A stretch of 57,658 nt of DNA from an uncultured Spirochaetaceae bacterium (GTDB lineage: Bacteria > Spirochaetota > Spirochaetia > Sphaerochaetales > Sphaerochaetaceae), in the NCBI GenBank assembly GCA_944389975.1, contig CALXOH010000049.1:1-57658 (forward strand), given 5' to 3'. The notes under the pieces are model-generated. The model ran no database searches. It had not been told where the DNA came from and saw only the letters and a list, made by a program, of their open reading frames with translations. The position numbers were made by a program, and so were the translations under genes. Position 1 is the first letter of the stretch. Every line of letters begins with the position of its first letter. Below, piece after piece: positions 1 through 57,658 of the stretch.

Positions 1-151
1 CCTGTCATCGCCTTTTAACCGCATACCGCAGAGCAGTGGACTGGAACGACATCCACTGGTGCCTGTGTCATTCGCCGGCAACGTGGTTCACGGCCGAAGC
101 CGTTCACCGGGGCTGATCTCGCAAGGCATACAAGCCTACGGGTTTATCCCG
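1..151. other. Left-edge region, no recognisable gene
   Basis: No gene can be supported here. One plus-strand frame stays open from base 2 to the TGA at 161-163 (53 codons), but it has no start inside the window and no family resemblance that I recognise. A hairpin occupies 131-162: CAAGC pairs with GCTTG and ACGGG with CCCGT around the loop TTTAT, with a small internal loop. It overlaps the radC stop codon and lacks a T-run, so it is only a weak terminator candidate. Confidence 0.3.
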
Positions 152-886
152 TCAGGTGCTTGACATCAGCTCATGCTCAAGGAATGAGTAGTACTTCTCG
201 TCCGTGAATACCAGGTGATCTATGAGTTTGATGCCCAGAATATCTCCGGCATTCTTTATCCGTTTTGTGATCGCAACATCCTCATCCGACGGATCGATGC
301 ACCCCGACGGGTGGTTGTGTGCGATGGCAATTGCAGTTGCGCGGAGTGCAATCGGATTGGAAAACACTTCCCTTGGATGTACTATCGTCATGTTCACAAG
401 CCCTATCGTACTCACTTCAACGCTCAAAACTTCGTGTGCGCCGTTCAGTGCAATAACGATAAGGTGTTCTTGACTGCGGGATGAGTAGTGCCTCACTTCC
501 GTAAATATATCCTCGGGGCATCTTATTCCCCTTCGCCTTGTAAGGGGCCTCCTCCGCCCAAGCTCTACCGCAGAAACCACCACCGACGCCTTTGACAGTC
601 CCATGCCGGCGATTCCCATCAACTCAGATACCGACGGCTCCCGCTTTTTATCCAATATCTCGAGAACATCATCTGCAATTTCCTCGATATGCCTTCCCTT
701 CGTCCCGGACTGGATCAAAAGCATCACGAGTTCCTTGTCAGTCAACTTCCCTACTCCGTATCGGAGCAACTTCTCCCTTGGCTCATCATCGAACAAATTC
801 AACTCTTCCATATTTGGAAAAGAGCAAAAAGTTCCGGCTTTGTCCAAATCGGGTTTGCCAATTTCCATTTCCACTACTATTCTCAT
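152..886 (-). CDS. RadC family JAB/MPN-domain protein
   Basis: RadC-type protein: an N-terminal helix-hairpin-helix-like region (about residues 30-115, containing REKLL and GIAGMG) followed by a JAB/JAMM metalloprotease-like domain. The JAMM residues are all present: E173 in HPREVF, H190 and H192 in HNHPSG, and D203. The fold and motif are those of zinc isopeptidases, but the cellular role of RadC remains unsettled; the old DNA-repair label is doubtful. The start is uncertain: ATG codons at 886, 868 and 811 are all in frame and none has a clear ribosome-binding site. The 811 start would begin just before the conserved REKLL region and would leave room for the promoter of the divergent dehydrogenase gene, whose ribosome-binding site otherwise abuts this one. 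Confidence 0.9.
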   Translation of the reverse strand: MRIVVEMEIGKPDLDKAGTFCSFPNMEELNLFDDEPREKLLRYGVGKLTDKELVMLLIQSGTKGRHIEEIADDVLEILDKKREPSVSELMGIAGMGLSKASVVVSAVELGRRRPLTRRRGIRCPEDIFTEVRHYSSRSQEHLIVIALNGAHEVLSVEVSTIGLVNMTIVHPREVFSNPIALRATAIAIAHNHPSGCIDPSDEDVAITKRIKNAGDILGIKLIDHLVFTDEKYYSFLEHELMSST

Positions 887-904
887 TCAAGGAGGATACT
901 CAAA

Positions 905-2053
905 GTGTCATACAGGTTCATGCTCAACGAGACCAGCTATCATGGCTCAGGAGCGATAAAGGAAATTGCCACGGAAGCAAAGGCAAGGGGATTCAAGAAA
1001 GGTTTTGTTTGTTCAGACCCTGATCTGGTGAAGTTCGGTGTCACAAAGAAAGTTACGAAAGTGCTTGAGGAAAACGGCCTCGATTACACGCTCTATTCGG
1101 ACATCAAGGCAAATCCTACGATCGAGAACGTACAGCACGGGGTACAGGCGTTCAAGGACGCAAAAGCCGACTACATCGTCGCAATCGGCGGCGGCTCATC
1201 GATGGATACTGCAAAAGCGATCGGAATCATAATCGCAAACCCGGAGTTCGAGGACGTAAGGTCGCTTGAGGGTACTGCTCCGACGAAAAATCCATGCATT
1301 CCTATAATTGCCGTCCCGACCACAGCTGGAACGGCAGCAGAAGTAACGATCAACTACGTCATCACGGACACCGAAAGGAAGAGGAAGTTCGTATGCGTCG
1401 ATCCGCACGACATGCCTGTTGTGGCAGTTGTAGATCCTGACATGATGGCAACGATGCCCAAGGGGCTTTGTGCAGCAACCGGAATGGATGCACTTACACA
1501 CGCAATCGAAGGCTATACTACAAAAGGTGCATGGGAGATGTCTGATATGTTCCATCTCAAGGCGATCGAGATAATCGCAAGAAGCCTCCGCGCATCCGTC
1601 GGCGGGGATGCAAAGGGACGCGAGGATATGGCACTCGGCCAGTACATCGCAGGAATGGGATTTTCCAATGTAGGACTTGGAATTGCACACTCGATGGCAC
1701 ATACCCTCGGCGCAGTATACGACACGCCGCACGGAGTTGCATGCGCGATGATGCTCCCTATCGTCATGGAATTCAATCAGGAGGCAACCGGAGAGAAGTA
1801 CAGGGAGATTGCAAGGGCGATGGGCGTCAAGAACGTCGACTCGATGAGCCGGGAAGAGTACAGGAAAGCAGCAATAGAAGCTGTCAAGGCTCTCAGCAAG
1901 GACGTAGGAATCCCGGAGAAGCTCGATGCGATCAAAGAAGAGGATCTCGACTTCCTCGCAAAGAGTGCAAAAGCGGATGCATGCGCACCTGGAAATCCGA
2001 AAGATGCTGATATCGATGATTTCAAAGCACTTTTCAGGAAAATCATGAAATGA
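905..2053 (+). CDS. Iron-containing alcohol dehydrogenase (FucO-like)
   Basis: A 382-aa group III, Fe-dependent alcohol dehydrogenase that interconverts an alcohol or diol and its aldehyde with NAD(H); cytosolic and fermentative. Visible are the NAD-binding GGGSSMD motif, VPTTAGTAAE, and the metal-site histidines in GMDALTHAIEGY (H199), GIAHSMAHTLG and YDTPHG. The length matches lactaldehyde reductase FucO and related 1,2-propanediol or butanol dehydrogenases; the exact substrate cannot be read. I chose the GTG start at 905 because AAGGAGG lies at 889-895, 9 nt upstream. The open frame extends to 689, but that extension is antisense to radC and has no family similarity. A terminator follows directly. 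Confidence 0.93.
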   Translation: MSYRFMLNETSYHGSGAIKEIATEAKARGFKKGFVCSDPDLVKFGVTKKVTKVLEENGLDYTLYSDIKANPTIENVQHGVQAFKDAKADYIVAIGGGSSMDTAKAIGIIIANPEFEDVRSLEGTAPTKNPCIPIIAVPTTAGTAAEVTINYVITDTERKRKFVCVDPHDMPVVAVVDPDMMATMPKGLCAATGMDALTHAIEGYTTKGAWEMSDMFHLKAIEIIARSLRASVGGDAKGREDMALGQYIAGMGFSNVGLGIAHSMAHTLGAVYDTPHGVACAMMLPIVMEFNQEATGEKYREIARAMGVKNVDSMSREEYRKAAIEAVKALSKDVGIPEKLDAIKEEDLDFLAKSAKADACAPGNPKDADIDDFKALFRKIMK

Positions 2054-2059
2054 TCATAG

Positions 2060-2090
2060 AGGGCTGGGAAACCGGCCCTTTCTTCATCTT
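2060..2090. terminator. Terminator between convergent adh and hisIE
   Basis: Stem AGGGCTGG / CCGGCCCT (2060-2067 and 2071-2078, one T-G wobble, GAA-type loop) followed by TTTCTTCATCTT on the plus strand. It lies between two convergent genes and overlaps the last codons of hisIE. Confidence 0.7.
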
Positions 2091-2692
2091 GAGTGGCGGG
2101 CCTTGAGCACATCCACGACTTCAGAGAGGGATGTGTCTTTTTCAGATAGCAACACAAGGAAGTGATAAACCAAGTCCGCAGCTTCCCCTAGGAAGAGGTC
2201 CTTGTCCTCGTCCTTGCTTGCGATCACCAACTCTACAGCCTCTTCCCCCACTTTCTGTGCAATCTTGTTGAGCCCCCTTGAGAAGAGGTGGTTCGTGTAA
2301 CTTCCCTCGGCAGGGTTGTCACGCCTGTCCTTGATCACAGATTCAAGGTAGAAAAGGAATTCAGGGGATGAGATTTCCGCAGGTTCGTTATCCTCTCCGA
2401 AACACGTATCGCTTCCGGTATGGCATACGGGGCCGGACGGGATTGCCTTCACAAGCAGGGTATCGCCATCGCAATCTGCAAGGATCTCCCTCAATTGCAA
2501 GAAATTTCCGCTCGTCTCCCCTTTAGTCCAAATCCGTTTACGGCTTCGGGACCAGAATGTCACAAGACGCCTGTCGAGAGTGAGCCTGTAGGCCTCCTCG
2601 TTCATGTAGCCAAGCATCAAAACCTTCCCCGTAACTGCATCCTGAACTACTGCAGGAACCAATCCATCACCTTTGGAAAAATCTATCGTCAT
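2084..2692 (-). CDS. HisIE: phosphoribosyl-AMP cyclohydrolase / phosphoribosyl-ATP pyrophosphatase
   Basis: Bifunctional enzyme for the second and third steps of histidine biosynthesis: PR-ATP to PR-AMP (HisE), then ring opening to ProFAR (HisI). The HisI half (residues 1-105) has WSRSR and WTKGETSGN (47-63), the metal-binding DCDGD (73-77) and the zinc cysteines C90 and C97. The HisE half (about 112-202) has the helical NTP-pyrophosphatase pattern with KVGEEAVE. At 202 aa it matches the usual fused form. No other his gene is present in the window, so it appears here as an isolated gene; the rest of the pathway must be elsewhere if it exists. Confidence 0.95.
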   Translation of the reverse strand: MTIDFSKGDGLVPAVVQDAVTGKVLMLGYMNEEAYRLTLDRRLVTFWSRSRKRIWTKGETSGNFLQLREILADCDGDTLLVKAIPSGPVCHTGSDTCFGEDNEPAEISSPEFLFYLESVIKDRRDNPAEGSYTNHLFSRGLNKIAQKVGEEAVELVIASKDEDKDLFLGEAADLVYHFLVLLSEKDTSLSEVVDVLKARHSR

Positions 2693-2756
2693 ATACTCCC
2701 CGGATATTTCAAGGTAAAGAAATTAAAATGATTTTCTCACCTATGCCATGTCTGTG

Positions 2757-3311
2757 TCAAATGGTGATGTCCCTGTCACCCGGGTGGTACATGTACCATA
2801 CGCGGGTCAATCCTACCGTTCCAGCTGCAATAAGACAGATCGCGGAAATCGAAAAAACAATCGTTCCCACGAAGTGCGGGAAAAGGAATATGATCAGGCA
2901 GAGGATGAAGTGGACTATAACCGAGACGCTCACATCCTCCCTTATCCCCATCTCCTTCATCCTCAATTCGGTCACAAGGTCGGAAAGCGCTGTGATAAAG
3001 AACGCAAATGATATCAGATAGACGAAGATACTAAGCCCACGCGAGTTCCTGCCGAGGACGAAGAAAACCACCAGTATGGAGATGATGCACACCACGATAT
3101 CCTTGGAGTACGATATTCTGAATATCCCCTTCAGGTTCTCCCTTTTGTTGAGCTTGTACATCTGGAAGATGTTCATGACTGCCATCACCAAGAGGTAGAA
3201 AGCGAATATTATCACGAATATCGAGGCAACCTGATCAGGAAACAGCAATAGTATTATTCCCGTCAGAAGCATCAGAAGCGATGGCAATATCAGGAAAACG
3301 AGGTTCTTCAT
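2757..3311 (-). CDS. Six-helix membrane protein, HdeD/DUF308-like
   Basis: A 184-aa integral membrane protein with six evenly spaced hydrophobic helices in three hairpin pairs (about residues 3-22, 27-48, 70-85, 93-112, 129-148, 150-170). Size and pattern resemble the HdeD/DUF308 family, whose enterobacterial member is linked to acid stress; no catalytic motif is visible. The family call rests on pattern rather than signature residues. It is divergent from the HAD phosphatase gene, with about 30 nt between the starts. Confidence 0.55.
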   Translation of the reverse strand: MKNLVFLILPSLLMLLTGIILLLFPDQVASIFVIIFAFYLLVMAVMNIFQMYKLNKRENLKGIFRISYSKDIVVCIISILVVFFVLGRNSRGLSIFVYLISFAFFITALSDLVTELRMKEMGIREDVSVSVIVHFILCLIIFLFPHFVGTIVFSISAICLIAAGTVGLTRVWYMYHPGDRDITI

Positions 3312-3341
3312 CTTATCATCTCCATTTACTATTATTGTAGC

Positions 3342-4040
3342 ATGATATTTCTTCTTTTCGATCTGGATGGAACGATTTTGGATTTCAAGAAAGGCGAGGA
3401 AAACAGCCTGAGGAAGTCACTCAGAAAATTCAACATAAGCGCGGATGACGGAATCTGTACGCTCTATTCGGCAGTGAACGACAGCCTATGGAAGGAATAC
3501 GAGAAAGGCACGACCAGCCAGGATGAGATCAAAGCAAGGCGCTTCGAGATATTCCTGAGGAAAATCGGAAGAAACGATGTGGACTATGCAAAGCTCGCAA
3601 AGCTTTATCAAGAAAACCTTTCAAATGAAGCGATCCTGATCCCGGGCGCGATCGAAACCCTCGGGAGGGTGAAAGGGAAGAAAGGTATCTCATCGTTCAT
3701 CATCACGAACGGCACACCCTCGGTACAGCGCTCAAGGATCGAGAAAGCGGACATAGGAAAGTACTTTGACGATGTGTTCATCTCCCGGGAGATAGGTTTC
3801 CAAAAGCCCGATGTGAGGTTCTTTGACTACGTTCTTGAAAAGATAAAAGGAGTCAGGGAGAAATCAATCGTCATCGGAGACAGCGAGACAAGCGACATCA
3901 AGGGTGCAGTAAACGCAGGGATGAGATCGATCTACATAGGAAAAGAACGCTCGAGACTTGCAACCTGGAGTGTTGAAAGGATTGCCGAATCAATTCCCAT
4001 CATTGATGACATCGCTGAGGACGACCTCGAAAACAAGTAG
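3342..4040 (+). CDS. HAD-superfamily nucleotidase, YjjG-like
   Basis: Haloacid-dehalogenase hydrolase of 232 aa. Motif I is DLDGT (D7 nucleophile, D9 acid/base), motif II ITNGT, motif III lysine in FQKPD, and motif IV GDSETSD. A helical C1 cap lies between motifs I and II. The N-terminal FDLDGTILDF and the QKPD...GDS spacing resemble the pyrimidine 5'-nucleotidase YjjG, which hydrolyses non-canonical dUMP/dTMP-type nucleotides, but phosphoglycolate phosphatase-like roles are possible. The gene runs into the convergent FKBP gene with a 51-nt tail overlap. Confidence 0.8.
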   Translation: MIFLLFDLDGTILDFKKGEENSLRKSLRKFNISADDGICTLYSAVNDSLWKEYEKGTTSQDEIKARRFEIFLRKIGRNDVDYAKLAKLYQENLSNEAILIPGAIETLGRVKGKKGISSFIITNGTPSVQRSRIEKADIGKYFDDVFISREIGFQKPDVRFFDYVLEKIKGVREKSIVIGDSETSDIKGAVNAGMRSIYIGKERSRLATWSVERIAESIPIIDDIAEDDLENK

Positions 4041-4739
4041 CTCGTTCGGTCCCACGTCCCCTTTGCCCTCTTCGCCGTAGCCAAGCTCCGGGGGAATCCA
4101 GAAGCGGTACGAATCCCCCTCTTCCATCACCAAAATGGCTTCCCTGAACCCTTCTACAAGAGATGAGAGAGGAAGCCTTGTCGCGCCTCCCCTGTCGTAG
4201 GAAGCATCTGCAAGGCGTCCGTCCGAGAGCGTGACCTGGTAGTCTATGACCACGTCATCCCCTTCAGATGGCTTTACCCCGCTTCCACTCTTATCCAACA
4301 CTTCGTACTCTATTCCGCTTTCGAGCGTGACTACCCCGCTTCTTTTTCCGTTTATCTCAAGGAAGGCTTCCGCATTCTCCTTGTTCAATTTCGAAAGGCT
4401 CTCGCGCTTGGTTTCAGCGATCACGATCCGACGCATCTGGTACTCTGCGAGTATGTCATCGATCTCCTCTTCGTCGTAGAACGGGTCTCCGAAGTAGTCG
4501 AGCATTCCCTTTAAAAAATACTCTTCCCTTATATCGGGCTGTTCCTCGATCGTCGATGCGAAAAGATATCCGTATGCATAAGAGAACTTGTCCTCGATCC
4601 TCTCTGGTTTATCGAGGTCCATCAATGGTAGTCGCGATTCCCCTGCACCGCTTTTTTCATCGTTTGATGGGAAAAAGCACGAGGAAAGAACGATCAGAAG
4701 CAAAATCGGAAGTATGATACGGAAGGCTCTCACCCTCAT
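3990..4739 (-). CDS. FKBP-type peptidyl-prolyl isomerase lipoprotein
   Basis: A 249-aa exported proline isomerase. The signal peptide ends in a lipobox with C21 (VLSSC), so the mature protein should be lipid-anchored and face the periplasm. Residues about 45-125 form a helical FKBP_N/Mip-like dimerisation region. The C-terminal FKBP domain (about 145-245) has GDDVVIDYQ, the VEGFREAI stretch, WIPPELGYGEEG and a VFEVVL end strand. It is the last gene of the long minus-strand run; its ATG overlaps the fumarase beta stop by 4 nt. It probably assists folding of envelope proteins and has no obvious link to fumarase. Confidence 0.9.
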   Translation of the reverse strand: MRVRAFRIILPILLLIVLSSCFFPSNDEKSGAGESRLPLMDLDKPERIEDKFSYAYGYLFASTIEEQPDIREEYFLKGMLDYFGDPFYDEEEIDDILAEYQMRRIVIAETKRESLSKLNKENAEAFLEINGKRSGVVTLESGIEYEVLDKSGSGVKPSEGDDVVIDYQVTLSDGRLADASYDRGGATRLPLSSLVEGFREAILVMEEGDSYRFWIPPELGYGEEGKGDVGPNELLVFEVVLSDVINDGN

Positions 4740-5254
4740 AGCACCTCACCTTCGGAGTCGATTATGCATAGAGTCGGGAAATCCTCGACTTCGATCTTCA
4801 TCAACGCTTCAGGGCCCAGTGATGAGTATGCAACGACTTCAGCTTTCCTGATGCACGATGCATAGAGCGCGCCGCACCCCCCGATCGCCTGTAGGTAAAG
4901 CCCCTTGTGCTCCTTGATGGATGAGATGACGCTCCTGTCCCTCGGACCTTTTCCGATCATCAAGCGAAGCCCGTTTTCAATCAAAAGGGGAGAGAACGGA
5001 TCCATCCGTGCACTAGTAGTGGGGCCTGCTGCTCCGAACGGGAACGAACCTTTCTTCGGGGAAGGGCCCATGTAGTAGATGCCGTTCGATTCAAACTGGA
5101 AAGGTAAAGGTTGGGAGAACCGGATTGCATCATAAAGTCTCTTATGAACCATATCCCTCCCGACGTAAAGCACCCCGGAGAGTGTGACCTCATCACCCTT
5201 TCTTATCTCAAGAAGTTTCTTCTCTTCGTATGGAAGTTCAAGCGTCCTCTTCAT
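4736..5254 (-). CDS. Class I fumarate hydratase, beta subunit
   Basis: The 172-aa C-terminal half of two-subunit class I (Fe-S) fumarase/tartrate dehydratase, which hydrates fumarate to malate. It shows GDEVTLSGVLYVGRD, FGAAGPTTSARMD (the PTT substrate loop) and LMIGKGPR. It follows the alpha-subunit gene with a 17-nt overlap, a spacing that suggests coupled translation and a stoichiometric heteromer. L(+)-tartrate dehydratase cannot be excluded because the two enzymes are close homologues; fumarase is more likely as there is no tartrate gene nearby. Confidence 0.9.
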   Translation of the reverse strand: MKRTLELPYEEKKLLEIRKGDEVTLSGVLYVGRDMVHKRLYDAIRFSQPLPFQFESNGIYYMGPSPKKGSFPFGAAGPTTSARMDPFSPLLIENGLRLMIGKGPRDRSVISSIKEHKGLYLQAIGGCGALYASCIRKAEVVAYSSLGPEALMKIEVEDFPTLCIIDSEGEVL

Positions 5255-6080
5255 CGAATCCTCCCTTTACGACGACCTTCACGAACCTGTCCGCCCAGCA
5301 GTTTATGCTGACGGCAACGGGAAGGGCTGCAATATGCGTAGGCTCGTAGAGTACGGAGCACGAAAGCGCTGTGTGCGCACCACCGAGTCCCGAGGCGCCG
5401 ATCCTTAGTGCATTCACTTTCCCAAGTATCTCCTCTTCAAGCTCCTTGTATCTTTTGTCCTTCTTTCCTTCGTAGACAAGAGCTCTCTTGGAGAGAATGG
5501 CAGCTCTATCCATCGTTCCCCCTACGCCTATTCCCAGGAACATCGGAGGACAAGGCTTTCCCCCTGCGCTTCTTACGATGTCGATGACAGCATCGATCAC
5601 CCCATCCTTTCCATCAGTGGGCCTGATCATACGCACCCCGGAGCAGTTCTCACTGCCAAACCCCTTCAAAAGGAAAGTGAGCGTTATGTCGCTTCCATCC
5701 ACGAAGAAATAGTTGATCACCGGAGGAAGGTTTGTATTCGTATTCTTCCGATCAAACACCGGATCGGATACGACGCTTTCACGGAACGCGCCCTCCTTCA
5801 TCCCCTTCTTGATACCCTTTTCCAACGCTCCCGAGAGCGCTTTGTATGAAAACCTTGCATCCTTGCCGACTTCTACAAAGACGTAGAGCATCCCGGTGTC
5901 CTGGCAAAGGGGTAGTTCCTTCTCCCTTGCAAGGTTGATGTTTTCAACGATACATGAGAGTGCAAAGCGGGCGTAGCTGTTCTTTTCGCTTTTTGCAGCT
6001 TTCTTGATCAAATCCTCGACGTGTTCCGGGAGGAACATCGAAGCATCGACTATGGCAGATGCGATCGTATCTTCAAGCAT
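5238..6080 (-). CDS. Class I fumarate hydratase, alpha subunit ([4Fe-4S])
   Basis: The 280-aa catalytic Fe-S half of class I fumarase. Three cysteines at the expected places can ligate the cubane cluster: LPLCQDTG, ENCSGV and PCPPMFLGIGVGGT. I chose the ATG at 6080 because AAGGAG lies 9 nt upstream; the frame is open further upstream, but that part is antisense-like and runs inside the radical SAM gene. The start overlaps the radical SAM stop by 8 nt. Such oxygen-labile fumarases fit an anaerobic lifestyle. It pairs with the beta-subunit gene downstream. Confidence 0.93.
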   Translation of the reverse strand: MLEDTIASAIVDASMFLPEHVEDLIKKAAKSEKNSYARFALSCIVENINLAREKELPLCQDTGMLYVFVEVGKDARFSYKALSGALEKGIKKGMKEGAFRESVVSDPVFDRKNTNTNLPPVINYFFVDGSDITLTFLLKGFGSENCSGVRMIRPTDGKDGVIDAVIDIVRSAGGKPCPPMFLGIGVGGTMDRAAILSKRALVYEGKKDKRYKELEEEILGKVNALRIGASGLGGAHTALSCSVLYEPTHIAALPVAVSINCWADRFVKVVVKGGFDEEDA

Positions 6081-7047
6081 CGTACAAGTCTCCTTGGAAG
6101 CAATTCTCCTCCTCCATCCTCTTTTCAAGGTGTGAGAGGAATTTCGATTTGTCAGGGAAAGAACGTGGTGCGACCAGACGGTGCATCGGACTTTCCCCGA
6201 TGAGTCTACCGACAATAACTTTAGAGGAAAGATTGCGTAAAAACAATATCAAGGCATCGAGGTACTCCTCCTCATCGAGTACCTTGACCCTCCCTTTCCT
6301 GTACTCCTCTTCCATCCTGGTACCCAGAAGGATTTGCAAATTGTGGATCTTCACTGCATCGGATGAGAGGTCGCTCACAAGGCGCGAAGTTCTCACCCAA
6401 TCCTCCCTTCCCTCCCCGGGAAGGCCCAGGATCACATGTGTGGACACAAGGATTGAACGCTTTTTGAGCCTTTCGACAGCATCTACGTAAGAGTCCACCG
6501 AATGCCCCCTGTTGATCCTTTCAAGTGTACGGTCATTGGCACTTTGCAATCCCAACTCGACCCAGACATCCATCTTGTCTGATCTGTATGAGGCAAGGAG
6601 GTCTATCACATCATCGGGGAGTACATCGGGCCTTGTCGATACTATAAATTCATCGAACGGGCCGTACGAGAGCCCTTCGTCATATATCCTCTTGAGTTTT
6701 TCAAGGGGCGCATAAGTGTTCGTAAACGACTGGAAATAGAGCGAGAAGCCCTCGGCATTGTACCTTGATGAGAGAAACCCCCTGCCCTTTTCTATCTGAT
6801 CCTTTAACGAAAGGATCAAGGGAGCTCTCCCTGAAAGAGACTCCTCGACAGCACTTTTATGGGTAAATCCACCTTCCCCTTTCCTCTGGTAGACTGCAAC
6901 AGCCCCGGCCACGTCACAAAACGCACATCCGCCGCTCTTGTCCTTTTCCCTGTTCGGGCAAGAAAAGCCGCCGTCTACTCCGATTCTGAAGACTCTCTTT
7001 CCGAACCGGTTCTCAAGGTATGTCGAATAGCTGTACCACCTTCTCAT
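6073..7047 (-). CDS. Radical SAM protein, TIGR01212/YhcC family
   Basis: A 324-aa radical SAM enzyme. The cluster motif is the family variant with a long first spacer: a Cys in GGFSCPNRE, then GGCAFC. The remainder shows the TIM-barrel pattern, with GLQS, STHVILGLPGEGRED (SAM-binding region) and KIHNLQ, features shared with the Elp3-like YhcC/TIGR01212 proteins, whose substrate is unknown. Start chosen at 7047: its ATG overlaps the patatin stop (ATGA) and GGAG lies about 10 nt upstream; the longer open frame is only a reading into the patatin gene. It sits between the patatin and fumarase genes in the operon. Confidence 0.88.
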   Translation of the reverse strand: MRRWYSYSTYLENRFGKRVFRIGVDGGFSCPNREKDKSGGCAFCDVAGAVAVYQRKGEGGFTHKSAVEESLSGRAPLILSLKDQIEKGRGFLSSRYNAEGFSLYFQSFTNTYAPLEKLKRIYDEGLSYGPFDEFIVSTRPDVLPDDVIDLLASYRSDKMDVWVELGLQSANDRTLERINRGHSVDSYVDAVERLKKRSILVSTHVILGLPGEGREDWVRTSRLVSDLSSDAVKIHNLQILLGTRMEEEYRKGRVKVLDEEEYLDALILFLRNLSSKVIVGRLIGESPMHRLVAPRSFPDKSKFLSHLEKRMEEENCFQGDLYDA

Positions 7048-9221
7048 ATGAACGAAACTCCGAAAGAAAGAGAGCCATGGTGATCGAAGAAGAAGTAGAT
7101 GCTCACATCCCCGAAATCCGTCGGATAGCCCAGTGCGACCTTTCCCCCGAGGGAGTAATCCGATATGAGGGCGAACGGGATGAGGTTGTCGCTTTTCGCC
7201 CAAAGCCTCTGGTGGTGCTTTTGCGGGTTCTCATACCCTTCTGCAACGAACGCAACATCGAAGTAGAGGTTTGCCGGGAGGAAGAACCGCAACCCGAGAA
7301 TGGCTGATACGTAATCCCTTGTCATGAACCCTCCTTCGGTGACCATGTAGCTTGATCCCAGAAGCGGATCGTATCGGGATGCGAACAGATCCATGTCAAA
7401 GAGGACGTTCATGAATGGAACTTCGGTCTGGAAGTTCGATTCGAACGAAAATTCCCCTTTGTAGAACAACTCCCCTTCGAGTGCGATCGAAAAATCGAAG
7501 TTGAATCCGAATCCGGTCGTGTCCGCGCCGCGCCCGACATAATTCTTGTACTCGACGAAAAGTGATGAGAGCGGATGGATCACGAACTCGCGTGGCCTGT
7601 CAGGAATTGAGGCGTCAACGCTCCTTATCTCCCCCAAGACTGCAATGTCGAGGTCGAATGTCAGGCCTAAGTTGAATTCGTTTGCAATGTCGTATGAAAG
7701 ACCCGATGAGAAAGAAGAACCGAAATCGGTAGTGTCGATCTTGTCGATCCTCCTTGGTTTTGAAAGCATCGACAACGAACCGACCCCGACGCGCCCTTCG
7801 AGAAAGAGCATCAGGCTGTCATCATCCAAAAACGTATGGTAGTAGCCGACTAATAGATCGGAGTACGAATCTATATCCAATCCGATTGCAACGTTCCCGC
7901 TCTCTCCGAGCCCGAGGTCCAGCAAGAGATCGAAGACAGGAACGAAGCTGAACGAAAAATCGTTGTTCTTGACCTGGTATGTGCCCCTGGCATCGAGTGA
8001 AAGGCCCACCGAAAGGGATGATGGAAGCTTCTCATACTCCTCGACTTCCAAGTCGATCCTCCCATCTTTTGAGAGTGAATATGTGATTGAGAGAAGGTTC
8101 TCCTTTTCCTTTATGTATCTCAGAAGCTCTTCAAGTGCCTTTGCGTTCTCTTTGTCAAAAGGTTTTGAGAGGAACTTGTCGAACTCCTTGTAGTACTCTT
8201 CAAGCCCCGGGTAGGAGATCGAAGTTATGATCAAAGGCTCGATCTCGGAGTACCTGACGACCTTCTCATCGGATGTACCCAGGATCTCTTCCAGTTCGTC
8301 GAAAACTTCCTTGTTCTCCTCTACGCACACATCACCCTTTTCAAGTATCTTCCCGCTTGATGCGAAATCCAGAACGCCGAATTCGCGTACATCGGGGATG
8401 AGCATGTAGTCAGTCTCCCTGTAGCTCTCTTCTATCCCCTCGAGCGTTATCATATCGAGAAAAACGCTCAACAGCCCTGTGAGCGTTCCTATGTTTTCTT
8501 TGTTTACGTTGTTGCTCTCGAGAGTGTTGTTCACATCAACGGAGAGTATCAAGTCGGAATCTAGTTCCTTTGCAACGCTTACCGGGATGTTATCCACCAG
8601 TCCGCCGTCGACTATGTACCTTCCATCCTCGAGCTCCACCGGAATGAAAGCAATCGGAATCGATATCGACGCGCGTATTGCATCGAAGAAGTCACCTTGA
8701 GAGAACACGACCTTCCTACCGTTTCCGATGTCGGTTCCGACAGCCCTGTACGGGATTGAGAGTTCATCGAAGTCGGTTACGCTCAATACGGATGCGAGGT
8801 TTTCCCTGATGAAGGATGCGACCAAGGCGTCGTCTATCAGACCGTTGGTCGAGCCTATGTTGTCATCGGAAAAACGTATGACTGCAATGTTGTTGAGAAA
8901 ATCCTCACCGCTTCCTCGAAGCCTTGACTCGGTTCCCCTGACGTTGAATTTCTGGAAAAGGATGGGAAGATCCGTATTTTCGACAAGCGTTCTTATCTCA
9001 TCCCCCGAATAGCCCGCTGCATAGAATGCCCCTACCAATGCACCCATCGACGTTCCGATCACGTAGTCGGGCTTTATTCCACGCCTGTCAAGCTCTTGGA
9101 GGATCGGGATGTGCGCAATTCCACGGGCACCGCCCCCTGAGAGCACCAAAGCGAAGGTAGGCTTTGAGAAAATGGGCAGCGAGAGCATCAAAAGGAGAAA
9201 GAGAGCAAAAGCCTTCTTCAT
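7044..9221 (-). CDS. Patatin-like phospholipase with C-terminal outer-membrane barrel
   Basis: A 725-aa protein: signal peptide (about 1-19), patatin domain (about 23-300) and a long beta-rich C-terminus likely to be a BamA/D15-type barrel ending in SFGVSFI, an outer-membrane style C-terminus with a terminal isoleucine. The catalytic dyad is intact: the oxyanion hole GGGARG (29-34), nucleophile S58 in GTSMG and D205 in DGG. This matches the PlpD/FplA architecture (type Vd secretion), in which a patatin lipase is linked to a barrel; a POTRA-like linker may lie around 340-400. Start at 9221 follows a GGGGGAG site, 2 nt after the fmt stop. Expected role: an outer-membrane or surface phospholipase A1/A2-like lipase. 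Confidence 0.88.
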   Translation of the reverse strand: MKKAFALFLLLMLSLPIFSKPTFALVLSGGGARGIAHIPILQELDRRGIKPDYVIGTSMGALVGAFYAAGYSGDEIRTLVENTDLPILFQKFNVRGTESRLRGSGEDFLNNIAVIRFSDDNIGSTNGLIDDALVASFIRENLASVLSVTDFDELSIPYRAVGTDIGNGRKVVFSQGDFFDAIRASISIPIAFIPVELEDGRYIVDGGLVDNIPVSVAKELDSDLILSVDVNNTLESNNVNKENIGTLTGLLSVFLDMITLEGIEESYRETDYMLIPDVREFGVLDFASSGKILEKGDVCVEENKEVFDELEEILGTSDEKVVRYSEIEPLIITSISYPGLEEYYKEFDKFLSKPFDKENAKALEELLRYIKEKENLLSITYSLSKDGRIDLEVEEYEKLPSSLSVGLSLDARGTYQVKNNDFSFSFVPVFDLLLDLGLGESGNVAIGLDIDSYSDLLVGYYHTFLDDDSLMLFLEGRVGVGSLSMLSKPRRIDKIDTTDFGSSFSSGLSYDIANEFNLGLTFDLDIAVLGEIRSVDASIPDRPREFVIHPLSSLFVEYKNYVGRGADTTGFGFNFDFSIALEGELFYKGEFSFESNFQTEVPFMNVLFDMDLFASRYDPLLGSSYMVTEGGFMTRDYVSAILGLRFFLPANLYFDVAFVAEGYENPQKHHQRLWAKSDNLIPFALISDYSLGGKVALGYPTDFGDVSIYFFFDHHGSLSFGVSFI

Positions 9222-9223
9222 CA

Positions 9224-10159
9224 CTACTCCCCCAAAACCTTTCCAAATATATCCTTTCTGCCGTTTACAAAGCTCTTTGCATCCATCTCCTTCCGGCATG
9301 CTTCCTGCACTCTTGTGACGTAGAGGTAGCCGTTCCCGGTTGCAACCTTCAAACCCTTTCCGTCCTCGTATGAAACGATCGTTCCGGGAATCTCCCCGTT
9401 CGTCTTTTCAAACGGAGCGAACACGGATGATGAAACGCCCAAGAGATAGAACGGACACCCGTCGAGGGTAGTAGTACCCTTCGGCCACGGATAAAGCGCG
9501 CGTATCAGGGCGTGAAGCTCTTCGGCGCTTTTCGAGAAGTCCAGGATGCCGTCCTCTTTCCTGATGAAATTCGTGTATGAGCCATCCCCCTCCTGACGAT
9601 GAGGAGAAAACGCATCCGGATTTGAGAAGAATGAAGAGACCATATCCCTTGCCTTGATCGAAACAATCTCCTCAAGAGTCTTCCTGTCCTCTTTTCCGTC
9701 AAGAGGGAACTCCATGCTTGAAAACACATCCCCCTCGTCCACTTTCTCGCTTATATCCTGGATCGATATCCCATACTTCCCATCCCTGTTGAGTATGGTT
9801 GCATAAAGCGGTGCGCACCCCCTGTACTTCGGAAGGATCGATGGATGGATATTGTATTTTTCAGAAAAGCACGAGAGGAATTTCGGTCCGAATATCTTTC
9901 CATAGCAGAACGAAACAAGGGTATCTGCCTTCGCTTCCGCTACGATGTACTCCCTCTCCTTTCTACCTATCCTCTCGGGCTGGAAGACCGGGATTGAGAA
10001 AGAAAGTGCGATCTCCTTTATCTTCGGAGGAATCAGCTTGTTGCCGCGCTTTCCCCTCTGATCCGGAGCTGTGAGGAGCATCGAAACGAGGTTTTTCTCC
10101 ACGAGGGCTTCGAATGCGGGGATCGCTATATCCCCTGTTGCTGCAAAAACAATCTTCAC
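9224..10159 (-). CDS. Methionyl-tRNA formyltransferase
   Basis: A 311-aa formyltransferase that formylates initiator Met-tRNA with 10-formyl-THF. The N-terminal Rossmann domain carries FAATGDIA in place of the usual FxGTP-type loop and the catalytic-site region NIHPSILPKYRGCAPL (Asn/His), followed by a C-terminal OB-like domain. The length is typical (about 310-315). It overlaps def by 4 nt, the classic def-fmt pair, so the formyl group added here is removed by the upstream-encoded enzyme. Confidence 0.96.
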   Translation of the reverse strand: MKIVFAATGDIAIPAFEALVEKNLVSMLLTAPDQRGKRGNKLIPPKIKEIALSFSIPVFQPERIGRKEREYIVAEAKADTLVSFCYGKIFGPKFLSCFSEKYNIHPSILPKYRGCAPLYATILNRDGKYGISIQDISEKVDEGDVFSSMEFPLDGKEDRKTLEEIVSIKARDMVSSFFSNPDAFSPHRQEGDGSYTNFIRKEDGILDFSKSAEELHALIRALYPWPKGTTTLDGCPFYLLGVSSSVFAPFEKTNGEIPGTIVSYEDGKGLKVATGNGYLYVTRVQEACRKEMDAKSFVNGRKDIFGKVLGE

Positions 10160-10668
10160 TTCCTTTTCCTCTTCTCCTTCTTCTCCATCTTCCTCATCCT
10201 CTTTTCAATCTTCTCCTGATCCTCCGGAGGGAGGTAATCAACGAAGAGTTTTCCATTGAGGTGGTCGTTTTCGTGCTGGATCACACGTGCAAGGAGCCCT
10301 TCGGCCTCGATCGTGAACCTCTTTCCCTCGACATTCTGCGCCTGTACCTTTATCTTCTCAGGCCTCATTATGTTCCTGTACACGCCGGGCACTGACAAAC
10401 AGCCCTCCTCGTAAGGCACCTCTTCAAGGCTCGTTTCGATTATCTCGGGGTTCACGAATACGTATCGCGATCCGCTTCCCCTGTGCAAGTCGACGATGAA
10501 AAACCTCTCGGACACTCCGATCTGAGGTGCGGCAAGCCCTACACCGTCGGCATCATCCAACGTCTCGAACATCGCATCAATCAAAAGGGAAAATGCCGAA
10601 TCGAACACCTTCACATCCTTCGTCTTCTCTCTGAGGACATCCTCACCCAACCTGTATATCTCAAGCAT
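10156..10668 (-). CDS. Peptide deformylase
   Basis: A 170-aa metalloenzyme that removes the N-formyl group from nascent proteins. All three motifs are intact: GVGLAAPQIG (42-51), EEGCLSVPG with metal ligand C90, and HENDH with H132 and H136 as ligands and E133 as the catalytic acid. The C-terminus is an unusually basic tail (KKEKRKRK) that could help ribosome binding, as the C-terminal helix does in E. coli. It is the first gene after a 57-nt gap from priA, one of the few real gaps in the run. Confidence 0.96.
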   Translation of the reverse strand: MLEIYRLGEDVLREKTKDVKVFDSAFSLLIDAMFETLDDADGVGLAAPQIGVSERFFIVDLHRGSGSRYVFVNPEIIETSLEEVPYEEGCLSVPGVYRNIMRPEKIKVQAQNVEGKRFTIEAEGLLARVIQHENDHLNGKLFVDYLPPEDQEKIEKRMRKMEKKEKRKRK

Positions 10669-10725
10669 AATTTACTCCTATTGAAACAATGAAATTCTAT
10701 ATTCATCCGTTCTTCGGGGCAACCG

Positions 10726-12705
10726 TCACGATATGTCCACCGGATCCACATCAATCTCAAGGTACGCGCCCGAAGGAACCTTATAAAGCGCTTCAACTTC
10801 ATCAAGCAGGACAAGAAGCCTTGAAAAGGCCTTTTCCTTTGAAGAGATGAGCACATGATATCTATAGTATGTGTTTTTCCTCTCCACAAGGCAACTTGTT
10901 GCAGGATACACTTCGACCCCCTCCAGCTTTGATGTGAGCGCTCTCAAAACCCTCTCCAGCTCAAATGCGCCGGTCCGCGCCTTCTCCTCGACTTTCGAAC
11001 GGAGCGTGTAATCCACGAGTCGTGAGTACGGGGGGAAATCCAAAGCCCGCCTTGCATCCAGTTCTTCGTAATAGAACTCTTCGTCCTCGTTGAGTTCTAT
11101 CGCCCTTATCGCGCGGTTTGCAACCTCCGAGGTCTGTACGATGACCTTTCCGTCGGGCCTGTAGCGACCGACGCGGCCTGCAACCTGCTTCAAAAGCTCG
11201 TAAGTCCTCTCATTGGCCCTGAACGAAGGAACGTGCAAGGAGATGTCTGCATTCACGACCCCCACGAGCGAGACCAGTGGGAAATTCAACCCTTTTGCAA
11301 TCATCTGTGTTCCGAGGAGTATGTCTATCCTCCCCTCTTTGAAGTCGCTTAAAACCTTTGCAATGTATTTCCTGTCCCCGCCCGATGCATCCGAGTCCAA
11401 CCGGCACACCTTCTTGAATGGAAAGAGCCTTCTGACTTCATCCTCTATCTGCTCGGTACCGAACCCAACCGATTTGATATCGTGGCTCGAACAGTTCGGG
11501 CAAACCTCGGGAAGCTTCTCGGAGTAGCCGCATATGTGGCACTCAAGACGGTGCCTTCTCTTGTGGTAAGTGAGCGAGACGGAACAGTTCGGGCATTGGA
11601 AAGTCTCCCCGCAGGTGTTGCAGTGTAGGCTCTCTGAGTACCCACGCCTATTCAGAAAGAGAATAACGCCCTTTCCCTCCTTGAATTCCCTCTCCATCTG
11701 GGTTTTAAGCGCATCTGAAATCAAAGTACGGGATGAGAGGATGTTGACGACCTTGACAGTCGGGAACGCGCCATCCCCGATCCTGTTTCTCATCCTTATC
11801 TCCTCAATCCTGCCATTTCTCATCGCTTCAAACGATTCGAATGAGGGGGTTGCAGAGCCCATCACCAATAGTGCGTCGTTGTACTCGCTTCTCATCTGGG
11901 CGATCTGACGCGCATGATAGCGCGGACTGTTTCCGCTTTTGTAGCTTTGCTCATGCTCTTCATCGAGGATTATGAGGCCGAGGTTTTCAAACGGAGCGAA
12001 GACAGCGCTCCGTGCACCGATTACGAACTTCACATCCCCGTTTCTTATCGCCCTATGAGCCTTCAGCCTTTGACTGGGTGTAAGGGATGAGTGCATGATC
12101 GCAACTTTCTTGTCAAAACGTTCGTACACTTCCGAAGAGACCTGCTCGGAAAGTGTTATCTCAGGCACCAGGAAAAGAACCTGCCTTCCTTTTTCGATCT
12201 CCTCCTCTGCAAGGCGCATGTAAACTTCGCTTTTGCCCGATCCTGTGACTCCGTAGATGTAGAAAACCCTCTTTCCATCCTTTCTTTTCTCCCTTATCTC
12301 GGAAAGCGCCCTCTCCTGATCGGGTGAGAGGTTCTCGATCCTCTTGAAAGACGACGGCATGAAAAGAGGTGATGACTCCACTTCCCTCCGTGCATTTGGA
12401 ACCATCAGCGAAAGCGCCTCCCCGACCGAGCACTTGTATAAGAAAGCCATCCTCCCGGCGAGGACAACCTGCTCTTTGGATATCACGCTCTCGTCGTCAA
12501 GCACCCTCTTTATCGCTTTGATCTCGTATCCGCACTCTCCGATCGAATCATCGACGCTGAGAACGAAACCCACGAGCTCCTTCTTCCTGTTTCCAAAAGG
12601 AACTATGACCCGCCTGTAGAGTATCTCCTCATCCGAGTCGAATGAGTAGGTGAACGTGCTGTTCTTCATTGGCACTTTCAATGCGACGTTGCAATACCGG
12701 ATCAT
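10726..12705 (-). CDS. Primosomal protein N' (replication restart helicase PriA)
   Basis: A 659-aa superfamily 2 helicase that reloads the replisome at stalled forks. The N-terminal DNA-binding domain (about 1-110) is followed by Walker A GVTGSGKSE and the DEEH box (LDEEHEQSYKS). The zinc-binding insert has CNTCGETFQCPNC and then CHICGY and CPNC, i.e. all eight expected cysteines. The start at 12705 overlaps the preceding stop codon as ATGA; a longer open frame upstream runs over the neighbouring gene and has no PriA similarity. The length is slightly shorter than E. coli PriA (732) but normal for the family. Confidence 0.96.
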   Translation of the reverse strand: MIRYCNVALKVPMKNSTFTYSFDSDEEILYRRVIVPFGNRKKELVGFVLSVDDSIGECGYEIKAIKRVLDDESVISKEQVVLAGRMAFLYKCSVGEALSLMVPNARREVESSPLFMPSSFKRIENLSPDQERALSEIREKRKDGKRVFYIYGVTGSGKSEVYMRLAEEEIEKGRQVLFLVPEITLSEQVSSEVYERFDKKVAIMHSSLTPSQRLKAHRAIRNGDVKFVIGARSAVFAPFENLGLIILDEEHEQSYKSGNSPRYHARQIAQMRSEYNDALLVMGSATPSFESFEAMRNGRIEEIRMRNRIGDGAFPTVKVVNILSSRTLISDALKTQMEREFKEGKGVILFLNRRGYSESLHCNTCGETFQCPNCSVSLTYHKRRHRLECHICGYSEKLPEVCPNCSSHDIKSVGFGTEQIEDEVRRLFPFKKVCRLDSDASGGDRKYIAKVLSDFKEGRIDILLGTQMIAKGLNFPLVSLVGVVNADISLHVPSFRANERTYELLKQVAGRVGRYRPDGKVIVQTSEVANRAIRAIELNEDEEFYYEELDARRALDFPPYSRLVDYTLRSKVEEKARTGAFELERVLRALTSKLEGVEVYPATSCLVERKNTYYRYHVLISSKEKAFSRLLVLLDEVEALYKVPSGAYLEIDVDPVDIS

Positions 12706-13361
12706 TTCCCGAGATGCTCCAAAGCAAATAGAAGATCCTCCATGACAGCCTTCTTGAGCTTGGGATTTGAAATGCACTCCTTCTGGCTGTATGTTGCGAT
12801 CGTCTCGACGCCGTTTATGTTGAAAACCTTCTTCCTCACATCGTCCATTTTCCCATGCCACCTCGATTTAAGCATGTAGCGCGCCGTATCGGAACCGAAA
12901 AGTATCATCAGACGGGGCTTGAGGAACGCCATCTCCGCCCTGAGATGTATCTTGCAGAGATCAGCGTACTTTTCATCGAATGTGTTGCTGTAGCACTTGA
13001 GGATGGAGGAAAGCCTCCGCTTTGAAAAACCCAGCTTCAATACGTTCTCCATCTCCTTCGTGTACATCACCTCCTCTTCCCTCGTCAAAAGCGATGCGGG
13101 GCTTGATGGAAGCGCGACGACCGAAAGCACATCGATCTGATCGAAAGGAAGATCGGGCGTGATGACCTTGCTACGCCAGAGCGGGCAGCTGTGGCAATCC
13201 CTGTAGTCGTCACCAGGAACGTTCCCCCCACTCTCTTTTCCTTGAAGCATCACAGTGTATTCCAGCTTGCCATCCTTCTCATGGAGGTAGTCTTTATCCA
13301 AAAGTGCTTTTGCATCATCCAGAAGCGAGAGGAGCAACTCCTTTCCGGTATCTTCCTTCAC
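12702..13361 (-). CDS. Degenerate family 4 uracil-DNA glycosylase-like Fe-S protein
   Basis: A 219-aa protein that aligns end to end with family 4 UDGs. Four cysteines sit where the [4Fe-4S] ligands belong: CHSC, then KC plus C with 13 residues between. The ILFGSDTARYML strand-helix and the NPKLKKAVMEDL C-terminus also match. Both catalytic motifs are lost, however: the GEAPG loop reads VALPSSP, and the ATYHP motif reads ATYSQ, without the histidine. It is therefore probably not an active UDG; it may be structural or a DNA-binding relative. I prefer the GTG at 13361, which overlaps the truA stop (GTGA) after GGGGGGAGGAG; an ATG at 13385 is the alternative. Confidence 0.7.
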   Translation of the reverse strand: MKEDTGKELLLSLLDDAKALLDKDYLHEKDGKLEYTVMLQGKESGGNVPGDDYRDCHSCPLWRSKVITPDLPFDQIDVLSVVALPSSPASLLTREEEVMYTKEMENVLKLGFSKRRLSSILKCYSNTFDEKYADLCKIHLRAEMAFLKPRLMILFGSDTARYMLKSRWHGKMDDVRKKVFNINGVETIATYSQKECISNPKLKKAVMEDLLFALEHLGK

Positions 13362-14203
13362 CTCTCCTCCCCCCTTTCGAACCATTCGTATTTCCCGCTG
13401 TCGTAACTCACTTCCGCAAGGTAAAGCCCGTCGGGTGGCGCTGTCTTTCCAACCTTCATGCGATCCTTTGACGCCAAAAGCTCCCTGAACTCGTCCTTGC
13501 TTTTTCCCTTCTTTGCAAATTCAAGCATGCTTCCGACCATGCTTCTCACCTGATGGTACAAAAATGCGTTCCCCGCAACCCTGTACCTTAGAAGGGGAAG
13601 TGAGAACTTGTCGCTTATCATATCCCATCCGGATACGTATACATCCCTCATCTTTGAAAGCGACTTGTCCCGGCTTGAGGAGAATGTAGTGAAGTCGTGC
13701 GTACCTTTCAATACCGACGCATAAGTATCCAAGAGATCGATCGGGGGAAGTTTCTCCACCTGGCACACGTAACCTGAATCAAATGGAAGGAACGACTGGT
13801 AGTCCTTGACAAGGTACCAATACTCCCTGCTCATCGTCGAATAACGGGCATGGAAAGGTCCTTCGGCATCCTCTGAAGAGAGGATTCTTATGCCCTTTTT
13901 AAGCCTTGTATTGAGTATGACTTTGAACTTTTCCCCGTCTATTCCGACCGGGAAATCAAAGTGTGCAACCTGCATCAACGCATGAACCCCGCTGTCGGTA
14001 CGGCCCGAGCCCTGCACCACGACCCGACGCGATAGCATCTCCGAAAGCACCCGCTCGATCTCCCCTTGGACCGAGACCTCCCCGTTCTGGCTTTGCCATC
14101 CGTGGAATAGCGAACCGTCGTATGAGAGCGTGAGGATCACCCGGCGCTCCCCCTCCTTCGGAAGGGGAAACGAATCAGGTCTCTTCCAGTCACTTCTCGC
14201 CAT
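13358..14203 (-). CDS. tRNA pseudouridine(38-40) synthase TruA
   Basis: A 281-aa pseudouridine synthase that modifies positions 38-40 of the tRNA anticodon stem. Visible are LSYDGSLFHGWQ, the catalytic aspartate D70 in GSGRTDSGVHA, the FHARYSTMSREYWYL motif and YHQVRSMVG. The N-terminus is about 15 residues longer than usual. It overlaps acpS by 14 nt upstream and the UDG-like gene downstream. Confidence 0.96.
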   Translation of the reverse strand: MARSDWKRPDSFPLPKEGERRVILTLSYDGSLFHGWQSQNGEVSVQGEIERVLSEMLSRRVVVQGSGRTDSGVHALMQVAHFDFPVGIDGEKFKVILNTRLKKGIRILSSEDAEGPFHARYSTMSREYWYLVKDYQSFLPFDSGYVCQVEKLPPIDLLDTYASVLKGTHDFTTFSSSRDKSLSKMRDVYVSGWDMISDKFSLPLLRYRVAGNAFLYHQVRSMVGSMLEFAKKGKSKDEFRELLASKDRMKVGKTAPPDGLYLAEVSYDSGKYEWFERGEER

Positions 14204-14549
14204 CGATCACAACCGCCGCAACAGCGACGCTCCTTTCATGGCTTATCGAAAGGTGCACGAAAGATCCTCTGACCTTCTCTTTCCCCTTTTCAGAGAGGAT
14301 TATGTATGGCTTACCCTTCTCATCGTCCCCGACAGAGACATCCTTCGGCCCTATCTCCCCGAATCCTTCCCCGAGCGCCTTCACGAACGCTTCCTTTGCA
14401 GCAAACCTCGATGCAAGGTACTCTGTGACATTCCCCCTCTTGTGCCATATCTCGAGCTCTTCCGGGGTGAAAAGCTTTGCAAGAAACGCTTCCGGACGGT
14501 CCTCGAAGCGGGATACTTCAACTACATCGATTCCTACTCCGCGGATCAT
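14190..14549 (-). CDS. Holo-[acyl-carrier-protein] synthase AcpS
   Basis: A 119-aa phosphopantetheinyl transferase that converts apo-ACP to holo-ACP, so it serves the ACP and FAS genes at 38-47 kb although it is in another operon. GIDVVEVSRF holds the Mg-binding aspartate (D8) and SRFAAKEAFVKALG the second ligand glutamate; SISHERSVAVA is the typical C-terminal strand. Length is normal for a trimeric AcpS. Overlaps of 4 nt (ybbR-like) and 14 nt (truA) indicate translational coupling. Confidence 0.96.
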   Translation of the reverse strand: MIRGVGIDVVEVSRFEDRPEAFLAKLFTPEELEIWHKRGNVTEYLASRFAAKEAFVKALGEGFGEIGPKDVSVGDDEKGKPYIILSEKGKEKVRGSFVHLSISHERSVAVAAVVIDGEK

Positions 14550-14944
14550 TTGGTCACCTCCGTAAAGAGTATGCGCACGCTCGACGGGTCTGCCCTCAGC
14601 GATATCGAATCACGCTGGTACACGTTCTGGTTGTACTCCAAAAGCACAGGGACCTGCACTATCCCTCCACCGCTTACGTTCGAGAAATCGGCGTGGGCAT
14701 GCACTTCCGCCGGGTCGACAAGGTATATCACATCCTCATCCCCGGAGATGACTACGTTTATCTTGGTCGGAACCAAGGATGATGGAGTGTAATCCCCTTT
14801 AGGGGGAAGCTGGACTGAAATAGGGATCGTGACGACCCTGTTCGTTATCGTCGAAAACTCGATTGCAAGGACTACAAAGAGCGCCAGTACCACGGAGAGC
14901 ACCTTCGCCCCCCAATTGGCTATGAGCTTATGATTCAACTTCAT
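14546..14944 (-). CDS. YbbR-domain protein (CdaR-like, short)
   Basis: A 132-aa protein with one N-terminal membrane helix (about 14-32) and a single YbbR-like beta domain outside the membrane. Its position, overlapping the 3' end of cdaA by 17 nt, is the conserved place of CdaR, the regulator that binds diadenylate cyclase CdaA. Firmicute CdaR has several YbbR repeats; this one has only one or a little more, so it is a minimal version. Function as a CdaA partner is inferred from synteny. Confidence 0.8.
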   Translation of the reverse strand: MKLNHKLIANWGAKVLSVVLALFVVLAIEFSTITNRVVTIPISVQLPPKGDYTPSSLVPTKINVVISGDEDVIYLVDPAEVHAHADFSNVSGGGIVQVPVLLEYNQNVYQRDSISLRADPSSVRILFTEVTK

Positions 14945-15749
14945 TCGACTCTTTCTCCTTCACGTCCTTGGGCAGCACGTCCTTGTATGAGAACAGATCG
15001 AGGAGCACCGATTTGATCGTGCTGTTGTCAAGGTCATAGTAGATGTTCGCGTTGTACGCAAGCGAGATCGCACCGGTTTCCTCCGAAACCACAAGTGCAA
15101 TCGCATCCGAATTCTCAGCAAGCCCCAGCGCAGCCCTGTGCCTCGTACCGAAAGAGGCCTTGATTCCTGTCTGCTCTGAAAGAGGGAGGTAGCAAGCTGC
15201 ATAAGATATCCTTCCCGCTTCTATCACGGCAGCTCCGTCATGAAGCGGCGTATCGTGATCGAATATCGTCAGAAGCAACGTCGATGAGAGGTCTGCGTTA
15301 AGCCTTGTACCCGAATCAAGCACGCTCTTTATATCAGTGTGGCGCGGGAAGATTATCAAGGCACCCCTCTTCTTCTCGACGAGGATGTTGCACGCATTGA
15401 GAATCGAATCGATCTGTTCCCCCGTAGTCTGACCGCCCATGCGGAAAAACCCAGTCTTGCGCAAAAACGCGGAAGAGAACGCCCGTCTGAGTTCCGGATG
15501 GAAGAAGACGAGCATCAGCAGGAGAAGCGGAATGAATGCATTCTCAAGTATGTATTCGAGTACTGAGAGCTTGAAGAGGACGCAGAACGCATAAAAGAGC
15601 GCGTAAGAGACGCCAAGGAACATGGTCTGACGTCCGAGGTTGTCTGCCAATATCTCGTAAAGGCGGTAGAAAATAAAAGCGAGAATCGCCACTTGCACCA
15701 AAAGTCGTATGCAATCGGCCGGTGACAAACTGGAAACAACATCAAGCAT
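14928..15749 (-). CDS. Diadenylate cyclase CdaA
   Basis: A 273-aa membrane-bound cyclase that makes the second messenger c-di-AMP from two ATP. Three N-terminal membrane helices (about 15-90) precede the DAC domain with the DGA motif in HDTPLHDGAAVI and the GTRHRAALG motif, both intact, so it should be active. A good ribosome-binding site (GGAGG) lies about 10 nt upstream of the ATG. Only 21 nt separate it from the glpK stop and no hairpin is visible there, so it may be transcribed from the glpK promoter. Confidence 0.95.
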   Translation of the reverse strand: MLDVVSSLSPADCIRLLVQVAILAFIFYRLYEILADNLGRQTMFLGVSYALFYAFCVLFKLSVLEYILENAFIPLLLLMLVFFHPELRRAFSSAFLRKTGFFRMGGQTTGEQIDSILNACNILVEKKRGALIIFPRHTDIKSVLDSGTRLNADLSSTLLLTIFDHDTPLHDGAAVIEAGRISYAACYLPLSEQTGIKASFGTRHRAALGLAENSDAIALVVSEETGAISLAYNANIYYDLDNSTIKSVLLDLFSYKDVLPKDVKEKESNEVES

Positions 15750-15770
15750 CCCTTAGAACTCCTCCATAGC

Positions 15771-17261
15771 TCAAACCCAGTCCAGCGTCCTGGAAACTGC
15801 CTTCTTCCAAAATCCTACCTTCTTTCTTCTCTCTTTGTCATCCATCGTTGCGTTCCATCTGGTCTGTTCCTTCCATAGTCCCCTGAGTTCATCGGTATCC
15901 TTCCACAGCCCGACTGAAAGCCCGGATGCGTACGCAGCGCCAAGCGCAGTCGTCTCGACGATCAAAGGCCTGATGACGGGAACTTGCAATATGTCGCTCT
16001 GGAAAGCCATGAGCGGGAAGGAGTTCGTCATCCCCCCATCCACCTTCAGGGAGCTTATCTTGATCGATGAATCGAGTTCCATCTGGGAGAAAATGTCGTA
16101 AGCTTGGAATGCAGTTGACTCCAGGACTGCCCTGCAGATATGCGCCCTTGTGACAAACCCGGTGAGACCTGCGATCACACCGCGCGCATCGCTTCGCCAG
16201 TACGGGGCGAAAAGGCCCGAGAAAGCCGGGACGATGTAAACTCCACCCGAGTCCGGTACGCTCTCGGCAAGTTCATCGAGCTCCTTTGCGCTATTCACCA
16301 TCTTCAGGCTGTCGCGTATCCATTGGACAAGGGAACCTGCGATCGCAACGGAGCCCTCAAGCGCGTAGCACGGAGCTTTTCCCTCCTCTTTGTATGCAAC
16401 GGTCGACAAGAGGCCGTGGCTGCTTTGGAATAGTTCGCTTCCTGTGTTCTGGAGCATGAAACATCCCGTGCCGTACGTGCACTTCCCCTCTCCTTTGGAA
16501 AAACATGCCTGGCCGAAGAGCGCAGCCTGCTGATCGCCGAGCATGCCCGAGACGGGCACAGGGGATGGGAACGGAGATCCGGGAAGCGTACAGCCGTACA
16601 CAATGCCGAATGACGATGTGATCGTCGGTAAGTTTTCCTCACGTATTCCGAACAGGGATAGCATATCGCCGTCCCAATTACCCGTTCTGATATCCATCAG
16701 CATGTACCTTGATGCGTTTGTCATGTCAGTACATACCTTCCCCGTGAGCTTGTAGAGGATGAAGGCATCCATCGTCATGAATACCATGTCAGGATCCCCT
16801 TCGTGCATCTTCACTTCGGGAACGTTGTCCAAAAGCCACCTGATCTTGCTTGCGGAAAAATACGGGGAGTACAAAAGCCCTGTCTTATCCCTGACTTCAT
16901 CCTCGCTCTTCACTTCCTTCAGTCTCTCTATGCACTCGGATCCCCTCAGATCCTGCCACACTATTGCGTTGTAGAGCACTTTACCCGAGGAGCGAAGTAT
17001 GGGAAGTACAGTCTCCCTCTGGTTCGTGATGCCGACTGAAGCGATATCACTGGAAGCAACCCGCGCCTTACCCATCGCATCCTTTATTACATCGACGGTA
17101 TTCTTCCAGATTTCATCAGGATCGTGCTCAACCCACCCCGGCTGTGGGTATATCTGCTTATGCTCCTTCTGGCTGACTGAAACGATCTGACCCTTCTCGT
17201 CGAAGATTATGAACCTGGTGCTCGTAGTTCCCTGATCTATCGATCCCACGTACTTTGCCAT
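15771..17261 (-). CDS. Glycerol kinase GlpK
   Basis: A 496-aa FGGY kinase that phosphorylates glycerol to sn-glycerol 3-phosphate. Typical stretches are GSIDQGTTSTRF (phosphate 1 loop), GITNQRET, WQDLRG, GMLGDQQAALFGQ, YGTGCFML and LKVDGGMTNS. The start at 17261 follows AAAAGGAG; the upstream extension has no family similarity. No glpF or glpD is nearby, so the product may feed phospholipid synthesis as well as catabolism. It heads the long minus-strand gene run; a promoter and a palindrome lie upstream. Confidence 0.95.
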   Translation of the reverse strand: MAKYVGSIDQGTTSTRFIIFDEKGQIVSVSQKEHKQIYPQPGWVEHDPDEIWKNTVDVIKDAMGKARVASSDIASVGITNQRETVLPILRSSGKVLYNAIVWQDLRGSECIERLKEVKSEDEVRDKTGLLYSPYFSASKIRWLLDNVPEVKMHEGDPDMVFMTMDAFILYKLTGKVCTDMTNASRYMLMDIRTGNWDGDMLSLFGIREENLPTITSSFGIVYGCTLPGSPFPSPVPVSGMLGDQQAALFGQACFSKGEGKCTYGTGCFMLQNTGSELFQSSHGLLSTVAYKEEGKAPCYALEGSVAIAGSLVQWIRDSLKMVNSAKELDELAESVPDSGGVYIVPAFSGLFAPYWRSDARGVIAGLTGFVTRAHICRAVLESTAFQAYDIFSQMELDSSIKISSLKVDGGMTNSFPLMAFQSDILQVPVIRPLIVETTALGAAYASGLSVGLWKDTDELRGLWKEQTRWNATMDDKERRKKVGFWKKAVSRTLDWV

Positions 17262-17280
17262 TCTACGCTCCTTTTCCTCA

Positions 17281-17340
17281 ATTATACGGAAAAGAGCAGA
17301 AAAAACAAAAAACAACAGTAAAGTTTACTTTTTACTTTGG
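17281..17340 (-). promoter_or_regulatory. Putative glpK promoter and upstream palindrome
   Basis: Reading the minus strand, a perfect TATAAT (17286-17281) sits 19 nt before the glpK ATG, with TTGTTT 16 nt further upstream as a weak -35 box. Upstream of that, at 17317-17329, is the perfect palindrome AGTAAA-N-TTTACT, flanked by a second AAAGTAAA copy (17331-17338). This could be an operator or activator site controlling glpK and the genes behind it. No known regulator can be assigned. Confidence 0.4.
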
Positions 17341-17455
17341 AATTTGAGGAAAACACCACTTGAAAAAGAAAAATGAAGTAGTAAAAATATTATTGGATGG
17401 GATAACCCATTCCATTCACAGCTTTCAGTTTAAAAGCTCAAAGCAAAGGGGATGT

Positions 17456-17482
17456 GGAAGCAGCAGGATTTCTGCTGCTTCC
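17456..17482. terminator. Strong hairpin between the PepSY gene and glpK
   Basis: A perfect 11-bp stem, GGAAGCAGCAG / CTGCTGCTTCC, with a 5-nt loop lies 12 nt beyond the stop codon of the PepSY gene. A T-rich tail is poor on both sides, so it may act as an intrinsic terminator of modest strength or as a 3' mRNA-stabilising stem. Confidence 0.55.
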
Positions 17483-17494
17483 GTTCTGTCGCGG

Positions 17495-18232
17495 TTACCA
17501 AATCTCTTTCGAATACGATCTGATCTCCCCAGTGACCGCATCAAGCTCGAAGTCATATACCATTCCATCGGAAAGTATCGAAGCTTCGAAAGTCCTTCTT
17601 CCGTCATCCCTGTCTTCATGTATCCTCAGATCGGATGGATCTGCCCCCGGAACAACTGAAAGCGCTATCTTTTCGGCTTCCCCGAAGGAAAGGGAAGGTG
17701 CGTTCCTGTCCTGCCTCAAAAGCCTGCGTTCCCACTCGGCTTTGTATACCCTGCCGTCAGCTGCGCCGACTACATACTCGAACGAACGCCCCTCGTTCGA
17801 CCTGAACTCGATCTCATATGAAACAAACCCGTCATCACGCTCCAGTTCGATTTTCTCCCTGGAAATGTCTTTTCGTCCAAGCCCTGCATCGAGAAGCGCT
17901 ATCTCCAATGCCCCGTCGCGTGAGAGAAAGCCGTCCTTATCGTCGAAGAACCTCTTGTCATAGCGCTCTGCATCCCTGTCCAGTGACAAAATTCTTCCGT
18001 CCTCCGCATCGATCTCGTAATCGTATTCGGTTCCGTCGAAGAAAAACTCGACGTCATATACCAATCTTCCGTCATCCCTGTCCAGATCAGACCAGATGAA
18101 CCTCACGTCATCCCTCTTCACCCCCGCATCCCCCAGCGCTATATCCTCCGCGTCCACTCTCTCAATCGGAGCGGCAAAAAGCATGGAAAGTGAGAGAAAC
18201 AAAGCCGGGAACAAAACAAATAATCTTTTCAT
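17495..18232 (-). CDS. Secreted triple PepSY-domain protein
   Basis: A 245-aa exported protein: signal peptide of about 21 residues, then three PepSY-like repeats (about 25-90, 95-170 and 180-245). Each starts with an (ED)IAL or ALEIAL helix and ends with the hallmark YDYEIDAEDGRI, FEYVVGAADGRV or YDFELDAVTGEI strand. PepSY domains are known as protease inhibitors or chaperone-like modules in the periplasm. Start at 18232 is supported by AGAGGTGAT upstream. It follows the histidine kinase after 84 nt and the same cluster encodes an M16 protease, so a sensing or inhibitory role toward the envelope is a reasonable inference, not shown. Confidence 0.85.
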   Translation of the reverse strand: MKRLFVLFPALFLSLSMLFAAPIERVDAEDIALGDAGVKRDDVRFIWSDLDRDDGRLVYDVEFFFDGTEYDYEIDAEDGRILSLDRDAERYDKRFFDDKDGFLSRDGALEIALLDAGLGRKDISREKIELERDDGFVSYEIEFRSNEGRSFEYVVGAADGRVYKAEWERRLLRQDRNAPSLSFGEAEKIALSVVPGADPSDLRIHEDRDDGRRTFEASILSDGMVYDFELDAVTGEIRSYSKEIW

Positions 18233-18316
18233 CAGATCACCTCTTTTAAAAGTTTTTCCATCCACAGCCATATGATCGGGGAAAAAGATTAAAGGAAGAT
18301 GAAAAGATTGGAAAAT

Positions 18317-19609
18317 TCAAGCGGGAAGGAACAAAGTGAAGGTACTGCCCTTTCCCTTTTCGCTTTTAGCTTCAATCCTTCCGCCGTGCGCTTCCGCAAT
18401 CCACTTCGAAATCGAAAGGCCGAGCCCGAGCCCTTTGCTGTTCCTGGCCCTGTCCTCCTGGAAGAACCTGTCGAAGACTTTTCCGATGTTCTCCTTCCCG
18501 ATTCCGATCCCGTCGTCCTCAACCCGTACCATCCAGTGCCCCTCATCGCATCCGATATACACATCGACGTGGCCGCCTTCACGCCCGTAGCGTATCGCAT
18601 TCGATATCAAATTTATAAAAAGCCGGGTCAACTGATCCCTGTCGCCTGAGAAAGGGGCTTCATCCACTACGGAGAGGGAAAGTGTGATGTTCTTCTTTCC
18701 CGCCTCCTCTTTGAAAGAAAGCAACGTCGCTTCCACGAGCTCTTTCAAGTCCACGCTCTCCTTTTCAAGTACGATCTTGTCCCTGTCGGCCCTCGAAAGT
18801 TCCAACAGCTGGGAGCAAAGGCGGGAGAGCCTACGCTCTATCGCGCTCATCTTTTCCAATGCATTCTCCATTCCGCTTTTATCCAGAGTCTTTGCATACT
18901 CGGTCTCTGAAATCAGGGCGGCAAGGGGAGTCCTCAGTTCGTGCGACACGTCATCTGCAAACTGACGCTCACGCTCGAATGAAACTTCAAGTTTTCTTAT
19001 CATGTCGTCGAACGCAGAAGAAAGCATCACCATCTCCTCGCTTCCGTCCGAAAGCCCGACCCGGTTCGAAAGGTCTCCGCTTTCCGCGATCATCCGGGAT
19101 GTGGAGACCACCGAGTAAAGGGGCTTGAATGCTTTTCTGACGATCAAATACCCGCCGACAGAGGAGAGGACGACTATCAAGGGAAGGAAGACCAGTATCA
19201 GGGCAATGGAGAACGTACTCTGATTCGAAAGCTCCTTCGGGACTATGAGGCGCAAAGTCAGATCCTCGGAGATGCGTCCGTCGAGGTAGTAATAATTTCC
19301 AGAGGAGACAAGGCTCTCGGAGTACCTTGACAGGGGGAAATCGAATGGGACACGTCCACGGAGAACGCTGCCGTCGTTATCCCGTACAACTATTATCACC
19401 CCGTCATCCCTCGTCGGGATCCCTCCGAGTCCCCCTCTCTCGTAGTACGTGTCATACACGTCGTCGAAGACTTCAAGCATCTCGCTCCTGAGCTCGTTCC
19501 CGATCGCATAATCGTATGCGAAAACCAGTATGACTGAGGAAAGCACCAAAATAAGAAGCATCCAGAGCGCATACCAAAGCACGATCCTCTTCTTTATAGA
19601 CATCGCCAC
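18317..19609 (-). CDS. Sensor histidine kinase with HAMP domain
   Basis: A 430-aa membrane sensor kinase. TM1 is at about 10-32, a roughly 95-residue periplasmic domain follows, TM2 is at about 133-157, then HAMP, HisKA with the phosphoacceptor H223 in FADDVSHELRTP, and HATPase with NLISNAIRYG, DDGIGIG and GLGLGLS. All boxes are complete. The start is a GTG at 19609 preceded by AAGGAG 7 nt away; an ATG two codons later is the alternative. The response-regulator gene ends only 4 nt upstream. The extracellular domain is too short and plain to name a ligand. Confidence 0.93.
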   Translation of the reverse strand: MAMSIKKRIVLWYALWMLLILVLSSVILVFAYDYAIGNELRSEMLEVFDDVYDTYYERGGLGGIPTRDDGVIIVVRDNDGSVLRGRVPFDFPLSRYSESLVSSGNYYYLDGRISEDLTLRLIVPKELSNQSTFSIALILVFLPLIVVLSSVGGYLIVRKAFKPLYSVVSTSRMIAESGDLSNRVGLSDGSEEMVMLSSAFDDMIRKLEVSFERERQFADDVSHELRTPLAALISETEYAKTLDKSGMENALEKMSAIERRLSRLCSQLLELSRADRDKIVLEKESVDLKELVEATLLSFKEEAGKKNITLSLSVVDEAPFSGDRDQLTRLFINLISNAIRYGREGGHVDVYIGCDEGHWMVRVEDDGIGIGKENIGKVFDRFFQEDRARNSKGLGLGLSISKWIAEAHGGRIEAKSEKGKGSTFTLFLPA

Positions 19610-19613
19610 TTCG

Positions 19614-20282
19614 CTACTCCTTCAAGACATACCCTATGCCACGCACAGTATGGATAAGGGGCTTTCTGCCCTCCGTGTCGATCTTCTTTCTCAGGTATCT
19701 GATGTACACGTCGATTACATTCGACTCTCCGCTGTAATCGAAGTTCCAAACGTGTTCGATCAACCTGTCGCGTGTGATCACCTGATCCCTGTTGAGCATC
19801 ATGTACTCCAGAATCGAATACTCCTTCTGCGAAAGCGAGATCTCCACACCTCCCCTGGATACACGCCTTCCCTTCATGTCAAGTTCAAGGTCATCGACTT
19901 TCAATACGCTTGACGCGGAATCGGCGTTGCGACGCAGGATTACACGGATGCGGGCATCGAGCTCTTCGAAGCTGAATGGCTTCACAAGGTAATCATCTCC
20001 CCCGATATCAAGTCCCTTGACCTTGTCTTCAACCGAATCGAGGGCAGTCAGAAATATGACGGGGGCACTCCCCGATCGCTTCCTGTATCGCGAAACGACA
20101 TCAAAACCGCTCATTCCCGGCATCATTACGTCAATCAGTACGAGGTCATACAAGGTAGTCGCCAGAAACGCCGAGGCATCATCCCCGTCTCCAGCCTCAT
20201 CCACTGCGTAACCTTTCTTCTCCAAGTGAGCCTTCAAAACGCTCCTTATTGACTCATCATCCTCTGCAACAAGAACTCTCAT
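19614..20282 (-). CDS. OmpR/PhoB-type response regulator
   Basis: A 222-aa two-domain regulator. The receiver domain has the acidic pocket DD (8-9), phosphoacceptor D51 in LIDVMMPG, a switch threonine in FLTALD and K101 in YLVKPF. The C-terminal winged helix has SRGGVEISLSQKEYSILEYM and the typical VIDVYIRYLRKKID and HTVRGIGYVL ending. It is transcribed with the kinase and lies 8 nt after the M16 peptidase gene. A direct target could be the cluster itself, but no operator is recognisable. Confidence 0.95.
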   Translation of the reverse strand: MRVLVAEDDESIRSVLKAHLEKKGYAVDEAGDGDDASAFLATTLYDLVLIDVMMPGMSGFDVVSRYRKRSGSAPVIFLTALDSVEDKVKGLDIGGDDYLVKPFSFEELDARIRVILRRNADSASSVLKVDDLELDMKGRRVSRGGVEISLSQKEYSILEYMMLNRDQVITRDRLIEHVWNFDYSGESNVIDVYIRYLRKKIDTEGRKPLIHTVRGIGYVLKE

Positions 20283-20290
20283 AAGTTTCC

Positions 20291-23128
20291 TCAGAACGGA
20301 AGATCCTCCCCCTCCTCGAAATACGAAGAGGCCTTTACGAGTGCGCGGGAAGAAAAGAGCGCAACCGAACTCTCCTTCTCCATCGAACGAAATATCCTTT
20401 CCCGGGAGTTTTCCAGATCATCAAGAGTGACTTTCGAAAGCGCCTTACGCGTATTGATCCTATACTCGTCGCTGATCCCGAAAAGCCTCCGCCTGAGGTA
20501 TATCTTGCTCTTCTGTGCCGGTGCAAGGACTTTCAGGTCGTTGCTCTTGACCTGGAACCTGGCTGATGAGAGTTTTTCGCAATCGATTTCCTGCAATCTC
20601 ACGGAAGAGAAGAAATCATCAAGCGTGCCGTCTATCCTCGGATCCCTGTATGAGTAGAAATAGTACGCCATTTCCATCGAGTCGCTCAGGGCGCCCACCC
20701 CGTACGCGCCACCCTTCGCCCTCACTTTGTCCCACAAGAGATCGTTCGAGAGGATTGAAAGGAAAAGCTTGTCGGAAGCAATCTCGTCAAAACCAAGGTT
20801 TGAGAACGGGGAGGCAAGCGCCATGTAGGAAACAGATGAAGGAAGGTGGTAGACCTTCTTCCTCCCGCCTATTTTATACGGATGACTTATATCCCCCGAT
20901 CCGCCTGATGAGGAGAATGATGAGAGAAAAAGGGATGCAAACGCAGCGCTTTCTTCCTTTGTCTCCTCATCGGATGTGATATTGACGCTCATCCTGTCCC
21001 TTGAGAGCATCTTCGATACGACTTTCTCAAGTTTCACGGGAAGCGAATCGATATCGCTTAGGAACGAGAGCGCAGAGAACCAATAGCTTACGCCGGTAAG
21101 GTGCTCGCCAAGATAGAGCGAAGGGGAAAAATCCTCCCCCGAGAGTGTTATCGCGAAAGTATGCCCGTTCTGGATCAATCCGGACTGGTAGTCTGTAAGT
21201 ATGTCGGTAAGCGCCGCTTTTATCTCATCCTTTTTGAAAACCCCGTTCTTCAAGAGCTTCACCAAGAGTGCAACTGCATCGCGCCCTGTCTCCTTCAAAA
21301 CCTTCATGCGGACTATCAGGAAAGCGCGTTCAATGCCGTTCACGTCGCATCCTGTCTCCAGGTACGGGGCAAAGCTTCCGGTGTTGTACCTCATCTCGGT
21401 CTGGAAGGTCGGAAGGTCCATTCCATCCACACCTTGCATCGTCATCAGGCGCGAATACAGCGTCAGAAGCGCAAGTTCTTCGCTTGAGAAATCGGAAACG
21501 TCGATTGCAAGATCAAAGTACGTGATACCAGATGTATAAAGGCTTTGGTATGCAATCCCATCCTCTTCCACGGGGTTCTTCCTGAATTCAACATCCTCAA
21601 TATCCCCCTCTTCGAGGTGTACGAAGTTCCTCTCCTCTTCAGGCGTGTCTACCTTCTTCTGGAAAGCACTGAACAACTCCGAATCCTTTCTCGCCTCAAC
21701 TCCTAGCCTCTCCTCGAGTATCCTTTCAAGCGCATCTTGGTTCCTCTTCTCCTCTTTCTTATCCATCACAACAACCGAAAGCAGCCTGTCGGGGTTCTCC
21801 ACGAGGTTTTTCATTATCCACTTCGAGAAGAAATCCTTGTCCTCTCTGACAAGCTTCCCAAGCTCCGCCATATCCTTCCTCGGGGAAAGGTACTGGAATA
21901 TGTCCGCTCCATATGCAAGCGCCCTGTCGAGCCTGAAGAAAACGCGCATTCCCAGGGGAAGCCCCCCGGGGATCTCACGCAAGTTGAACTCGAAACGCCT
22001 CATCGCAGCTTCAACCTCCTTCTCTCCGAACCCTTCGGTTGCAATCCTTTTGAGCGTTGAAAGAAGAAAATCGCTTATCTTATCCTTGTCAGATTCCCGA
22101 GCCCCTGAAAACCCCACGGAGAAGACGTTGTCGATGTAGTCGGGAACATACCCTGACTCGCTCGAAAGGTCTTCGCCAAGATCCGATGATACTATGCTCG
22201 AATAAAGCGGGCAGCCCGGGGATCCCAAAAGGAGGTCGACCACTATCTGGATTATTATCTGTTCCATCCTGTCCGAAGCATCCGAGAGCCTCCATGAAAG
22301 CATCACGCTCGCCTTTCCCTCATCCTTCTCATCCTGGGAAAAAGACGTGCCTCGACGTTCTATGACCCCTGTACGGGGCACATCGCGAACCCTCTCGATC
22401 CTCTTTCCCCCTTCCCTCTTTGACAGGTATTCCGAGTCGAGGAAATCGAGTTTCTCCTCGATGTCCATCTTCCCATATAAAAAGAGCGCCATATTGCCAG
22501 GTACGTAAGCATTTTCAAATGCCTTCATATACCTTTCGTAGTCGAGTTTTGCAATCTCGTCGGGTCGACCTCCGCTTTCAAACGAGAACGGACTTGATGG
22601 GAAAAGCGGACGGGCGGACAAAGACGAAAGAACGCTCTCATGCTGGCTGGACGCCCCTTCCATCTCAGAAAATACAACGCCCTCGAAATGGGGTTTTCCC
22701 TCGAACGATATCCTTATGCCCTCCTGCATGAACGTCTCTTTCCTCATCAGAGGGTCGAAGATCGCATCCGTGTAGACTTTGAATATGTTGTCAAAATCCT
22801 TCTTCACCGGGCTTGCAGCAAGGTAGTACGTCCTGTCCACGCCGGTCATGGCGTTCATGAATGACGGCACGCCATACGAAAGTGCCTTGGAAAACGCATC
22901 CTTCACAGGATACTTCCTGCTTCCTGAGAGCACGGTATGCTCTATTATGTGGTATACCCCGCTGGAATCCTCAGGGGGCGTATACACGAGGTACGAGAAG
23001 AATGATTCGTTGTCGTCTTTCGAGAAGTAGACCACGGGAAAGCCCGTCTTCCCATGCACATATACGCAGACATCTCCCTTGTAGTCATCCGAATGGAACG
23101 TCCCGGTGAGAGTGAAATTGTTGTTCAT
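20291..23128 (-). CDS. M16C-family zinc metallopeptidase (presequence-protease-like)
   Basis: A 945-aa protein with the four-domain pitrilysin/PreP plan. The inverted zinc motif HxxEH is at 60-64 (HIIEH), and the third ligand is expected in VVFSEMEGASSQ near residue 138. No signal peptide is visible, so it is probably cytoplasmic, degrading oligopeptides. Homologues in spirochaetes and clostridia are of the same size. The gene is followed after 8 nt by the response-regulator gene, so they probably share a transcript. No good ribosome-binding site precedes the ATG. Confidence 0.93.
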   Translation of the reverse strand: MNNNFTLTGTFHSDDYKGDVCVYVHGKTGFPVVYFSKDDNESFFSYLVYTPPEDSSGVYHIIEHTVLSGSRKYPVKDAFSKALSYGVPSFMNAMTGVDRTYYLAASPVKKDFDNIFKVYTDAIFDPLMRKETFMQEGIRISFEGKPHFEGVVFSEMEGASSQHESVLSSLSARPLFPSSPFSFESGGRPDEIAKLDYERYMKAFENAYVPGNMALFLYGKMDIEEKLDFLDSEYLSKREGGKRIERVRDVPRTGVIERRGTSFSQDEKDEGKASVMLSWRLSDASDRMEQIIIQIVVDLLLGSPGCPLYSSIVSSDLGEDLSSESGYVPDYIDNVFSVGFSGARESDKDKISDFLLSTLKRIATEGFGEKEVEAAMRRFEFNLREIPGGLPLGMRVFFRLDRALAYGADIFQYLSPRKDMAELGKLVREDKDFFSKWIMKNLVENPDRLLSVVVMDKKEEKRNQDALERILEERLGVEARKDSELFSAFQKKVDTPEEERNFVHLEEGDIEDVEFRKNPVEEDGIAYQSLYTSGITYFDLAIDVSDFSSEELALLTLYSRLMTMQGVDGMDLPTFQTEMRYNTGSFAPYLETGCDVNGIERAFLIVRMKVLKETGRDAVALLVKLLKNGVFKKDEIKAALTDILTDYQSGLIQNGHTFAITLSGEDFSPSLYLGEHLTGVSYWFSALSFLSDIDSLPVKLEKVVSKMLSRDRMSVNITSDEETKEESAAFASLFLSSFSSSGGSGDISHPYKIGGRKKVYHLPSSVSYMALASPFSNLGFDEIASDKLFLSILSNDLLWDKVRAKGGAYGVGALSDSMEMAYYFYSYRDPRIDGTLDDFFSSVRLQEIDCEKLSSARFQVKSNDLKVLAPAQKSKIYLRRRLFGISDEYRINTRKALSKVTLDDLENSRERIFRSMEKESSVALFSSRALVKASSYFEEGEDLPF

Positions 23129-23180
23129 GATTTTTCATCATAGCATTTTCATTGATCGATTTCACGTGTAGTATTCAAGC

Positions 23181-24017
23181 ATGTACTACATAGGTCCGCA
23201 CGTATCGATCGCAAAAGACATATCGCTTGCCCCGGAGAGGGCGAAAGAGCTTGGTGCAACAGGATTTGCACTCTTTACAAAGAACCAGAAGATATGGAAA
23301 GCAAAGCCGCTTGAAGAAGAAAGCATAAAAGCGTTTGAAGAGAATATGAAACGCCTTGCATTTCCAAGGGAAAGCGTACTTCCCCATGCAGGTTACCTGA
23401 TAAATCCCGCAACCGGGAAAGATGATCTCAGGGAGAAATCCTTTCTCCTGATGCTCGATGAGATGGAGAGGGCGAGGCTTCTAGATCTAAAAGCGCTGAA
23501 CATCCACCCAGGTGCCTACGTGGAAGGTGAAAGAGAGGATGGGATAAAGCGCACGGTGCTTTTCATCGATCAAGTGCTCGAAAGAACTGAAAGCGTGATG
23601 ATAGCACTTGAAAACACAGCAGGTGCAGGGACTGTACTCGGAGACAAGCTTGAAGAGCTTGAAAAGATGATGGCGCTCTCAAAGCACCCTGAAAGGATCG
23701 GCATCACGATAGACACTATGCATCTCTTCGGTGCAGGTTACGACGTCAAAGGGAACGTCGGGAAAGTAATGGACGAAGTATTCTCCCGCTTCGGGGAGGA
23801 AAAACTCATCGGGATGCACCTGAACGACAGCAAGGTGCCCCTCTCAAGTCACAAAGACAGGCACGAAAGCCTCGGTGAAGGATTGATAGGTATCGAGCCG
23901 TTTCTACACCTCATGCACGATGAAAGACTCGAGGGGAAACCCTTGGTTCTCGAAACGCCAAATGAGGAGAAGTGGGCAGAGGAGATCAGAATCCTCCTAG
24001 ATGAAGGAAAGAAGTAA
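23181..24017 (+). CDS. Endonuclease IV (AP endonuclease Nfo)
   Basis: A 278-aa zinc-dependent AP endonuclease of base-excision repair. It begins MYYIGPHVSIAKDI and keeps the TIM-barrel metal motifs: NIHPGAYV, ALENTAGAG, TIDTMHLFGAGYD, GMHLNDSK with the HKDRHESLGEG continuation, and a final ETPNEE. The stop codon lies 21 nt inside the 3' end of the convergent lipoprotein gene. No strong ribosome-binding site is seen. Together with the OGG1-like glycosylase at 47.7 kb it supports base-excision repair of oxidative damage. Confidence 0.96.
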   Translation: MYYIGPHVSIAKDISLAPERAKELGATGFALFTKNQKIWKAKPLEEESIKAFEENMKRLAFPRESVLPHAGYLINPATGKDDLREKSFLLMLDEMERARLLDLKALNIHPGAYVEGEREDGIKRTVLFIDQVLERTESVMIALENTAGAGTVLGDKLEELEKMMALSKHPERIGITIDTMHLFGAGYDVKGNVGKVMDEVFSRFGEEKLIGMHLNDSKVPLSSHKDRHESLGEGLIGIEPFLHLMHDERLEGKPLVLETPNEEKWAEEIRILLDEGKK

Positions 24018-25373
24018 CATCGATGCGTTGACGCCAGCCTGGCGGAATGCCTCTGAGAGTGCAACCGGAAGGGACGCGCCTTCCCCTACGGCGCCAAGGC
24101 TGTCCGTCTCGTCGGTCAAATTCCCGTTTCTGTCGTAAAGTCTTACGCTTCCCGTTACGTAGACAAGGTAACGCCCAGACGTGAACACTACGTCATCCTG
24201 ATTCAAATGCACGATGGCAACAGTCTCTGACGACCCGGAAGAGGAGAAGTACCCGGAGACCATCTCCTCATCCTCTCCAGTTCCTTTCTCTACGTCTATC
24301 TCCACGCCGGTCGACTTGAAATACTCGTTCATGCCATCGACTGCGACATTCCAATCGAGGGGAATCCCATGGCTGTCACTTTCGATTGCAAACACTTTCA
24401 TCGACCCCTCTTCATCATCCCCTTCGAAGTTCATGAAGATCACTTTCTCATCGATCAACGCCCATAGAGGAGACAAGAAGGACTCCCCAAGGCCCTCTTC
24501 GATCCTCTCAAGCTTCGAATAATCGAGATCGATCGAGATCATCAGATCGCCACCTCTTACGATGTACGGATTGGAAGAAGAGAATACGTATCTTCCATCG
24601 TCGTTCGTGCGCATCACCATCTCTCCAATGCCATCTGAGGAGAATATTCCGCTTCTCGTATATCGTATTCGTACCGGGGCATCGACTATCGGGGGATGCA
24701 ATATCCCGTGCCGACGCTCAAGGGAGACTTCGATGTTGCCGTTTGAATCGATGCTCGCATCGAGCATCATCCTGTCAAGGTATGTCAACAAAACATCCAA
24801 GAGCCGTCCGCTCTCATGATCCCTTTCAAGGACATCCCCTTCCATAGTGACGAGGAGTGCATCGAGTACGGAATCAAAGGCATCGACATCCCTGTTCTCC
24901 CTGTAAAAAGCGACAGCTTCACTCAAGAATCCGTCGATCCTCCCGTCCCTTTCGACCATCTTCCCGTACTCTTCGCTTCTCTCCTTCTGGTAGAGTTCAT
25001 CATCTAAAGTCAGAAGAAGGTAATGGCGGTACTCGCCGTCAACCCCACGTGTCTGGTAATTCCTCTCTACATTTCCTCCCAAGGATTCGATACGACCCGT
25101 GGATGCTATCTCCCTGTAGTAAAGCGTGTACGCATCCCGCCCTATCGACTGTGAGATGCGCCCAAGCACGTCCCTGAGCGCACTTTGACGCGCACCCTCG
25201 GCGCTGTCTGAAGAGCCGAACCCCACGAATGAGATCCTGAAACGATCTTCCGGAGGATTCGAAACCCACGAAGGAAGCCCCGAAAGGTCATTTCCGATCA
25301 ATGTCGTTATTGACGAGCAGGAAGAGAAAACAAGCAAAAAGATCGAGAAAATCAGAAGCGCAAATTTCCTCAT
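23997..25373 (-). CDS. LPP20-like lipoprotein
   Basis: A 458-aa lipoprotein with lipobox Cys19 (FSSC). The N-terminal part (about 30-135) matches the LPP20/FlgT-like pattern: PSWVSNPP, FVGFGSSDSAEGARQSALRDVLGRISQSIG and a later LLLTLDDELY. The rest is beta-rich and unassigned; the end VGEGASLPVALSEAFRQAG again resembles the repeated LPP20-type helix. It is the third gene of pepT - barrel protein - this gene; start and preceding stop share one base (TGATG type). Likely periplasmic or outer-membrane anchored; function unknown. Confidence 0.65.
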   Translation of the reverse strand: MRKFALLIFSIFLLVFSSCSSITTLIGNDLSGLPSWVSNPPEDRFRISFVGFGSSDSAEGARQSALRDVLGRISQSIGRDAYTLYYREIASTGRIESLGGNVERNYQTRGVDGEYRHYLLLTLDDELYQKERSEEYGKMVERDGRIDGFLSEAVAFYRENRDVDAFDSVLDALLVTMEGDVLERDHESGRLLDVLLTYLDRMMLDASIDSNGNIEVSLERRHGILHPPIVDAPVRIRYTRSGIFSSDGIGEMVMRTNDDGRYVFSSSNPYIVRGGDLMISIDLDYSKLERIEEGLGESFLSPLWALIDEKVIFMNFEGDDEEGSMKVFAIESDSHGIPLDWNVAVDGMNEYFKSTGVEIDVEKGTGEDEEMVSGYFSSSGSSETVAIVHLNQDDVVFTSGRYLVYVTGSVRLYDRNGNLTDETDSLGAVGEGASLPVALSEAFRQAGVNASMLLLSFI

Positions 25374-26275
25374 CAGAAGAGAACCCCCATCGAAAGCATC
25401 CCCTGATGCCCAACTATCGTGTTATATCGATATCCGAGTCGGTAGAAGAAGTTTGAAGCGGGGAAGTGCTCATACCCTGCATTCACCCCGATCCCCCATG
25501 AAAACCCATTATAATATCCCAGGAGGACCTCAACGCCCGCATAGAGCGCGCCGTCCTCAAGCATCGTGAAATCGGTCGAGAACATGTTTGCAAGGGATGC
25601 TCGCACTTCAAAGCCAAGTCCGCCGTAATATTTCAGAACGCCCCTGTCGTATACGACATCGAATAGGACGTACGGATAGAAATTACGCACCAGCGAAAGG
25701 TATCTGAGTGCAACTGATGCGTCGAAAGAAAGGCGTAGAAACGGGGATGAGAGCGAAAAGGAGAGCGCCCAGGAGGGTCCTTTCGACAACGAAAGCCCCG
25801 GCTTTAGTTCCTTTTCATAGAATGTCTTCAATATCGTCAGTTCACCGTCGCCCTTGCCTTGGGCAACACCTCTGACTCTCCCGTCCCTGTCCTTGATGTA
25901 AAACATGTCGCCGTAGCCATAACTTCCCAAGCTCGAGGAAATCCCTTCGTATACGTAATCAACGACATCCCCGTCGAGGAACAAAAGTGGTTCTGCATAA
26001 AGAGCGTTGGAAAGGAAGCGCACCATCTCATCCCGGTCCCGCGCACTTATCGAAAACTCCTTTCCTTCGATGGAAAACGAAAGAACGCCGCGATCATCCC
26101 CCAGTTCATACCCTGTCACCATGATGGGAACATCCTTTCTTCCGTCGACAGCTTCAAAAAACGCCATGTCCAGGAATTCCCTTTCCTCCCCGGGAAGCCC
26201 TTCGGGGTACGTGACCGAGGAGAAGAGAGGTTGGAGTAAAATGAGAAAAAGGGCAAGAAACAAAAGCTTTCTCAT
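25373..26275 (-). CDS. Exported beta-rich envelope protein, probable outer-membrane barrel
   Basis: A 300-aa protein with a clear signal peptide (about 1-19), an N-terminal globular part of about 130 residues containing YELGDDRGVLSFSIEG, and a C-terminal half of alternating hydrophobic and aromatic strands ending in MLSMGVLF, the terminal-Phe signature of outer-membrane barrels. I do not recognise a family. Start at 26275 overlaps the pepT stop as ATGA and is followed by the signal peptide; GGAG is about 13 nt upstream. Adjacent to an LPP20-like lipoprotein. Confidence 0.6.
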   Translation of the reverse strand: MRKLLFLALFLILLQPLFSSVTYPEGLPGEEREFLDMAFFEAVDGRKDVPIMVTGYELGDDRGVLSFSIEGKEFSISARDRDEMVRFLSNALYAEPLLFLDGDVVDYVYEGISSSLGSYGYGDMFYIKDRDGRVRGVAQGKGDGELTILKTFYEKELKPGLSLSKGPSWALSFSLSSPFLRLSFDASVALRYLSLVRNFYPYVLFDVVYDRGVLKYYGGLGFEVRASLANMFSTDFTMLEDGALYAGVEVLLGYYNGFSWGIGVNAGYEHFPASNFFYRLGYRYNTIVGHQGMLSMGVLF

Positions 26276-27495
26276 CGTTTTCCGCTCCAGAACGAGACCA
26301 ATGCAAGAAGGAAAGCGAGGGACGAACACATCTCAGAAAGGGATGCCCACTCAGAAAGCGAGTGGTAGTTGTGTCCGCCGGTGAATACGTTCGGGGATGG
26401 AACGCCATACTTTTCTGCAATCGCAGCTCCGTCCGTGCCACCCCTTATCGGGGAGTATACAAGATCGATCCCGATCCCTTTTGCAGCACTCTCAAGGCTT
26501 TTGACGACGTTTTCATCCTTCTCATTCACGCTCTTCATGTTGCTGTAGGAGTATTCGATGGAAACCGATGCATTCGTTCCGTCGAGCATTGCGATGGCTT
26601 TTGCCACGCTTTCAACTGCATTCACCCGATAGCAGAGGTTTTCCTTGTCAAAATCCCTCAGATATATTTCAAGCTTCGCGTCATCCACGCTTCCGGAGAG
26701 ACTCAAGGGAGCATAGTAGCCGTAATAGCCGTCTGTTGCCTCCGGACTCTCGGAACCCGGGAGGACGGAAACGATCTTTGATGCAGAGAGAAGCGCGCTC
26801 TTCATCTTTCCTCGTGCACTTCCGAGGTGCGTTGCAACTCCGGATATCTCAACAGTCACCTTTGCCGCGTTGAAGCATTCGAGTTCCACAACACCCTTCT
26901 CTCCCCCGTCGAATGTATACAAGACGCTGACGGATGAAAGGATATTTGAAGGAAACAACGAAGTCCCGCTTCCCGTCTCCTCGTCCGGAGTGAATATGTA
27001 ATATATCGTCGGGTGTGATGATTTATCGCGCTTTGAAAGTATTTCAGCGCTCTCCACGAGAACGGCAACCCCCGCTTTGTCATCGGCACCCAGCAGTGTC
27101 GTGCCATCGCTCGTGACAATTGCATCCCCGTCATGCCCTTCAAGTTCGTTTCTTCCTATGACGACGTTGCCAAGTGCGATGTCCGATCCATCGTACATCT
27201 CGTGTACGACAGCCTTCACGCCGTTTCCCATCACATCTTCAGCGACATCGACGTGGGCCATGAATGCAATCCCACCGTATTCTTCATTCCCATCAAGGCG
27301 TACGACGAGAACCCAGTCATCGCCGATGGAAGTCTCAAGTCCCATCTCCTTCAGCTCGGATGAAAGGTGCAAAAGCAGATCCTCCTGACACTTTGTCGTC
27401 GGCCTTCTCTTTCCGACAGCACTGCCATCGCTCATCGAATCGAATGAAACATAACGGAGGAATCTCTCCAAAAGCCTCTCTTTCTTTATTTCCAT
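26272..27495 (-). CDS. Peptidase T (PepT tripeptidase)
   Basis: A 407-aa M20B di-zinc aminotripeptidase acting in the cytosol. Zinc ligand motifs: AHVDVAED, LGADDKAGVA, PDEETGSG (catalytic and ligand Glu), the TFDGG loop, and the C-terminal FTGGHNYHS. GGTDGAA is also typical of PepT. It is the first gene of a three-gene operon with two envelope proteins that bear no obvious functional link. The second zinc domain and dimerisation lid (about 195-310) are complete. Confidence 0.95.
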   Translation of the reverse strand: MEIKKERLLERFLRYVSFDSMSDGSAVGKRRPTTKCQEDLLLHLSSELKEMGLETSIGDDWVLVVRLDGNEEYGGIAFMAHVDVAEDVMGNGVKAVVHEMYDGSDIALGNVVIGRNELEGHDGDAIVTSDGTTLLGADDKAGVAVLVESAEILSKRDKSSHPTIYYIFTPDEETGSGTSLFPSNILSSVSVLYTFDGGEKGVVELECFNAAKVTVEISGVATHLGSARGKMKSALLSASKIVSVLPGSESPEATDGYYGYYAPLSLSGSVDDAKLEIYLRDFDKENLCYRVNAVESVAKAIAMLDGTNASVSIEYSYSNMKSVNEKDENVVKSLESAAKGIGIDLVYSPIRGGTDGAAIAEKYGVPSPNVFTGGHNYHSLSEWASLSEMCSSLAFLLALVSFWSGKR

Positions 27496-27556
27496 AGCGA
27501 AAGTTTAGCACATGGAGGGGAAAATGATCAGCGTGGGCGACCTTTTCCCCCTCTTT

Positions 27557-28402
27557 TCATTTGTACTTGTCGATCATGGTCTTCACTTCAGTCACGATGT
27601 TGAATATCGCAAAGACTGCTATTATCAAGGCAGTGAGGATCACGGATCTTCCCATCGCAATGCTCGTGCTTATCATCGCCGATGCAATCGCCCAGGCGGC
27701 CGTGGGTTCCGCTGTCACATCCTCAAGCCATTGGTCGAAGGCAACTCCCGAATCCCCGGTCTGGGAGTATTGCACGATCGCCATGATCGTAACGGCCAAC
27801 ACCCCGGCTGCAACCGAGACTGCGCATGCGGCGGAGACCTTCCCCCAGAAGACCATGTGGGGGACGCACGCATATACGATTGCCGCGGTAAGCAGCACAA
27901 CGCTTTGGATCACCAGGCGCGACAGGTCCTTGTAGAACGCTTCCCGTTCCTGGTTTGTCAAAACACGTGCAGCCTCCTCCCCCGCTTCGTATATGAGGTT
28001 TTCCGCCCTCTTTGCATCCTCCCTGAGCTGGGAAAGATCCTCGTCCCCTACCAAAGGCTCAGCGGCATCGAGAACCTCCTCCACGCTCTGATAGTCATCT
28101 GCATAGACGCAGAACTCGAGGTAATCCCTTCCGCCCTCCTCCAGAGTACGGGTTGCGACATCCTCGGGAGAAAAACCCCTTCCAAGTTCTTCTCCGAATC
28201 CGGGGATCTCCGCCTCCAGGTCCTCGGGATCGAGATTCTCAAGGTCTTCCAGGTATAGTCCGATCAACCTCGACGAGCGGGATACGAGTTCCCTGTCCGA
28301 CAGCGCTTTCGGCCCGGAAAGCCCCATCGTACACGAAAACAGCATGATCAGAGCCATAAACAGCGCAATCATCCTGTTCACGTTCCTTTCCAATACAAGC
28401 AT
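27557..28402 (-). CDS. Uncharacterised lipoprotein with C-terminal membrane helices
   Basis: A 281-aa protein of no family known to me. It has a lipobox-like signal end (LFSC, C24), a long acidic helical middle (residues 35-150, rich in ED and L), and three or four hydrophobic segments between about 170 and 275 (VVLLTAAIVYACVP, ACAVSVAAGVLAVTIMA, SVILTALIIAVFAIF). The combination of lipid anchor and polytopic C-terminus is unusual. Start at 28402 follows AAGGAGGGCAT. It is the last gene of a four-gene minus-strand cluster headed by the PTS EIIA gene. Confidence 0.6.
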   Translation of the reverse strand: MLVLERNVNRMIALFMALIMLFSCTMGLSGPKALSDRELVSRSSRLIGLYLEDLENLDPEDLEAEIPGFGEELGRGFSPEDVATRTLEEGGRDYLEFCVYADDYQSVEEVLDAAEPLVGDEDLSQLREDAKRAENLIYEAGEEAARVLTNQEREAFYKDLSRLVIQSVVLLTAAIVYACVPHMVFWGKVSAACAVSVAAGVLAVTIMAIVQYSQTGDSGVAFDQWLEDVTAEPTAAWAIASAMISTSIAMGRSVILTALIIAVFAIFNIVTEVKTMIDKYK

Positions 28403-28416
28403 ATGCCCTCCTTTCC

Positions 28417-28935
28417 TCAAAGGCCGTCGATCTGGATTCCGATCATCAGAGCGAAGTAGTAGTTGCCGTAATACAGGAAACTTTCCGAGAGCGATGAGAG
28501 GGAATCCTGACTCAACCTTGCAGGATCTGTAATCACCAAGCGTGGTTCGATGTAGAAATACGGGAAGGAGAACGTCCAACCGATGCGAATCGAGGAGAAA
28601 AAGATGTTGCGTTCCACCGGACTTCCTGCGCCGAAGAACCTTCCGTATCTCAATAGGTCCACGCCGAAAAAGAGGCCAAGGGATGAAAACGGGTATACAT
28701 CGATCGATGTCCCGACATCCAGAAGCGAGTATTCCCTTTCGAGGTCGAATGCATACTGGAGGTCAAGGGATGCCCTTATCTTCCCATACCTGAACCCTAT
28801 CGTTCCCCCTACCCTCTTTCCATCCAGGAAGAAGCTGTCCAAAGCTCCCAGGTCAACACCTATCGAGAGGCTCGACGAGAAGACGGGAAATATGATCAGG
28901 AGTGATAAAAAAAGAGTCAAAAGCCATCTTTTCAT
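28417..28935 (-). CDS. Small outer-membrane barrel-like protein
   Basis: A 172-aa exported protein: signal peptide (MKRWLL... to VFSSS) then about eight alternating amphipathic strands (SIGVDLGAL, GTIGFRYG, ASLDLQYAF, LGLFFGVDLL, SIRIGWTF, FYIEPRLVI, YYFALMIGIQI). The strand count would suit an OmpA/OmpX-size barrel, but there is no terminal Phe; it ends QIDGL. No family recognised. No clear ribosome-binding site; an in-frame TTG at 28962 is possible but would add a poorer N-terminus. 14 nt separate it from the next gene. Confidence 0.6.
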   Translation of the reverse strand: MKRWLLTLFLSLLIIFPVFSSSLSIGVDLGALDSFFLDGKRVGGTIGFRYGKIRASLDLQYAFDLEREYSLLDVGTSIDVYPFSSLGLFFGVDLLRYGRFFGAGSPVERNIFFSSIRIGWTFSFPYFYIEPRLVITDPARLSQDSLSSLSESFLYYGNYYFALMIGIQIDGL

Positions 28936-28989
28936 AAAAAGAAGCTTATGACTCAGTTTCAAGCGCTTTAACGGGCAAAAGCGGCCAGT

Positions 28990-29475
28990 TCACTCTTCAG
29001 GCCATCCGAGTGCCTTTCTGAATTCCCCTTCCATCGACAGGAATTTCCTGGAAGTGAACTTCACTTCCTCATTCCCGTTTGCTTTTACCAAAAGGCCGGA
29101 GTGCCTTTCGTCAACCTTGCCGATCGAATAACTTCCGAGGGACGCTGTATCGAGGGACCAGATCACCTCAGCTCCCCCGAAATCCCCCTTTCTCTTGTGG
29201 AAAAGGAGGGTTGAATCGGATACTGAGAACACCCCGGATTGTATATTCTTCCCGTCTTTCGAGATCATTCCCGCGCGAAGTGAGAAATCTGCATCCTTTC
29301 CCAGGGCTTTCGAGACCATCTTCACCGTGATGAAGCTCGTAGTCATGTAGTAAACAAAACCAGAGAGGATCAATATGCCGACTGCATAGAGATATATGCG
29401 CCCTAGGTACATCGAGGAATAGACGATGTATGCAATTGATGAAAGGATTCCTACGACAGCAAGCTTATGGATCAT
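28990..29475 (-). CDS. Membrane protein with PH/GRAM-like domain
   Basis: A 161-aa protein: two N-terminal membrane helices (about 5-24 and 28-50), then a roughly 100-residue cytoplasmic beta domain with GVFSVSDSTLLFHKR, EVIWSLDTASLGSYSIG, LLVKANGNEEVKFTS and a closing helix with FRKALG. The order of strands and the final helix resemble bacterial PH or GRAM-like folds, which bind lipids or proteins. The call is structural pattern only. It overlaps the EIIA gene by 4 nt. Confidence 0.55.
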   Translation of the reverse strand: MIHKLAVVGILSSIAYIVYSSMYLGRIYLYAVGILILSGFVYYMTTSFITVKMVSKALGKDADFSLRAGMISKDGKNIQSGVFSVSDSTLLFHKRKGDFGGAEVIWSLDTASLGSYSIGKVDERHSGLLVKANGNEEVKFTSRKFLSMEGEFRKALGWPEE

Positions 29476-29882
29476 AAGAGTTCAAGGACCTCCCTTATCT
29501 CATCTTCGCTCGATGCATACATCAGTTCGTTTCTCACCTCTTGGTTTGAAAGAAGCTTCGCAATCTCTGAAAGGAATATGACATGGGGCCCTGACTGCCC
29601 TTTCGGGGAGAGTGTCAGCACGATGAAGTTCACTTTCTCATCATCCCAGGTAATACCGTCATTGCTCTTTGCAAATGCATAGGTCAGGCCGTCTACCTTC
29701 ACTGTCTTCGCATGCGGCAGGCTCGTTCCATGCCCGGAGTACGTACTCATCATCCTTTCGCGCTCAAGCACGCTCTCCAACACATCTTGATAATCATTGG
29801 GGAAAAGCCCTGATACGAGCTTGGTTATAGCTTCGGTTTTGTCCGATGCAACGAGATCGGGAATAATCAATCCGCTGTTCAT
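29472..29882 (-). CDS. PTS EIIA domain protein (fructose/nitrogen type)
   Basis: A 136-aa stand-alone phosphoacceptor domain of PTS_EIIA_2 type. The phospho-histidine is in GHGTSLPHAKT, and LSPKGQSGPHVIFLSEIAKLL is characteristic. No EIIB, EIIC, HPr or EI gene is nearby, so it is more likely a regulatory PtsN-like module than a transporter component. It heads a four-gene cluster of membrane and envelope proteins, so it might modulate them; that is inference. A 4-nt overlap couples it to the next gene. Confidence 0.85.
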   Translation of the reverse strand: MNSGLIIPDLVASDKTEAITKLVSGLFPNDYQDVLESVLERERMMSTYSGHGTSLPHAKTVKVDGLTYAFAKSNDGITWDDEKVNFIVLTLSPKGQSGPHVIFLSEIAKLLSNQEVRNELMYASSEDEIREVLELL

Positions 29883-29963
29883 ACCCCCGATTATAAAGAA
29901 AAACTGAACAGTTAGGAAGACAAGCGCACTTTATTATCCGAAAGACATCCACGAGGAGGAAAC

Positions 29964-32000
29964 ATGAAAAAGAAAGCATTGACACCATTGGTCATACTGC
30001 TTATAGCCCTCTTGGCAATCTCATGCCAAGGCGAATCATCGAGTGCGACGCTGAGGGTGGTGCTCGACTCATCCACCACGGAAAGGGTGATCGTACCTGA
30101 CGATTTTCCGCTCGACGTAGTCAAGTACAGGATAAGCGGAAGCGGCCCTGGGGAGCAGACGTTCAGCATCACTACATCACGTTCAAGCGCAACTCTGGAA
30201 GGGCTCCAGATCGGAGAGTGGAAGCTTCAGGCGACCGGTATGAATGAAGAGAACGTGCCGATAGTTGAAGGCAGCACTACGTTCACTTTGACGCAGAACA
30301 ACACGAGTGCGACGATACGCCTCGACTCACTCATAGGAGAAGGCAACCTCGAAGTGCTCATAACATGGGATAGAGACAAGGTATCGGAACCGGAACTGGA
30401 GATCGAACTGACGAAACAAGGGGAGGATATGAGTGAGAAAAGCGAATTGGAAGTCGACGTAGGGAATGCAAGGGCGACATACCGGAGAACCGGGCTTGAA
30501 AGCGGTTCGTACATACTCCAGGGAAGGCTGTACTCCCAAGGGGAACTTGCAGCAGGATTCACCGAGGCTGTACGGATCGTCGATGATAAAACGAGTGAGA
30601 AAGAGATCGAACTCATACTCTCCGAGTTTCCATCGTCCCCGGGAACTCTCCAGCTTCTCAACGATTCAGGGGTCCCTGTACTATGCTCCATAACGGGGCT
30701 CGAAGAGCAAGTCGAGTCCGGCAAAAGCGTAACAGTCACCCTTGAGCCGAACAATACGACGCTCAAGGACTTCACGGTCAAATGGTACCTTGACGGGAAT
30801 TACATCGACGAAGGCGAGAGCATTTCATTTGAAACGGACAGCGGACAACACAGGCTTGATGCGGTCGCATACACAGACAAGATCGGATCGTACGGATCGA
30901 CCGGGATAACGTTCGAAGCCTACGACAACACTGCCGTCGGAATTCCTGGAAACAGGGTCAAAGTCTCCGAGGATAAGGGGATATCGCTCGGACGCGATAC
31001 ACTCATACACTACCTGCCTGACGGAAAGTTCCTTATATTCAACGGACAGGATCAGAGCCTGCAACTTTGTGAAAATACATCATCTTCGGTAAGGGTTGTC
31101 GAGAGCTACGGGTCGGGCCGGATCGATGCGCTTGGGAACACCCCGGTCGTCGCATCATCCCAGATAATGGATGACGAGGGGAACGTCGCGATACTTCTCT
31201 CGACGACCGACGCACTCGATACAGTGCACCTCAACTACAACACATCCACAGGGGAAGTGACACAGATACAGAATTCAGGGGACTTGATGGAATCGATTTC
31301 CGACAAACGCTTCACAAGGCTCCTTCCGTACAGCTTCTACGACTCCAAGATCGAACGTTTCGTACTCTTCGCATCGGACAGTAACAACCACATCTACACC
31401 CTCGAACGCGATGCATCAAGCCTGTCACCGGATCCAGAGTACTTCCCGTACGTGGGCTATGATTTCACCATGGCATCATCGCTTTATTCCGAAACGTTCT
31501 ACGGGCCGGCGGCAATAGTGATATCCCCCGATGAGAAGTCGTATGTGATACTCGCAGAAAGCGGAGAGATGTTCAGGTTCGACAGTTCGACATATCCTCA
31601 GAAATCGGTGCAGTTCAAGATGAAGAACATCGAAGAAAGCTCATTCTCCAATGCAGCGGACATGGTTGCTGCAGACAACGTCGTTGTAATCGGCGGAAGC
31701 GGATACCTGGGTTCGTTCGACCCGTACATGGACACGAGGAAGAACATACTCAGCCTCGAATACGACGTATTGGACCTGGAAGCGGGAAAAGGAGAGAAAC
31801 CTTACGTATATGCAATCGGAAGCGATGAGGCGATACACATATTCTCGCTTGGGAACACGGGAACGATAAGCGAACTGACCAAACTTTCCTTGGATGGAAG
31901 CTACGACAGCATCGCGCTCTCTTCGGACGGGACAAAACTTGTCGCATACTCGAGCGAAGGTGGGGATGATATCGTTCTGTACAGAATAAACACACGCTGA
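29964..32000 (+). CDS. Large exported lipoprotein, beta-propeller-like
   Basis: A 678-aa lipoprotein: lipobox Cys21 (AISC), then Ig-like or fibronectin-like beta domains with FTLTQNNTSATIRLD and VTLEPNNTTLKDF (about 25-300), then a C-terminal WD/SMP-30-like region (about 330-678) with repeated strand blocks ending in short phrases such as LSSDGTKLVAYS and ISPDEKSYVILAES. A seven-bladed propeller is plausible. AGGAGG is 6 nt before the ATG. No enzyme motif; surface-exposed or periplasmic sensing or binding is likely. Similar large lipoproteins are common in spirochaetes. A terminator follows. Confidence 0.7.
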   Translation: MKKKALTPLVILLIALLAISCQGESSSATLRVVLDSSTTERVIVPDDFPLDVVKYRISGSGPGEQTFSITTSRSSATLEGLQIGEWKLQATGMNEENVPIVEGSTTFTLTQNNTSATIRLDSLIGEGNLEVLITWDRDKVSEPELEIELTKQGEDMSEKSELEVDVGNARATYRRTGLESGSYILQGRLYSQGELAAGFTEAVRIVDDKTSEKEIELILSEFPSSPGTLQLLNDSGVPVLCSITGLEEQVESGKSVTVTLEPNNTTLKDFTVKWYLDGNYIDEGESISFETDSGQHRLDAVAYTDKIGSYGSTGITFEAYDNTAVGIPGNRVKVSEDKGISLGRDTLIHYLPDGKFLIFNGQDQSLQLCENTSSSVRVVESYGSGRIDALGNTPVVASSQIMDDEGNVAILLSTTDALDTVHLNYNTSTGEVTQIQNSGDLMESISDKRFTRLLPYSFYDSKIERFVLFASDSNNHIYTLERDASSLSPDPEYFPYVGYDFTMASSLYSETFYGPAAIVISPDEKSYVILAESGEMFRFDSSTYPQKSVQFKMKNIEESSFSNAADMVAADNVVVIGGSGYLGSFDPYMDTRKNILSLEYDVLDLEAGKGEKPYVYAIGSDEAIHIFSLGNTGTISELTKLSLDGSYDSIALSSDGTKLVAYSSEGGDDIVLYRINTR

Positions 32001-32012
32001 TAGAGAAATTGA

Positions 32013-32060
32013 AAGAGGGGCTCACAATGAAATGATGAGTGAACCCCTCTTCTTTTCTCC
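32013..32060. terminator. Bidirectional terminator between lipoprotein and hydA
   Basis: Stem AGAGGGG-TCAC / GTGA-CCCCTCT with one mismatch pair (C/A) and an 11-nt loop; TCTTTTC follows on the plus strand and TTTCAATTTC on the minus strand. It lies between two convergent genes. Confidence 0.75.
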
Positions 32061-32067
32061 AGACTAA

Positions 32068-33807
32068 TCAGTCTTTGTAAAGCGGCTTTTCAGAGAATGT
32101 CGCATGCAATAGTTCGTGCGCCTTGTGGCTCAGCGGCTTTTCAAGGTAATCACTGTAGATCTTCTTTATCGAAGGATTCTCATGAGAACGCCTCAGCGTG
32201 CACTTCTCATCATCAGTGTATAGTCCGTTGCTCCTCATTGTGCGAACTTCATCGTCAGTTCCGATCGGCTGTCCGCCACCTGCGATACAACCGCCGCGGC
32301 ATGCCATAACCTCGATGAAGTCATAAGGAACCTTCTTTCCGCTCTTCTTCGCTTCCCTTATCTCGTCAAGAAGCTCCTTGGCATTCGCCATTCCATGCAC
32401 TACAGCGACGTTCACGCTCACCCCGCCCATGTCGACGGTGCCTTTCTTGACCGTTTCAAGGCCTCTGACAGATTCGACTTCGACCTTGTCAAGCTCCTTG
32501 CCTGTAACGAGGTTGTACGCTGTTCTTACGGCAGCCTCCATTACTCCTCCGGTGACTCCGAAGATCGTACCTGCTCCAGTGTACTCTCCGATCGGGGAAT
32601 CCGCCTCGCTCTCCTCAAGGTTTTCGAAATCTATTCCGTACTGGCTGATGATCCTCGCAAGCTCCCTTGTCGTGAGAACCACATCCACATCCCCGCCCTC
32701 GTAAGCGGAGATCGGACGCCTGATCTCATCTTTCTTTGCAGTACACGGCATGATCGCGACTGAGTAGATGTCTTTCTTATCGATCCCTGCCTTCTCAGCA
32801 AAATAGCTCTTTGTGATGGCACCCTGCATCATCATCGGGCTCTTTGCGCTTGAAAGGTTCTCCAACAGATCCGGATAGTACTCTTCGATGTAGTTGATCC
32901 AACCCGGGCAGCACGATGTGAACTGCGGGAGCACCCCGTTGTTCTTGATCCTGTCGACCAATTCGCTTCCCTCTTCCATTATCGTAAGGTCAGCGCCGAA
33001 GTTGGTATCGAATACGTAATCGCATCCGAGCCTCCTCAGGGCCGTGTAGAGCTTTCCGGTGGAGATCTCTCCGGGCTTCATCCCGAACTCCTCTCCGATC
33101 GCAACCCTTACAGCAGGCGCCATCTGTACGCATACCACCTTCGTCGGATCGTGGATGGCCTTCATCATCTTACCGACGTCATCCTTCTCGTAAAGCGCTC
33201 CGACCGGGCAATGCACGACGCACTGGCCGCACTTGATGCACGGGGATGAGTTCAAAGGAAGATTTGCAGCAGGACTCATCGTGGTGTTGTCTCCCCTTCC
33301 GATGAAATCGAGTGCATAGACACCCTCGAGCTGCTGGCATACCTGTACGCACCTGCCGCACTTGATGCACTTGTATGGATCCATGACGATGACTCCGGTC
33401 GAGTCGTCGACCTTCCTCTCCCTGATCCTTTCCTCAAACGGCTGTTCGCGTACACCGTACTCGATTGCAAGCTTCTGAAGTTCGCACTTGTTGTTCCTCA
33501 CGCAGGTAAGGCATGAGGACGGGTGCGTGCTCATGGTCAGCTCGATTATGGTCCTTCTAACCTCATAAAGCTCATCGTCGTGAGTTATGATCTTCATCCC
33601 TTCCGCACACGGGGTTGCACATGCGCGGAGGATCTTCGCAGATCCCTCCTGCTTGCATACGCATAGCCCGCATGATCCGAACGGCTTGAGGTCCGGATGA
33701 TAGCAAAGGGTGGGAATCCTGACTCCTGCCTTCCTGGCAGCCTCCAGGACGCTTGTCCCCGCCTCCACTTCGACGGGAATGCCATTTATAGTCAAATGAA
33801 TGCTCAT
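32068..33807 (-). CDS. [FeFe] hydrogenase catalytic subunit HydA
   Basis: A 579-aa group A [FeFe] hydrogenase, here the H2-forming subunit of a HydABC complex. Cluster domains in order: N-terminal [2Fe-2S] (CYHPD, CGLCVC and a later C), the His-Cys [4Fe-4S] motif in HPSSCLTCVRNNKC, two ferredoxin-type [4Fe-4S] sites (CIKCGRCVQVC and CIKCGQCVVHC), then the H-cluster with L1 TSCCPGW, L2 MPCTAKKDE and L3 MACRGGCIAGGGQP, all intact. The length and order match the M3 type (CpI-like). AAGGAGG is 7 nt before the ATG at 33807. It is the last gene of the operon; maturases HydEFG are not in the window. Confidence 0.97.
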   Translation of the reverse strand: MSIHLTINGIPVEVEAGTSVLEAARKAGVRIPTLCYHPDLKPFGSCGLCVCKQEGSAKILRACATPCAEGMKIITHDDELYEVRRTIIELTMSTHPSSCLTCVRNNKCELQKLAIEYGVREQPFEERIRERKVDDSTGVIVMDPYKCIKCGRCVQVCQQLEGVYALDFIGRGDNTTMSPAANLPLNSSPCIKCGQCVVHCPVGALYEKDDVGKMMKAIHDPTKVVCVQMAPAVRVAIGEEFGMKPGEISTGKLYTALRRLGCDYVFDTNFGADLTIMEEGSELVDRIKNNGVLPQFTSCCPGWINYIEEYYPDLLENLSSAKSPMMMQGAITKSYFAEKAGIDKKDIYSVAIMPCTAKKDEIRRPISAYEGGDVDVVLTTRELARIISQYGIDFENLEESEADSPIGEYTGAGTIFGVTGGVMEAAVRTAYNLVTGKELDKVEVESVRGLETVKKGTVDMGGVSVNVAVVHGMANAKELLDEIREAKKSGKKVPYDFIEVMACRGGCIAGGGQPIGTDDEVRTMRSNGLYTDDEKCTLRRSHENPSIKKIYSDYLEKPLSHKAHELLHATFSEKPLYKD

Positions 33808-33819
33808 CTCCAAACCTCC

Positions 33820-35607
33820 TTAATGAACGCTGATCGCGGAGAACTTGCAAGTGTCTTTACATACTCCGCACTTTATGCACACCTGGCTGTTGATCGTATG
33901 CGGCTTCCTCACTTCTCCCGTGATCGCTCCGACCGGGCACTTGCGTGCACATGCAGTACAACCGATGCACTTCGACGGATCGATCTGATACTGGATGAGC
34001 TTCTTGCACTTTCCACTCGGACACTTCTTGTCTTCGATGTGCGCCTTGTACTCCTCGGGGAAATACCTGAGGGTGGAGAGTACAGGGTTTGGTGCCGTCT
34101 GCCCGAGTGCGCATAGCGAACCCTTCTGCATTGCATGCGCGATGGTATGCATCTGCTCGACATCCTCCTGGGTTCCCTTGCCCTGTGTGATCTTCTCGAG
34201 AAGGTTGTAAAGGCTCTTTCCTCCGATTCTGCATGGAGCGCACTTTCCACAAGACTCATCGACTGTGAAGTTGAGGTAGAACTTCGCTACATCGACTATG
34301 CAGTCATCCTCGTTCATGACGATCATGCCGCCTGAACCCATCATCGATCCGATCCTCTGCAAGGAGCCGAAATCGATCGGGGTGTCGAGGTTCTCTTCGG
34401 TGATGACGCCGCCCGAGGGGCCTCCCGTCTGGACTGCCTTGAATTTCTTTCCGTTCGCAATTCCGCCGCCGATATCGAATACGATCTCCCTCAGCGTCGT
34501 TCCCATCGGAACTTCAACAAGGCCTGAGTTGCATATCTTTCCGGTGAGTGCGAAAACTTTCGTTCCATGGCTGTCTTCAGTACCGATCTGACTAAACCAC
34601 TTTCCACCTTTTGTGATGATAACAGGGATGTTCGCCCAAGTTTCTACGTTGTTTATTACAGTCGGCTTTCCCCAAAGACCCTTCACTGCAGGGAATGGCG
34701 GCCTTGGCTGGGGCATTCCCCTGTGCCCTTCGATCGATTGCAAGAGTGCTGTCTCCTCTCCGCAAACGAAGGCACCTGCGCCGAGGCGGATCTCGATGTC
34801 GTAGTCGAAGCCGGAACCGAGGATGTCTTTGCCAAGAAGGCCGTACTCCCTCGCCTGCTTCATCGCAACTTCCAAGCGGTGGATCGCAAGCGGATACTCC
34901 GCCCTGATGTAGATGAAGCCTTGGTGTGCGCCGATCGCTTTTCCGCAGATCGTCATCGCTTCCAGAACCGAATGCGGATCCCCTTCCAGCGTGGAACGGT
35001 CCATGTACGCCCCCGGGTCTCCCTCATCTGCGTTGCAAACGACGTACTTCACATCCCCTTCGGCCTGTTTGGTGAAGTTCCACTTCATCCAAGTCGGGAA
35101 GCCAGCGCCTCCCCTTCCGCGGAGCCCTGCGATCTTCAGTTCGTTGATTATGTCATCCCCGCTCATCTCGAAAAGCGCTTTCTCAAGCGCCTTGTAGCCG
35201 TCGCGGGCGATGTACTCGTCGATGTTCTCCGGATCGATCGAACCGCAGTTTCTCAAAACGATCCTTTCCTGCTTCTGGTAGAACTTGATGTCCTCCACCT
35301 CTTCGTACGCTTTCTTCTCAACGTGCCCGTACTCAAGGCGCACGATCGGGCGTCCCTTGATGCAGTGCTCTGAGATTATCTCCTTTGCATCCTCGGGCTT
35401 CACCTGGACATAGAAGCTGTCCTCGGGAAGAACCTTTACGATCGGGCCCTGCTCGCAGAAGCCGAAACAGCCGGTCTTGATCACCTGGACTTCATCGGCA
35501 ACGCCCTGAGCCTTCGCCTCCTCGATGAGGTTGCGGTAGATCAAATCGGAACGGGAAGATTCACAGCCTGTTCCCCCACAAACCAGAATATAGTTCTTGA
35601 ATGCCAT
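33820..35607 (-). CDS. NADH-oxidising HydB (NuoF-like) subunit
   Basis: A 595-aa NuoF-type flavoprotein. An N-terminal thioredoxin-like [2Fe-2S] domain has all four cysteines (VCGGTGC and TGCFGFC). The FMN/NADH core is in about 130-500, with GLRGRGGAGFPT, YVVCNADEGDPG, GAGAFVCGEETALL and the [4Fe-4S] motif CGKCAPCRIG. Two ferredoxin-like clusters end the protein (CIGCTACARKC and CIKCGVCKDTC). In trimeric HydABC it takes electrons from NADH and, with ferredoxin, supports bifurcating H2 formation or uptake. 12 nt separate it from hydA. Confidence 0.96.
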   Translation of the reverse strand: MAFKNYILVCGGTGCESSRSDLIYRNLIEEAKAQGVADEVQVIKTGCFGFCEQGPIVKVLPEDSFYVQVKPEDAKEIISEHCIKGRPIVRLEYGHVEKKAYEEVEDIKFYQKQERIVLRNCGSIDPENIDEYIARDGYKALEKALFEMSGDDIINELKIAGLRGRGGAGFPTWMKWNFTKQAEGDVKYVVCNADEGDPGAYMDRSTLEGDPHSVLEAMTICGKAIGAHQGFIYIRAEYPLAIHRLEVAMKQAREYGLLGKDILGSGFDYDIEIRLGAGAFVCGEETALLQSIEGHRGMPQPRPPFPAVKGLWGKPTVINNVETWANIPVIITKGGKWFSQIGTEDSHGTKVFALTGKICNSGLVEVPMGTTLREIVFDIGGGIANGKKFKAVQTGGPSGGVITEENLDTPIDFGSLQRIGSMMGSGGMIVMNEDDCIVDVAKFYLNFTVDESCGKCAPCRIGGKSLYNLLEKITQGKGTQEDVEQMHTIAHAMQKGSLCALGQTAPNPVLSTLRYFPEEYKAHIEDKKCPSGKCKKLIQYQIDPSKCIGCTACARKCPVGAITGEVRKPHTINSQVCIKCGVCKDTCKFSAISVH

Positions 35608-35611
35608 TGCC

Positions 35612-35989
35612 TTACTCCCCGTCCTTTATCTCTATCTTCTTGTCCTCGAGGATCTTTCCGCCGATGATCGTCTCTTCGACGATCTTCTTTGCAGTATCCT
35701 TGTCCACACCTTGATAGCTGACCAGACCCAAAGCCTTCGAATATACCTGCACGACAGGTTCGACCACGCCGTCGAACGCCCCGGTCTGGGTAATTATCAC
35801 ATTGTCGAGCCCTTTTTCCTCGACGATGTCCGCAATATAGTTGAGGATCACCTTGGCACCGCTCTGGATACCGCTGGTACCCATTGCGACGATCACATGG
35901 ACATCCCGCCCGTGGATCTCCCTCTTACCGATCTTCTTCGCTTCACGTTCCCGTATTTCGCGAAGCCCGGCCAATGTCAATTTAGCCAT
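35612..35989 (-). CDS. Thioredoxin-like ferredoxin family protein lacking all cysteines
   Basis: A 125-aa protein in the place usually held by a small (2Fe-2S) ferredoxin in hydrogenase operons. The alignment with that family is clear (KLTLAGLREIRERE, then VAMGTSGIQSGA, then IITQTGAF, then a GGKILED tail), yet it contains no cysteine at all: the first ligand position is a serine, and those after TQTG are alanine and other residues. It therefore cannot bind the cluster in the usual way. Start at 35989 follows AAAAGGAG. It overlaps the HATPase gene by 13 nt and ends 4 nt before hydB. A structural or docking role is inferred. Confidence 0.8.
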   Translation of the reverse strand: MAKLTLAGLREIREREAKKIGKREIHGRDVHVIVAMGTSGIQSGAKVILNYIADIVEEKGLDNVIITQTGAFDGVVEPVVQVYSKALGLVSYQGVDKDTAKKIVEETIIGGKILEDKKIEIKDGE

Positions 35990-36456
35990 TCCTTGCTCCT
36001 TTTGATAACCAAGCGCCTCAAGAGTGAAAGGTCGGAACCTTTTGAGAAATCCAATCCCTTCCAAGTCCCTTCATCGAGCCTCACGGCCTCTTTCCCGTTC
36101 TTCTTGAGAACCAGTACTACATCCAATCCCATGTTCAGCGCGGGCGCCAGGAAATCCTCTGGTTTGAAATCTTCTGCACTTCCTTTCAGGAAGAAACGGA
36201 GGTGCGTTTTGCCGCCGCTTCTTGAAATGGATGCATCGATCGAAGATTCCCTTATGAAGAAAAGTCCCTTGCCCCTGTTCTCACCTTTTGTAGAAACATC
36301 CAACGAAAACGGGTCGTCGGGGAACTTGCCATCGCCATCGTCATCTATGGAGAAATGGATCAGTCCATCGCTTGAATCGACCTCCACTTCGACCTTCGAT
36401 GCCCCGGCTTCAAAGCTGTTCTTCACCGCCTCGTAGACCAAATCGGACAAATCCAT
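35977..36456 (-). CDS. HATPase domain (GHKL) protein in the hydrogenase operon
   Basis: A 159-aa GHKL ATP-binding domain resembling an anti-sigma or histidine-kinase ATPase without an H-box. The N box is EAVKNSFEAGAS, G1 DDDGDG and G2 TKGENRGKGLFFI. There is no HisKA and no membrane helix. Genes of this kind are often found in trimeric [FeFe] hydrogenase operons; their role is unknown. It follows hydC after 1 nt and overlaps the cysteine-less protein gene. Confidence 0.8.
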   Translation of the reverse strand: MDLSDLVYEAVKNSFEAGASKVEVEVDSSDGLIHFSIDDDGDGKFPDDPFSLDVSTKGENRGKGLFFIRESSIDASISRSGGKTHLRFFLKGSAEDFKPEDFLAPALNMGLDVVLVLKKNGKEAVRLDEGTWKGLDFSKGSDLSLLRRLVIKRSKEWLN

Positions 36457-36457
36457 C

Positions 36458-36922
36458 TTACGCGAACTTGTCCAATATTCCCTTTACCTGGTCTTTGGTA
36501 ACCTTTCCGAACACTTCCCCTCCTATCGTCATGACAGGAGCCAGTCCGCAACATCCGACGCATCTGACGGCTTCGAGGGAGAAAAGCCCATCCTCAGAAA
36601 GCCCTCCGACTTCTAGTCCGATCTCCTTGCCAAGCTCTTCGATGATCGCATCACCACCCTTGAGGTAGCATGCGGTACCGAGGCAAACCTGTATGTTGTA
36701 CTTGCCCGGCTTGTTGAGCTTGAAGAAATGATAGAAAGTGACGACACCCCAGATCGTGGCAAGCGGGATACCAAGACGTTTGGATACCTCCTCAGCTGCC
36801 TCCCGGGATATATAACCTTGCTCTTCCTGGACTTTGTGCAGGACCATGATCAGGTTGCCTGGCTTCCCAGCCCAGGTATTGATGAATGCATCAAGTTCAT
36901 CGGAAAACATCCGCTTTGACAT
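36458..36922 (-). CDS. HydC (NuoE-like) [2Fe-2S] subunit
   Basis: A 154-aa NuoE-type thioredoxin-like subunit of the hydrogenase. The four [2Fe-2S] cysteines are in CLGTAC and CVGCCG, and ATIWGVVTFYHFF is the conserved helix of the family. First gene of the operon; the start at 36922 follows GGGAGGATGT, and the longer open frame runs into the promoter region. It passes electrons between HydB and HydA. The promoter and Rex-type regulation are described separately. Confidence 0.95.
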   Translation of the reverse strand: MSKRMFSDELDAFINTWAGKPGNLIMVLHKVQEEQGYISREAAEEVSKRLGIPLATIWGVVTFYHFFKLNKPGKYNIQVCLGTACYLKGGDAIIEELGKEIGLEVGGLSEDGLFSLEAVRCVGCCGLAPVMTIGGEVFGKVTKDQVKGILDKFA

Positions 36923-36946
36923 ACATCCTCCCTCTTTTACTACTCC

Positions 36947-36976
36947 ATGATACATAAACAACATTTGATTTTCAAA
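36947..36976 (-). promoter_or_regulatory. Hydrogenase operon promoter
   Basis: On the minus strand TTGAAA (36975-36970) is followed by a 17-nt spacer and TATCAT (36952-36947), a good sigma-70 pair, about 24 nt before the hydC ATG. A palindrome TTTGA-TTT-TCAAA (36964-36976) covers the -35 box and could be an operator. The call is based on consensus only. Confidence 0.55.
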
Positions 36977-37180
36977 TATGAAAAAATGAAAATCCATCGA
37001 AAATTCAAAACGTCGCTAACTGATTATAATATATGTAGTTATCTAACATTTCAAGTTATTTCTGAACGCACGTTCGAAACCCCTTTGAAACGCCGGAATG
37101 GAAATCAAGAAAAGTAAACGCAACACTAATTCACAAAATATCAAATCAATCCATGTTTCTTATGAATAATATGTATGTTA

Positions 37181-37198
37181 ATATGAACTTGTTCACAT
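37181..37198. promoter_or_regulatory. Candidate Rex operator upstream of rex
   Basis: Read on the minus strand, the site ATGTGAACAAGTTCATAT matches the Rex consensus TTGTGAAnnnnTTCACAA at 11 of 14 defined positions. It lies 19 nt before the rex ATG and about 260 nt from the hydC start, so it could autoregulate rex and reach the divergent hydrogenase operon. A further exact half-site TTCACAA is at 37130-37136. Confidence 0.6.
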
Positions 37199-37216
37199 TA
37201 TTTGAGGTTTTGTTAC

Positions 37217-37864
37217 ATGAATAGCGACATGTTGGTAAGGATCACACATTATTACAGAGCGCTCGGAAGGCTCAGGGCGATAGGCTTGGAAAAGGTGTTT
37301 GCACACAACCTTGCAGATGCTGCGGGAGTGAGTGCGACGATAGTCAGGAAGGACTTCTCACAGCTGGGGATACACGGGCAGAAACGCGGAGGATACGAGA
37401 TACACGTACTGTTGGAGAAGCTCGGGGAGATACTCGGGAAAGGGGAAGTCGAGAACGTCATCGTAATAGGCTGCGGCAGAATCGGGAAGGCGATAATGCA
37501 CTACTCTGGATTCGAACCGGACGGGATAAAAGTCGTTGCGGGATTCGACACAGACCCACTCGTCTACTCCGATGTATCACACCCCATACCGGTCTATCCA
37601 CTCTCGAGGCTCGAGGAGGTTATGGAGGCACTCTCGGTGGAAGTTGCAATAATAACGGTACCCGAGAGCGCGACTGCAGACTGCTACCAGCGCCTGATCG
37701 ACAGCGGGATCAAGGGGGTGTTGAACTTCTCTCCGGTGACGCTCAAACCGCAGGTGGTCGACGGGAAGCTGAAGCCGGTCGTACACAACATAAACATAGC
37801 GCTTGAACTCGAGCAGATCTTCTACGAACTCCAATACCCGAAGGATGCGGGGGACAGGAATTGA
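37217..37864 (+). CDS. Redox-sensing transcriptional repressor Rex
   Basis: A 215-aa NADH/NAD+ sensor. The N-terminal winged helix contains YYRALGRLRA and RKDFSQLG, with VSATIVRKDFS as recognition helix. The Rossmann domain starts near 80 with VIVIGCGRIGKA, followed by AGFDTDP, a VAIITVPESA strand and the LNFSPVTL region. The ATG at 37217 has GAGG about 10 nt upstream; an in-frame TTG further upstream is less likely. It lies between the hydrogenase and FAS II operons, both of which exchange NAD(P)H, and so probably controls at least one of them. Confidence 0.95.
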   Translation: MNSDMLVRITHYYRALGRLRAIGLEKVFAHNLADAAGVSATIVRKDFSQLGIHGQKRGGYEIHVLLEKLGEILGKGEVENVIVIGCGRIGKAIMHYSGFEPDGIKVVAGFDTDPLVYSDVSHPIPVYPLSRLEEVMEALSVEVAIITVPESATADCYQRLIDSGIKGVLNFSPVTLKPQVVDGKLKPVVHNINIALELEQIFYELQYPKDAGDRN

Positions 37865-37874
37865 TCGTTTTATA

Positions 37875-37903
37875 TTGACATATTTACATTTTCTGTCAAA
37901 ATG
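37875..37903 (+). promoter_or_regulatory. Putative promoter of the FAS II operon with inverted repeat
   Basis: A perfect -35 TTGACA (37875-37880) is followed, 16 nt later, by CAAAAT (37897-37902). TTGACA itself forms an inverted repeat with TGTCAA (37894-37899) at a 13-nt distance, which puts an operator-like repeat over the promoter. An AAAGGAG ribosome-binding site follows 8 nt before the acp ATG. No known fatty-acid regulator site (FapR, FabT) is matched. Confidence 0.5.
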
Positions 37904-37938
37904 TTAATTAAATACAAATCCAAAGGAGATTTCACATC

Positions 37939-38181
37939 ATGACAGAGAACGAAGTATTCAATGCAGTCCGGGAGATCGTATCGGACAGGATCGACAAGAG
38001 CAAGGATGAAGTGACGATGGAGAGCACTTTCAGGGAAATGGGAATCGACTCGCTCGACACCGTCGATCTCTTGATGGATCTTGAGGACAGGCTCGGACTG
38101 ACGATCGAACTTGACAAGAAGATTGCAACCGTGGGCGATCTGGTATCCCATATAATGAACATCGGAAACGAGGGAAAATGA
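37939..38181 (+). CDS. Acyl carrier protein
   Basis: An 80-aa acidic four-helix protein that carries growing acyl chains on a 4'-phosphopantetheine. The attachment serine is S38 in MGIDSLDTVDLLM, a canonical motif. It needs AcpS (encoded at 14.2 kb). Its ATG follows AAAGGAG. It is the first gene of the FAS operon and overlaps fabK by 4 nt. Confidence 0.96.
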   Translation: MTENEVFNAVREIVSDRIDKSKDEVTMESTFREMGIDSLDTVDLLMDLEDRLGLTIELDKKIATVGDLVSHIMNIGNEGK

Positions 38182-39125
38182 TTCACACGAGGATTAACGA
38201 TCTACTGCAGATAAAGTATCCCCTCTTCCAAGGGGGGATGGCGTGGATCGCCGATGCAGATCTTGCATCAAGCGTCTCCGAAGCGGGAGGCTTGGGGATA
38301 ATCGCGGCAGGGAATGCAGACGGCGATTATGTCAGAAGGGAGATAAGGAAGGCAAAGGAGCTCACCGGGAAACCCTTCGGAGTGAACATAATGCTTTTGA
38401 GCCCCCACGCTGATGAAGTTGCGAAGGTGGTTGCGGAAGAGAAAGTAAAAGTCGTCACCACAGGTGCGGGAAACCCGTCCAAATACATGGAGCTTTGGAA
38501 AGAGAGAGGGATTACGGTAATTCCGGTCGTAGCATCGAAAGCGATGGCGAAGATGATGGAGCGTTCCGGAGCCGATGCCTTGATAGCAGAGGGCGGGGAG
38601 AGCGGAGGGCACGTCGGGGATACAACGACGATGGTGCTTCTTCCGATGATAAGCGACTCGGTCTCGATTCCCGTGATCGGTGCCGGGGGGATCGCCGACG
38701 AAAGGGAGGCGGCGGCTTCCTTCATACTCGGAGCCGAGGGTATCCAGATGGGTACCGCGTTCCTCGCAGCAAAGGAGTGCAACATCCACCCCGTATATAA
38801 AGAGAAGATAATAAAGGCGGGGGACAGGGCGACGATGGTCACCGGGAAAAGGCTAGGACACCCGGTCCGTTCCCTGAGGACGAGCTTTGCAAGAAGGTAC
38901 AGGGAAGCGGAGTATTCATCCGCAAGCGATGAAGAGCTGGAAAAGCTTGGAGTCGGTGCACTGAGAAAGGCAGTCAAGGACGGGGATGAAGAGAACGGAT
39001 GTTTTCTTTCAGGACAGGCCGCGTATTACGTCAACGAAATAAAAAGCGCGAAAGATATCGTGGAAGAGATCATGAAAGGATGCGAAAGGATAATGAGGGA
39101 GGGATTTTCAAAATGGCTGGAGTAG
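38178..39125 (+). CDS. Enoyl-ACP reductase FabK
   Basis: A 315-aa FMN-dependent TIM-barrel enoyl-ACP reductase, the last step in each elongation cycle. Typical motifs: FQGGMAWIADADLASSVSEAGGLGI, VTTGAG, EGGESGGHVGD, PVIGAGGI and EGIQMGTAFLA. FabK replaces FabI, which is not present in the window; such organisms are naturally insensitive to the FabI inhibitor triclosan. Nitronate monooxygenase is a homologue, but the operon setting favours FabK. Confidence 0.95.
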   Translation: MIHTRINDLLQIKYPLFQGGMAWIADADLASSVSEAGGLGIIAAGNADGDYVRREIRKAKELTGKPFGVNIMLLSPHADEVAKVVAEEKVKVVTTGAGNPSKYMELWKERGITVIPVVASKAMAKMMERSGADALIAEGGESGGHVGDTTTMVLLPMISDSVSIPVIGAGGIADEREAAASFILGAEGIQMGTAFLAAKECNIHPVYKEKIIKAGDRATMVTGKRLGHPVRSLRTSFARRYREAEYSSASDEELEKLGVGALRKAVKDGDEENGCFLSGQAAYYVNEIKSAKDIVEEIMKGCERIMREGFSKWLE

Positions 39126-40030
39126 CTTTCATCTTTGCCGGTCAGGGCTCGCAATACGTCTCGATGGGAAAGGACCTCTTTGACGGGAACGAAACGGTAC
39201 ATAGGATCTACGAAGCGATGATGGGGAGTGCAGAAGAGGAGATCAAAATCTCATTCAACGGACCTGAGGAGGAGTTGAAGAGGACGAGGAACACACAGGT
39301 TGCGCTCTACGTGGAAGAGATTGCGATTGCAAATGCACTTCTGGAGAAAGGAATAAAGCCGGATGCCCTTGCAGGATTCTCACTCGGGGAAGTGAGCGCT
39401 CTATCCTTCTCCGGTGCATTCGATATGATGGACGGGCTTGGGATCGTGAAGGCACGTGCGAGTGCGATGGAAGATGCGACCAGGGAAAGAAAGAGCATAA
39501 TGGATGCAGTTCTACGCCTTCCTGATGAGAAGGTCGAGGATATTGCAAGCTCGTTCATTGAGGCATACCCGGTGAACTACAACGCGCCCGGGCAGGTCGT
39601 CGTAGCGCTCAGGGAGGAGGATGGGGAGAAGTTCGAAGCGGAAGTGACCGAAGCCGGGGGTATGACCATGAGGCTGAACGTCGCGGGAGGCTTCCACTCC
39701 CCTTTCATGAAGAGCGCTTCCGAAAAGTTTGAAAAGGAACTAGGGAACTTCAAGGCAGGGGAAACCGTTCTTCCCGTGTATGCGAACCTCACATGCCGGG
39801 TCTACCCCGGGAACGTGAAGGACATGCTCGTAAAGCAGATGGTAAATCCGGTGAGGTGGACTGATACGGTAAGAAACATGATCGGCGATGGGATTGATAC
39901 GTTCGTCGAGATCGGTCCGGGGAGAACCCTTTCATCGCTTGTAAAGAGGATCGACAGGAGCGTGAAGACATTGAATGTGTCTGACACGGAATCGTTTGAT
40001 CGCGTGCTTTCATCACTCGGAGGCGTCTGA
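39113..40030 (+). CDS. Malonyl-CoA:ACP transacylase FabD
   Basis: A 305-aa transacylase that loads malonate on ACP. Motifs FAGQGSQ, then AGFSLGEVSAL with the nucleophilic serine; the residue before it is Phe rather than the common His (GHSLGE), a change seen in several Gram-positive-type FabD proteins. NYNAPGQVVV and GGFHSPFM contain the catalytic histidine. Start at 39113 follows GAGGGAGGG and overlaps fabK by 13 nt; a longer upstream frame is antisense-like in composition and not used. Confidence 0.94.
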   Translation: MAGVAFIFAGQGSQYVSMGKDLFDGNETVHRIYEAMMGSAEEEIKISFNGPEEELKRTRNTQVALYVEEIAIANALLEKGIKPDALAGFSLGEVSALSFSGAFDMMDGLGIVKARASAMEDATRERKSIMDAVLRLPDEKVEDIASSFIEAYPVNYNAPGQVVVALREEDGEKFEAEVTEAGGMTMRLNVAGGFHSPFMKSASEKFEKELGNFKAGETVLPVYANLTCRVYPGNVKDMLVKQMVNPVRWTDTVRNMIGDGIDTFVEIGPGRTLSSLVKRIDRSVKTLNVSDTESFDRVLSSLGGV

Positions 40031-40764
40031 TGGAGGAGAACGACAAGAAACTTGTTGTCGTCACAGGCGGCTCCAGGGGGATCGGGAAGGAAACGGTACT
40101 TTCCTTGGTCGATGAGGGCTACCGCGTCGCATTCTTATACAGCGGATCGGAAGAGAGCGCCGGGAAAACACTTTCAATGGCAAGGGAGAAATCACCATCA
40201 TCGAAGTGTTACAAGTGCGATGTATCGGATAGTGCGAATGTGAAAGCTACGGTGGAGGAGATATACAAAGAGTATTCGACGAGCGTATACGCGCTTGTAA
40301 ACAACGCAGGCATCACCAGGGACGGGCTTCTGATGAGGATGAGCGACGAAGACTGGAGAAGGGTCATAGACGTGAACCTCACGGGTACATTCAACATGAC
40401 AAGGGAGATCTCAAGGATCCTCTTGAGGAACAAAGGCGGGAGGATAATCAACATAAGCTCAGTATCGGGAATCATTGGAAACGCCGGGCAGGCGAACTAC
40501 GCATCCTCGAAGGCCGGGATCATAGGGCTGACGAAGACTGCAGCGCGTGAATTCGCGACAAAAGGGATCACGGTGAACGCAATTGCGCCGGGCTTCATTG
40601 AAACCGAGATGACTGAGAACCTCGACAAAGGGGAAGTTGAGAAGCTTATTCCGCTTAAAAGGATGGGAAAGGCTTCGGATATTGCAAAAGCAGTCCTATT
40701 CTTACTTTCAGCCGACTACATCACAGGTAGTGTTCTGAAAGTCGACGGAGGGATTGCGCTTTAA
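40030..40764 (+). CDS. 3-oxoacyl-ACP reductase FabG
   Basis: A 244-aa NADPH-dependent short-chain dehydrogenase. The cofactor motif is TGGSRGIGK, the NNAG motif is in VNNAGITRDGLL, and the catalytic tetrad is complete (Ser in ISSVSG, YASSK, Asn in the preceding helix). The IAPGFIETEMT and TGSVLKVDGG ends are typical. The start overlaps the fabD stop by one base. An 81-nt gap separates it from fabF. Confidence 0.96.
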   Translation: MEENDKKLVVVTGGSRGIGKETVLSLVDEGYRVAFLYSGSEESAGKTLSMAREKSPSSKCYKCDVSDSANVKATVEEIYKEYSTSVYALVNNAGITRDGLLMRMSDEDWRRVIDVNLTGTFNMTREISRILLRNKGGRIINISSVSGIIGNAGQANYASSKAGIIGLTKTAAREFATKGITVNAIAPGFIETEMTENLDKGEVEKLIPLKRMGKASDIAKAVLFLLSADYITGSVLKVDGGIAL

Positions 40765-40845
40765 TCAAACGACATTATCAGGAAGCGTTTTGCAACGGAA
40801 AATGCACCGGGGCAATGCTTTCATATCCATATGAGGAGAAAAACA

Positions 40846-42078
40846 ATGGGAAACAGACGGGTTGTAATCACGGGGCTTGGAGCTGTAAGCCCCGTCGGAA
40901 ACAGCATGCGTACATCATTTGACAGTCTCAAGGAAGGGAAGAACGGGATTGATTATATCACCCGGTTCGACACAAGCGGCATCAAGGCTAAACTTGCCGC
41001 TGAAGTAAAAGCCTTCGACCCGGGGAAGTACTTTGCGAAGATCGAGATGATGCGTACCGACCTCTTCGTGCAATACGCAGTTGCAGCTGCAGAGGAAGCT
41101 GTGAAGGAAAGCGGAATAATCGGAAGAGTCGATCCGGAGAAGATCGGAGTGTACATCGCAAGCGGCATCGGAGGGATAGGAACGCTTGAGAGCGAGGAGA
41201 GGAAGTTGATCGAGAAAGGCCCGGGAAGGGTATCACCATACTTCGTCCCGATGATGATAGCAAACATGGCAAGCGGTGCTGTCGCAATCAGATACGGGTG
41301 CCTCGGGCCGTCGATGTCACACCTCTCTGCATGCGCATCGGGTTCGAACGCGATCGGGGAAGCGCTACGCCTGATCAGGCACGGCTATGCCGATGCGTGC
41401 ATCGCGGGGGGATCCGAGGCATCGATTACGAAAGTGGGGGTTGCCGGATTTTCAAACATGCTCGCACTCTCACAGTCTGCAGAGAAGGATGCAGCATCCC
41501 TTCCGTTTGACAAGAGAAGAAGCGGTTTTGTCATCGGGGAAGGCTCTGCAGTGCTTGTGCTCGAGGAGTACGAGAGTGCAAAAGCACGGGGCGCGAAAAT
41601 CTATGCGGAGGTCGCGGGGTACGGCTCGACAACTGACGCACACCACATCACATCCCCACGCCCGGATGGAAAGGAAGCGGCACGGGCGATGGAGATCGCC
41701 CTCGAGGAGGCAGGATACAAAAGCGGGGAGAAGATCTACATCAACGCGCACGGCACAGGAACTGTGCTGAATGACAAGACAGAGACGCTTGCGATCAAGA
41801 AAGCGCTCGGGAAAGATGCGGAAAAAGCGTTCATAAGCTCCACAAAGTCGGCAACAGGACACATGCTCGGGGCTGCAGGGGCGTTCGAAGCTGCTGTGAG
41901 CGCGATGGTTTTGAGCGAGAACATACTCCCCCCTACCCTGAACCTCAGGGAAAAGGACGAGGAGTGCGACCTTGATTACATCCCGCTCTCAGCGAGGTAT
42001 GAGAAAGTCGACATCGTACTTTCAAATTCCCTTGGATTCGGCGGACACAACGCGGCGCTTGCATTCAGGAGGGTATGA
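40846..42078 (+). CDS. 3-oxoacyl-ACP synthase II FabF
   Basis: A 410-aa condensing enzyme that extends acyl-ACP with malonyl-ACP. The catalytic Cys is C163 in LSACASGSNA; the two histidines are in NAHGTGT and ATGHMLGAAG. The ATG at 40846 follows AGGAGAAAAACA; an in-frame ATG at 40831 is too close to that site. The 81-nt gap upstream may carry a promoter or a small stem, but nothing definite is seen. FabH, which starts chains, is missing. Confidence 0.95.
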   Translation: MGNRRVVITGLGAVSPVGNSMRTSFDSLKEGKNGIDYITRFDTSGIKAKLAAEVKAFDPGKYFAKIEMMRTDLFVQYAVAAAEEAVKESGIIGRVDPEKIGVYIASGIGGIGTLESEERKLIEKGPGRVSPYFVPMMIANMASGAVAIRYGCLGPSMSHLSACASGSNAIGEALRLIRHGYADACIAGGSEASITKVGVAGFSNMLALSQSAEKDAASLPFDKRRSGFVIGEGSAVLVLEEYESAKARGAKIYAEVAGYGSTTDAHHITSPRPDGKEAARAMEIALEEAGYKSGEKIYINAHGTGTVLNDKTETLAIKKALGKDAEKAFISSTKSATGHMLGAAGAFEAAVSAMVLSENILPPTLNLREKDEECDLDYIPLSARYEKVDIVLSNSLGFGGHNAALAFRRV

Positions 42079-42080
42079 AG

Positions 42081-42503
42081 ATGAAGGAAGAGAAGATCAC
42101 AAGATACGCACGACTTCTGCACCAGCTCGATCTAACTGCAATAGAGATCAGGGAGGACGGTGAGACCGTCAGACTCGAGCGTGACGGCGGGAAAGGGACG
42201 GAGATTCCAAAGATTGGAAATGAAGAGAAGAACGTAACGAGGGAAATCGAAAAGCAGGAAGAGGATATACTCTTCCGTTCCCCGATAGTCGGCGTCTTCT
42301 ACCAGTCAAGCAGGGAGGATATGGAACCATTCGTAACCGCCGGAAGCAAAGTCCGGAAGGGAGATACCCTCTGCCTTATCGAAGCGATGAAACTTCTGAA
42401 TGAGATCAGGGCGGATGAGGATTGCACGATCCTGGAAGTGCTCGCGAAAAACGGGGAGGTTGTCGAATACGGCACACCTCTATTCCGAACAGGGAGGGGA
42501 TGA
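42081..42503 (+). CDS. Biotin carboxyl carrier protein AccB
   Basis: A 140-aa BCCP of acetyl-CoA carboxylase. The N-terminal part is a charged linker, and the C-terminal biotinyl domain carries the target lysine in LIEAMKLLNEI (most family members read EAMKMMN). The terminal EYGTPLFRTGRG is the usual strand. AGGAGG precedes the ATG at 42081 by 8 nt; the ATG at 42075, which overlaps the fabF stop, has only 2 nt spacing, so 42081 is preferred. Confidence 0.92.
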   Translation: MKEEKITRYARLLHQLDLTAIEIREDGETVRLERDGGKGTEIPKIGNEEKNVTREIEKQEEDILFRSPIVGVFYQSSREDMEPFVTAGSKVRKGDTLCLIEAMKLLNEIRADEDCTILEVLAKNGEVVEYGTPLFRTGRG

Positions 42504-42943
42504 TGGATAGAAGCGGGATTGAAAAGATACTTCCACACCGCTATCCAATGCTGCTTTTGGATGAAGTGGAGAACGTGGATGGGGAAGCGAGGGGGAAGTA
42601 CAAGGTGAGAGGTGATGAGTTTTTCCTCGACGGACACTTTCCTTCGATGAAGATCGTTCCCGGAGTGATACTATGCGAAATACTTGCCCAGTCTGCATGC
42701 ACGCTCCTCGACAAGAAGGTTTCGGACGGCATGTTTCCAGTCTACACGGGGCTTGAGAAAGTCAGGTTCAAAAGCCCCGTCCTCCCGGGCGATACCTTCA
42801 GTACCAAATGCCGGATAGTCAAGGCGAAAGGCCCCTTCTACTTCCTCGAAGGGGTTGGGGAAGTTGATGGGAAGGAAGTGGTAAGCGCATCGTTTTCGTT
42901 TGCGCTTGTCCCGGGGAAAAGCGTATGTTCTCGAAGATCTTGA
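42500..42943 (+). CDS. 3-hydroxyacyl-ACP dehydratase FabZ
   Basis: A 147-aa hot-dog dehydratase. Its motif is intact: LPHRYPMLLLDEV, then DGHFPSMKIVPGVILCEILAQSAC, with the catalytic His and Glu. The following KVRFKSPVLPGDT is typical. It starts at an ATG overlapping the accB stop (two ATGs in tandem, 42500 or 42503) after GGGAGGGG. There is no FabA or FabM in the window, so unsaturated fatty acid formation is not explained here. Confidence 0.94.
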   Translation: MMDRSGIEKILPHRYPMLLLDEVENVDGEARGKYKVRGDEFFLDGHFPSMKIVPGVILCEILAQSACTLLDKKVSDGMFPVYTGLEKVRFKSPVLPGDTFSTKCRIVKAKGPFYFLEGVGEVDGKEVVSASFSFALVPGKSVCSRRS

Positions 42944-44229
42944 TAGCAAACCGCGGAGAGATTGCGGTCAGGATCATCCGCGCGTGCAAGGAGATGGGGA
43001 TAATCTCGGTTGCAATCTACTCCCAGGAGGACAGCAACTCGCTTCACGTTATGCTTGCAGACGAGAAAGTGTGCATAGGGAAGGCAAAGAGCGAGGAGAC
43101 CTACCTGGATCAGGAGAAGATCGTTGCAGCAGCACTTGCTGTGAAAGCGAACGCGATACACCCCGGCTATGGCTTTCTTTCCGAAAACCACGCATTTGCA
43201 AACCTTGTACGCTCAAACGGCATAGCATTCATCGGGCCTGAAGGGGACGAGATGGAGAGGCTGTCGGACAAGACTGGAATAAAAAAGCTTATGAAAGATG
43301 CAGGGCTTGACGTGATCGAGGGCACGGATAGGCTTGAAAGCGTCGAGGATGCGCTTGAAAAAGCTGAAGCAATCGGATACCCGGTGATGCTCAAGGCGCG
43401 TTCCGGCGGAGGCGGGAAGGGAATAAGGATGGTCAGCACTCCCAAAGAGCTTGAGGAACTTTTCCCTATAGCTTCCAAAGAGAGCGAGAACTCATTCTCT
43501 GACCCGTCGCTCTACCTCGAGAAGTGCATCACGCACGCACATCACATAGAAGTCCAGATCCTTGCAGACGAGTACGGGAACGTAGTCACGCTCGGCGAAA
43601 GGGAGTGTTCGATACAGCGCAACCACCAGAAACTGATCGAGGAATCCCCTTCCCCGGCAGTCGACGGGAAGATGCGGAAAGAGATGATGAGGAAAGTCAG
43701 GAACGCAGTCAAAGTTGTCGGATACACAGGGGCAGGCACACTTGAATTCCTCCTTGACGGGAACGGACGCTTCTATTTCATGGAGATGAACGTACGCTTG
43801 CAAGTCGAGCACGGAGTTACAGAGATGCTCACCGGGATAGACCTTGTAAAGTGGCAGATAAGGATCGCTGCAGGCATTCCCCTTTCTTTCTCGGAAGAGG
43901 ATGTCAGGCTCAAGGGATTTGCGCTCGAGTGCAGGATAAACGCACTCACATCGGGCGTGATCAACGACATACATATCCCGGGCGGCCCGTTCGTGCGCTT
44001 TGACACGTACCTCGAGAGGGGAACGAAAGTATCCCCCTACTACGATCCCCTGGTCGGGAAACTCATAGTCTATACGACAAGCAGGGAGGAAGCGATGAGG
44101 AAGATGCGCGCGTATCTATGCGAACTTGTGATCGACGGGGTGAGGACGAACATCGGGGAGGAGCTTCTGATCGTCTCAAACCCGCGATTCTCATCAGGCG
44201 ATTACGACACGGGATTTCTGGAGGATTGA
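42925..44229 (+). CDS. Acetyl-CoA carboxylase biotin carboxylase AccC
   Basis: A 434-aa ATP-grasp enzyme that carboxylates biotin on AccB. Visible are the start ILIANRGEIAVRIIRACKE, the ATP-lid SGGGGKGIRMV, HHIEVQILADEYGNVV, RECSIQRNHQKLIEE and the catalytic EMNVRLQVEHGVTE. The family norm is about 445 aa, so it is complete. Overlaps fabZ by 19 nt; accD begins after 1 nt. Confidence 0.96.
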   Translation: MFSKILIANRGEIAVRIIRACKEMGIISVAIYSQEDSNSLHVMLADEKVCIGKAKSEETYLDQEKIVAAALAVKANAIHPGYGFLSENHAFANLVRSNGIAFIGPEGDEMERLSDKTGIKKLMKDAGLDVIEGTDRLESVEDALEKAEAIGYPVMLKARSGGGGKGIRMVSTPKELEELFPIASKESENSFSDPSLYLEKCITHAHHIEVQILADEYGNVVTLGERECSIQRNHQKLIEESPSPAVDGKMRKEMMRKVRNAVKVVGYTGAGTLEFLLDGNGRFYFMEMNVRLQVEHGVTEMLTGIDLVKWQIRIAAGIPLSFSEEDVRLKGFALECRINALTSGVINDIHIPGGPFVRFDTYLERGTKVSPYYDPLVGKLIVYTTSREEAMRKMRAYLCELVIDGVRTNIGEELLIVSNPRFSSGDYDTGFLED

Positions 44230-44230
44230 A

Positions 44231-45073
44231 GTGGCTATAAACTTTCCATACAGGCCGAAGAACGAACTTGAGAGGCACGGGCGGGGCGGAGAGCCAAGGC
44301 ATGGGGAGAAGGAACTGACATGCCCCAACTGCCATAGGACGCTCTCTGAGAGCATCCTCGAGAACAACTACTACATATGCTCTTGCGGATACCACTACAG
44401 GATCGGGGCGCGGACCAGGATCGAAATGATCGTCGATCCGGGTTCTTTTGAAGAGATGTCAGAATCGATAAAACCGAACGATCCGATATCGTTCCCCGGG
44501 TACGGGGAAAAGCTTGAGAAAGCGAGAAGGGAGAGTGGAGAGGAGGAAGCGGTTGTCACCGGGAAAGCGACGATCGGAGGGATTGAAGTGATGCTCTTTG
44601 CAATGGATCCCTTTTTCATGATGGGCTCCCTCGGCTCTGCGACAGGTGAGAAGATCACGCTTGTATTTGAAAGAGCGATCGAAGAACACCTACCCGTCAT
44701 CGGCTGGTCCTCTTCAGGGGGAGCGAGGATGCAGGAGGGACTTCTTTCGCTGATGCAGATGGCAAAGACGAGCGGGGCTGTAAAAAGGCACTCGGAAGAA
44801 AGGCTTTTGTACATCTCGGTTCTAACCGATCCGACCACGGGAGGGGTGAGCGCAAGCTATGCGATGGAGGGGGATGTGATACTTGCAGAGCCCGGCGCAA
44901 CGATAGGTTTTGCGGGGAAAAGGGTTGTGGAAGCAATGACGAAGGAGAAGACCGACCGCTCGTTCCAGACATCCCGCTTTGTATTCGAGCACGGCTTTGT
45001 TGATTCGATAGTCGAAAGAAGCGACGAAAGGAGGATATTATACGAACTCCTTTCTTTTCATACCGGAAGGTGA
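44231..45073 (+). CDS. Acetyl-CoA carboxylase carboxyltransferase beta subunit AccD
   Basis: A 280-aa carboxyltransferase subunit with an N-terminal zinc finger and a crotonase fold: MGSLGSATGEKIT, GWSSSGGARMQEG, SVLTDPTTGGVSASYA and GFAGKRVVE. The second half of the zinc finger is atypical: the sequence is YICSCGYH (CxC) where the family has CxxC, one residue shorter, while the first pair CPNC is normal. Whether zinc is still bound is open. The start is GTG at 44231. The usual Gram-positive-like size fits the partner AccA. Confidence 0.93.
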   Translation: MAINFPYRPKNELERHGRGGEPRHGEKELTCPNCHRTLSESILENNYYICSCGYHYRIGARTRIEMIVDPGSFEEMSESIKPNDPISFPGYGEKLEKARRESGEEEAVVTGKATIGGIEVMLFAMDPFFMMGSLGSATGEKITLVFERAIEEHLPVIGWSSSGGARMQEGLLSLMQMAKTSGAVKRHSEERLLYISVLTDPTTGGVSASYAMEGDVILAEPGATIGFAGKRVVEAMTKEKTDRSFQTSRFVFEHGFVDSIVERSDERRILYELLSFHTGR

Positions 45074-45075
45074 AC

Positions 45076-45849
45076 ATGACATCTTATGAGAAAGTAAAAG
45101 CGGCAAGGAGCGAATCACGCCCCGGTGCGCTTGATTATATTTCAAACATCTTCTCGTCGTTCATTGAATTTCATGGCGACAGGAAATTCGGAGATGACGG
45201 GGCGATAGTCGGAGGGCTTGCCTACCTTGGCGACATCCCGGTCACACTCATCGGGATCGAACGGGGCAAGAACACGCTCGAACGCATTTCCCGATCGTTC
45301 GGGTCTCCCAACCCCGAAGGCTACAGGAAAGCAGTAAGGCTGATGAGGGAAGCGGAGAAGTTCTCAAGGCCTGTCATAACGATCGTAGACACGTCCGGTG
45401 CGTACTGCGGAGTCGGCGCTGAAGAGCGGGGACAAAGCGAAGCGATCGCCGAGTCTATTACAACTATGATAGGGCTTTCAGTTCCGACATTAGCGCTTTT
45501 GATAGGCGAAGGAGGCTCCGGAGGGGCCCTTGCGCTGATGGCGGCAAGCGAAGTATGGATGCTTGAGAATTCAGTCTACTCGGTGATTTCCCCCGAAGGG
45601 TGTGCAAGCATACTCTTCAAGGATGCAAAAGAAGCATCAAAGGCGGCTGAGAATCTGAAGTTGACGGCAGAAGATGCACTTGAATTTGGAGTTGCAGAAA
45701 AGATAATACCGGAAGACAACCTCGGAAGCCCGGAATTCTACAGCTCGCTGAAAAGCATGATGGAAGGAAAGATCAGAAGCATGATGGGAAGAGATGACCT
45801 TGCGTACGAAAGATATCTGAGGTTCAGGAAGTTCGGGGAATCAAGATGA
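45076..45849 (+). CDS. Acetyl-CoA carboxylase carboxyltransferase alpha subunit AccA
   Basis: A 259-aa carboxyltransferase alpha subunit, of the shorter type lacking the long N-terminal extension. Motifs GDRKFGDDGAIVGGLAYL, NPEGYRKAVRLMREAEKF, DTSGAYCGVGAEERGQ and GEGGSGGALAL match the family. Start at 45076 follows GGAAGG. The partner AccD overlaps the alternative GTG at 45070. The stop overlaps the synthetase gene by 4 nt. Confidence 0.95.
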   Translation: MTSYEKVKAARSESRPGALDYISNIFSSFIEFHGDRKFGDDGAIVGGLAYLGDIPVTLIGIERGKNTLERISRSFGSPNPEGYRKAVRLMREAEKFSRPVITIVDTSGAYCGVGAEERGQSEAIAESITTMIGLSVPTLALLIGEGGSGGALALMAASEVWMLENSVYSVISPEGCASILFKDAKEASKAAENLKLTAEDALEFGVAEKIIPEDNLGSPEFYSSLKSMMEGKIRSMMGRDDLAYERYLRFRKFGESR

Positions 45850-47468
45850 GCATATACAAGAAGTTTTTCAGCGAAGAACTCGACTCAAACGGACGCATCG
45901 TCTCGTTCTCATACCATTATCCGTCGTCTTTCAATTTCGCATACGACGTAGTCGATGAGATTGCAAGGACCGACGGAAAGAAGCGTGCGATAGTGTGGAC
46001 GAATGCTGCAGGAGAAGAGAAGATTATTGATTTCAGGACGCTGAAGGAGGAAAGCGACAAGCGTGCTTCCCTGTTTCTTTCATTAGGCGTAAAAAAAGGT
46101 GACAAGGTCATCGTCGCTCTAAAAAGGCATTACGAGTACTGGTTCGTGGCCCTTGCCCTACACAAGATCGGTGCCGTGCTCATTCCAGTTACGCACATGC
46201 TGACTGAGAAAGATTTCAGATACAGGATTTTGAAAGCTGATGTGCGCATGGTAGTGACTACAAAGGATGACGATGTCCCTGAAAGGATCAGAAGAGCAAT
46301 CGAAGGGATGGACGTCAACGTGATCCAAGTGGGAAGTGACGGCAACGACATCTTTCCAACGCTGAAGAAAATGCTCGAAGGGGTATCCCCTCTTGGGGAG
46401 AGGATCGAGACGGGTGTCAGCGATCCGATGCTGATGTATTTCACATCGGGAACGACCGGGGAACCCAAGGGCGTCGTCCACGATTTCTCATATCCACTTT
46501 CGCACATAGTCACCGCAAAGTACTGGCAGGGAGCGACAGACGGAGGACTTCACTTCACCCTTGCAGAGACGGGATGGGCTAAAGCGTCGTGGGGCAAGAT
46601 CTACGGGCAATGGCTCGTCGGATCTGCAGTGATGGTATACGACTTCGATTCATTCGACCCGGGAAAGCTTTCAGAGGTGATCAACAGATTCCACGTCACT
46701 TCATTCTGCGCACCCCCTACTGTCTACAGATACCTTGTGAAGAAAGGCATTCCGGAAATGCCGTCGCTAAAGCACGCATCGACTGCGGGTGAATACCTTC
46801 ATCAGGAGATATTCAGGCTTTTCAAGGAGAAAACCGGGCTTACCCTTGCAGAAGGGTATGGGCAGAGCGAGACGGCACTCCTTGCGGCAAATTTCATCTG
46901 GCAGGATGCTGTGGACGGCTCGATGGGAACCAGTTCCCCACTTTACAACCTACGCGTAGTCGACAAGGATGGAAACGAGGTTGAAAGAGGGAAAGTCGGG
47001 GAGATCGTTGTGCTTCCTGACGACGAGGGGAAGCGCCCTGTTGGAATCTTTTCAAGCTATCTCGGGCCAAAAGGGATGTATGAAGATGCATGGAGAGGTG
47101 GAATGTACCACACGGGGGATTCTGCGGCAATGGACGAGAACGGCGCGCTTTGGTTCAAGGGCAGGGCTGACGATGTGATAAAAAGCGGAGGCTTCAGGAT
47201 CGGGCCTGAGGAGATCGAGGATGTGTTGATAACCCACCCCGATGTACTCGAGTGCTCTGTGGTCGGAATTCCCGATCCACTCCGAGGGCAGGCAGTGAAG
47301 GCGTATGTAGTGCTTGCAAATGGAAACGAGGGGAACCATGCGCTTGAACGGGAGATCAGGGAGTATGCAAACTCGAAGCTTGCCGAGTACAAATGGATCA
47401 GGAAGCTTGAATTCAGAAAATCAATGCCGTCGACCATAAGCGGGAAGATCAAGAAAAAAGAACTCTGA
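45846..47468 (+). CDS. Acyl-CoA synthetase (ACSM-like, AMP-forming)
   Basis: A 540-aa adenylate-forming ligase of the ANL superfamily. P-loop YFTSGTTGEPKG, A5 EGYGQSE, A7 YHTGDSA, A8 GRADDVIKSGGFRIGP and the catalytic A10 lysine in PSTISGKIKKKEL are intact. The sequence resembles medium-chain/acetyl-CoA-like ACSM enzymes, so the substrate is a short or medium acid. Placed at the end of the FAS operon it may activate exogenous or recycled fatty acids; the GEYL and AETGW substrate region is distinctive but not diagnostic. A terminator follows. Confidence 0.9.
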   Translation: MSIYKKFFSEELDSNGRIVSFSYHYPSSFNFAYDVVDEIARTDGKKRAIVWTNAAGEEKIIDFRTLKEESDKRASLFLSLGVKKGDKVIVALKRHYEYWFVALALHKIGAVLIPVTHMLTEKDFRYRILKADVRMVVTTKDDDVPERIRRAIEGMDVNVIQVGSDGNDIFPTLKKMLEGVSPLGERIETGVSDPMLMYFTSGTTGEPKGVVHDFSYPLSHIVTAKYWQGATDGGLHFTLAETGWAKASWGKIYGQWLVGSAVMVYDFDSFDPGKLSEVINRFHVTSFCAPPTVYRYLVKKGIPEMPSLKHASTAGEYLHQEIFRLFKEKTGLTLAEGYGQSETALLAANFIWQDAVDGSMGTSSPLYNLRVVDKDGNEVERGKVGEIVVLPDDEGKRPVGIFSSYLGPKGMYEDAWRGGMYHTGDSAAMDENGALWFKGRADDVIKSGGFRIGPEEIEDVLITHPDVLECSVVGIPDPLRGQAVKAYVVLANGNEGNHALEREIREYANSKLAEYKWIRKLEFRKSMPSTISGKIKKKEL

Positions 47469-47474
47469 AAAGAT

Positions 47475-47505
47475 GAGGCAGAGCAAGACGTTCTGCCTCT
47501 TTTCA
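47475..47505 (+). terminator. Terminator after the FAS II operon
   Basis: Stem GAGGCAGA / TCTGCCTC (47475-47482 and 47492-47499) with a 9-nt loop, followed by TTTTC. It closes the 11-gene operon. Confidence 0.75.
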
Positions 47506-47514
47506 ATTTTCCAC

Positions 47515-47549
47515 TTGAACTTTATCCCGATAAACGTTAATTTTGTCAA
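47515..47549 (+). promoter_or_regulatory. Possible tRNA-Ala promoter
   Basis: TTGAAC (47515-47520), 17-nt spacer and TAATTT (47538-47543) give a -35/-10 pair ending just upstream of the tRNA. A perfect palindrome TTTATC-CC-GATAAA (47521-47534) lies within the spacer. Weak support. Confidence 0.35.
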
Positions 47550-47555
47550 AGACAT

Positions 47556-47628
47556 GGGGAAGTAGCTCATCTGGTAGAGCGACAGGTTCGCAATCTGTAG
47601 GTGGAGGGTTCGAGCCCCTTCTTCTCCA
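47556..47628 (+). tRNA. tRNA-Ala (anticodon CGC)
   Basis: A 73-nt cloverleaf: acceptor GGGGAAG pairs with CTTCTCC, D arm GCTC/GAGC, anticodon stem ACAGG/TCTGT with loop TTCGCAA (anticodon CGC, reads GCG), and T arm GAGGG/CCCTT. The third acceptor pair is G3-T70, the identity element of tRNA-Ala. The discriminator is A and CCA is not encoded. A terminator follows about 15 nt later. Confidence 0.95.
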
Positions 47629-47642
47629 AATTCATTTTGACT

Positions 47643-47675
47643 GAGGGCTGGAAAAGCCCTCTTTTCTATTCTTTC
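47643..47675 (+). terminator. Terminator after tRNA-Ala
   Basis: Stem GAGGGCT / AGCCCTC (47643-47649, 47655-47661), loop GGAAA, then TTTTCTATTCTTTC. It lies against the stop of the convergent glycosylase gene. Confidence 0.75.
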
Positions 47676-48409
47676 TTGTTCCTTATCCAAGAGAAAAGGT
47701 ATTGCTGGGATAGCGCTTCGTAAGGGGCGAAGTAACTTTTATCCTTCCCCGGGTAGTACTCGCTCATCACCTTCTTCATCCACACATCCATCGGAAATCC
47801 TTCCGTCCTGTGGTAGCCGAAGATAAGTATGCATGAAGCTACCTTGTCCCCTATTCCCTTTATCTCCTTCAACTTCTCCATCGCTTGATCAAACTCAAGT
47901 GCGTCGACCTCGTCAAGGAGCGCGCACTTTGCTATCGCATCGAGTATAAACGGTGCCCTGAAGCCAACCCCGAGTGCCCTAAGCTCCTCTTCTGTCGCAT
48001 CCTTCATCTCATCAGGCGTCGGGAACGAGTACATGTCCTCATCAACCTCTCTCCCATACCTACGCGAAAGTCTTTCATAAAGCCCCGTTATACGTTTGAT
48101 GTTGTTGTTCTGACTCAGTATGAATGAAATAGTTGCGGTGAAGTGATCCTGCCTGAGTATCCGGAGTGTGCCGACTGCATCGACAGCCTCCTTTAAAATC
48201 TCATCTTTCTCCCTTATCTCTCTTTTTGCTTTTTCGTAGTCGTATCCGAGGTCGAAGTAGTCGTAAAGGAACGGGTCGTCGTATGCATCTTCCAGTCTGG
48301 TTATCCTACGTACCTTCCCGCCGAGCACGCTGGAGAACGATCCGTCGTCGTTTTTCTTCCAGCTGAACGTCTGCCCCCCGAGTAAAATTTCATCAAGGTT
48401 CTCTTCCAT
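47666..48409 (-). CDS. 8-oxoguanine DNA glycosylase, OGG1-like
   Basis: A 247-aa helix-hairpin-helix DNA glycosylase. The N-terminal OGG_N-like strand is GGQTFSW, and the HhH-GPD block IKGIGDKVASCILIFGY precedes FPMDVWMKKVM, containing the catalytic lysine of the HhH motif and the aspartate. SFILSQNNNIKRI also matches the OGG1/AlkA family helix. It removes oxidised guanine opposite C and gives substrates to Nfo at 23.2 kb. An AlkA-type specificity cannot be fully excluded. Size is typical of bacterial Ogg. Confidence 0.85.
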   Translation of the reverse strand: MEENLDEILLGGQTFSWKKNDDGSFSSVLGGKVRRITRLEDAYDDPFLYDYFDLGYDYEKAKREIREKDEILKEAVDAVGTLRILRQDHFTATISFILSQNNNIKRITGLYERLSRRYGREVDEDMYSFPTPDEMKDATEEELRALGVGFRAPFILDAIAKCALLDEVDALEFDQAMEKLKEIKGIGDKVASCILIFGYHRTEGFPMDVWMKKVMSEYYPGKDKSYFAPYEALSQQYLFSWIRNKKE

Positions 48410-48412
48410 GGC

Positions 48413-49321
48413 TCAATGGTACCAAAGTTCGACTTTGATCGGAAAGTGGTCGGAATAGCCTTCGCCCTCCTTCATATCGTACTTTTCGGGAATGCCATTT
48501 CCATCCGCCAGCTTTTCAAGATCAAGTACATCCACGTCGATTGCCTCGAATTCCCCGGAGAAGAAACCTGAGGAGAAGAACGCATCATCAAGCCTCTCCC
48601 ACGTGCCGTTGTAATAGTACGTGCCTTGACTGTCAAACCTTTCATCGAGGGCAGCGGAGTACAGCAGTTCGTCAGATACGTAATCGATATTCCCTGTTAT
48701 CGGGAAAAGCCCGGATGTACGGGTGTCTTCGTTGAAATCACCTATCACCATCGAATAATCGGAAGTGGTTGCATCAAGAAGGGTATCTATGTAATTCCAC
48801 TCCTCCTCCCTTTCTTCAGAGGAACCTTCCCCGATCTGACTTTTCAAGTGGACGACAAACACGCTCATCTTCTTCATTCCCAAGGGGAACACCAGTTCGA
48901 TCATCCCACGCCTTTTCCCATACTGGTGCAAAGCAACTCTCTCGGGTACCACTTTGGAGATGAATGCAATCTCCAACGGACCGTCGTTTTGCGTTATCCC
49001 GTAGTAATGGTACCCTTTGTCGTAGAGCATCAATGCAATATCCCTGACTATCTCCTCAGACTCGATCTCCTGGAATACAAGCACATCAGAAAGGAATTCA
49101 TCGTCATTGAAAACCGATGAGTAGATATCCAGACGTTCCAAGTACTCTTCATCCCCATAGCCCTCGTTGCTTGAAAGGGGCGGAAATTCATCGCCGTCAT
49201 CAGTGCCGTCGAAGAGAAGGTAGAGGTTGTACGAAGTAATTGAAAAAGTGGAAACACGTTCCCCTTCACACGAGTAAAGAAGCAGTAGAGAGAGTAAAAA
49301 AGGGATATAAGCAAGCCTCAT
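48413..49321 (-). CDS. Endonuclease/exonuclease/phosphatase-fold lipoprotein
   Basis: A 302-aa exported EEP-family protein: lipobox Cys18 (LYSC), then TSYNLYL, VFQEIES (catalytic Glu), HLKSQ, IGDFNED and a C-terminal YSDHFPI with the catalytic His, all in the correct order. It is therefore likely an active Mg-dependent phosphodiesterase, possibly a surface nuclease or sphingomyelinase-like enzyme; substrate unknown. Lipid anchoring puts it in the periplasm or on the surface. It starts 32 nt from the clpP stop. Confidence 0.82.
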   Translation of the reverse strand: MRLAYIPFLLSLLLLYSCEGERVSTFSITSYNLYLLFDGTDDGDEFPPLSSNEGYGDEEYLERLDIYSSVFNDDEFLSDVLVFQEIESEEIVRDIALMLYDKGYHYYGITQNDGPLEIAFISKVVPERVALHQYGKRRGMIELVFPLGMKKMSVFVVHLKSQIGEGSSEEREEEWNYIDTLLDATTSDYSMVIGDFNEDTRTSGLFPITGNIDYVSDELLYSAALDERFDSQGTYYYNGTWERLDDAFFSSGFFSGEFEAIDVDVLDLEKLADGNGIPEKYDMKEGEGYSDHFPIKVELWYH

Positions 49322-49353
49322 ATCCCTTGAAGTGCATCAAAGTGCGATCTTGT

Positions 49354-49923
49354 TCAAATTATTTCAGAAAGCGAATGTATTACCTTGCCGACGATTCCGT
49401 ACTCAAGTGCCTCTTCTGCATCAAGCCAATGATCGCGCTCCGTGTCGGTCATAACCTTCTCCAAAGGCATTCCAGTGCTCTCTGAGATGATCGAGTCGAG
49501 CTTCTTTCTCAGCTGTCCTATCTTCTCCGCCTGTATATCCATGTCGATTGCCACTCCCTTCATCTCGGAAAGGGGCTGGTGTATCAGGTATGTTGAATTC
49601 GGAAGGGAATACCTTCTATCCTTCTCTGTTGCAAGGTATATCAGCGCCGCAGCAGATGCTACGAGACCGAGCCCTACTACATTGACTTTCGCCTTGCATG
49701 CCTTGATCATGTCATAGATCGCAAAACCTGAGTAGACGTCGCCTCCGGGGCTGTCGATATATACTGTCACGCCCTCATCAGATTCTCCATCAAGTACCAG
49801 AAGTTCCTTAGCGAACTTGTATGCGCTTTCCATGGATATCTCACCGGAGATGATGAGCGTCCTGGCTTTCATCAATTTCTCATCCAAAGCTGGATTCTGT
49901 ATGTTCTCTTTCTTTTCTTCCAT
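49354..49923 (-). CDS. ClpP-like serine protease subunit
   Basis: A 189-aa ClpP-fold protein with an intact triad: Ser in GLVASAAALIYLA (family GxxASMGA), His in LIHQPL, and Asp in TERDHWLDAEEALEYG. NSTYLIHQP and SPGGDVYSG are typical. The motif around the serine differs from the usual MGQAASMGAF and resembles a second ClpP paralogue. The ATG at 49923 has no strong ribosome-binding site; the long upstream frame reads into the era gene on the other strand. No clpX or clpA is nearby. Confidence 0.88.
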   Translation of the reverse strand: MEEKKENIQNPALDEKLMKARTLIISGEISMESAYKFAKELLVLDGESDEGVTVYIDSPGGDVYSGFAIYDMIKACKAKVNVVGLGLVASAAALIYLATEKDRRYSLPNSTYLIHQPLSEMKGVAIDMDIQAEKIGQLRKKLDSIISESTGMPLEKVMTDTERDHWLDAEEALEYGIVGKVIHSLSEII

Positions 49924-49992
49924 ACTGTTTAGAATAGCCTTAAAGGGGCGCAATGTGTAGTTGCCTTTCCTTTTTTTGTCTATCATGAAGGC

Positions 49993-50889
49993 ATGAAGAG
50001 TGCGACAGTGACCGTAATCGGCAGACCGAGTGCCGGGAAAAGTACATTGGTAAACACAATTTCGGGGATGAAAGTCTCGATAACCGCCAAAACTCCGCAA
50101 ACAACGCGTAAGAGGATCAAAGGGATATACACCGACGGGCGCGGGCAATTGGTGTTCGTAGACACCCCGGGATACCATATATCCGGAAAGGAGATGAACA
50201 AAAGGCTTCAGAAGGAGACCCTGGATTCCCTTGAGGATACCGACATCATCCTCTATGTGATAGACGGCAAGAGAAAGCCGATGGAAGAGGATGGGAAGAT
50301 TGCAGAACTGATCAGACGATCGGGAACCACATCAGTTGTCGTGATAAACAAGATGGATATCTTGGAAAAAGAGGAAATGAATGAGGCCTCGTCTTTTGCA
50401 AAGAGAGAACTTCCGGAAAGTCCGGTGCTCTTTGCGTCAGCATCATTGGACAATGGCGTGGACGAGGTATTGATCGCGCTCTTTGAAAAGGCACCCGAGG
50501 GGGAGATGCTATACGATGAGAGTGCGTATACCGACCAGCCATTGGAATTCAGGATTTCGGAGATCATACGGGAAAAGACGATAAGCACACTCAAGGATGA
50601 GATGCCGCATGCAGTCTTTGTAGAGATTGCCGACATGGAGTATGACGAAGAAAACAAAAAAGTCTGGGTACGCGCATTCATAAACGTCGAACGGGACGGG
50701 CAGAAGGGAATAATAGTCGGAAAAGGTGGAGAGAATATAAAACGGATCAGAAAGGAATCGTTCAAGGAGATTAAAAGGATATTCCCCGGCTCAAGCCTTG
50801 AACTCGATCTACGGGTCAAGACCCAGAAGAACTGGAGGAACGACCAGGTGATCCTCGACAAGATATTCAACGAACTGGGAAACAGGTAA
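49993..50889 (+). CDS. GTPase Era
   Basis: A 298-aa ribosome-assembly GTPase binding the 3' end of 16S rRNA. G1 GRPSAGKST, G3 DTPGYH, G4 NKMD and the KH domain with GKGGENIKRI are all seen, and PQTTRK is the switch I signature. Length is normal. Divergent from clpP with a 69-nt gap that should hold both promoters. Confidence 0.96.
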   Translation: MKSATVTVIGRPSAGKSTLVNTISGMKVSITAKTPQTTRKRIKGIYTDGRGQLVFVDTPGYHISGKEMNKRLQKETLDSLEDTDIILYVIDGKRKPMEEDGKIAELIRRSGTTSVVVINKMDILEKEEMNEASSFAKRELPESPVLFASASLDNGVDEVLIALFEKAPEGEMLYDESAYTDQPLEFRISEIIREKTISTLKDEMPHAVFVEIADMEYDEENKKVWVRAFINVERDGQKGIIVGKGGENIKRIRKESFKEIKRIFPGSSLELDLRVKTQKNWRNDQVILDKIFNELGNR

Positions 50890-50894
50890 GGGCT

Positions 50895-51668
50895 ATGAAA
50901 CTGTTCGTCTTGGGAAAAACATCGCTCAGCACGAAATTCTGGACAAAAGGGAATGAGATAACAAGAAAATCCGAAGACTATTCGGGTGCGTTCTCCAAAG
51001 CCCTGGCGCTAAAGCGTAGTTCGCTGGATCCGACGCTCGTCACAAACGTGGATGAAGAACTGGTCAAAAGAACAACTGATGAGAATATAACGCTCGCAGA
51101 GGGTACGGCACACGTAATGCCGATTGCATTGGAAATCGACGGGGAAAGATATGAAGAGAAGTTTGATCTTGAAATTCCCGTTCCGGATATCGCTTCGGAT
51201 GACGTCGTGCTAGCCGGGAAATCGACCGGATGCGGGATTGAATTCCTGGACTACACGGAGCGCGATGCAAAGAATATGGAAATCGAAAGGGATGCCACGA
51301 TATTCCTTTCGGAGAAAAGCGCATCAGAGCTTGCTTCGTTTGAGAAAAAGATAGAGAAGGAGGAAGATGTCCTGGACCTCTTCTCATCCCTCGTGACGCT
51401 TTCTTCAAAAGCCCGATTCGTCGTGAAATTCAACCACGGCGCATACTATGTGCACAAGATGGAACTTGCGTACAGCGGAGAGTACAAGACATTCAGGATA
51501 GATGAGCGGGGAGCGATGGACGCTTTCATCGCATACTACACTGCAAGCATTCTGAACGGGCTTGATGAAGAGGGTGCGCTCAAAGTTGCGATGAAAGCCG
51601 AAGGGCTGTCAGCATCGAGGTACGGGGACGCACTCTCGATGCCGTATGAAAGCGATATATTCGCCTGA
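50895..51668 (+). CDS. Degenerate PfkB-like sugar-kinase-fold protein
   Basis: A 257-aa protein whose C-terminal third has the PfkB signature in altered form: ERGAMDAFIAYYTASILNG, corresponding to the family anion-hole motif GAGDAF with the catalytic Asp kept but the second Gly replaced. The N-terminal half has no GGxxxN-type substrate motif. It is therefore a reduced ribokinase-fold protein with unclear activity. It starts 5 nt after era, with AGGTAAGGG as ribosome-binding site, so the two should be co-transcribed. No function can be named. Confidence 0.55.
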   Translation: MKLFVLGKTSLSTKFWTKGNEITRKSEDYSGAFSKALALKRSSLDPTLVTNVDEELVKRTTDENITLAEGTAHVMPIALEIDGERYEEKFDLEIPVPDIASDDVVLAGKSTGCGIEFLDYTERDAKNMEIERDATIFLSEKSASELASFEKKIEKEEDVLDLFSSLVTLSSKARFVVKFNHGAYYVHKMELAYSGEYKTFRIDERGAMDAFIAYYTASILNGLDEEGALKVAMKAEGLSASRYGDALSMPYESDIFA

Positions 51669-51670
51669 GA

Positions 51671-53260
51671 TCAACAATACAGGGAAAGGATGTCCAACAG
51701 TCTTTCCTTCCCTACTATCTTCATGAACTGGGCAAGCTTCGGGCCCCGTTCCTTTCCGATGAGCGCCTTGTAGACGACCTTGAAGAAATCTCCGTTCTCA
51801 AGCCCGTTATCCTCCGCAGCCTTGTATATGTACTGGCTGAATTCCTTCTCGCTGGAAGAATCAAGGAACGCCGAAACGTACTTCGAAAGGTCCCTGATGG
51901 CATTGATCTCGGCTTCAGTTGCATCAAGAAGTGTCTTTCCCGTGCTCAGCGAGAACTTGAACTCCTCCGGAGCATACTTCCCGATCCAATTCCAAGCTGC
52001 GACAAGCCTTGCCCTGAGCCTTTCGATCTGCCCGGGTTTGACGTCGTCAAGGGAGCTGATGACCTTCCCGATATCCCCTGCATGGATCTGCAGCAGGTTG
52101 CATAGATGCCTGAACGGCGCCTGGTAACCGGGTTCTGTGGGAATCGCATTCCCGTCGACCTGGGAAAGCTCGTACGTCCTCTTCTCCTTCTCCCTTCGCT
52201 GCTCTTTGACATCCAACAGTCCGAAGTAAATCCTTTCCGTGTTGTCATAGTCCTCGTAGATCTTGAGTACATCGAGATCGAATGAGATCGCAAACTCGCT
52301 TCCCGGCCTCGTACCGACGAAGAGGTAGCGGACTATCTCGGGGGTATAGATCTCAAGCACGTCGGAAAGGTCTGCAACCTCTCCACTCGAGGAACTCATC
52401 TTTCCACCCATTCCCTTGAGCTTGATGAAATCGTAACGTAGCGTCACCGGGGCTTCCCCTCCGAATATCTTCACGATCTTCTTCGACGTATCGTACGATC
52501 CACCCTCTGTGAGGTGGTCCTTTCCGCCAGGTTCGAAATCGACGTGCTCATACGCCCAACGCATCGGCCAGTCGATCCTCCAGGGAAGCTTTGTGTTCGG
52601 AGTTGTACGGATATCGATGGTTTCAACCTTGTCGAGTTCCTTGTCCCTATATGTCAATCCCCACTCGCCGTCCCATGAAAGGACTTCAGTGTCATCCTTG
52701 TTGGTAAAGGATGAGAAGACAGAGACCGGGAACCAGTTCTCTCCAAGAGGCTCCGTCCTGTACTCGTCAAGTATTTCCCTTATCTCGTCGCGGTGCTCCA
52801 AAGCACACCTTATGCCTTCCTTGTAGACGTTACTCCTGTACCTCTCCGCTTCGTAGATGTACTCGGGGTATACGCCGACGGAAGGGAGGGCCTTCTCGAC
52901 CTTGACTTCATTTGCACGGGCGTAGTTTTCCGCAATACCCCTTGTATCCGGGACGAAAGTGATCGGCATACGAAGGTATTTCTCAAGCATTTCCGGTTCA
53001 GGCATGTTCTTTGGAACCTTCCTGAAGACATCATAGTCATCCCAGGAATAGATGAATCTTACTTTCTTTCCCCTTTCCCTGAGGGCACGCACAACCAGTT
53101 CGACTGTGATTATCTCCCTGAAGTTCCCGATGTGCACAGTTCCCGACGGTGTGATGCCTGATGCACATGTATATATTTCCTTGTCACCTTTCTCGCGGAT
53201 GATCTTCTCCGCCATCTGATCGGCCCAATGAATGGCCGCACTCTTCATCTCTTCACTCAT
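51671..53260 (-). CDS. Lysyl-tRNA synthetase, class I
   Basis: A 529-aa class I LysRS, the form found in archaea, spirochaetes and a few other bacteria. The two active-site motifs are present: HIGN (TVHIGNFREI) and KMSSSSG (KMSKS-type). The C-terminal anticodon-binding region is the usual helical bundle. It is unrelated to the class II LysS common in most bacteria. Gene overlaps nothing; the stop lies 2 nt from the convergent stop of the PfkB-like gene. The ATG lacks a clear ribosome-binding site. Confidence 0.96.
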   Translation of the reverse strand: MSEEMKSAAIHWADQMAEKIIREKGDKEIYTCASGITPSGTVHIGNFREIITVELVVRALRERGKKVRFIYSWDDYDVFRKVPKNMPEPEMLEKYLRMPITFVPDTRGIAENYARANEVKVEKALPSVGVYPEYIYEAERYRSNVYKEGIRCALEHRDEIREILDEYRTEPLGENWFPVSVFSSFTNKDDTEVLSWDGEWGLTYRDKELDKVETIDIRTTPNTKLPWRIDWPMRWAYEHVDFEPGGKDHLTEGGSYDTSKKIVKIFGGEAPVTLRYDFIKLKGMGGKMSSSSGEVADLSDVLEIYTPEIVRYLFVGTRPGSEFAISFDLDVLKIYEDYDNTERIYFGLLDVKEQRREKEKRTYELSQVDGNAIPTEPGYQAPFRHLCNLLQIHAGDIGKVISSLDDVKPGQIERLRARLVAAWNWIGKYAPEEFKFSLSTGKTLLDATEAEINAIRDLSKYVSAFLDSSSEKEFSQYIYKAAEDNGLENGDFFKVVYKALIGKERGPKLAQFMKIVGKERLLDILSLYC

Positions 53261-53287
53261 AGCCAGTAAATTATGTCAGTTAATCAT

Positions 53288-53785
53288 TTACTCTTCAAGC
53301 GCCAGTCGATCCGGGAGGAGCGACAAGAGATGTGAGAATGATTTTTTCTCGCCATCCGTGACCTCACGAACATTCCCGTCCTGATAAATCGCATAAAGAG
53401 GAAGAGACTGCTCGCATGAGGAAAGGAGAGAAATCCCCGATTTCCCCAAAACTCCGTAAGGTCGTCCGAACTCATCCTTCCCTGCAGTTCCGATCCTGAC
53501 GGCGAAATCACCGGATGCGATCGAACAGGGTATGTTCCCCGACTTCGAGTAGAGCCTTGCATCGACAATCTCCCCATCCATTCCCAGATAGACGTAGACA
53601 AGTAGTTCAAGATCCAGATGATACTCCTCGCCCGCGCTTTTCATGTAATAGCACGTAGTATCTGAAAACGGATCGTAAGAGATCGATAGAGTTCTCCATA
53701 CGTTCTCATCGAGCACATCTTCAATCGACGTGCATGACGAGAACAAAACAACAAACAACACCAAGAACCTCAGAAACCTTGCCAT
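53288..53785 (-). CDS. Uncharacterised small lipoprotein
   Basis: A 165-aa lipoprotein with lipobox Cys18 (LFSSC) and a beta-rich mature part containing YDPFSDTTCYYMKS, LLVYVYLGMDGEIVDARLY and GKDEFGRPYGVLG. I do not recognise a family. The start at 53785 follows GGAAGGAAAAGTC and gives a proper signal peptide, while the open frame upstream overlaps the divergent gene. It sits 27 nt upstream of lysK and could share its transcript. Confidence 0.6.
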   Translation of the reverse strand: MARFLRFLVLFVVLFSSCTSIEDVLDENVWRTLSISYDPFSDTTCYYMKSAGEEYHLDLELLVYVYLGMDGEIVDARLYSKSGNIPCSIASGDFAVRIGTAGKDEFGRPYGVLGKSGISLLSSCEQSLPLYAIYQDGNVREVTDGEKKSFSHLLSLLPDRLALEE

Positions 53786-53824
53786 GACTTTTCCTTCCGC
53801 ACTTTTGTAAATTATCATAGAAAC

Positions 53825-54379
53825 ATGAAAAAATCCTCTCTTGCCATATTTCTCGTTCTTGCAATCACACCACTCTTCGCCGATGGCGTGGGGATATTCC
53901 ACGACTCGGAAGACGGATACCTTGCCGTCTCTGATATCTATCCCGTTGATTCCGTACTATCCGTAACCGACATGGCAACGGGCAACGAAGTCGATGTGCT
54001 TGTAAAAGAAAAAGATGTTCTTCCTCCGGATAGAAGCGTTCTCTTGAACGATGAAGCTGCAAACGCACTCGGAATCGATGAGGAAGGGTTTGCTGAATGC
54101 AGTATAGTCGTCAAGAAGGAAGCTCCGGGCGAAGAAGAATTGTATGACAGCGCATGGTCATCATTCCTCATAGGCCCGTTCTCCACAAATGAAGAGGCAT
54201 ATTCGACATATTCCATGATAAAAGGAAAGGGAATACGCCTTGTCGGGGAGAGAAAAGACGATGGGATATACCTCATCATCAGGTACATAACCCTTTTCGA
54301 GAGACAACGGATCCGTAGCATATTGGAGGAGAACGGATTACAATTCGAGATGGGACCAGAGGAAAACCCGTACATATGA
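53825..54379 (+). CDS. RlpA-like (DPBB) protein with SPOR-like C-terminus
   Basis: A 184-aa exported protein: signal peptide (about 1-19), a double-psi beta-barrel-like part (about 30-100; SVTDMATGNEVDVLVKE, RSVLLNDEAANALGIDEEG), and a SPOR-like domain (about 112-184; FLIGPFSTNEEAYSTYSMIKGKGI). RlpA proteins cleave or bind denuded glycan at septa; the catalytic Asp/His pair of DPBB transglycosylases is not evident, so this may only bind. It overlaps the next gene by 4 nt. Confidence 0.7.
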   Translation: MKKSSLAIFLVLAITPLFADGVGIFHDSEDGYLAVSDIYPVDSVLSVTDMATGNEVDVLVKEKDVLPPDRSVLLNDEAANALGIDEEGFAECSIVVKKEAPGEEELYDSAWSSFLIGPFSTNEEAYSTYSMIKGKGIRLVGERKDDGIYLIIRYITLFERQRIRSILEENGLQFEMGPEENPYI

Positions 54380-54915
54380 TTAAAATGCTTCATGCACTCC
54401 TTTTCCCACTCGAGGGGTGGCCGCTTGCAGTGATGATAGTTCTCTCGATGATACTCTCAAGCATCATCGTAAACAAAATGAATTACGAATTCCTGTCGAA
54501 AATCTATTATTTCTTCCGTATCCGCCCGATCGAGAAGGACGGCATGATCTACGAGAAGTACTTCAAGATACGCAAGTGGAAGGAGTATGTGCCTTCGGTG
54601 AGTTCATTTGACAAGAAACACTTGGATAGGAATATTACGATCCCATACCTCAAGGCATACCTTCTGGAGAACCTCCGCGCGGAGGTGTGCCATCACATGA
54701 TGTTGATCATGGGGATTGTTTTTGTTTTCATCACGCCATCATATGTAAACAGCCGGATCATATCGTTCACGGCAGTTGCGAACATACCGTGCATCATGAT
54801 CCAGCGCTACAACAGGCCCCGATTCGAGAAAGTTCTCAAACGAAAGCTCGAAAAGGAATCAGAAGTCAAGGAAGAATGTAAAAGCGCCGACGAATCTGTT
54901 TCCTGGATCCTGTAG
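54376..54915 (+). CDS. Integral membrane acyltransferase, CrtO-like
   Basis: A 179-aa protein with two to three membrane helices (about 17-33, 108-122, 130-145). The pattern of the glycosyl-4,4'-diaponeurosporenoate acyltransferase (CrtO) family is visible: KIRKWKEYVPSV, then LENLRAEVCHHMM and ANIPCIMIQRYNRPR. CrtO esterifies the sugar of staphyloxanthin, but no carotenoid gene is present here, so the acceptor is unknown. It overlaps the SPOR gene by 4 nt and the convergent barrel gene by 57 nt at its 3' end. Confidence 0.65.
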   Translation: MIKMLHALLFPLEGWPLAVMIVLSMILSSIIVNKMNYEFLSKIYYFFRIRPIEKDGMIYEKYFKIRKWKEYVPSVSSFDKKHLDRNITIPYLKAYLLENLRAEVCHHMMLIMGIVFVFITPSYVNSRIISFTAVANIPCIMIQRYNRPRFEKVLKRKLEKESEVKEECKSADESVSWIL

Positions 54916-56046
54916 CTTCGAACCGTTCCCGATTATATATGCAATCTCATAGCCGAGATCGATCATATCTGCAACCGTTATCGTAAACTGTGCTCCCGTA
55001 CTCATCAGAAGGTTGAAGTTTCCGTTGGTATATTCGCAAGACGCTCCCTTTTGGGTATTGAAGTACGATCCGGCACCATATCCGATATCGAAGAACACAT
55101 TGATCCTGGGTCTGAGCCAGTTAAGGCCCAAGCCCGGTCCGGCGAAGCGGATGTCGAGGTTGTTCACCATCGTAAGCTGCGTGTTGTATGAGAATTTGCT
55201 ATAGCCGCGTACCCTTCGACCCAGCGATACGCTCTCCTGGGCATATACGGGTACTGCACTTCCGTCGGTCCATGAGACGTTGAAGCGGTCGATAAGTACA
55301 ATGCTGAGCCAGGTCTGGCCTGCGCTTTTGAGTTCATATAGCGTGACTGCCCCTACTGCATTCAGCTGGAGCGTGTAGTAATCTGCAAAGCCATCGAGTG
55401 CGCTATTGAGTGCGCGTGGGGCGTAGGATGCAAAAAGGTTTACAGTCACACCTTGGTTGTAAACGATGTTGTCATCCATCATGTTGAATTGAAATTCGAG
55501 GTCGAACGACGTCCCCAGGAATTGATGATTGCCCGCAAGATCCGGATAGACTGCACCTGAATAGTTTTTGCCAAGGTAATAATCGAGAGTGTGGAACATT
55601 CCATATGAAGAGTTCTTTCCTACGAAAAGGTTATCCATGTTGGTTTCGTACCTCAGATTGGCGCCAGCCTGGAGCGTGAGCATGTCATCGAAAAAACCTT
55701 GGACGAACCGCAGTTGGAAATCAACTTCAGCAAAGTCATATGTTACTGCTTCGTCATTCACTTCACTCTTTACAGAGGGATGGATCGTCGAACCATCCAC
55801 TGGATCCTGCCAAAGCCTCCGCTGCATATACCCGCCGCCGACGAGCACCTGGAGTTCTGAGGAGCTGGAGGATGGATTGAAATCATAGCCGGCACCAAGC
55901 ATCACATAGGAAGGACAAAAACCTACAAGGATCTCGGGATGCTGATCAAGATCGGCGAAAATGAAACGCCATCCGGTCCCCTCTTTCGCGCCGAGAGGAG
56001 CAAACAAAGTTATAGCAAGCAATATCGTAAGGAAAAACCGCTTCAT
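54859..56046 (-). CDS. Outer-membrane beta-barrel-like protein
   Basis: A 395-aa exported protein: signal peptide (MKRFFLTI... cleaved after LGA), then about fourteen or more amphipathic strands rich in Tyr, Phe and Gly, ending in FTFFLDF with a terminal Phe, the usual barrel-assembly signal. No family recognised. Start at 56046 has GGAGGAG; the upstream open frame lies in the AT-rich promoter region. The 3' end overlaps the convergent acyltransferase gene by 57 nt. Confidence 0.65.
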   Translation of the reverse strand: MKRFFLTILLAITLFAPLGAKEGTGWRFIFADLDQHPEILVGFCPSYVMLGAGYDFNPSSSSSELQVLVGGGYMQRRLWQDPVDGSTIHPSVKSEVNDEAVTYDFAEVDFQLRFVQGFFDDMLTLQAGANLRYETNMDNLFVGKNSSYGMFHTLDYYLGKNYSGAVYPDLAGNHQFLGTSFDLEFQFNMMDDNIVYNQGVTVNLFASYAPRALNSALDGFADYYTLQLNAVGAVTLYELKSAGQTWLSIVLIDRFNVSWTDGSAVPVYAQESVSLGRRVRGYSKFSYNTQLTMVNNLDIRFAGPGLGLNWLRPRINVFFDIGYGAGSYFNTQKGASCEYTNGNFNLLMSTGAQFTITVADMIDLGYEIAYIIGNGSKLQDPGNRFVGAFTFFLDF

Positions 56047-56232
56047 AAAATCTCCTCCGATATTATATAAGGAAAACATCAAACAGAACAATCTCACAAA
56101 GTGTGTCAAGAAAAAACATAACAAGATATTTACGCTCACGTCAGTCACGAAAAACATCTTTACAAATAATTCATTTTCATTTATAAAAAGCGAACGGAGC
56201 TAAAACTCCAGTCGAGGTGAATAACTCGACAC
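56047..56232. other. AT-rich intergenic region between barrel gene and tRNA
   Basis: No gene. The plus-strand hairpin GTCGAG / CTCGAC (56212-56231) stands just before the tRNA, next to a short GGAG / CTCC stem. It could insulate the tRNA from read-through on the minus strand. A TATAAT (minus strand, around 56060) lies too close to the barrel gene ribosome-binding site to act as its promoter. Confidence 0.4.
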
Positions 56233-56305
56233 GGGCCTATAGCTCAGCGGTTAGAGCAAAGGACTCATAATCCTTGGGTCGCCGGTTCAAATCCAGCTGG
56301 GCCCA
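56233..56305 (+). tRNA. tRNA with anticodon CAT (elongator Met or Ile2)
   Basis: A 73-nt cloverleaf: acceptor GGGCCTA / TGGGCCC, D arm GCTC/GAGC, anticodon stem AAGGA/TCCTT with loop CTCATAA, T arm GCCGG/CCAGC. One T-stem pair is C51-A63, a mismatch. Discriminator A; CCA not encoded. It is not an initiator tRNA, since the first acceptor pair is G-C and there is no triple G-C in the anticodon stem. Met elongator and lysidine-modified Ile cannot be separated by sequence alone. Confidence 0.85.
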
Positions 56306-56348
56306 TCAACAAACACAGAAGGTGATACAAAGCCTTCTCTTGAAAAGC

Positions 56349-56388
56349 AAGGAGCGGTACTCCAAGGAGCCGCTCCTTATTTCTTTAT
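56349..56388 (+). terminator. Terminator after the tRNA
   Basis: Stem AAGGAGCGG / CCGCTCCTT (56349-56357, 56370-56378), then ATTTCTTTATAT. A smaller stem, AGAAGG / CCTTCT, lies upstream. Confidence 0.65.
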
Positions 56389-56497
56389 ATACAAAGAGTT
56401 GCGAAGCGGCTTACCAGAATCTGTCTATCATCTAGAGGTCATAAGAAGCCATGAAATCAGGTGTTTTCAGGACTTGTTACTGCAATCACTGTATTTC

Positions 56498-56560
56498 CCC
56501 TGAAATTTTAGCCACCCCTCTCAGAGTTTCGCCCAATTGTATCGAGTTTTGCCAAATAGT
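56498..56560. repeat. Three 20-bp-spaced repeats, IS21-like terminal remnant
   Basis: Three copies of a TTTyrGCC-like unit have their GCC at 56511, 56531 and 56551, exactly 20 bp apart (AATTTTAGCC, AGTTTCGCC, AGTTTTGCC). Multiple transposase-binding repeats near the ends are typical of IS21-type elements, and the neighbouring TGTATTTCCCC is compatible with such an end. No istA or istB gene is present, so this would be a remnant or a solitary end. Region 56389-56621 contains nothing else. Confidence 0.4.
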
Positions 56561-56621
56561 GTAAAAACGATAGAATTTATTGGAGTTTGAGAGGGCGGAG
56601 AATGAATCTCCACCCATTCCA

Positions 56622-56978
56622 TCACACATCACCGAAGATATGCTCAGGAGTCCCCTCAGGCCAGCTCCTGAAATCAGCCGGTTCGATTCTTAGAAGTTCC
56701 TCTTTGTAATCTCCGTACTTAACCCCGCCGATTTCAAGATAGTCCTCTGCAGGGACAAGCTCAAGAATCTCTCCAGTCCTCAGATTCTGGCCGCAATAGG
56801 CAGTGCCGACGACAAGACTCTCATCCGGTTCCAGCTTCATCAGAAGCTCTTTGGCTTTCGTCAGCGCCTCACGCACATCGAGATAGCACCATGTCCAGGT
56901 GTCATCATTGTTTCCAAACTCGACACAAACCGCTTTGACAACGCGGATGTGATCCTGTCTCTGGTATTTCTCAGACAT
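56622..56978 (-). CDS. Unknown 118-aa protein
   Basis: A short acidic soluble protein with no family known to me. It contains WTWCYLDVREALTKAKELL, VVGTAYCGQN and a proline-rich C-terminus SWPEGTPEHIF; no signal peptide or membrane helix. A very good ribosome-binding site, AGGAGGTGATT, is about 7 nt before the ATG, supporting real translation. It stands in the accessory region after the tRNA and differs in style from the neighbouring core genes. Confidence 0.6.
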   Translation of the reverse strand: MSEKYQRQDHIRVVKAVCVEFGNNDDTWTWCYLDVREALTKAKELLMKLEPDESLVVGTAYCGQNLRTGEILELVPAEDYLEIGGVKYGDYKEELLRIEPADFRSWPEGTPEHIFGDV

Positions 56979-57041
56979 AGGAAATCACCTCCTATGTCAT
57001 ATACGTCGTAGTAGCCAATTTTAATGTATTAAACACCGTTT

Positions 57042-57407
57042 CTACTGGATTTTGTTTTTTGATTGCTTGCACAGCCTACCAACATTCCTTGTCATCTTCT
57101 TACAGCTGATATATTCATAAAGAAATGTACGGAGAACTCCAAGATTCAGAGAATGTTCACAGAAGAGTGAATCAGGATCTAGGAATACCCCATAATCCCT
57201 CACTATGGCTTTGCTCACAATCCACAAATCGTAAACACTTCATATTCCTCAAAGCACTCGGTTACCCAGGGAATCGCATCTGTTATGATATCCTTGCAGA
57301 GTAGGTTTGCCGTCTGGCTAAGCGCTACGATTTCTTCCCATTGCTTTTTGCTGATAACATGTACTGCCGGAAGCCTTCCGTTCAGTCTCATCAACAAAAT
57401 ACTTCAT
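57042..57407 (-). pseudogene. Frameshifted remnant of an unknown gene
   Basis: Three pieces in successive frames appear to form one former protein of about 120 aa: MKYFVDETER (from the ATG at 57407), RLPAVHVISKKQWEEIVALS to EEYEVFTI (57215-57397), and WIVSKAIVRDYGVFLDPDS to SKNKIQ (57042-57227). Each piece reads like protein, none has a start and ribosome-binding site of its own except the first, and the pieces join with small overlaps. I do not recognise the family. A sequencing error is an alternative to real decay. Confidence 0.4.
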
Positions 57408-57544
57408 TGCCTCAGCTGATTATTATATTAAGACTTCTCAAAATGAAAGGACAGCAAATTCAGATCTTTGAATGATCCTGCTATCCAGATAAATATTCCA
57501 TTGTGAACTGTGCCTTAAAAGGAACTGATGTCCGTCAACGACCT

Positions 57545-57658
57545 TCAGGACAAGCCTGAAGGCTTGGACGTGAGCGTTTTGCCCATAGGCTCCGTCTCCG
57601 GTTTACCTGTGGCACCCCATCCATACGGCTGATTGACTGCAGCCTGCCCGGATTGCTG
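57545..57658 (-). CDS. Possible truncated C-terminus of a gene running off the window
   Basis: A frame open from the right edge to a TGA at 57545, encoding 37 residues (QQSGQAAV..., ...KPSGLS), rich in Gln, Pro, Gly and Thr. A perfect 8-bp hairpin CCTTCAGG / CCTGAAGG (57542-57562) covers the stop codon. The piece may be a real C-terminus or chance; no family can be assigned. Region 57408-57544 holds no gene that I can support. Confidence 0.25.
   Translation of the reverse strand, partial: QQSGQAAVNQPYGWGATGKPETEPMGKTLTSKPSGLS

What the first reader, a model, noticed from the sequence alone, without database searches (positions are those of the whole stretch)
12702..13361. UDG-like protein with intact cluster cysteines but lost catalytic motifs
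Family 4 UDG alignment is end to end, with all four Fe-S cysteines kept, yet GEAPG is VALPSSP and the HP motif is replaced by SQ. Conservation of the cluster with loss of catalysis suggests a DNA- or RNA-binding role. It is translationally coupled to truA and priA.
Basis: partly seen in the sequence, partly recalled or inferred. Interest (0 to 1): 0.55.

Follow-up and report, generated by a model that had tools for sequence, protein, structure and literature searches.

The report
Dead DNA-repair enzyme kept by spirochetes
A gene in a gut spirochete is the descendant of a DNA-repair enzyme that has lost every residue known to do the chemistry, yet its iron-sulfur site and its place in the genome are kept in nearly all its relatives, in a pattern that suggests a second repair enzyme took over the old job.

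Summary
The minus-strand ORF 12702-13361 is an end-to-end homologue of family-4 uracil-DNA glycosylase (UDG4). Its AlphaFold model (pLDDT 90.7) matches solved UDG4s at Z 21. All four Fe-S cysteines are present; none of the seven uracil-pocket residues known from Thermus UDGa is kept. It is not a local oddity. In the window's genus (Ca. Ornithospirochaeta, by contig matches) and sister genus (includes Bullifex porci), 61 of 61 complete copies keep the four cysteines, while Glu41 is kept in 3 of 62, Asn80 in 0 and His155 in 2. The gene sits between truA and priA, as intact UDG4 does elsewhere in the class. In the family, 0 of 62 genomes with family-1 Ung have a UDG4 over the NCBIfam cut-off; 68 of 77 without Ung do. 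Class-wide (327 genomes) the two are nearly exclusive. Close pairs show dN/dS 0.07-0.17, like the active enzyme. An N-terminal segment, variable in active UDG4s, became as conserved as the core. In Borreliaceae the positional orthologue has lost the cysteines too but persists. Best reading: a catalytically dead UDG4 pseudoenzyme kept for a non-catalytic, probably protein-binding role.

The parts
12702..13361 (-). UDG4-derived pseudoenzyme, GTG start, 219 aa (an in-frame ATG at 13385 would give 227 aa)
13257..13349 (-). N-terminal segment, residues 13-43 of the 227-aa numbering, newly conserved in the degenerate clade (D23, D32, Y43)
   Evidence: does not overlap truA
13185..13196 (-). CHSC: cysteines 64 and 67, cluster ligands 1 and 2
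13098..13124 (-). former motif A (GEAPG), now SVVALPSSP
13005..13007 (-). Ser127 at the place of the uracil-binding Asn80
12993..12995 (-). cysteine 131, cluster ligand 3
12954..12956 (-). cysteine 144, cluster ligand 4
12783..12788 (-). SQ at the place of the catalytic motif B His155-Pro
13358..14203 (-). truA, tRNA pseudouridine synthase, 4-base overlap with the pseudoenzyme
   Evidence: gene name from similarity recalled, not from a family scan
10726..12705 (-). priA, replication restart helicase, ATGA overlap with the pseudoenzyme's stop
   Evidence: gene name from similarity recalled, not from a family scan

Best explanation
The gene is the orthologue, by place and descent, of the family-4 uracil-DNA glycosylase that spirochetes of this class carry between truA and priA. 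In lineages that hold family-1 Ung, uracil excision is most likely done by Ung, and the family-4 protein has lost its catalytic pocket. It did not vanish. It remained as a folded, Fe-S-bearing pseudoenzyme under purifying selection, with constraint shifted from the active site to an N-terminal segment. The most likely mode of action is non-catalytic: a cluster-stabilised scaffold that binds a partner protein through the N-terminal segment and the conserved C-terminal part, probably a function the active ancestor already had. Shown: homology and predicted fold, loss of pocket residues, cysteine retention, synteny, selection, near-exclusion with Ung. Inferred: absence of activity, presence of the cluster, order of events, protein binding. 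The partner is unknown.
For: Fold: AF2 pLDDT 90.7, pTM 0.75; Z 21.4, rmsd 2.4 over 174 residues to 4zbx. Pocket residues: 45 of 47 canonical sequences keep 7 of 7 and two keep 6; the window keeps 0; g1+g2 keep E41 in 3 of 62, E47 in 0, N80 in 0, N89 in 0, H155 in 2. In Tth UDGa, H155S costs over three orders of magnitude in k2 and E41Q about 900-fold in k2/Km (PMC5387724 passages). Cysteines: kept in 61 of 61 complete g1+g2 copies, with both TGC and TGT in use at every site. dN/dS in the seven degenerate pairs with dS under 1 is 0.07-0.17; eight canonical pairs at dS under 0.9 give 0.08-0.32. Ung against UDG4: family 0 of 62 against 68 of 77; class, 99 Ung over cut-off and 198 UDG4 over cut-off among 327, overlap at most one borderline genome, G553. 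Ung proteins keep GQDPY and HPSP in 21 of 21 read. The locus is kept in every g1+g2 genome where it is assembled; G048 has a contig end after truA and G016 has no truA match. N-terminal to core identity ratio 1.05 (g1) and 1.04 (g2) against 0.74 within canonical genus g16 and 0.44 across canonical genera.
Against: Five g1 genomes (G029, G030, G057, G059, G062; four of them 1.4-1.5 Mb), one g2 (G003, 62% complete) and g3 (G017) have the degenerate protein without Ung. In all five g1 genomes it is the only PF03167 hit, so residual activity there cannot be excluded; G030 and G059 keep the His. g4 shows partial erosion without Ung. Fourteen of 15 g2 copies have Asp in the Glu41 column. Exclusion with Ung is a correlation among related genomes and does not order the events. 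No partner, cluster or activity was tested. The N-terminal comparison depends on the alignment of a loosely conserved region.
Confidence: 0.66

Rival explanations
1. A non-catalytic nucleic-acid-binding protein: the cluster and fold still bind DNA or RNA.
For: UDG fold and cluster ligands retained; neighbours truA and priA act on tRNA and on replication forks (established knowledge of those families).
Against: The loop arginines are lost in 62 of 62 and the motif-B arginine is kept in only 6 of 62; the loop is shortened. Synteny predates the loss. In Borreliaceae the cysteines are gone while the gene stays.
Confidence: 0.17
2. A glycosylase with changed specificity that uses other residues.
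For: Asp in the Glu41 column in 14 of 15 g2 copies; Pro of motif B kept in 43 of 62; sole PF03167 member in five g1 genomes; MUG/TDG-type members are recalled to lack the His.
Against: Pocket columns vary freely within g1 and no new acidic residue is fixed there. The window keeps 0 of 7.
Confidence: 0.1
3. A decaying relic with no function, kept open by operon overlap with priA.
For: Recurrent erosion in several families, some without cysteines; ATGA and GTGA overlaps.
Against: dN/dS 0.07-0.17; invariant cysteines at about 40% mean identity; newly conserved N-terminal segment; no stop inside any g1 or g2 row.
Confidence: 0.07

Closest known systems
Family-4 UDG (UDGa, TIGR00758; T. thermophilus 1ui0, S. 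tokodaii 4zbx)
   Same: fold (Z 20-21), four cysteines, truA-priA locus in this class
   Different: no Glu41, Glu47, Phe54, Asn80, Asn89 or His155; loop arginines lost; 30.1 against a 125.3-bit cut-off
UdgX (family-4 derivative that cross-links to DNA; 6ail, 6ajo)
   Same: family-4 fold (Z about 18); altered motif A
   Different: UdgX keeps E52, H178 and the R-loop His109 (PMC10359453 passages); none is seen here
Borreliaceae ORF between truA and priA (BB_0013 in B. burgdorferi by recall)
   Same: same locus; UDG4-like C-terminal half (hhalign 97%, E 8.8e-11); lost catalytic residues; Ung present
   Different: cluster cysteines lost as well
Family-1 Ung (TIGR00628)
   Same: carried by the same genome (L039, 244.5 bits); does the ancestral chemistry (established knowledge)
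   Different: different motifs; no Fe-S site (recalled); gene on another contig

Membership tests
Family-4 UDG (TIGR00758) | score over the curated cut-off of 125.3 bits | tested here: not met
   30.1 bits
Family-4 UDG (TIGR00758) | four cluster cysteines in the family-4 order | tested here: met
   C64, C67, C131, C144; the loop between the last two is shorter
Family-4 UDG (TIGR00758) | motif A GE(A/G)PG with catalytic Glu | tested here: not met
   VALPS in the window; Glu in 3 of 62 g1+g2 copies
Family-4 UDG (TIGR00758) | uracil-binding Asn80 before KC | tested here: not met
   Ser127; 0 of 62
Family-4 UDG (TIGR00758) | motif B His155-Pro | tested here: not met
   SQ in the window; His in 2 of 62
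Family-4 UDG (TIGR00758) | UDG4 fold (predicted model) | tested here: met
   Z 21.4 to 4zbx
Family-4 UDG (TIGR00758) | uracil excision from DNA | not testable with these tools
   no assay
Family-4 UDG (TIGR00758) | orthology by locus (truA-UDG4-priA) | tested here: met
   46 of 47 g1, 14 of 15 g2 and 44 of 47 canonical loci scored adjacent on both sides; the others lack truA on the fetched stretch or have overlapping frames
UdgX | GEQPG motif A and R-loop KRRIH | tested here: not met
   neither motif in the window protein; TIGR03914 13.6 of 189.95 bits

The most novel reading that the evidence does not exclude
Family-4 UDG in spirochetes has an essential or near-essential second function, independent of catalysis, carried by its N-terminal extension and C-terminal half. 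Whenever family-1 Ung is present, the catalytic half is free to decay, and this happened in parallel in several families. The end state, seen in Borreliaceae, is a protein with neither active site nor cluster that still occupies the truA-priA slot. The Ornithospirochaeta/Bullifex protein would be an intermediate that keeps the Fe-S cluster for structure or redox sensing while binding a replication or repair partner.
Probability: 0.35. Interest if true: 0.78.

Novelty: new variant of a known kind. Interest (0 to 1): 0.6.

Why it matters
It looks like a natural experiment, apparently repeated, that separates the Fe-S cluster of UDG4 from its catalysis: the cluster ligands outlive the active site in one branch and are lost in another, while the gene stays. 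Why UDG4 carries a cluster at all is an old question; here is a set of proteins in which the cluster is unlikely to be serving uracil excision. It also suggests an identity for a Borreliaceae gene that gives only a trace profile match (16.3 bits), and warns that UDG annotation of these genes may be misleading.

Tried and rejected
Single-protein phmmer against PDB gave only chance hits; the profile was needed. A genome-contig scan with the single protein found no relative. Of these 55, 54 went into alignment A3; L181 was left out as a near copy of L178. Considered and rejected: an intact UDG4 paralogue elsewhere (one TIGR00758 match per g1/g2 genome, except a second weak one in G005); a stopped pseudogene (no stop inside g1 and g2 rows). 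Independence of the g10 loss: the TruA+PriA tree puts g10 with canonical genera and its Ung nests among g1/g2 Ung (100/100), but the AU test does not reject one clade (p 0.079). I did not order Ung gain against UDG4 loss. Eleven of the 101 family genomes with a match were not fetched (nine g16, one g18, one g21).

In f70, f66 and f67 only scores were seen, not UDG4 sequences. dN/dS pairs with dS of 1 or more (16 of 23 degenerate pairs) and canonical pairs with dS over 0.9 (5 of 13) were set aside as near saturation. Papers: PMC5387724, PMC10359453, PMC5295032, PMC6117026, PMC3147059, PMC12236494 and PMC5122711 were seen as found passages only; PMC2327290 as the start of its abstract in a listing; PMC3418143 is not held. 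Searches that could have shown a dead UDG4 or work on BB0013 were made; none listed one, apart from antisense RNA to BB_0013.

Full report
Observation. The minus-strand ORF ending at 12702 begins with GTG at 13361 behind a good ribosome-binding site, and overlaps truA by GTGA and priA by ATGA. It carries CHSC, KC and DLC, matching the four family-4 UDG cluster ligands, and lacks GEAPG and HP. A single-sequence scan sees only the C-terminal part and stays below curated cut-offs. Profiles built from relatives show homology over 218 columns with canonical spirochete UDG4s (E 2.9e-36) and with solved UDG4s (4zbx E 1.5e-23, 1ui0 E 2.5e-17). The AlphaFold model (pLDDT 90.7, pTM 0.75) superposes on 4zbx with Z 21.4 and on 1ui0 with Z 20.4.

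Which organism. The window lies in a 1.95-Mb, 51-contig genome, 97.7% complete. Contigs of the same length link its genus (g1) to Candidatus Ornithospirochaeta MAGs and the sister genus (g2) to Bullifex porci and Candidatus Aphodenecus. This naming rests on contig matches, not on a marker phylogeny.

What is lost. PMC5387724 lists Glu41, Gly42, Glu47, Phe54, Asn80 and His155 around the uracil in Tth UDGa and adds Asn89 for catalysis; H155S costs over three orders of magnitude in k2 and E41Q about 900-fold in k2/Km (passages and Table 1). I placed these on an alignment of 116 orthologues. Of 47 canonical sequences, 45 keep all seven and two keep six. The window keeps none. Among 62 g1+g2 copies, Glu41 is kept in 3, Glu47 in 0, Asn80 in 0, Asn89 in 0, His155 in 2 and Phe54 in 26. 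The arginines of the cluster loop are kept in 0 of 62, and the loop is shorter.

What is kept. The first two cysteines are present in 61 of 61 complete g1+g2 copies (the 62nd, L060, is cut by a contig edge) and the last two in 62 of 62. In a second, overlapping set of 55 (window plus 54 proteins of named loci) the four cysteines are the only invariant columns. Each cysteine column uses both TGC and TGT. dN/dS in the seven g1 or g2 pairs with dS under 1 is 0.07-0.17, against 0.05-0.14 for TruA in the same pairs; eight canonical pairs at dS under 0.9 give 0.08-0.32. More distant pairs are near saturation and were not used.

What is new. An N-terminal segment (EYxLSLLDDAER....D.L.E...Y) upstream of CxxC is as conserved as the core in g1 and g2 (best-window to core ratio 1.05 and 1.04), but 0.74 within canonical genus g16 and 0.44 across 41 canonical family members, each group aligned on its own. 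Motifs A and B go the other way: relative conservation 1.41 in canonical against 0.91 (g1) and 1.05 (g2), and 1.71 against 1.02 and 1.21. The segment starts outside the truA overlap.

Where it sits. truA-X-priA is the place of intact UDG4 too: both neighbours scored adjacent in 44 of 47 canonical loci, 46 of 47 g1 and 14 of 15 g2. The remaining g1, g2 and canonical loci lack truA on the fetched stretch or have overlapping reading frames. One g22 copy (L106) lies elsewhere. So the gene is the orthologue by position, and coupling to truA and priA says nothing about a new role.

Displacement by Ung. In the family (139 genomes), Ung over cut-off occurs in 62: g1 43 of 48, g2 15 of 16, g10 1 of 1, g22 3 of 3, and nowhere else. 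None of these 62 has a UDG4 over cut-off; 68 of the other 77 do. The nine exceptions are G029, G030, G057, G059, G062, G003, G017, G018 (122.9 bits) and G084 (its truA stretch ends at truA). Class-wide (327 genomes), 99 have Ung and 198 have UDG4 over cut-off; from the E-values at most one genome (G553, f70, at the threshold) has both. Ung-bearing families are f1, f7, f12, f13, f17, f66, f67 and f70. Sequences read in f12, f13, f17 and f7 are degenerate. Relatedness makes these counts non-independent. In the Ung tree, g1, g2 and g10 form one clade (100/100), while f12 and f13 form clades of their own; g22 stands outside the g1/g2 clade although its TruA/PriA group with g1+g2. This suggests more than one arrival of Ung. 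In all five Ung-less g1 genomes the degenerate protein is the only PF03167 hit, the main argument against complete loss of function.

Borreliaceae. Family f12 contains Borreliella chilensis and Borrelia anserina, by plasmid identity. Its ORF between truA and priA matches UDG4 over 99 C-terminal columns (97% probability, E 8.8e-11) and was found in 15 of 15 f12 genomes searched. It has no CxxC, no KC and no fourth ligand. Its dN/dS is 0.17-0.32 in the twelve closest pairs. By recall this is BB_0013; the papers searched mention it only as the target of an antisense RNA. The abstract of PMC2327290, seen in a listing, states that B. burgdorferi contains no intracellular iron, which fits loss of the cluster ligands.

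Reading. The simplest account is displacement followed by re-use: Ung takes over uracil excision, the UDG4 pocket decays, and the protein is kept for something else. The loss of DNA-contact residues and the gain of constraint in the N-terminal segment favour a protein partner over nucleic acid. The partner is unknown and the order of events is not shown. The protein failed four defining features of functional family-4 UDG (score, motif A, Asn80, motif B), so it should not be filed as a working member; it is the family's orthologue at this locus.

Noticed in passing
L040 (G000:C28:18423-18830): The same genome carries a DNA-deoxyinosine glycosylase (TIGR04274, 113.7 bits) besides Ung, so three UDG-fold proteins in all.
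   Followed up: partly
L154-L168, between truA and priA: A Borreliaceae ORF is a UDG4 remnant without active-site residues or cluster cysteines, kept in 15 of 15 genomes searched.
   Followed up: partly
L152, L153 (family f13) and L151 (family f7): Further UDG4 remnants without the cluster cysteines; f13 ends RYG/RYA, resembling the Borreliaceae GIIKYG end.
   Followed up: no
L148 (family f17): Degenerate UDG4 (GDCPS, TSVLKC, TYDP) with four cysteines in an Ung-bearing genome, another candidate parallel case.
   Followed up: no
G380, G414 (f10), G515, G537 (f72), G470 (f17), G469 (f65): Weak UDG4 scores without a listed Ung match; sequences not read.
   Followed up: no
window 7044-9299: Patatin-like phospholipase ORF (by eye) with a long C-terminal part that looks like a beta-barrel.
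   Followed up: no
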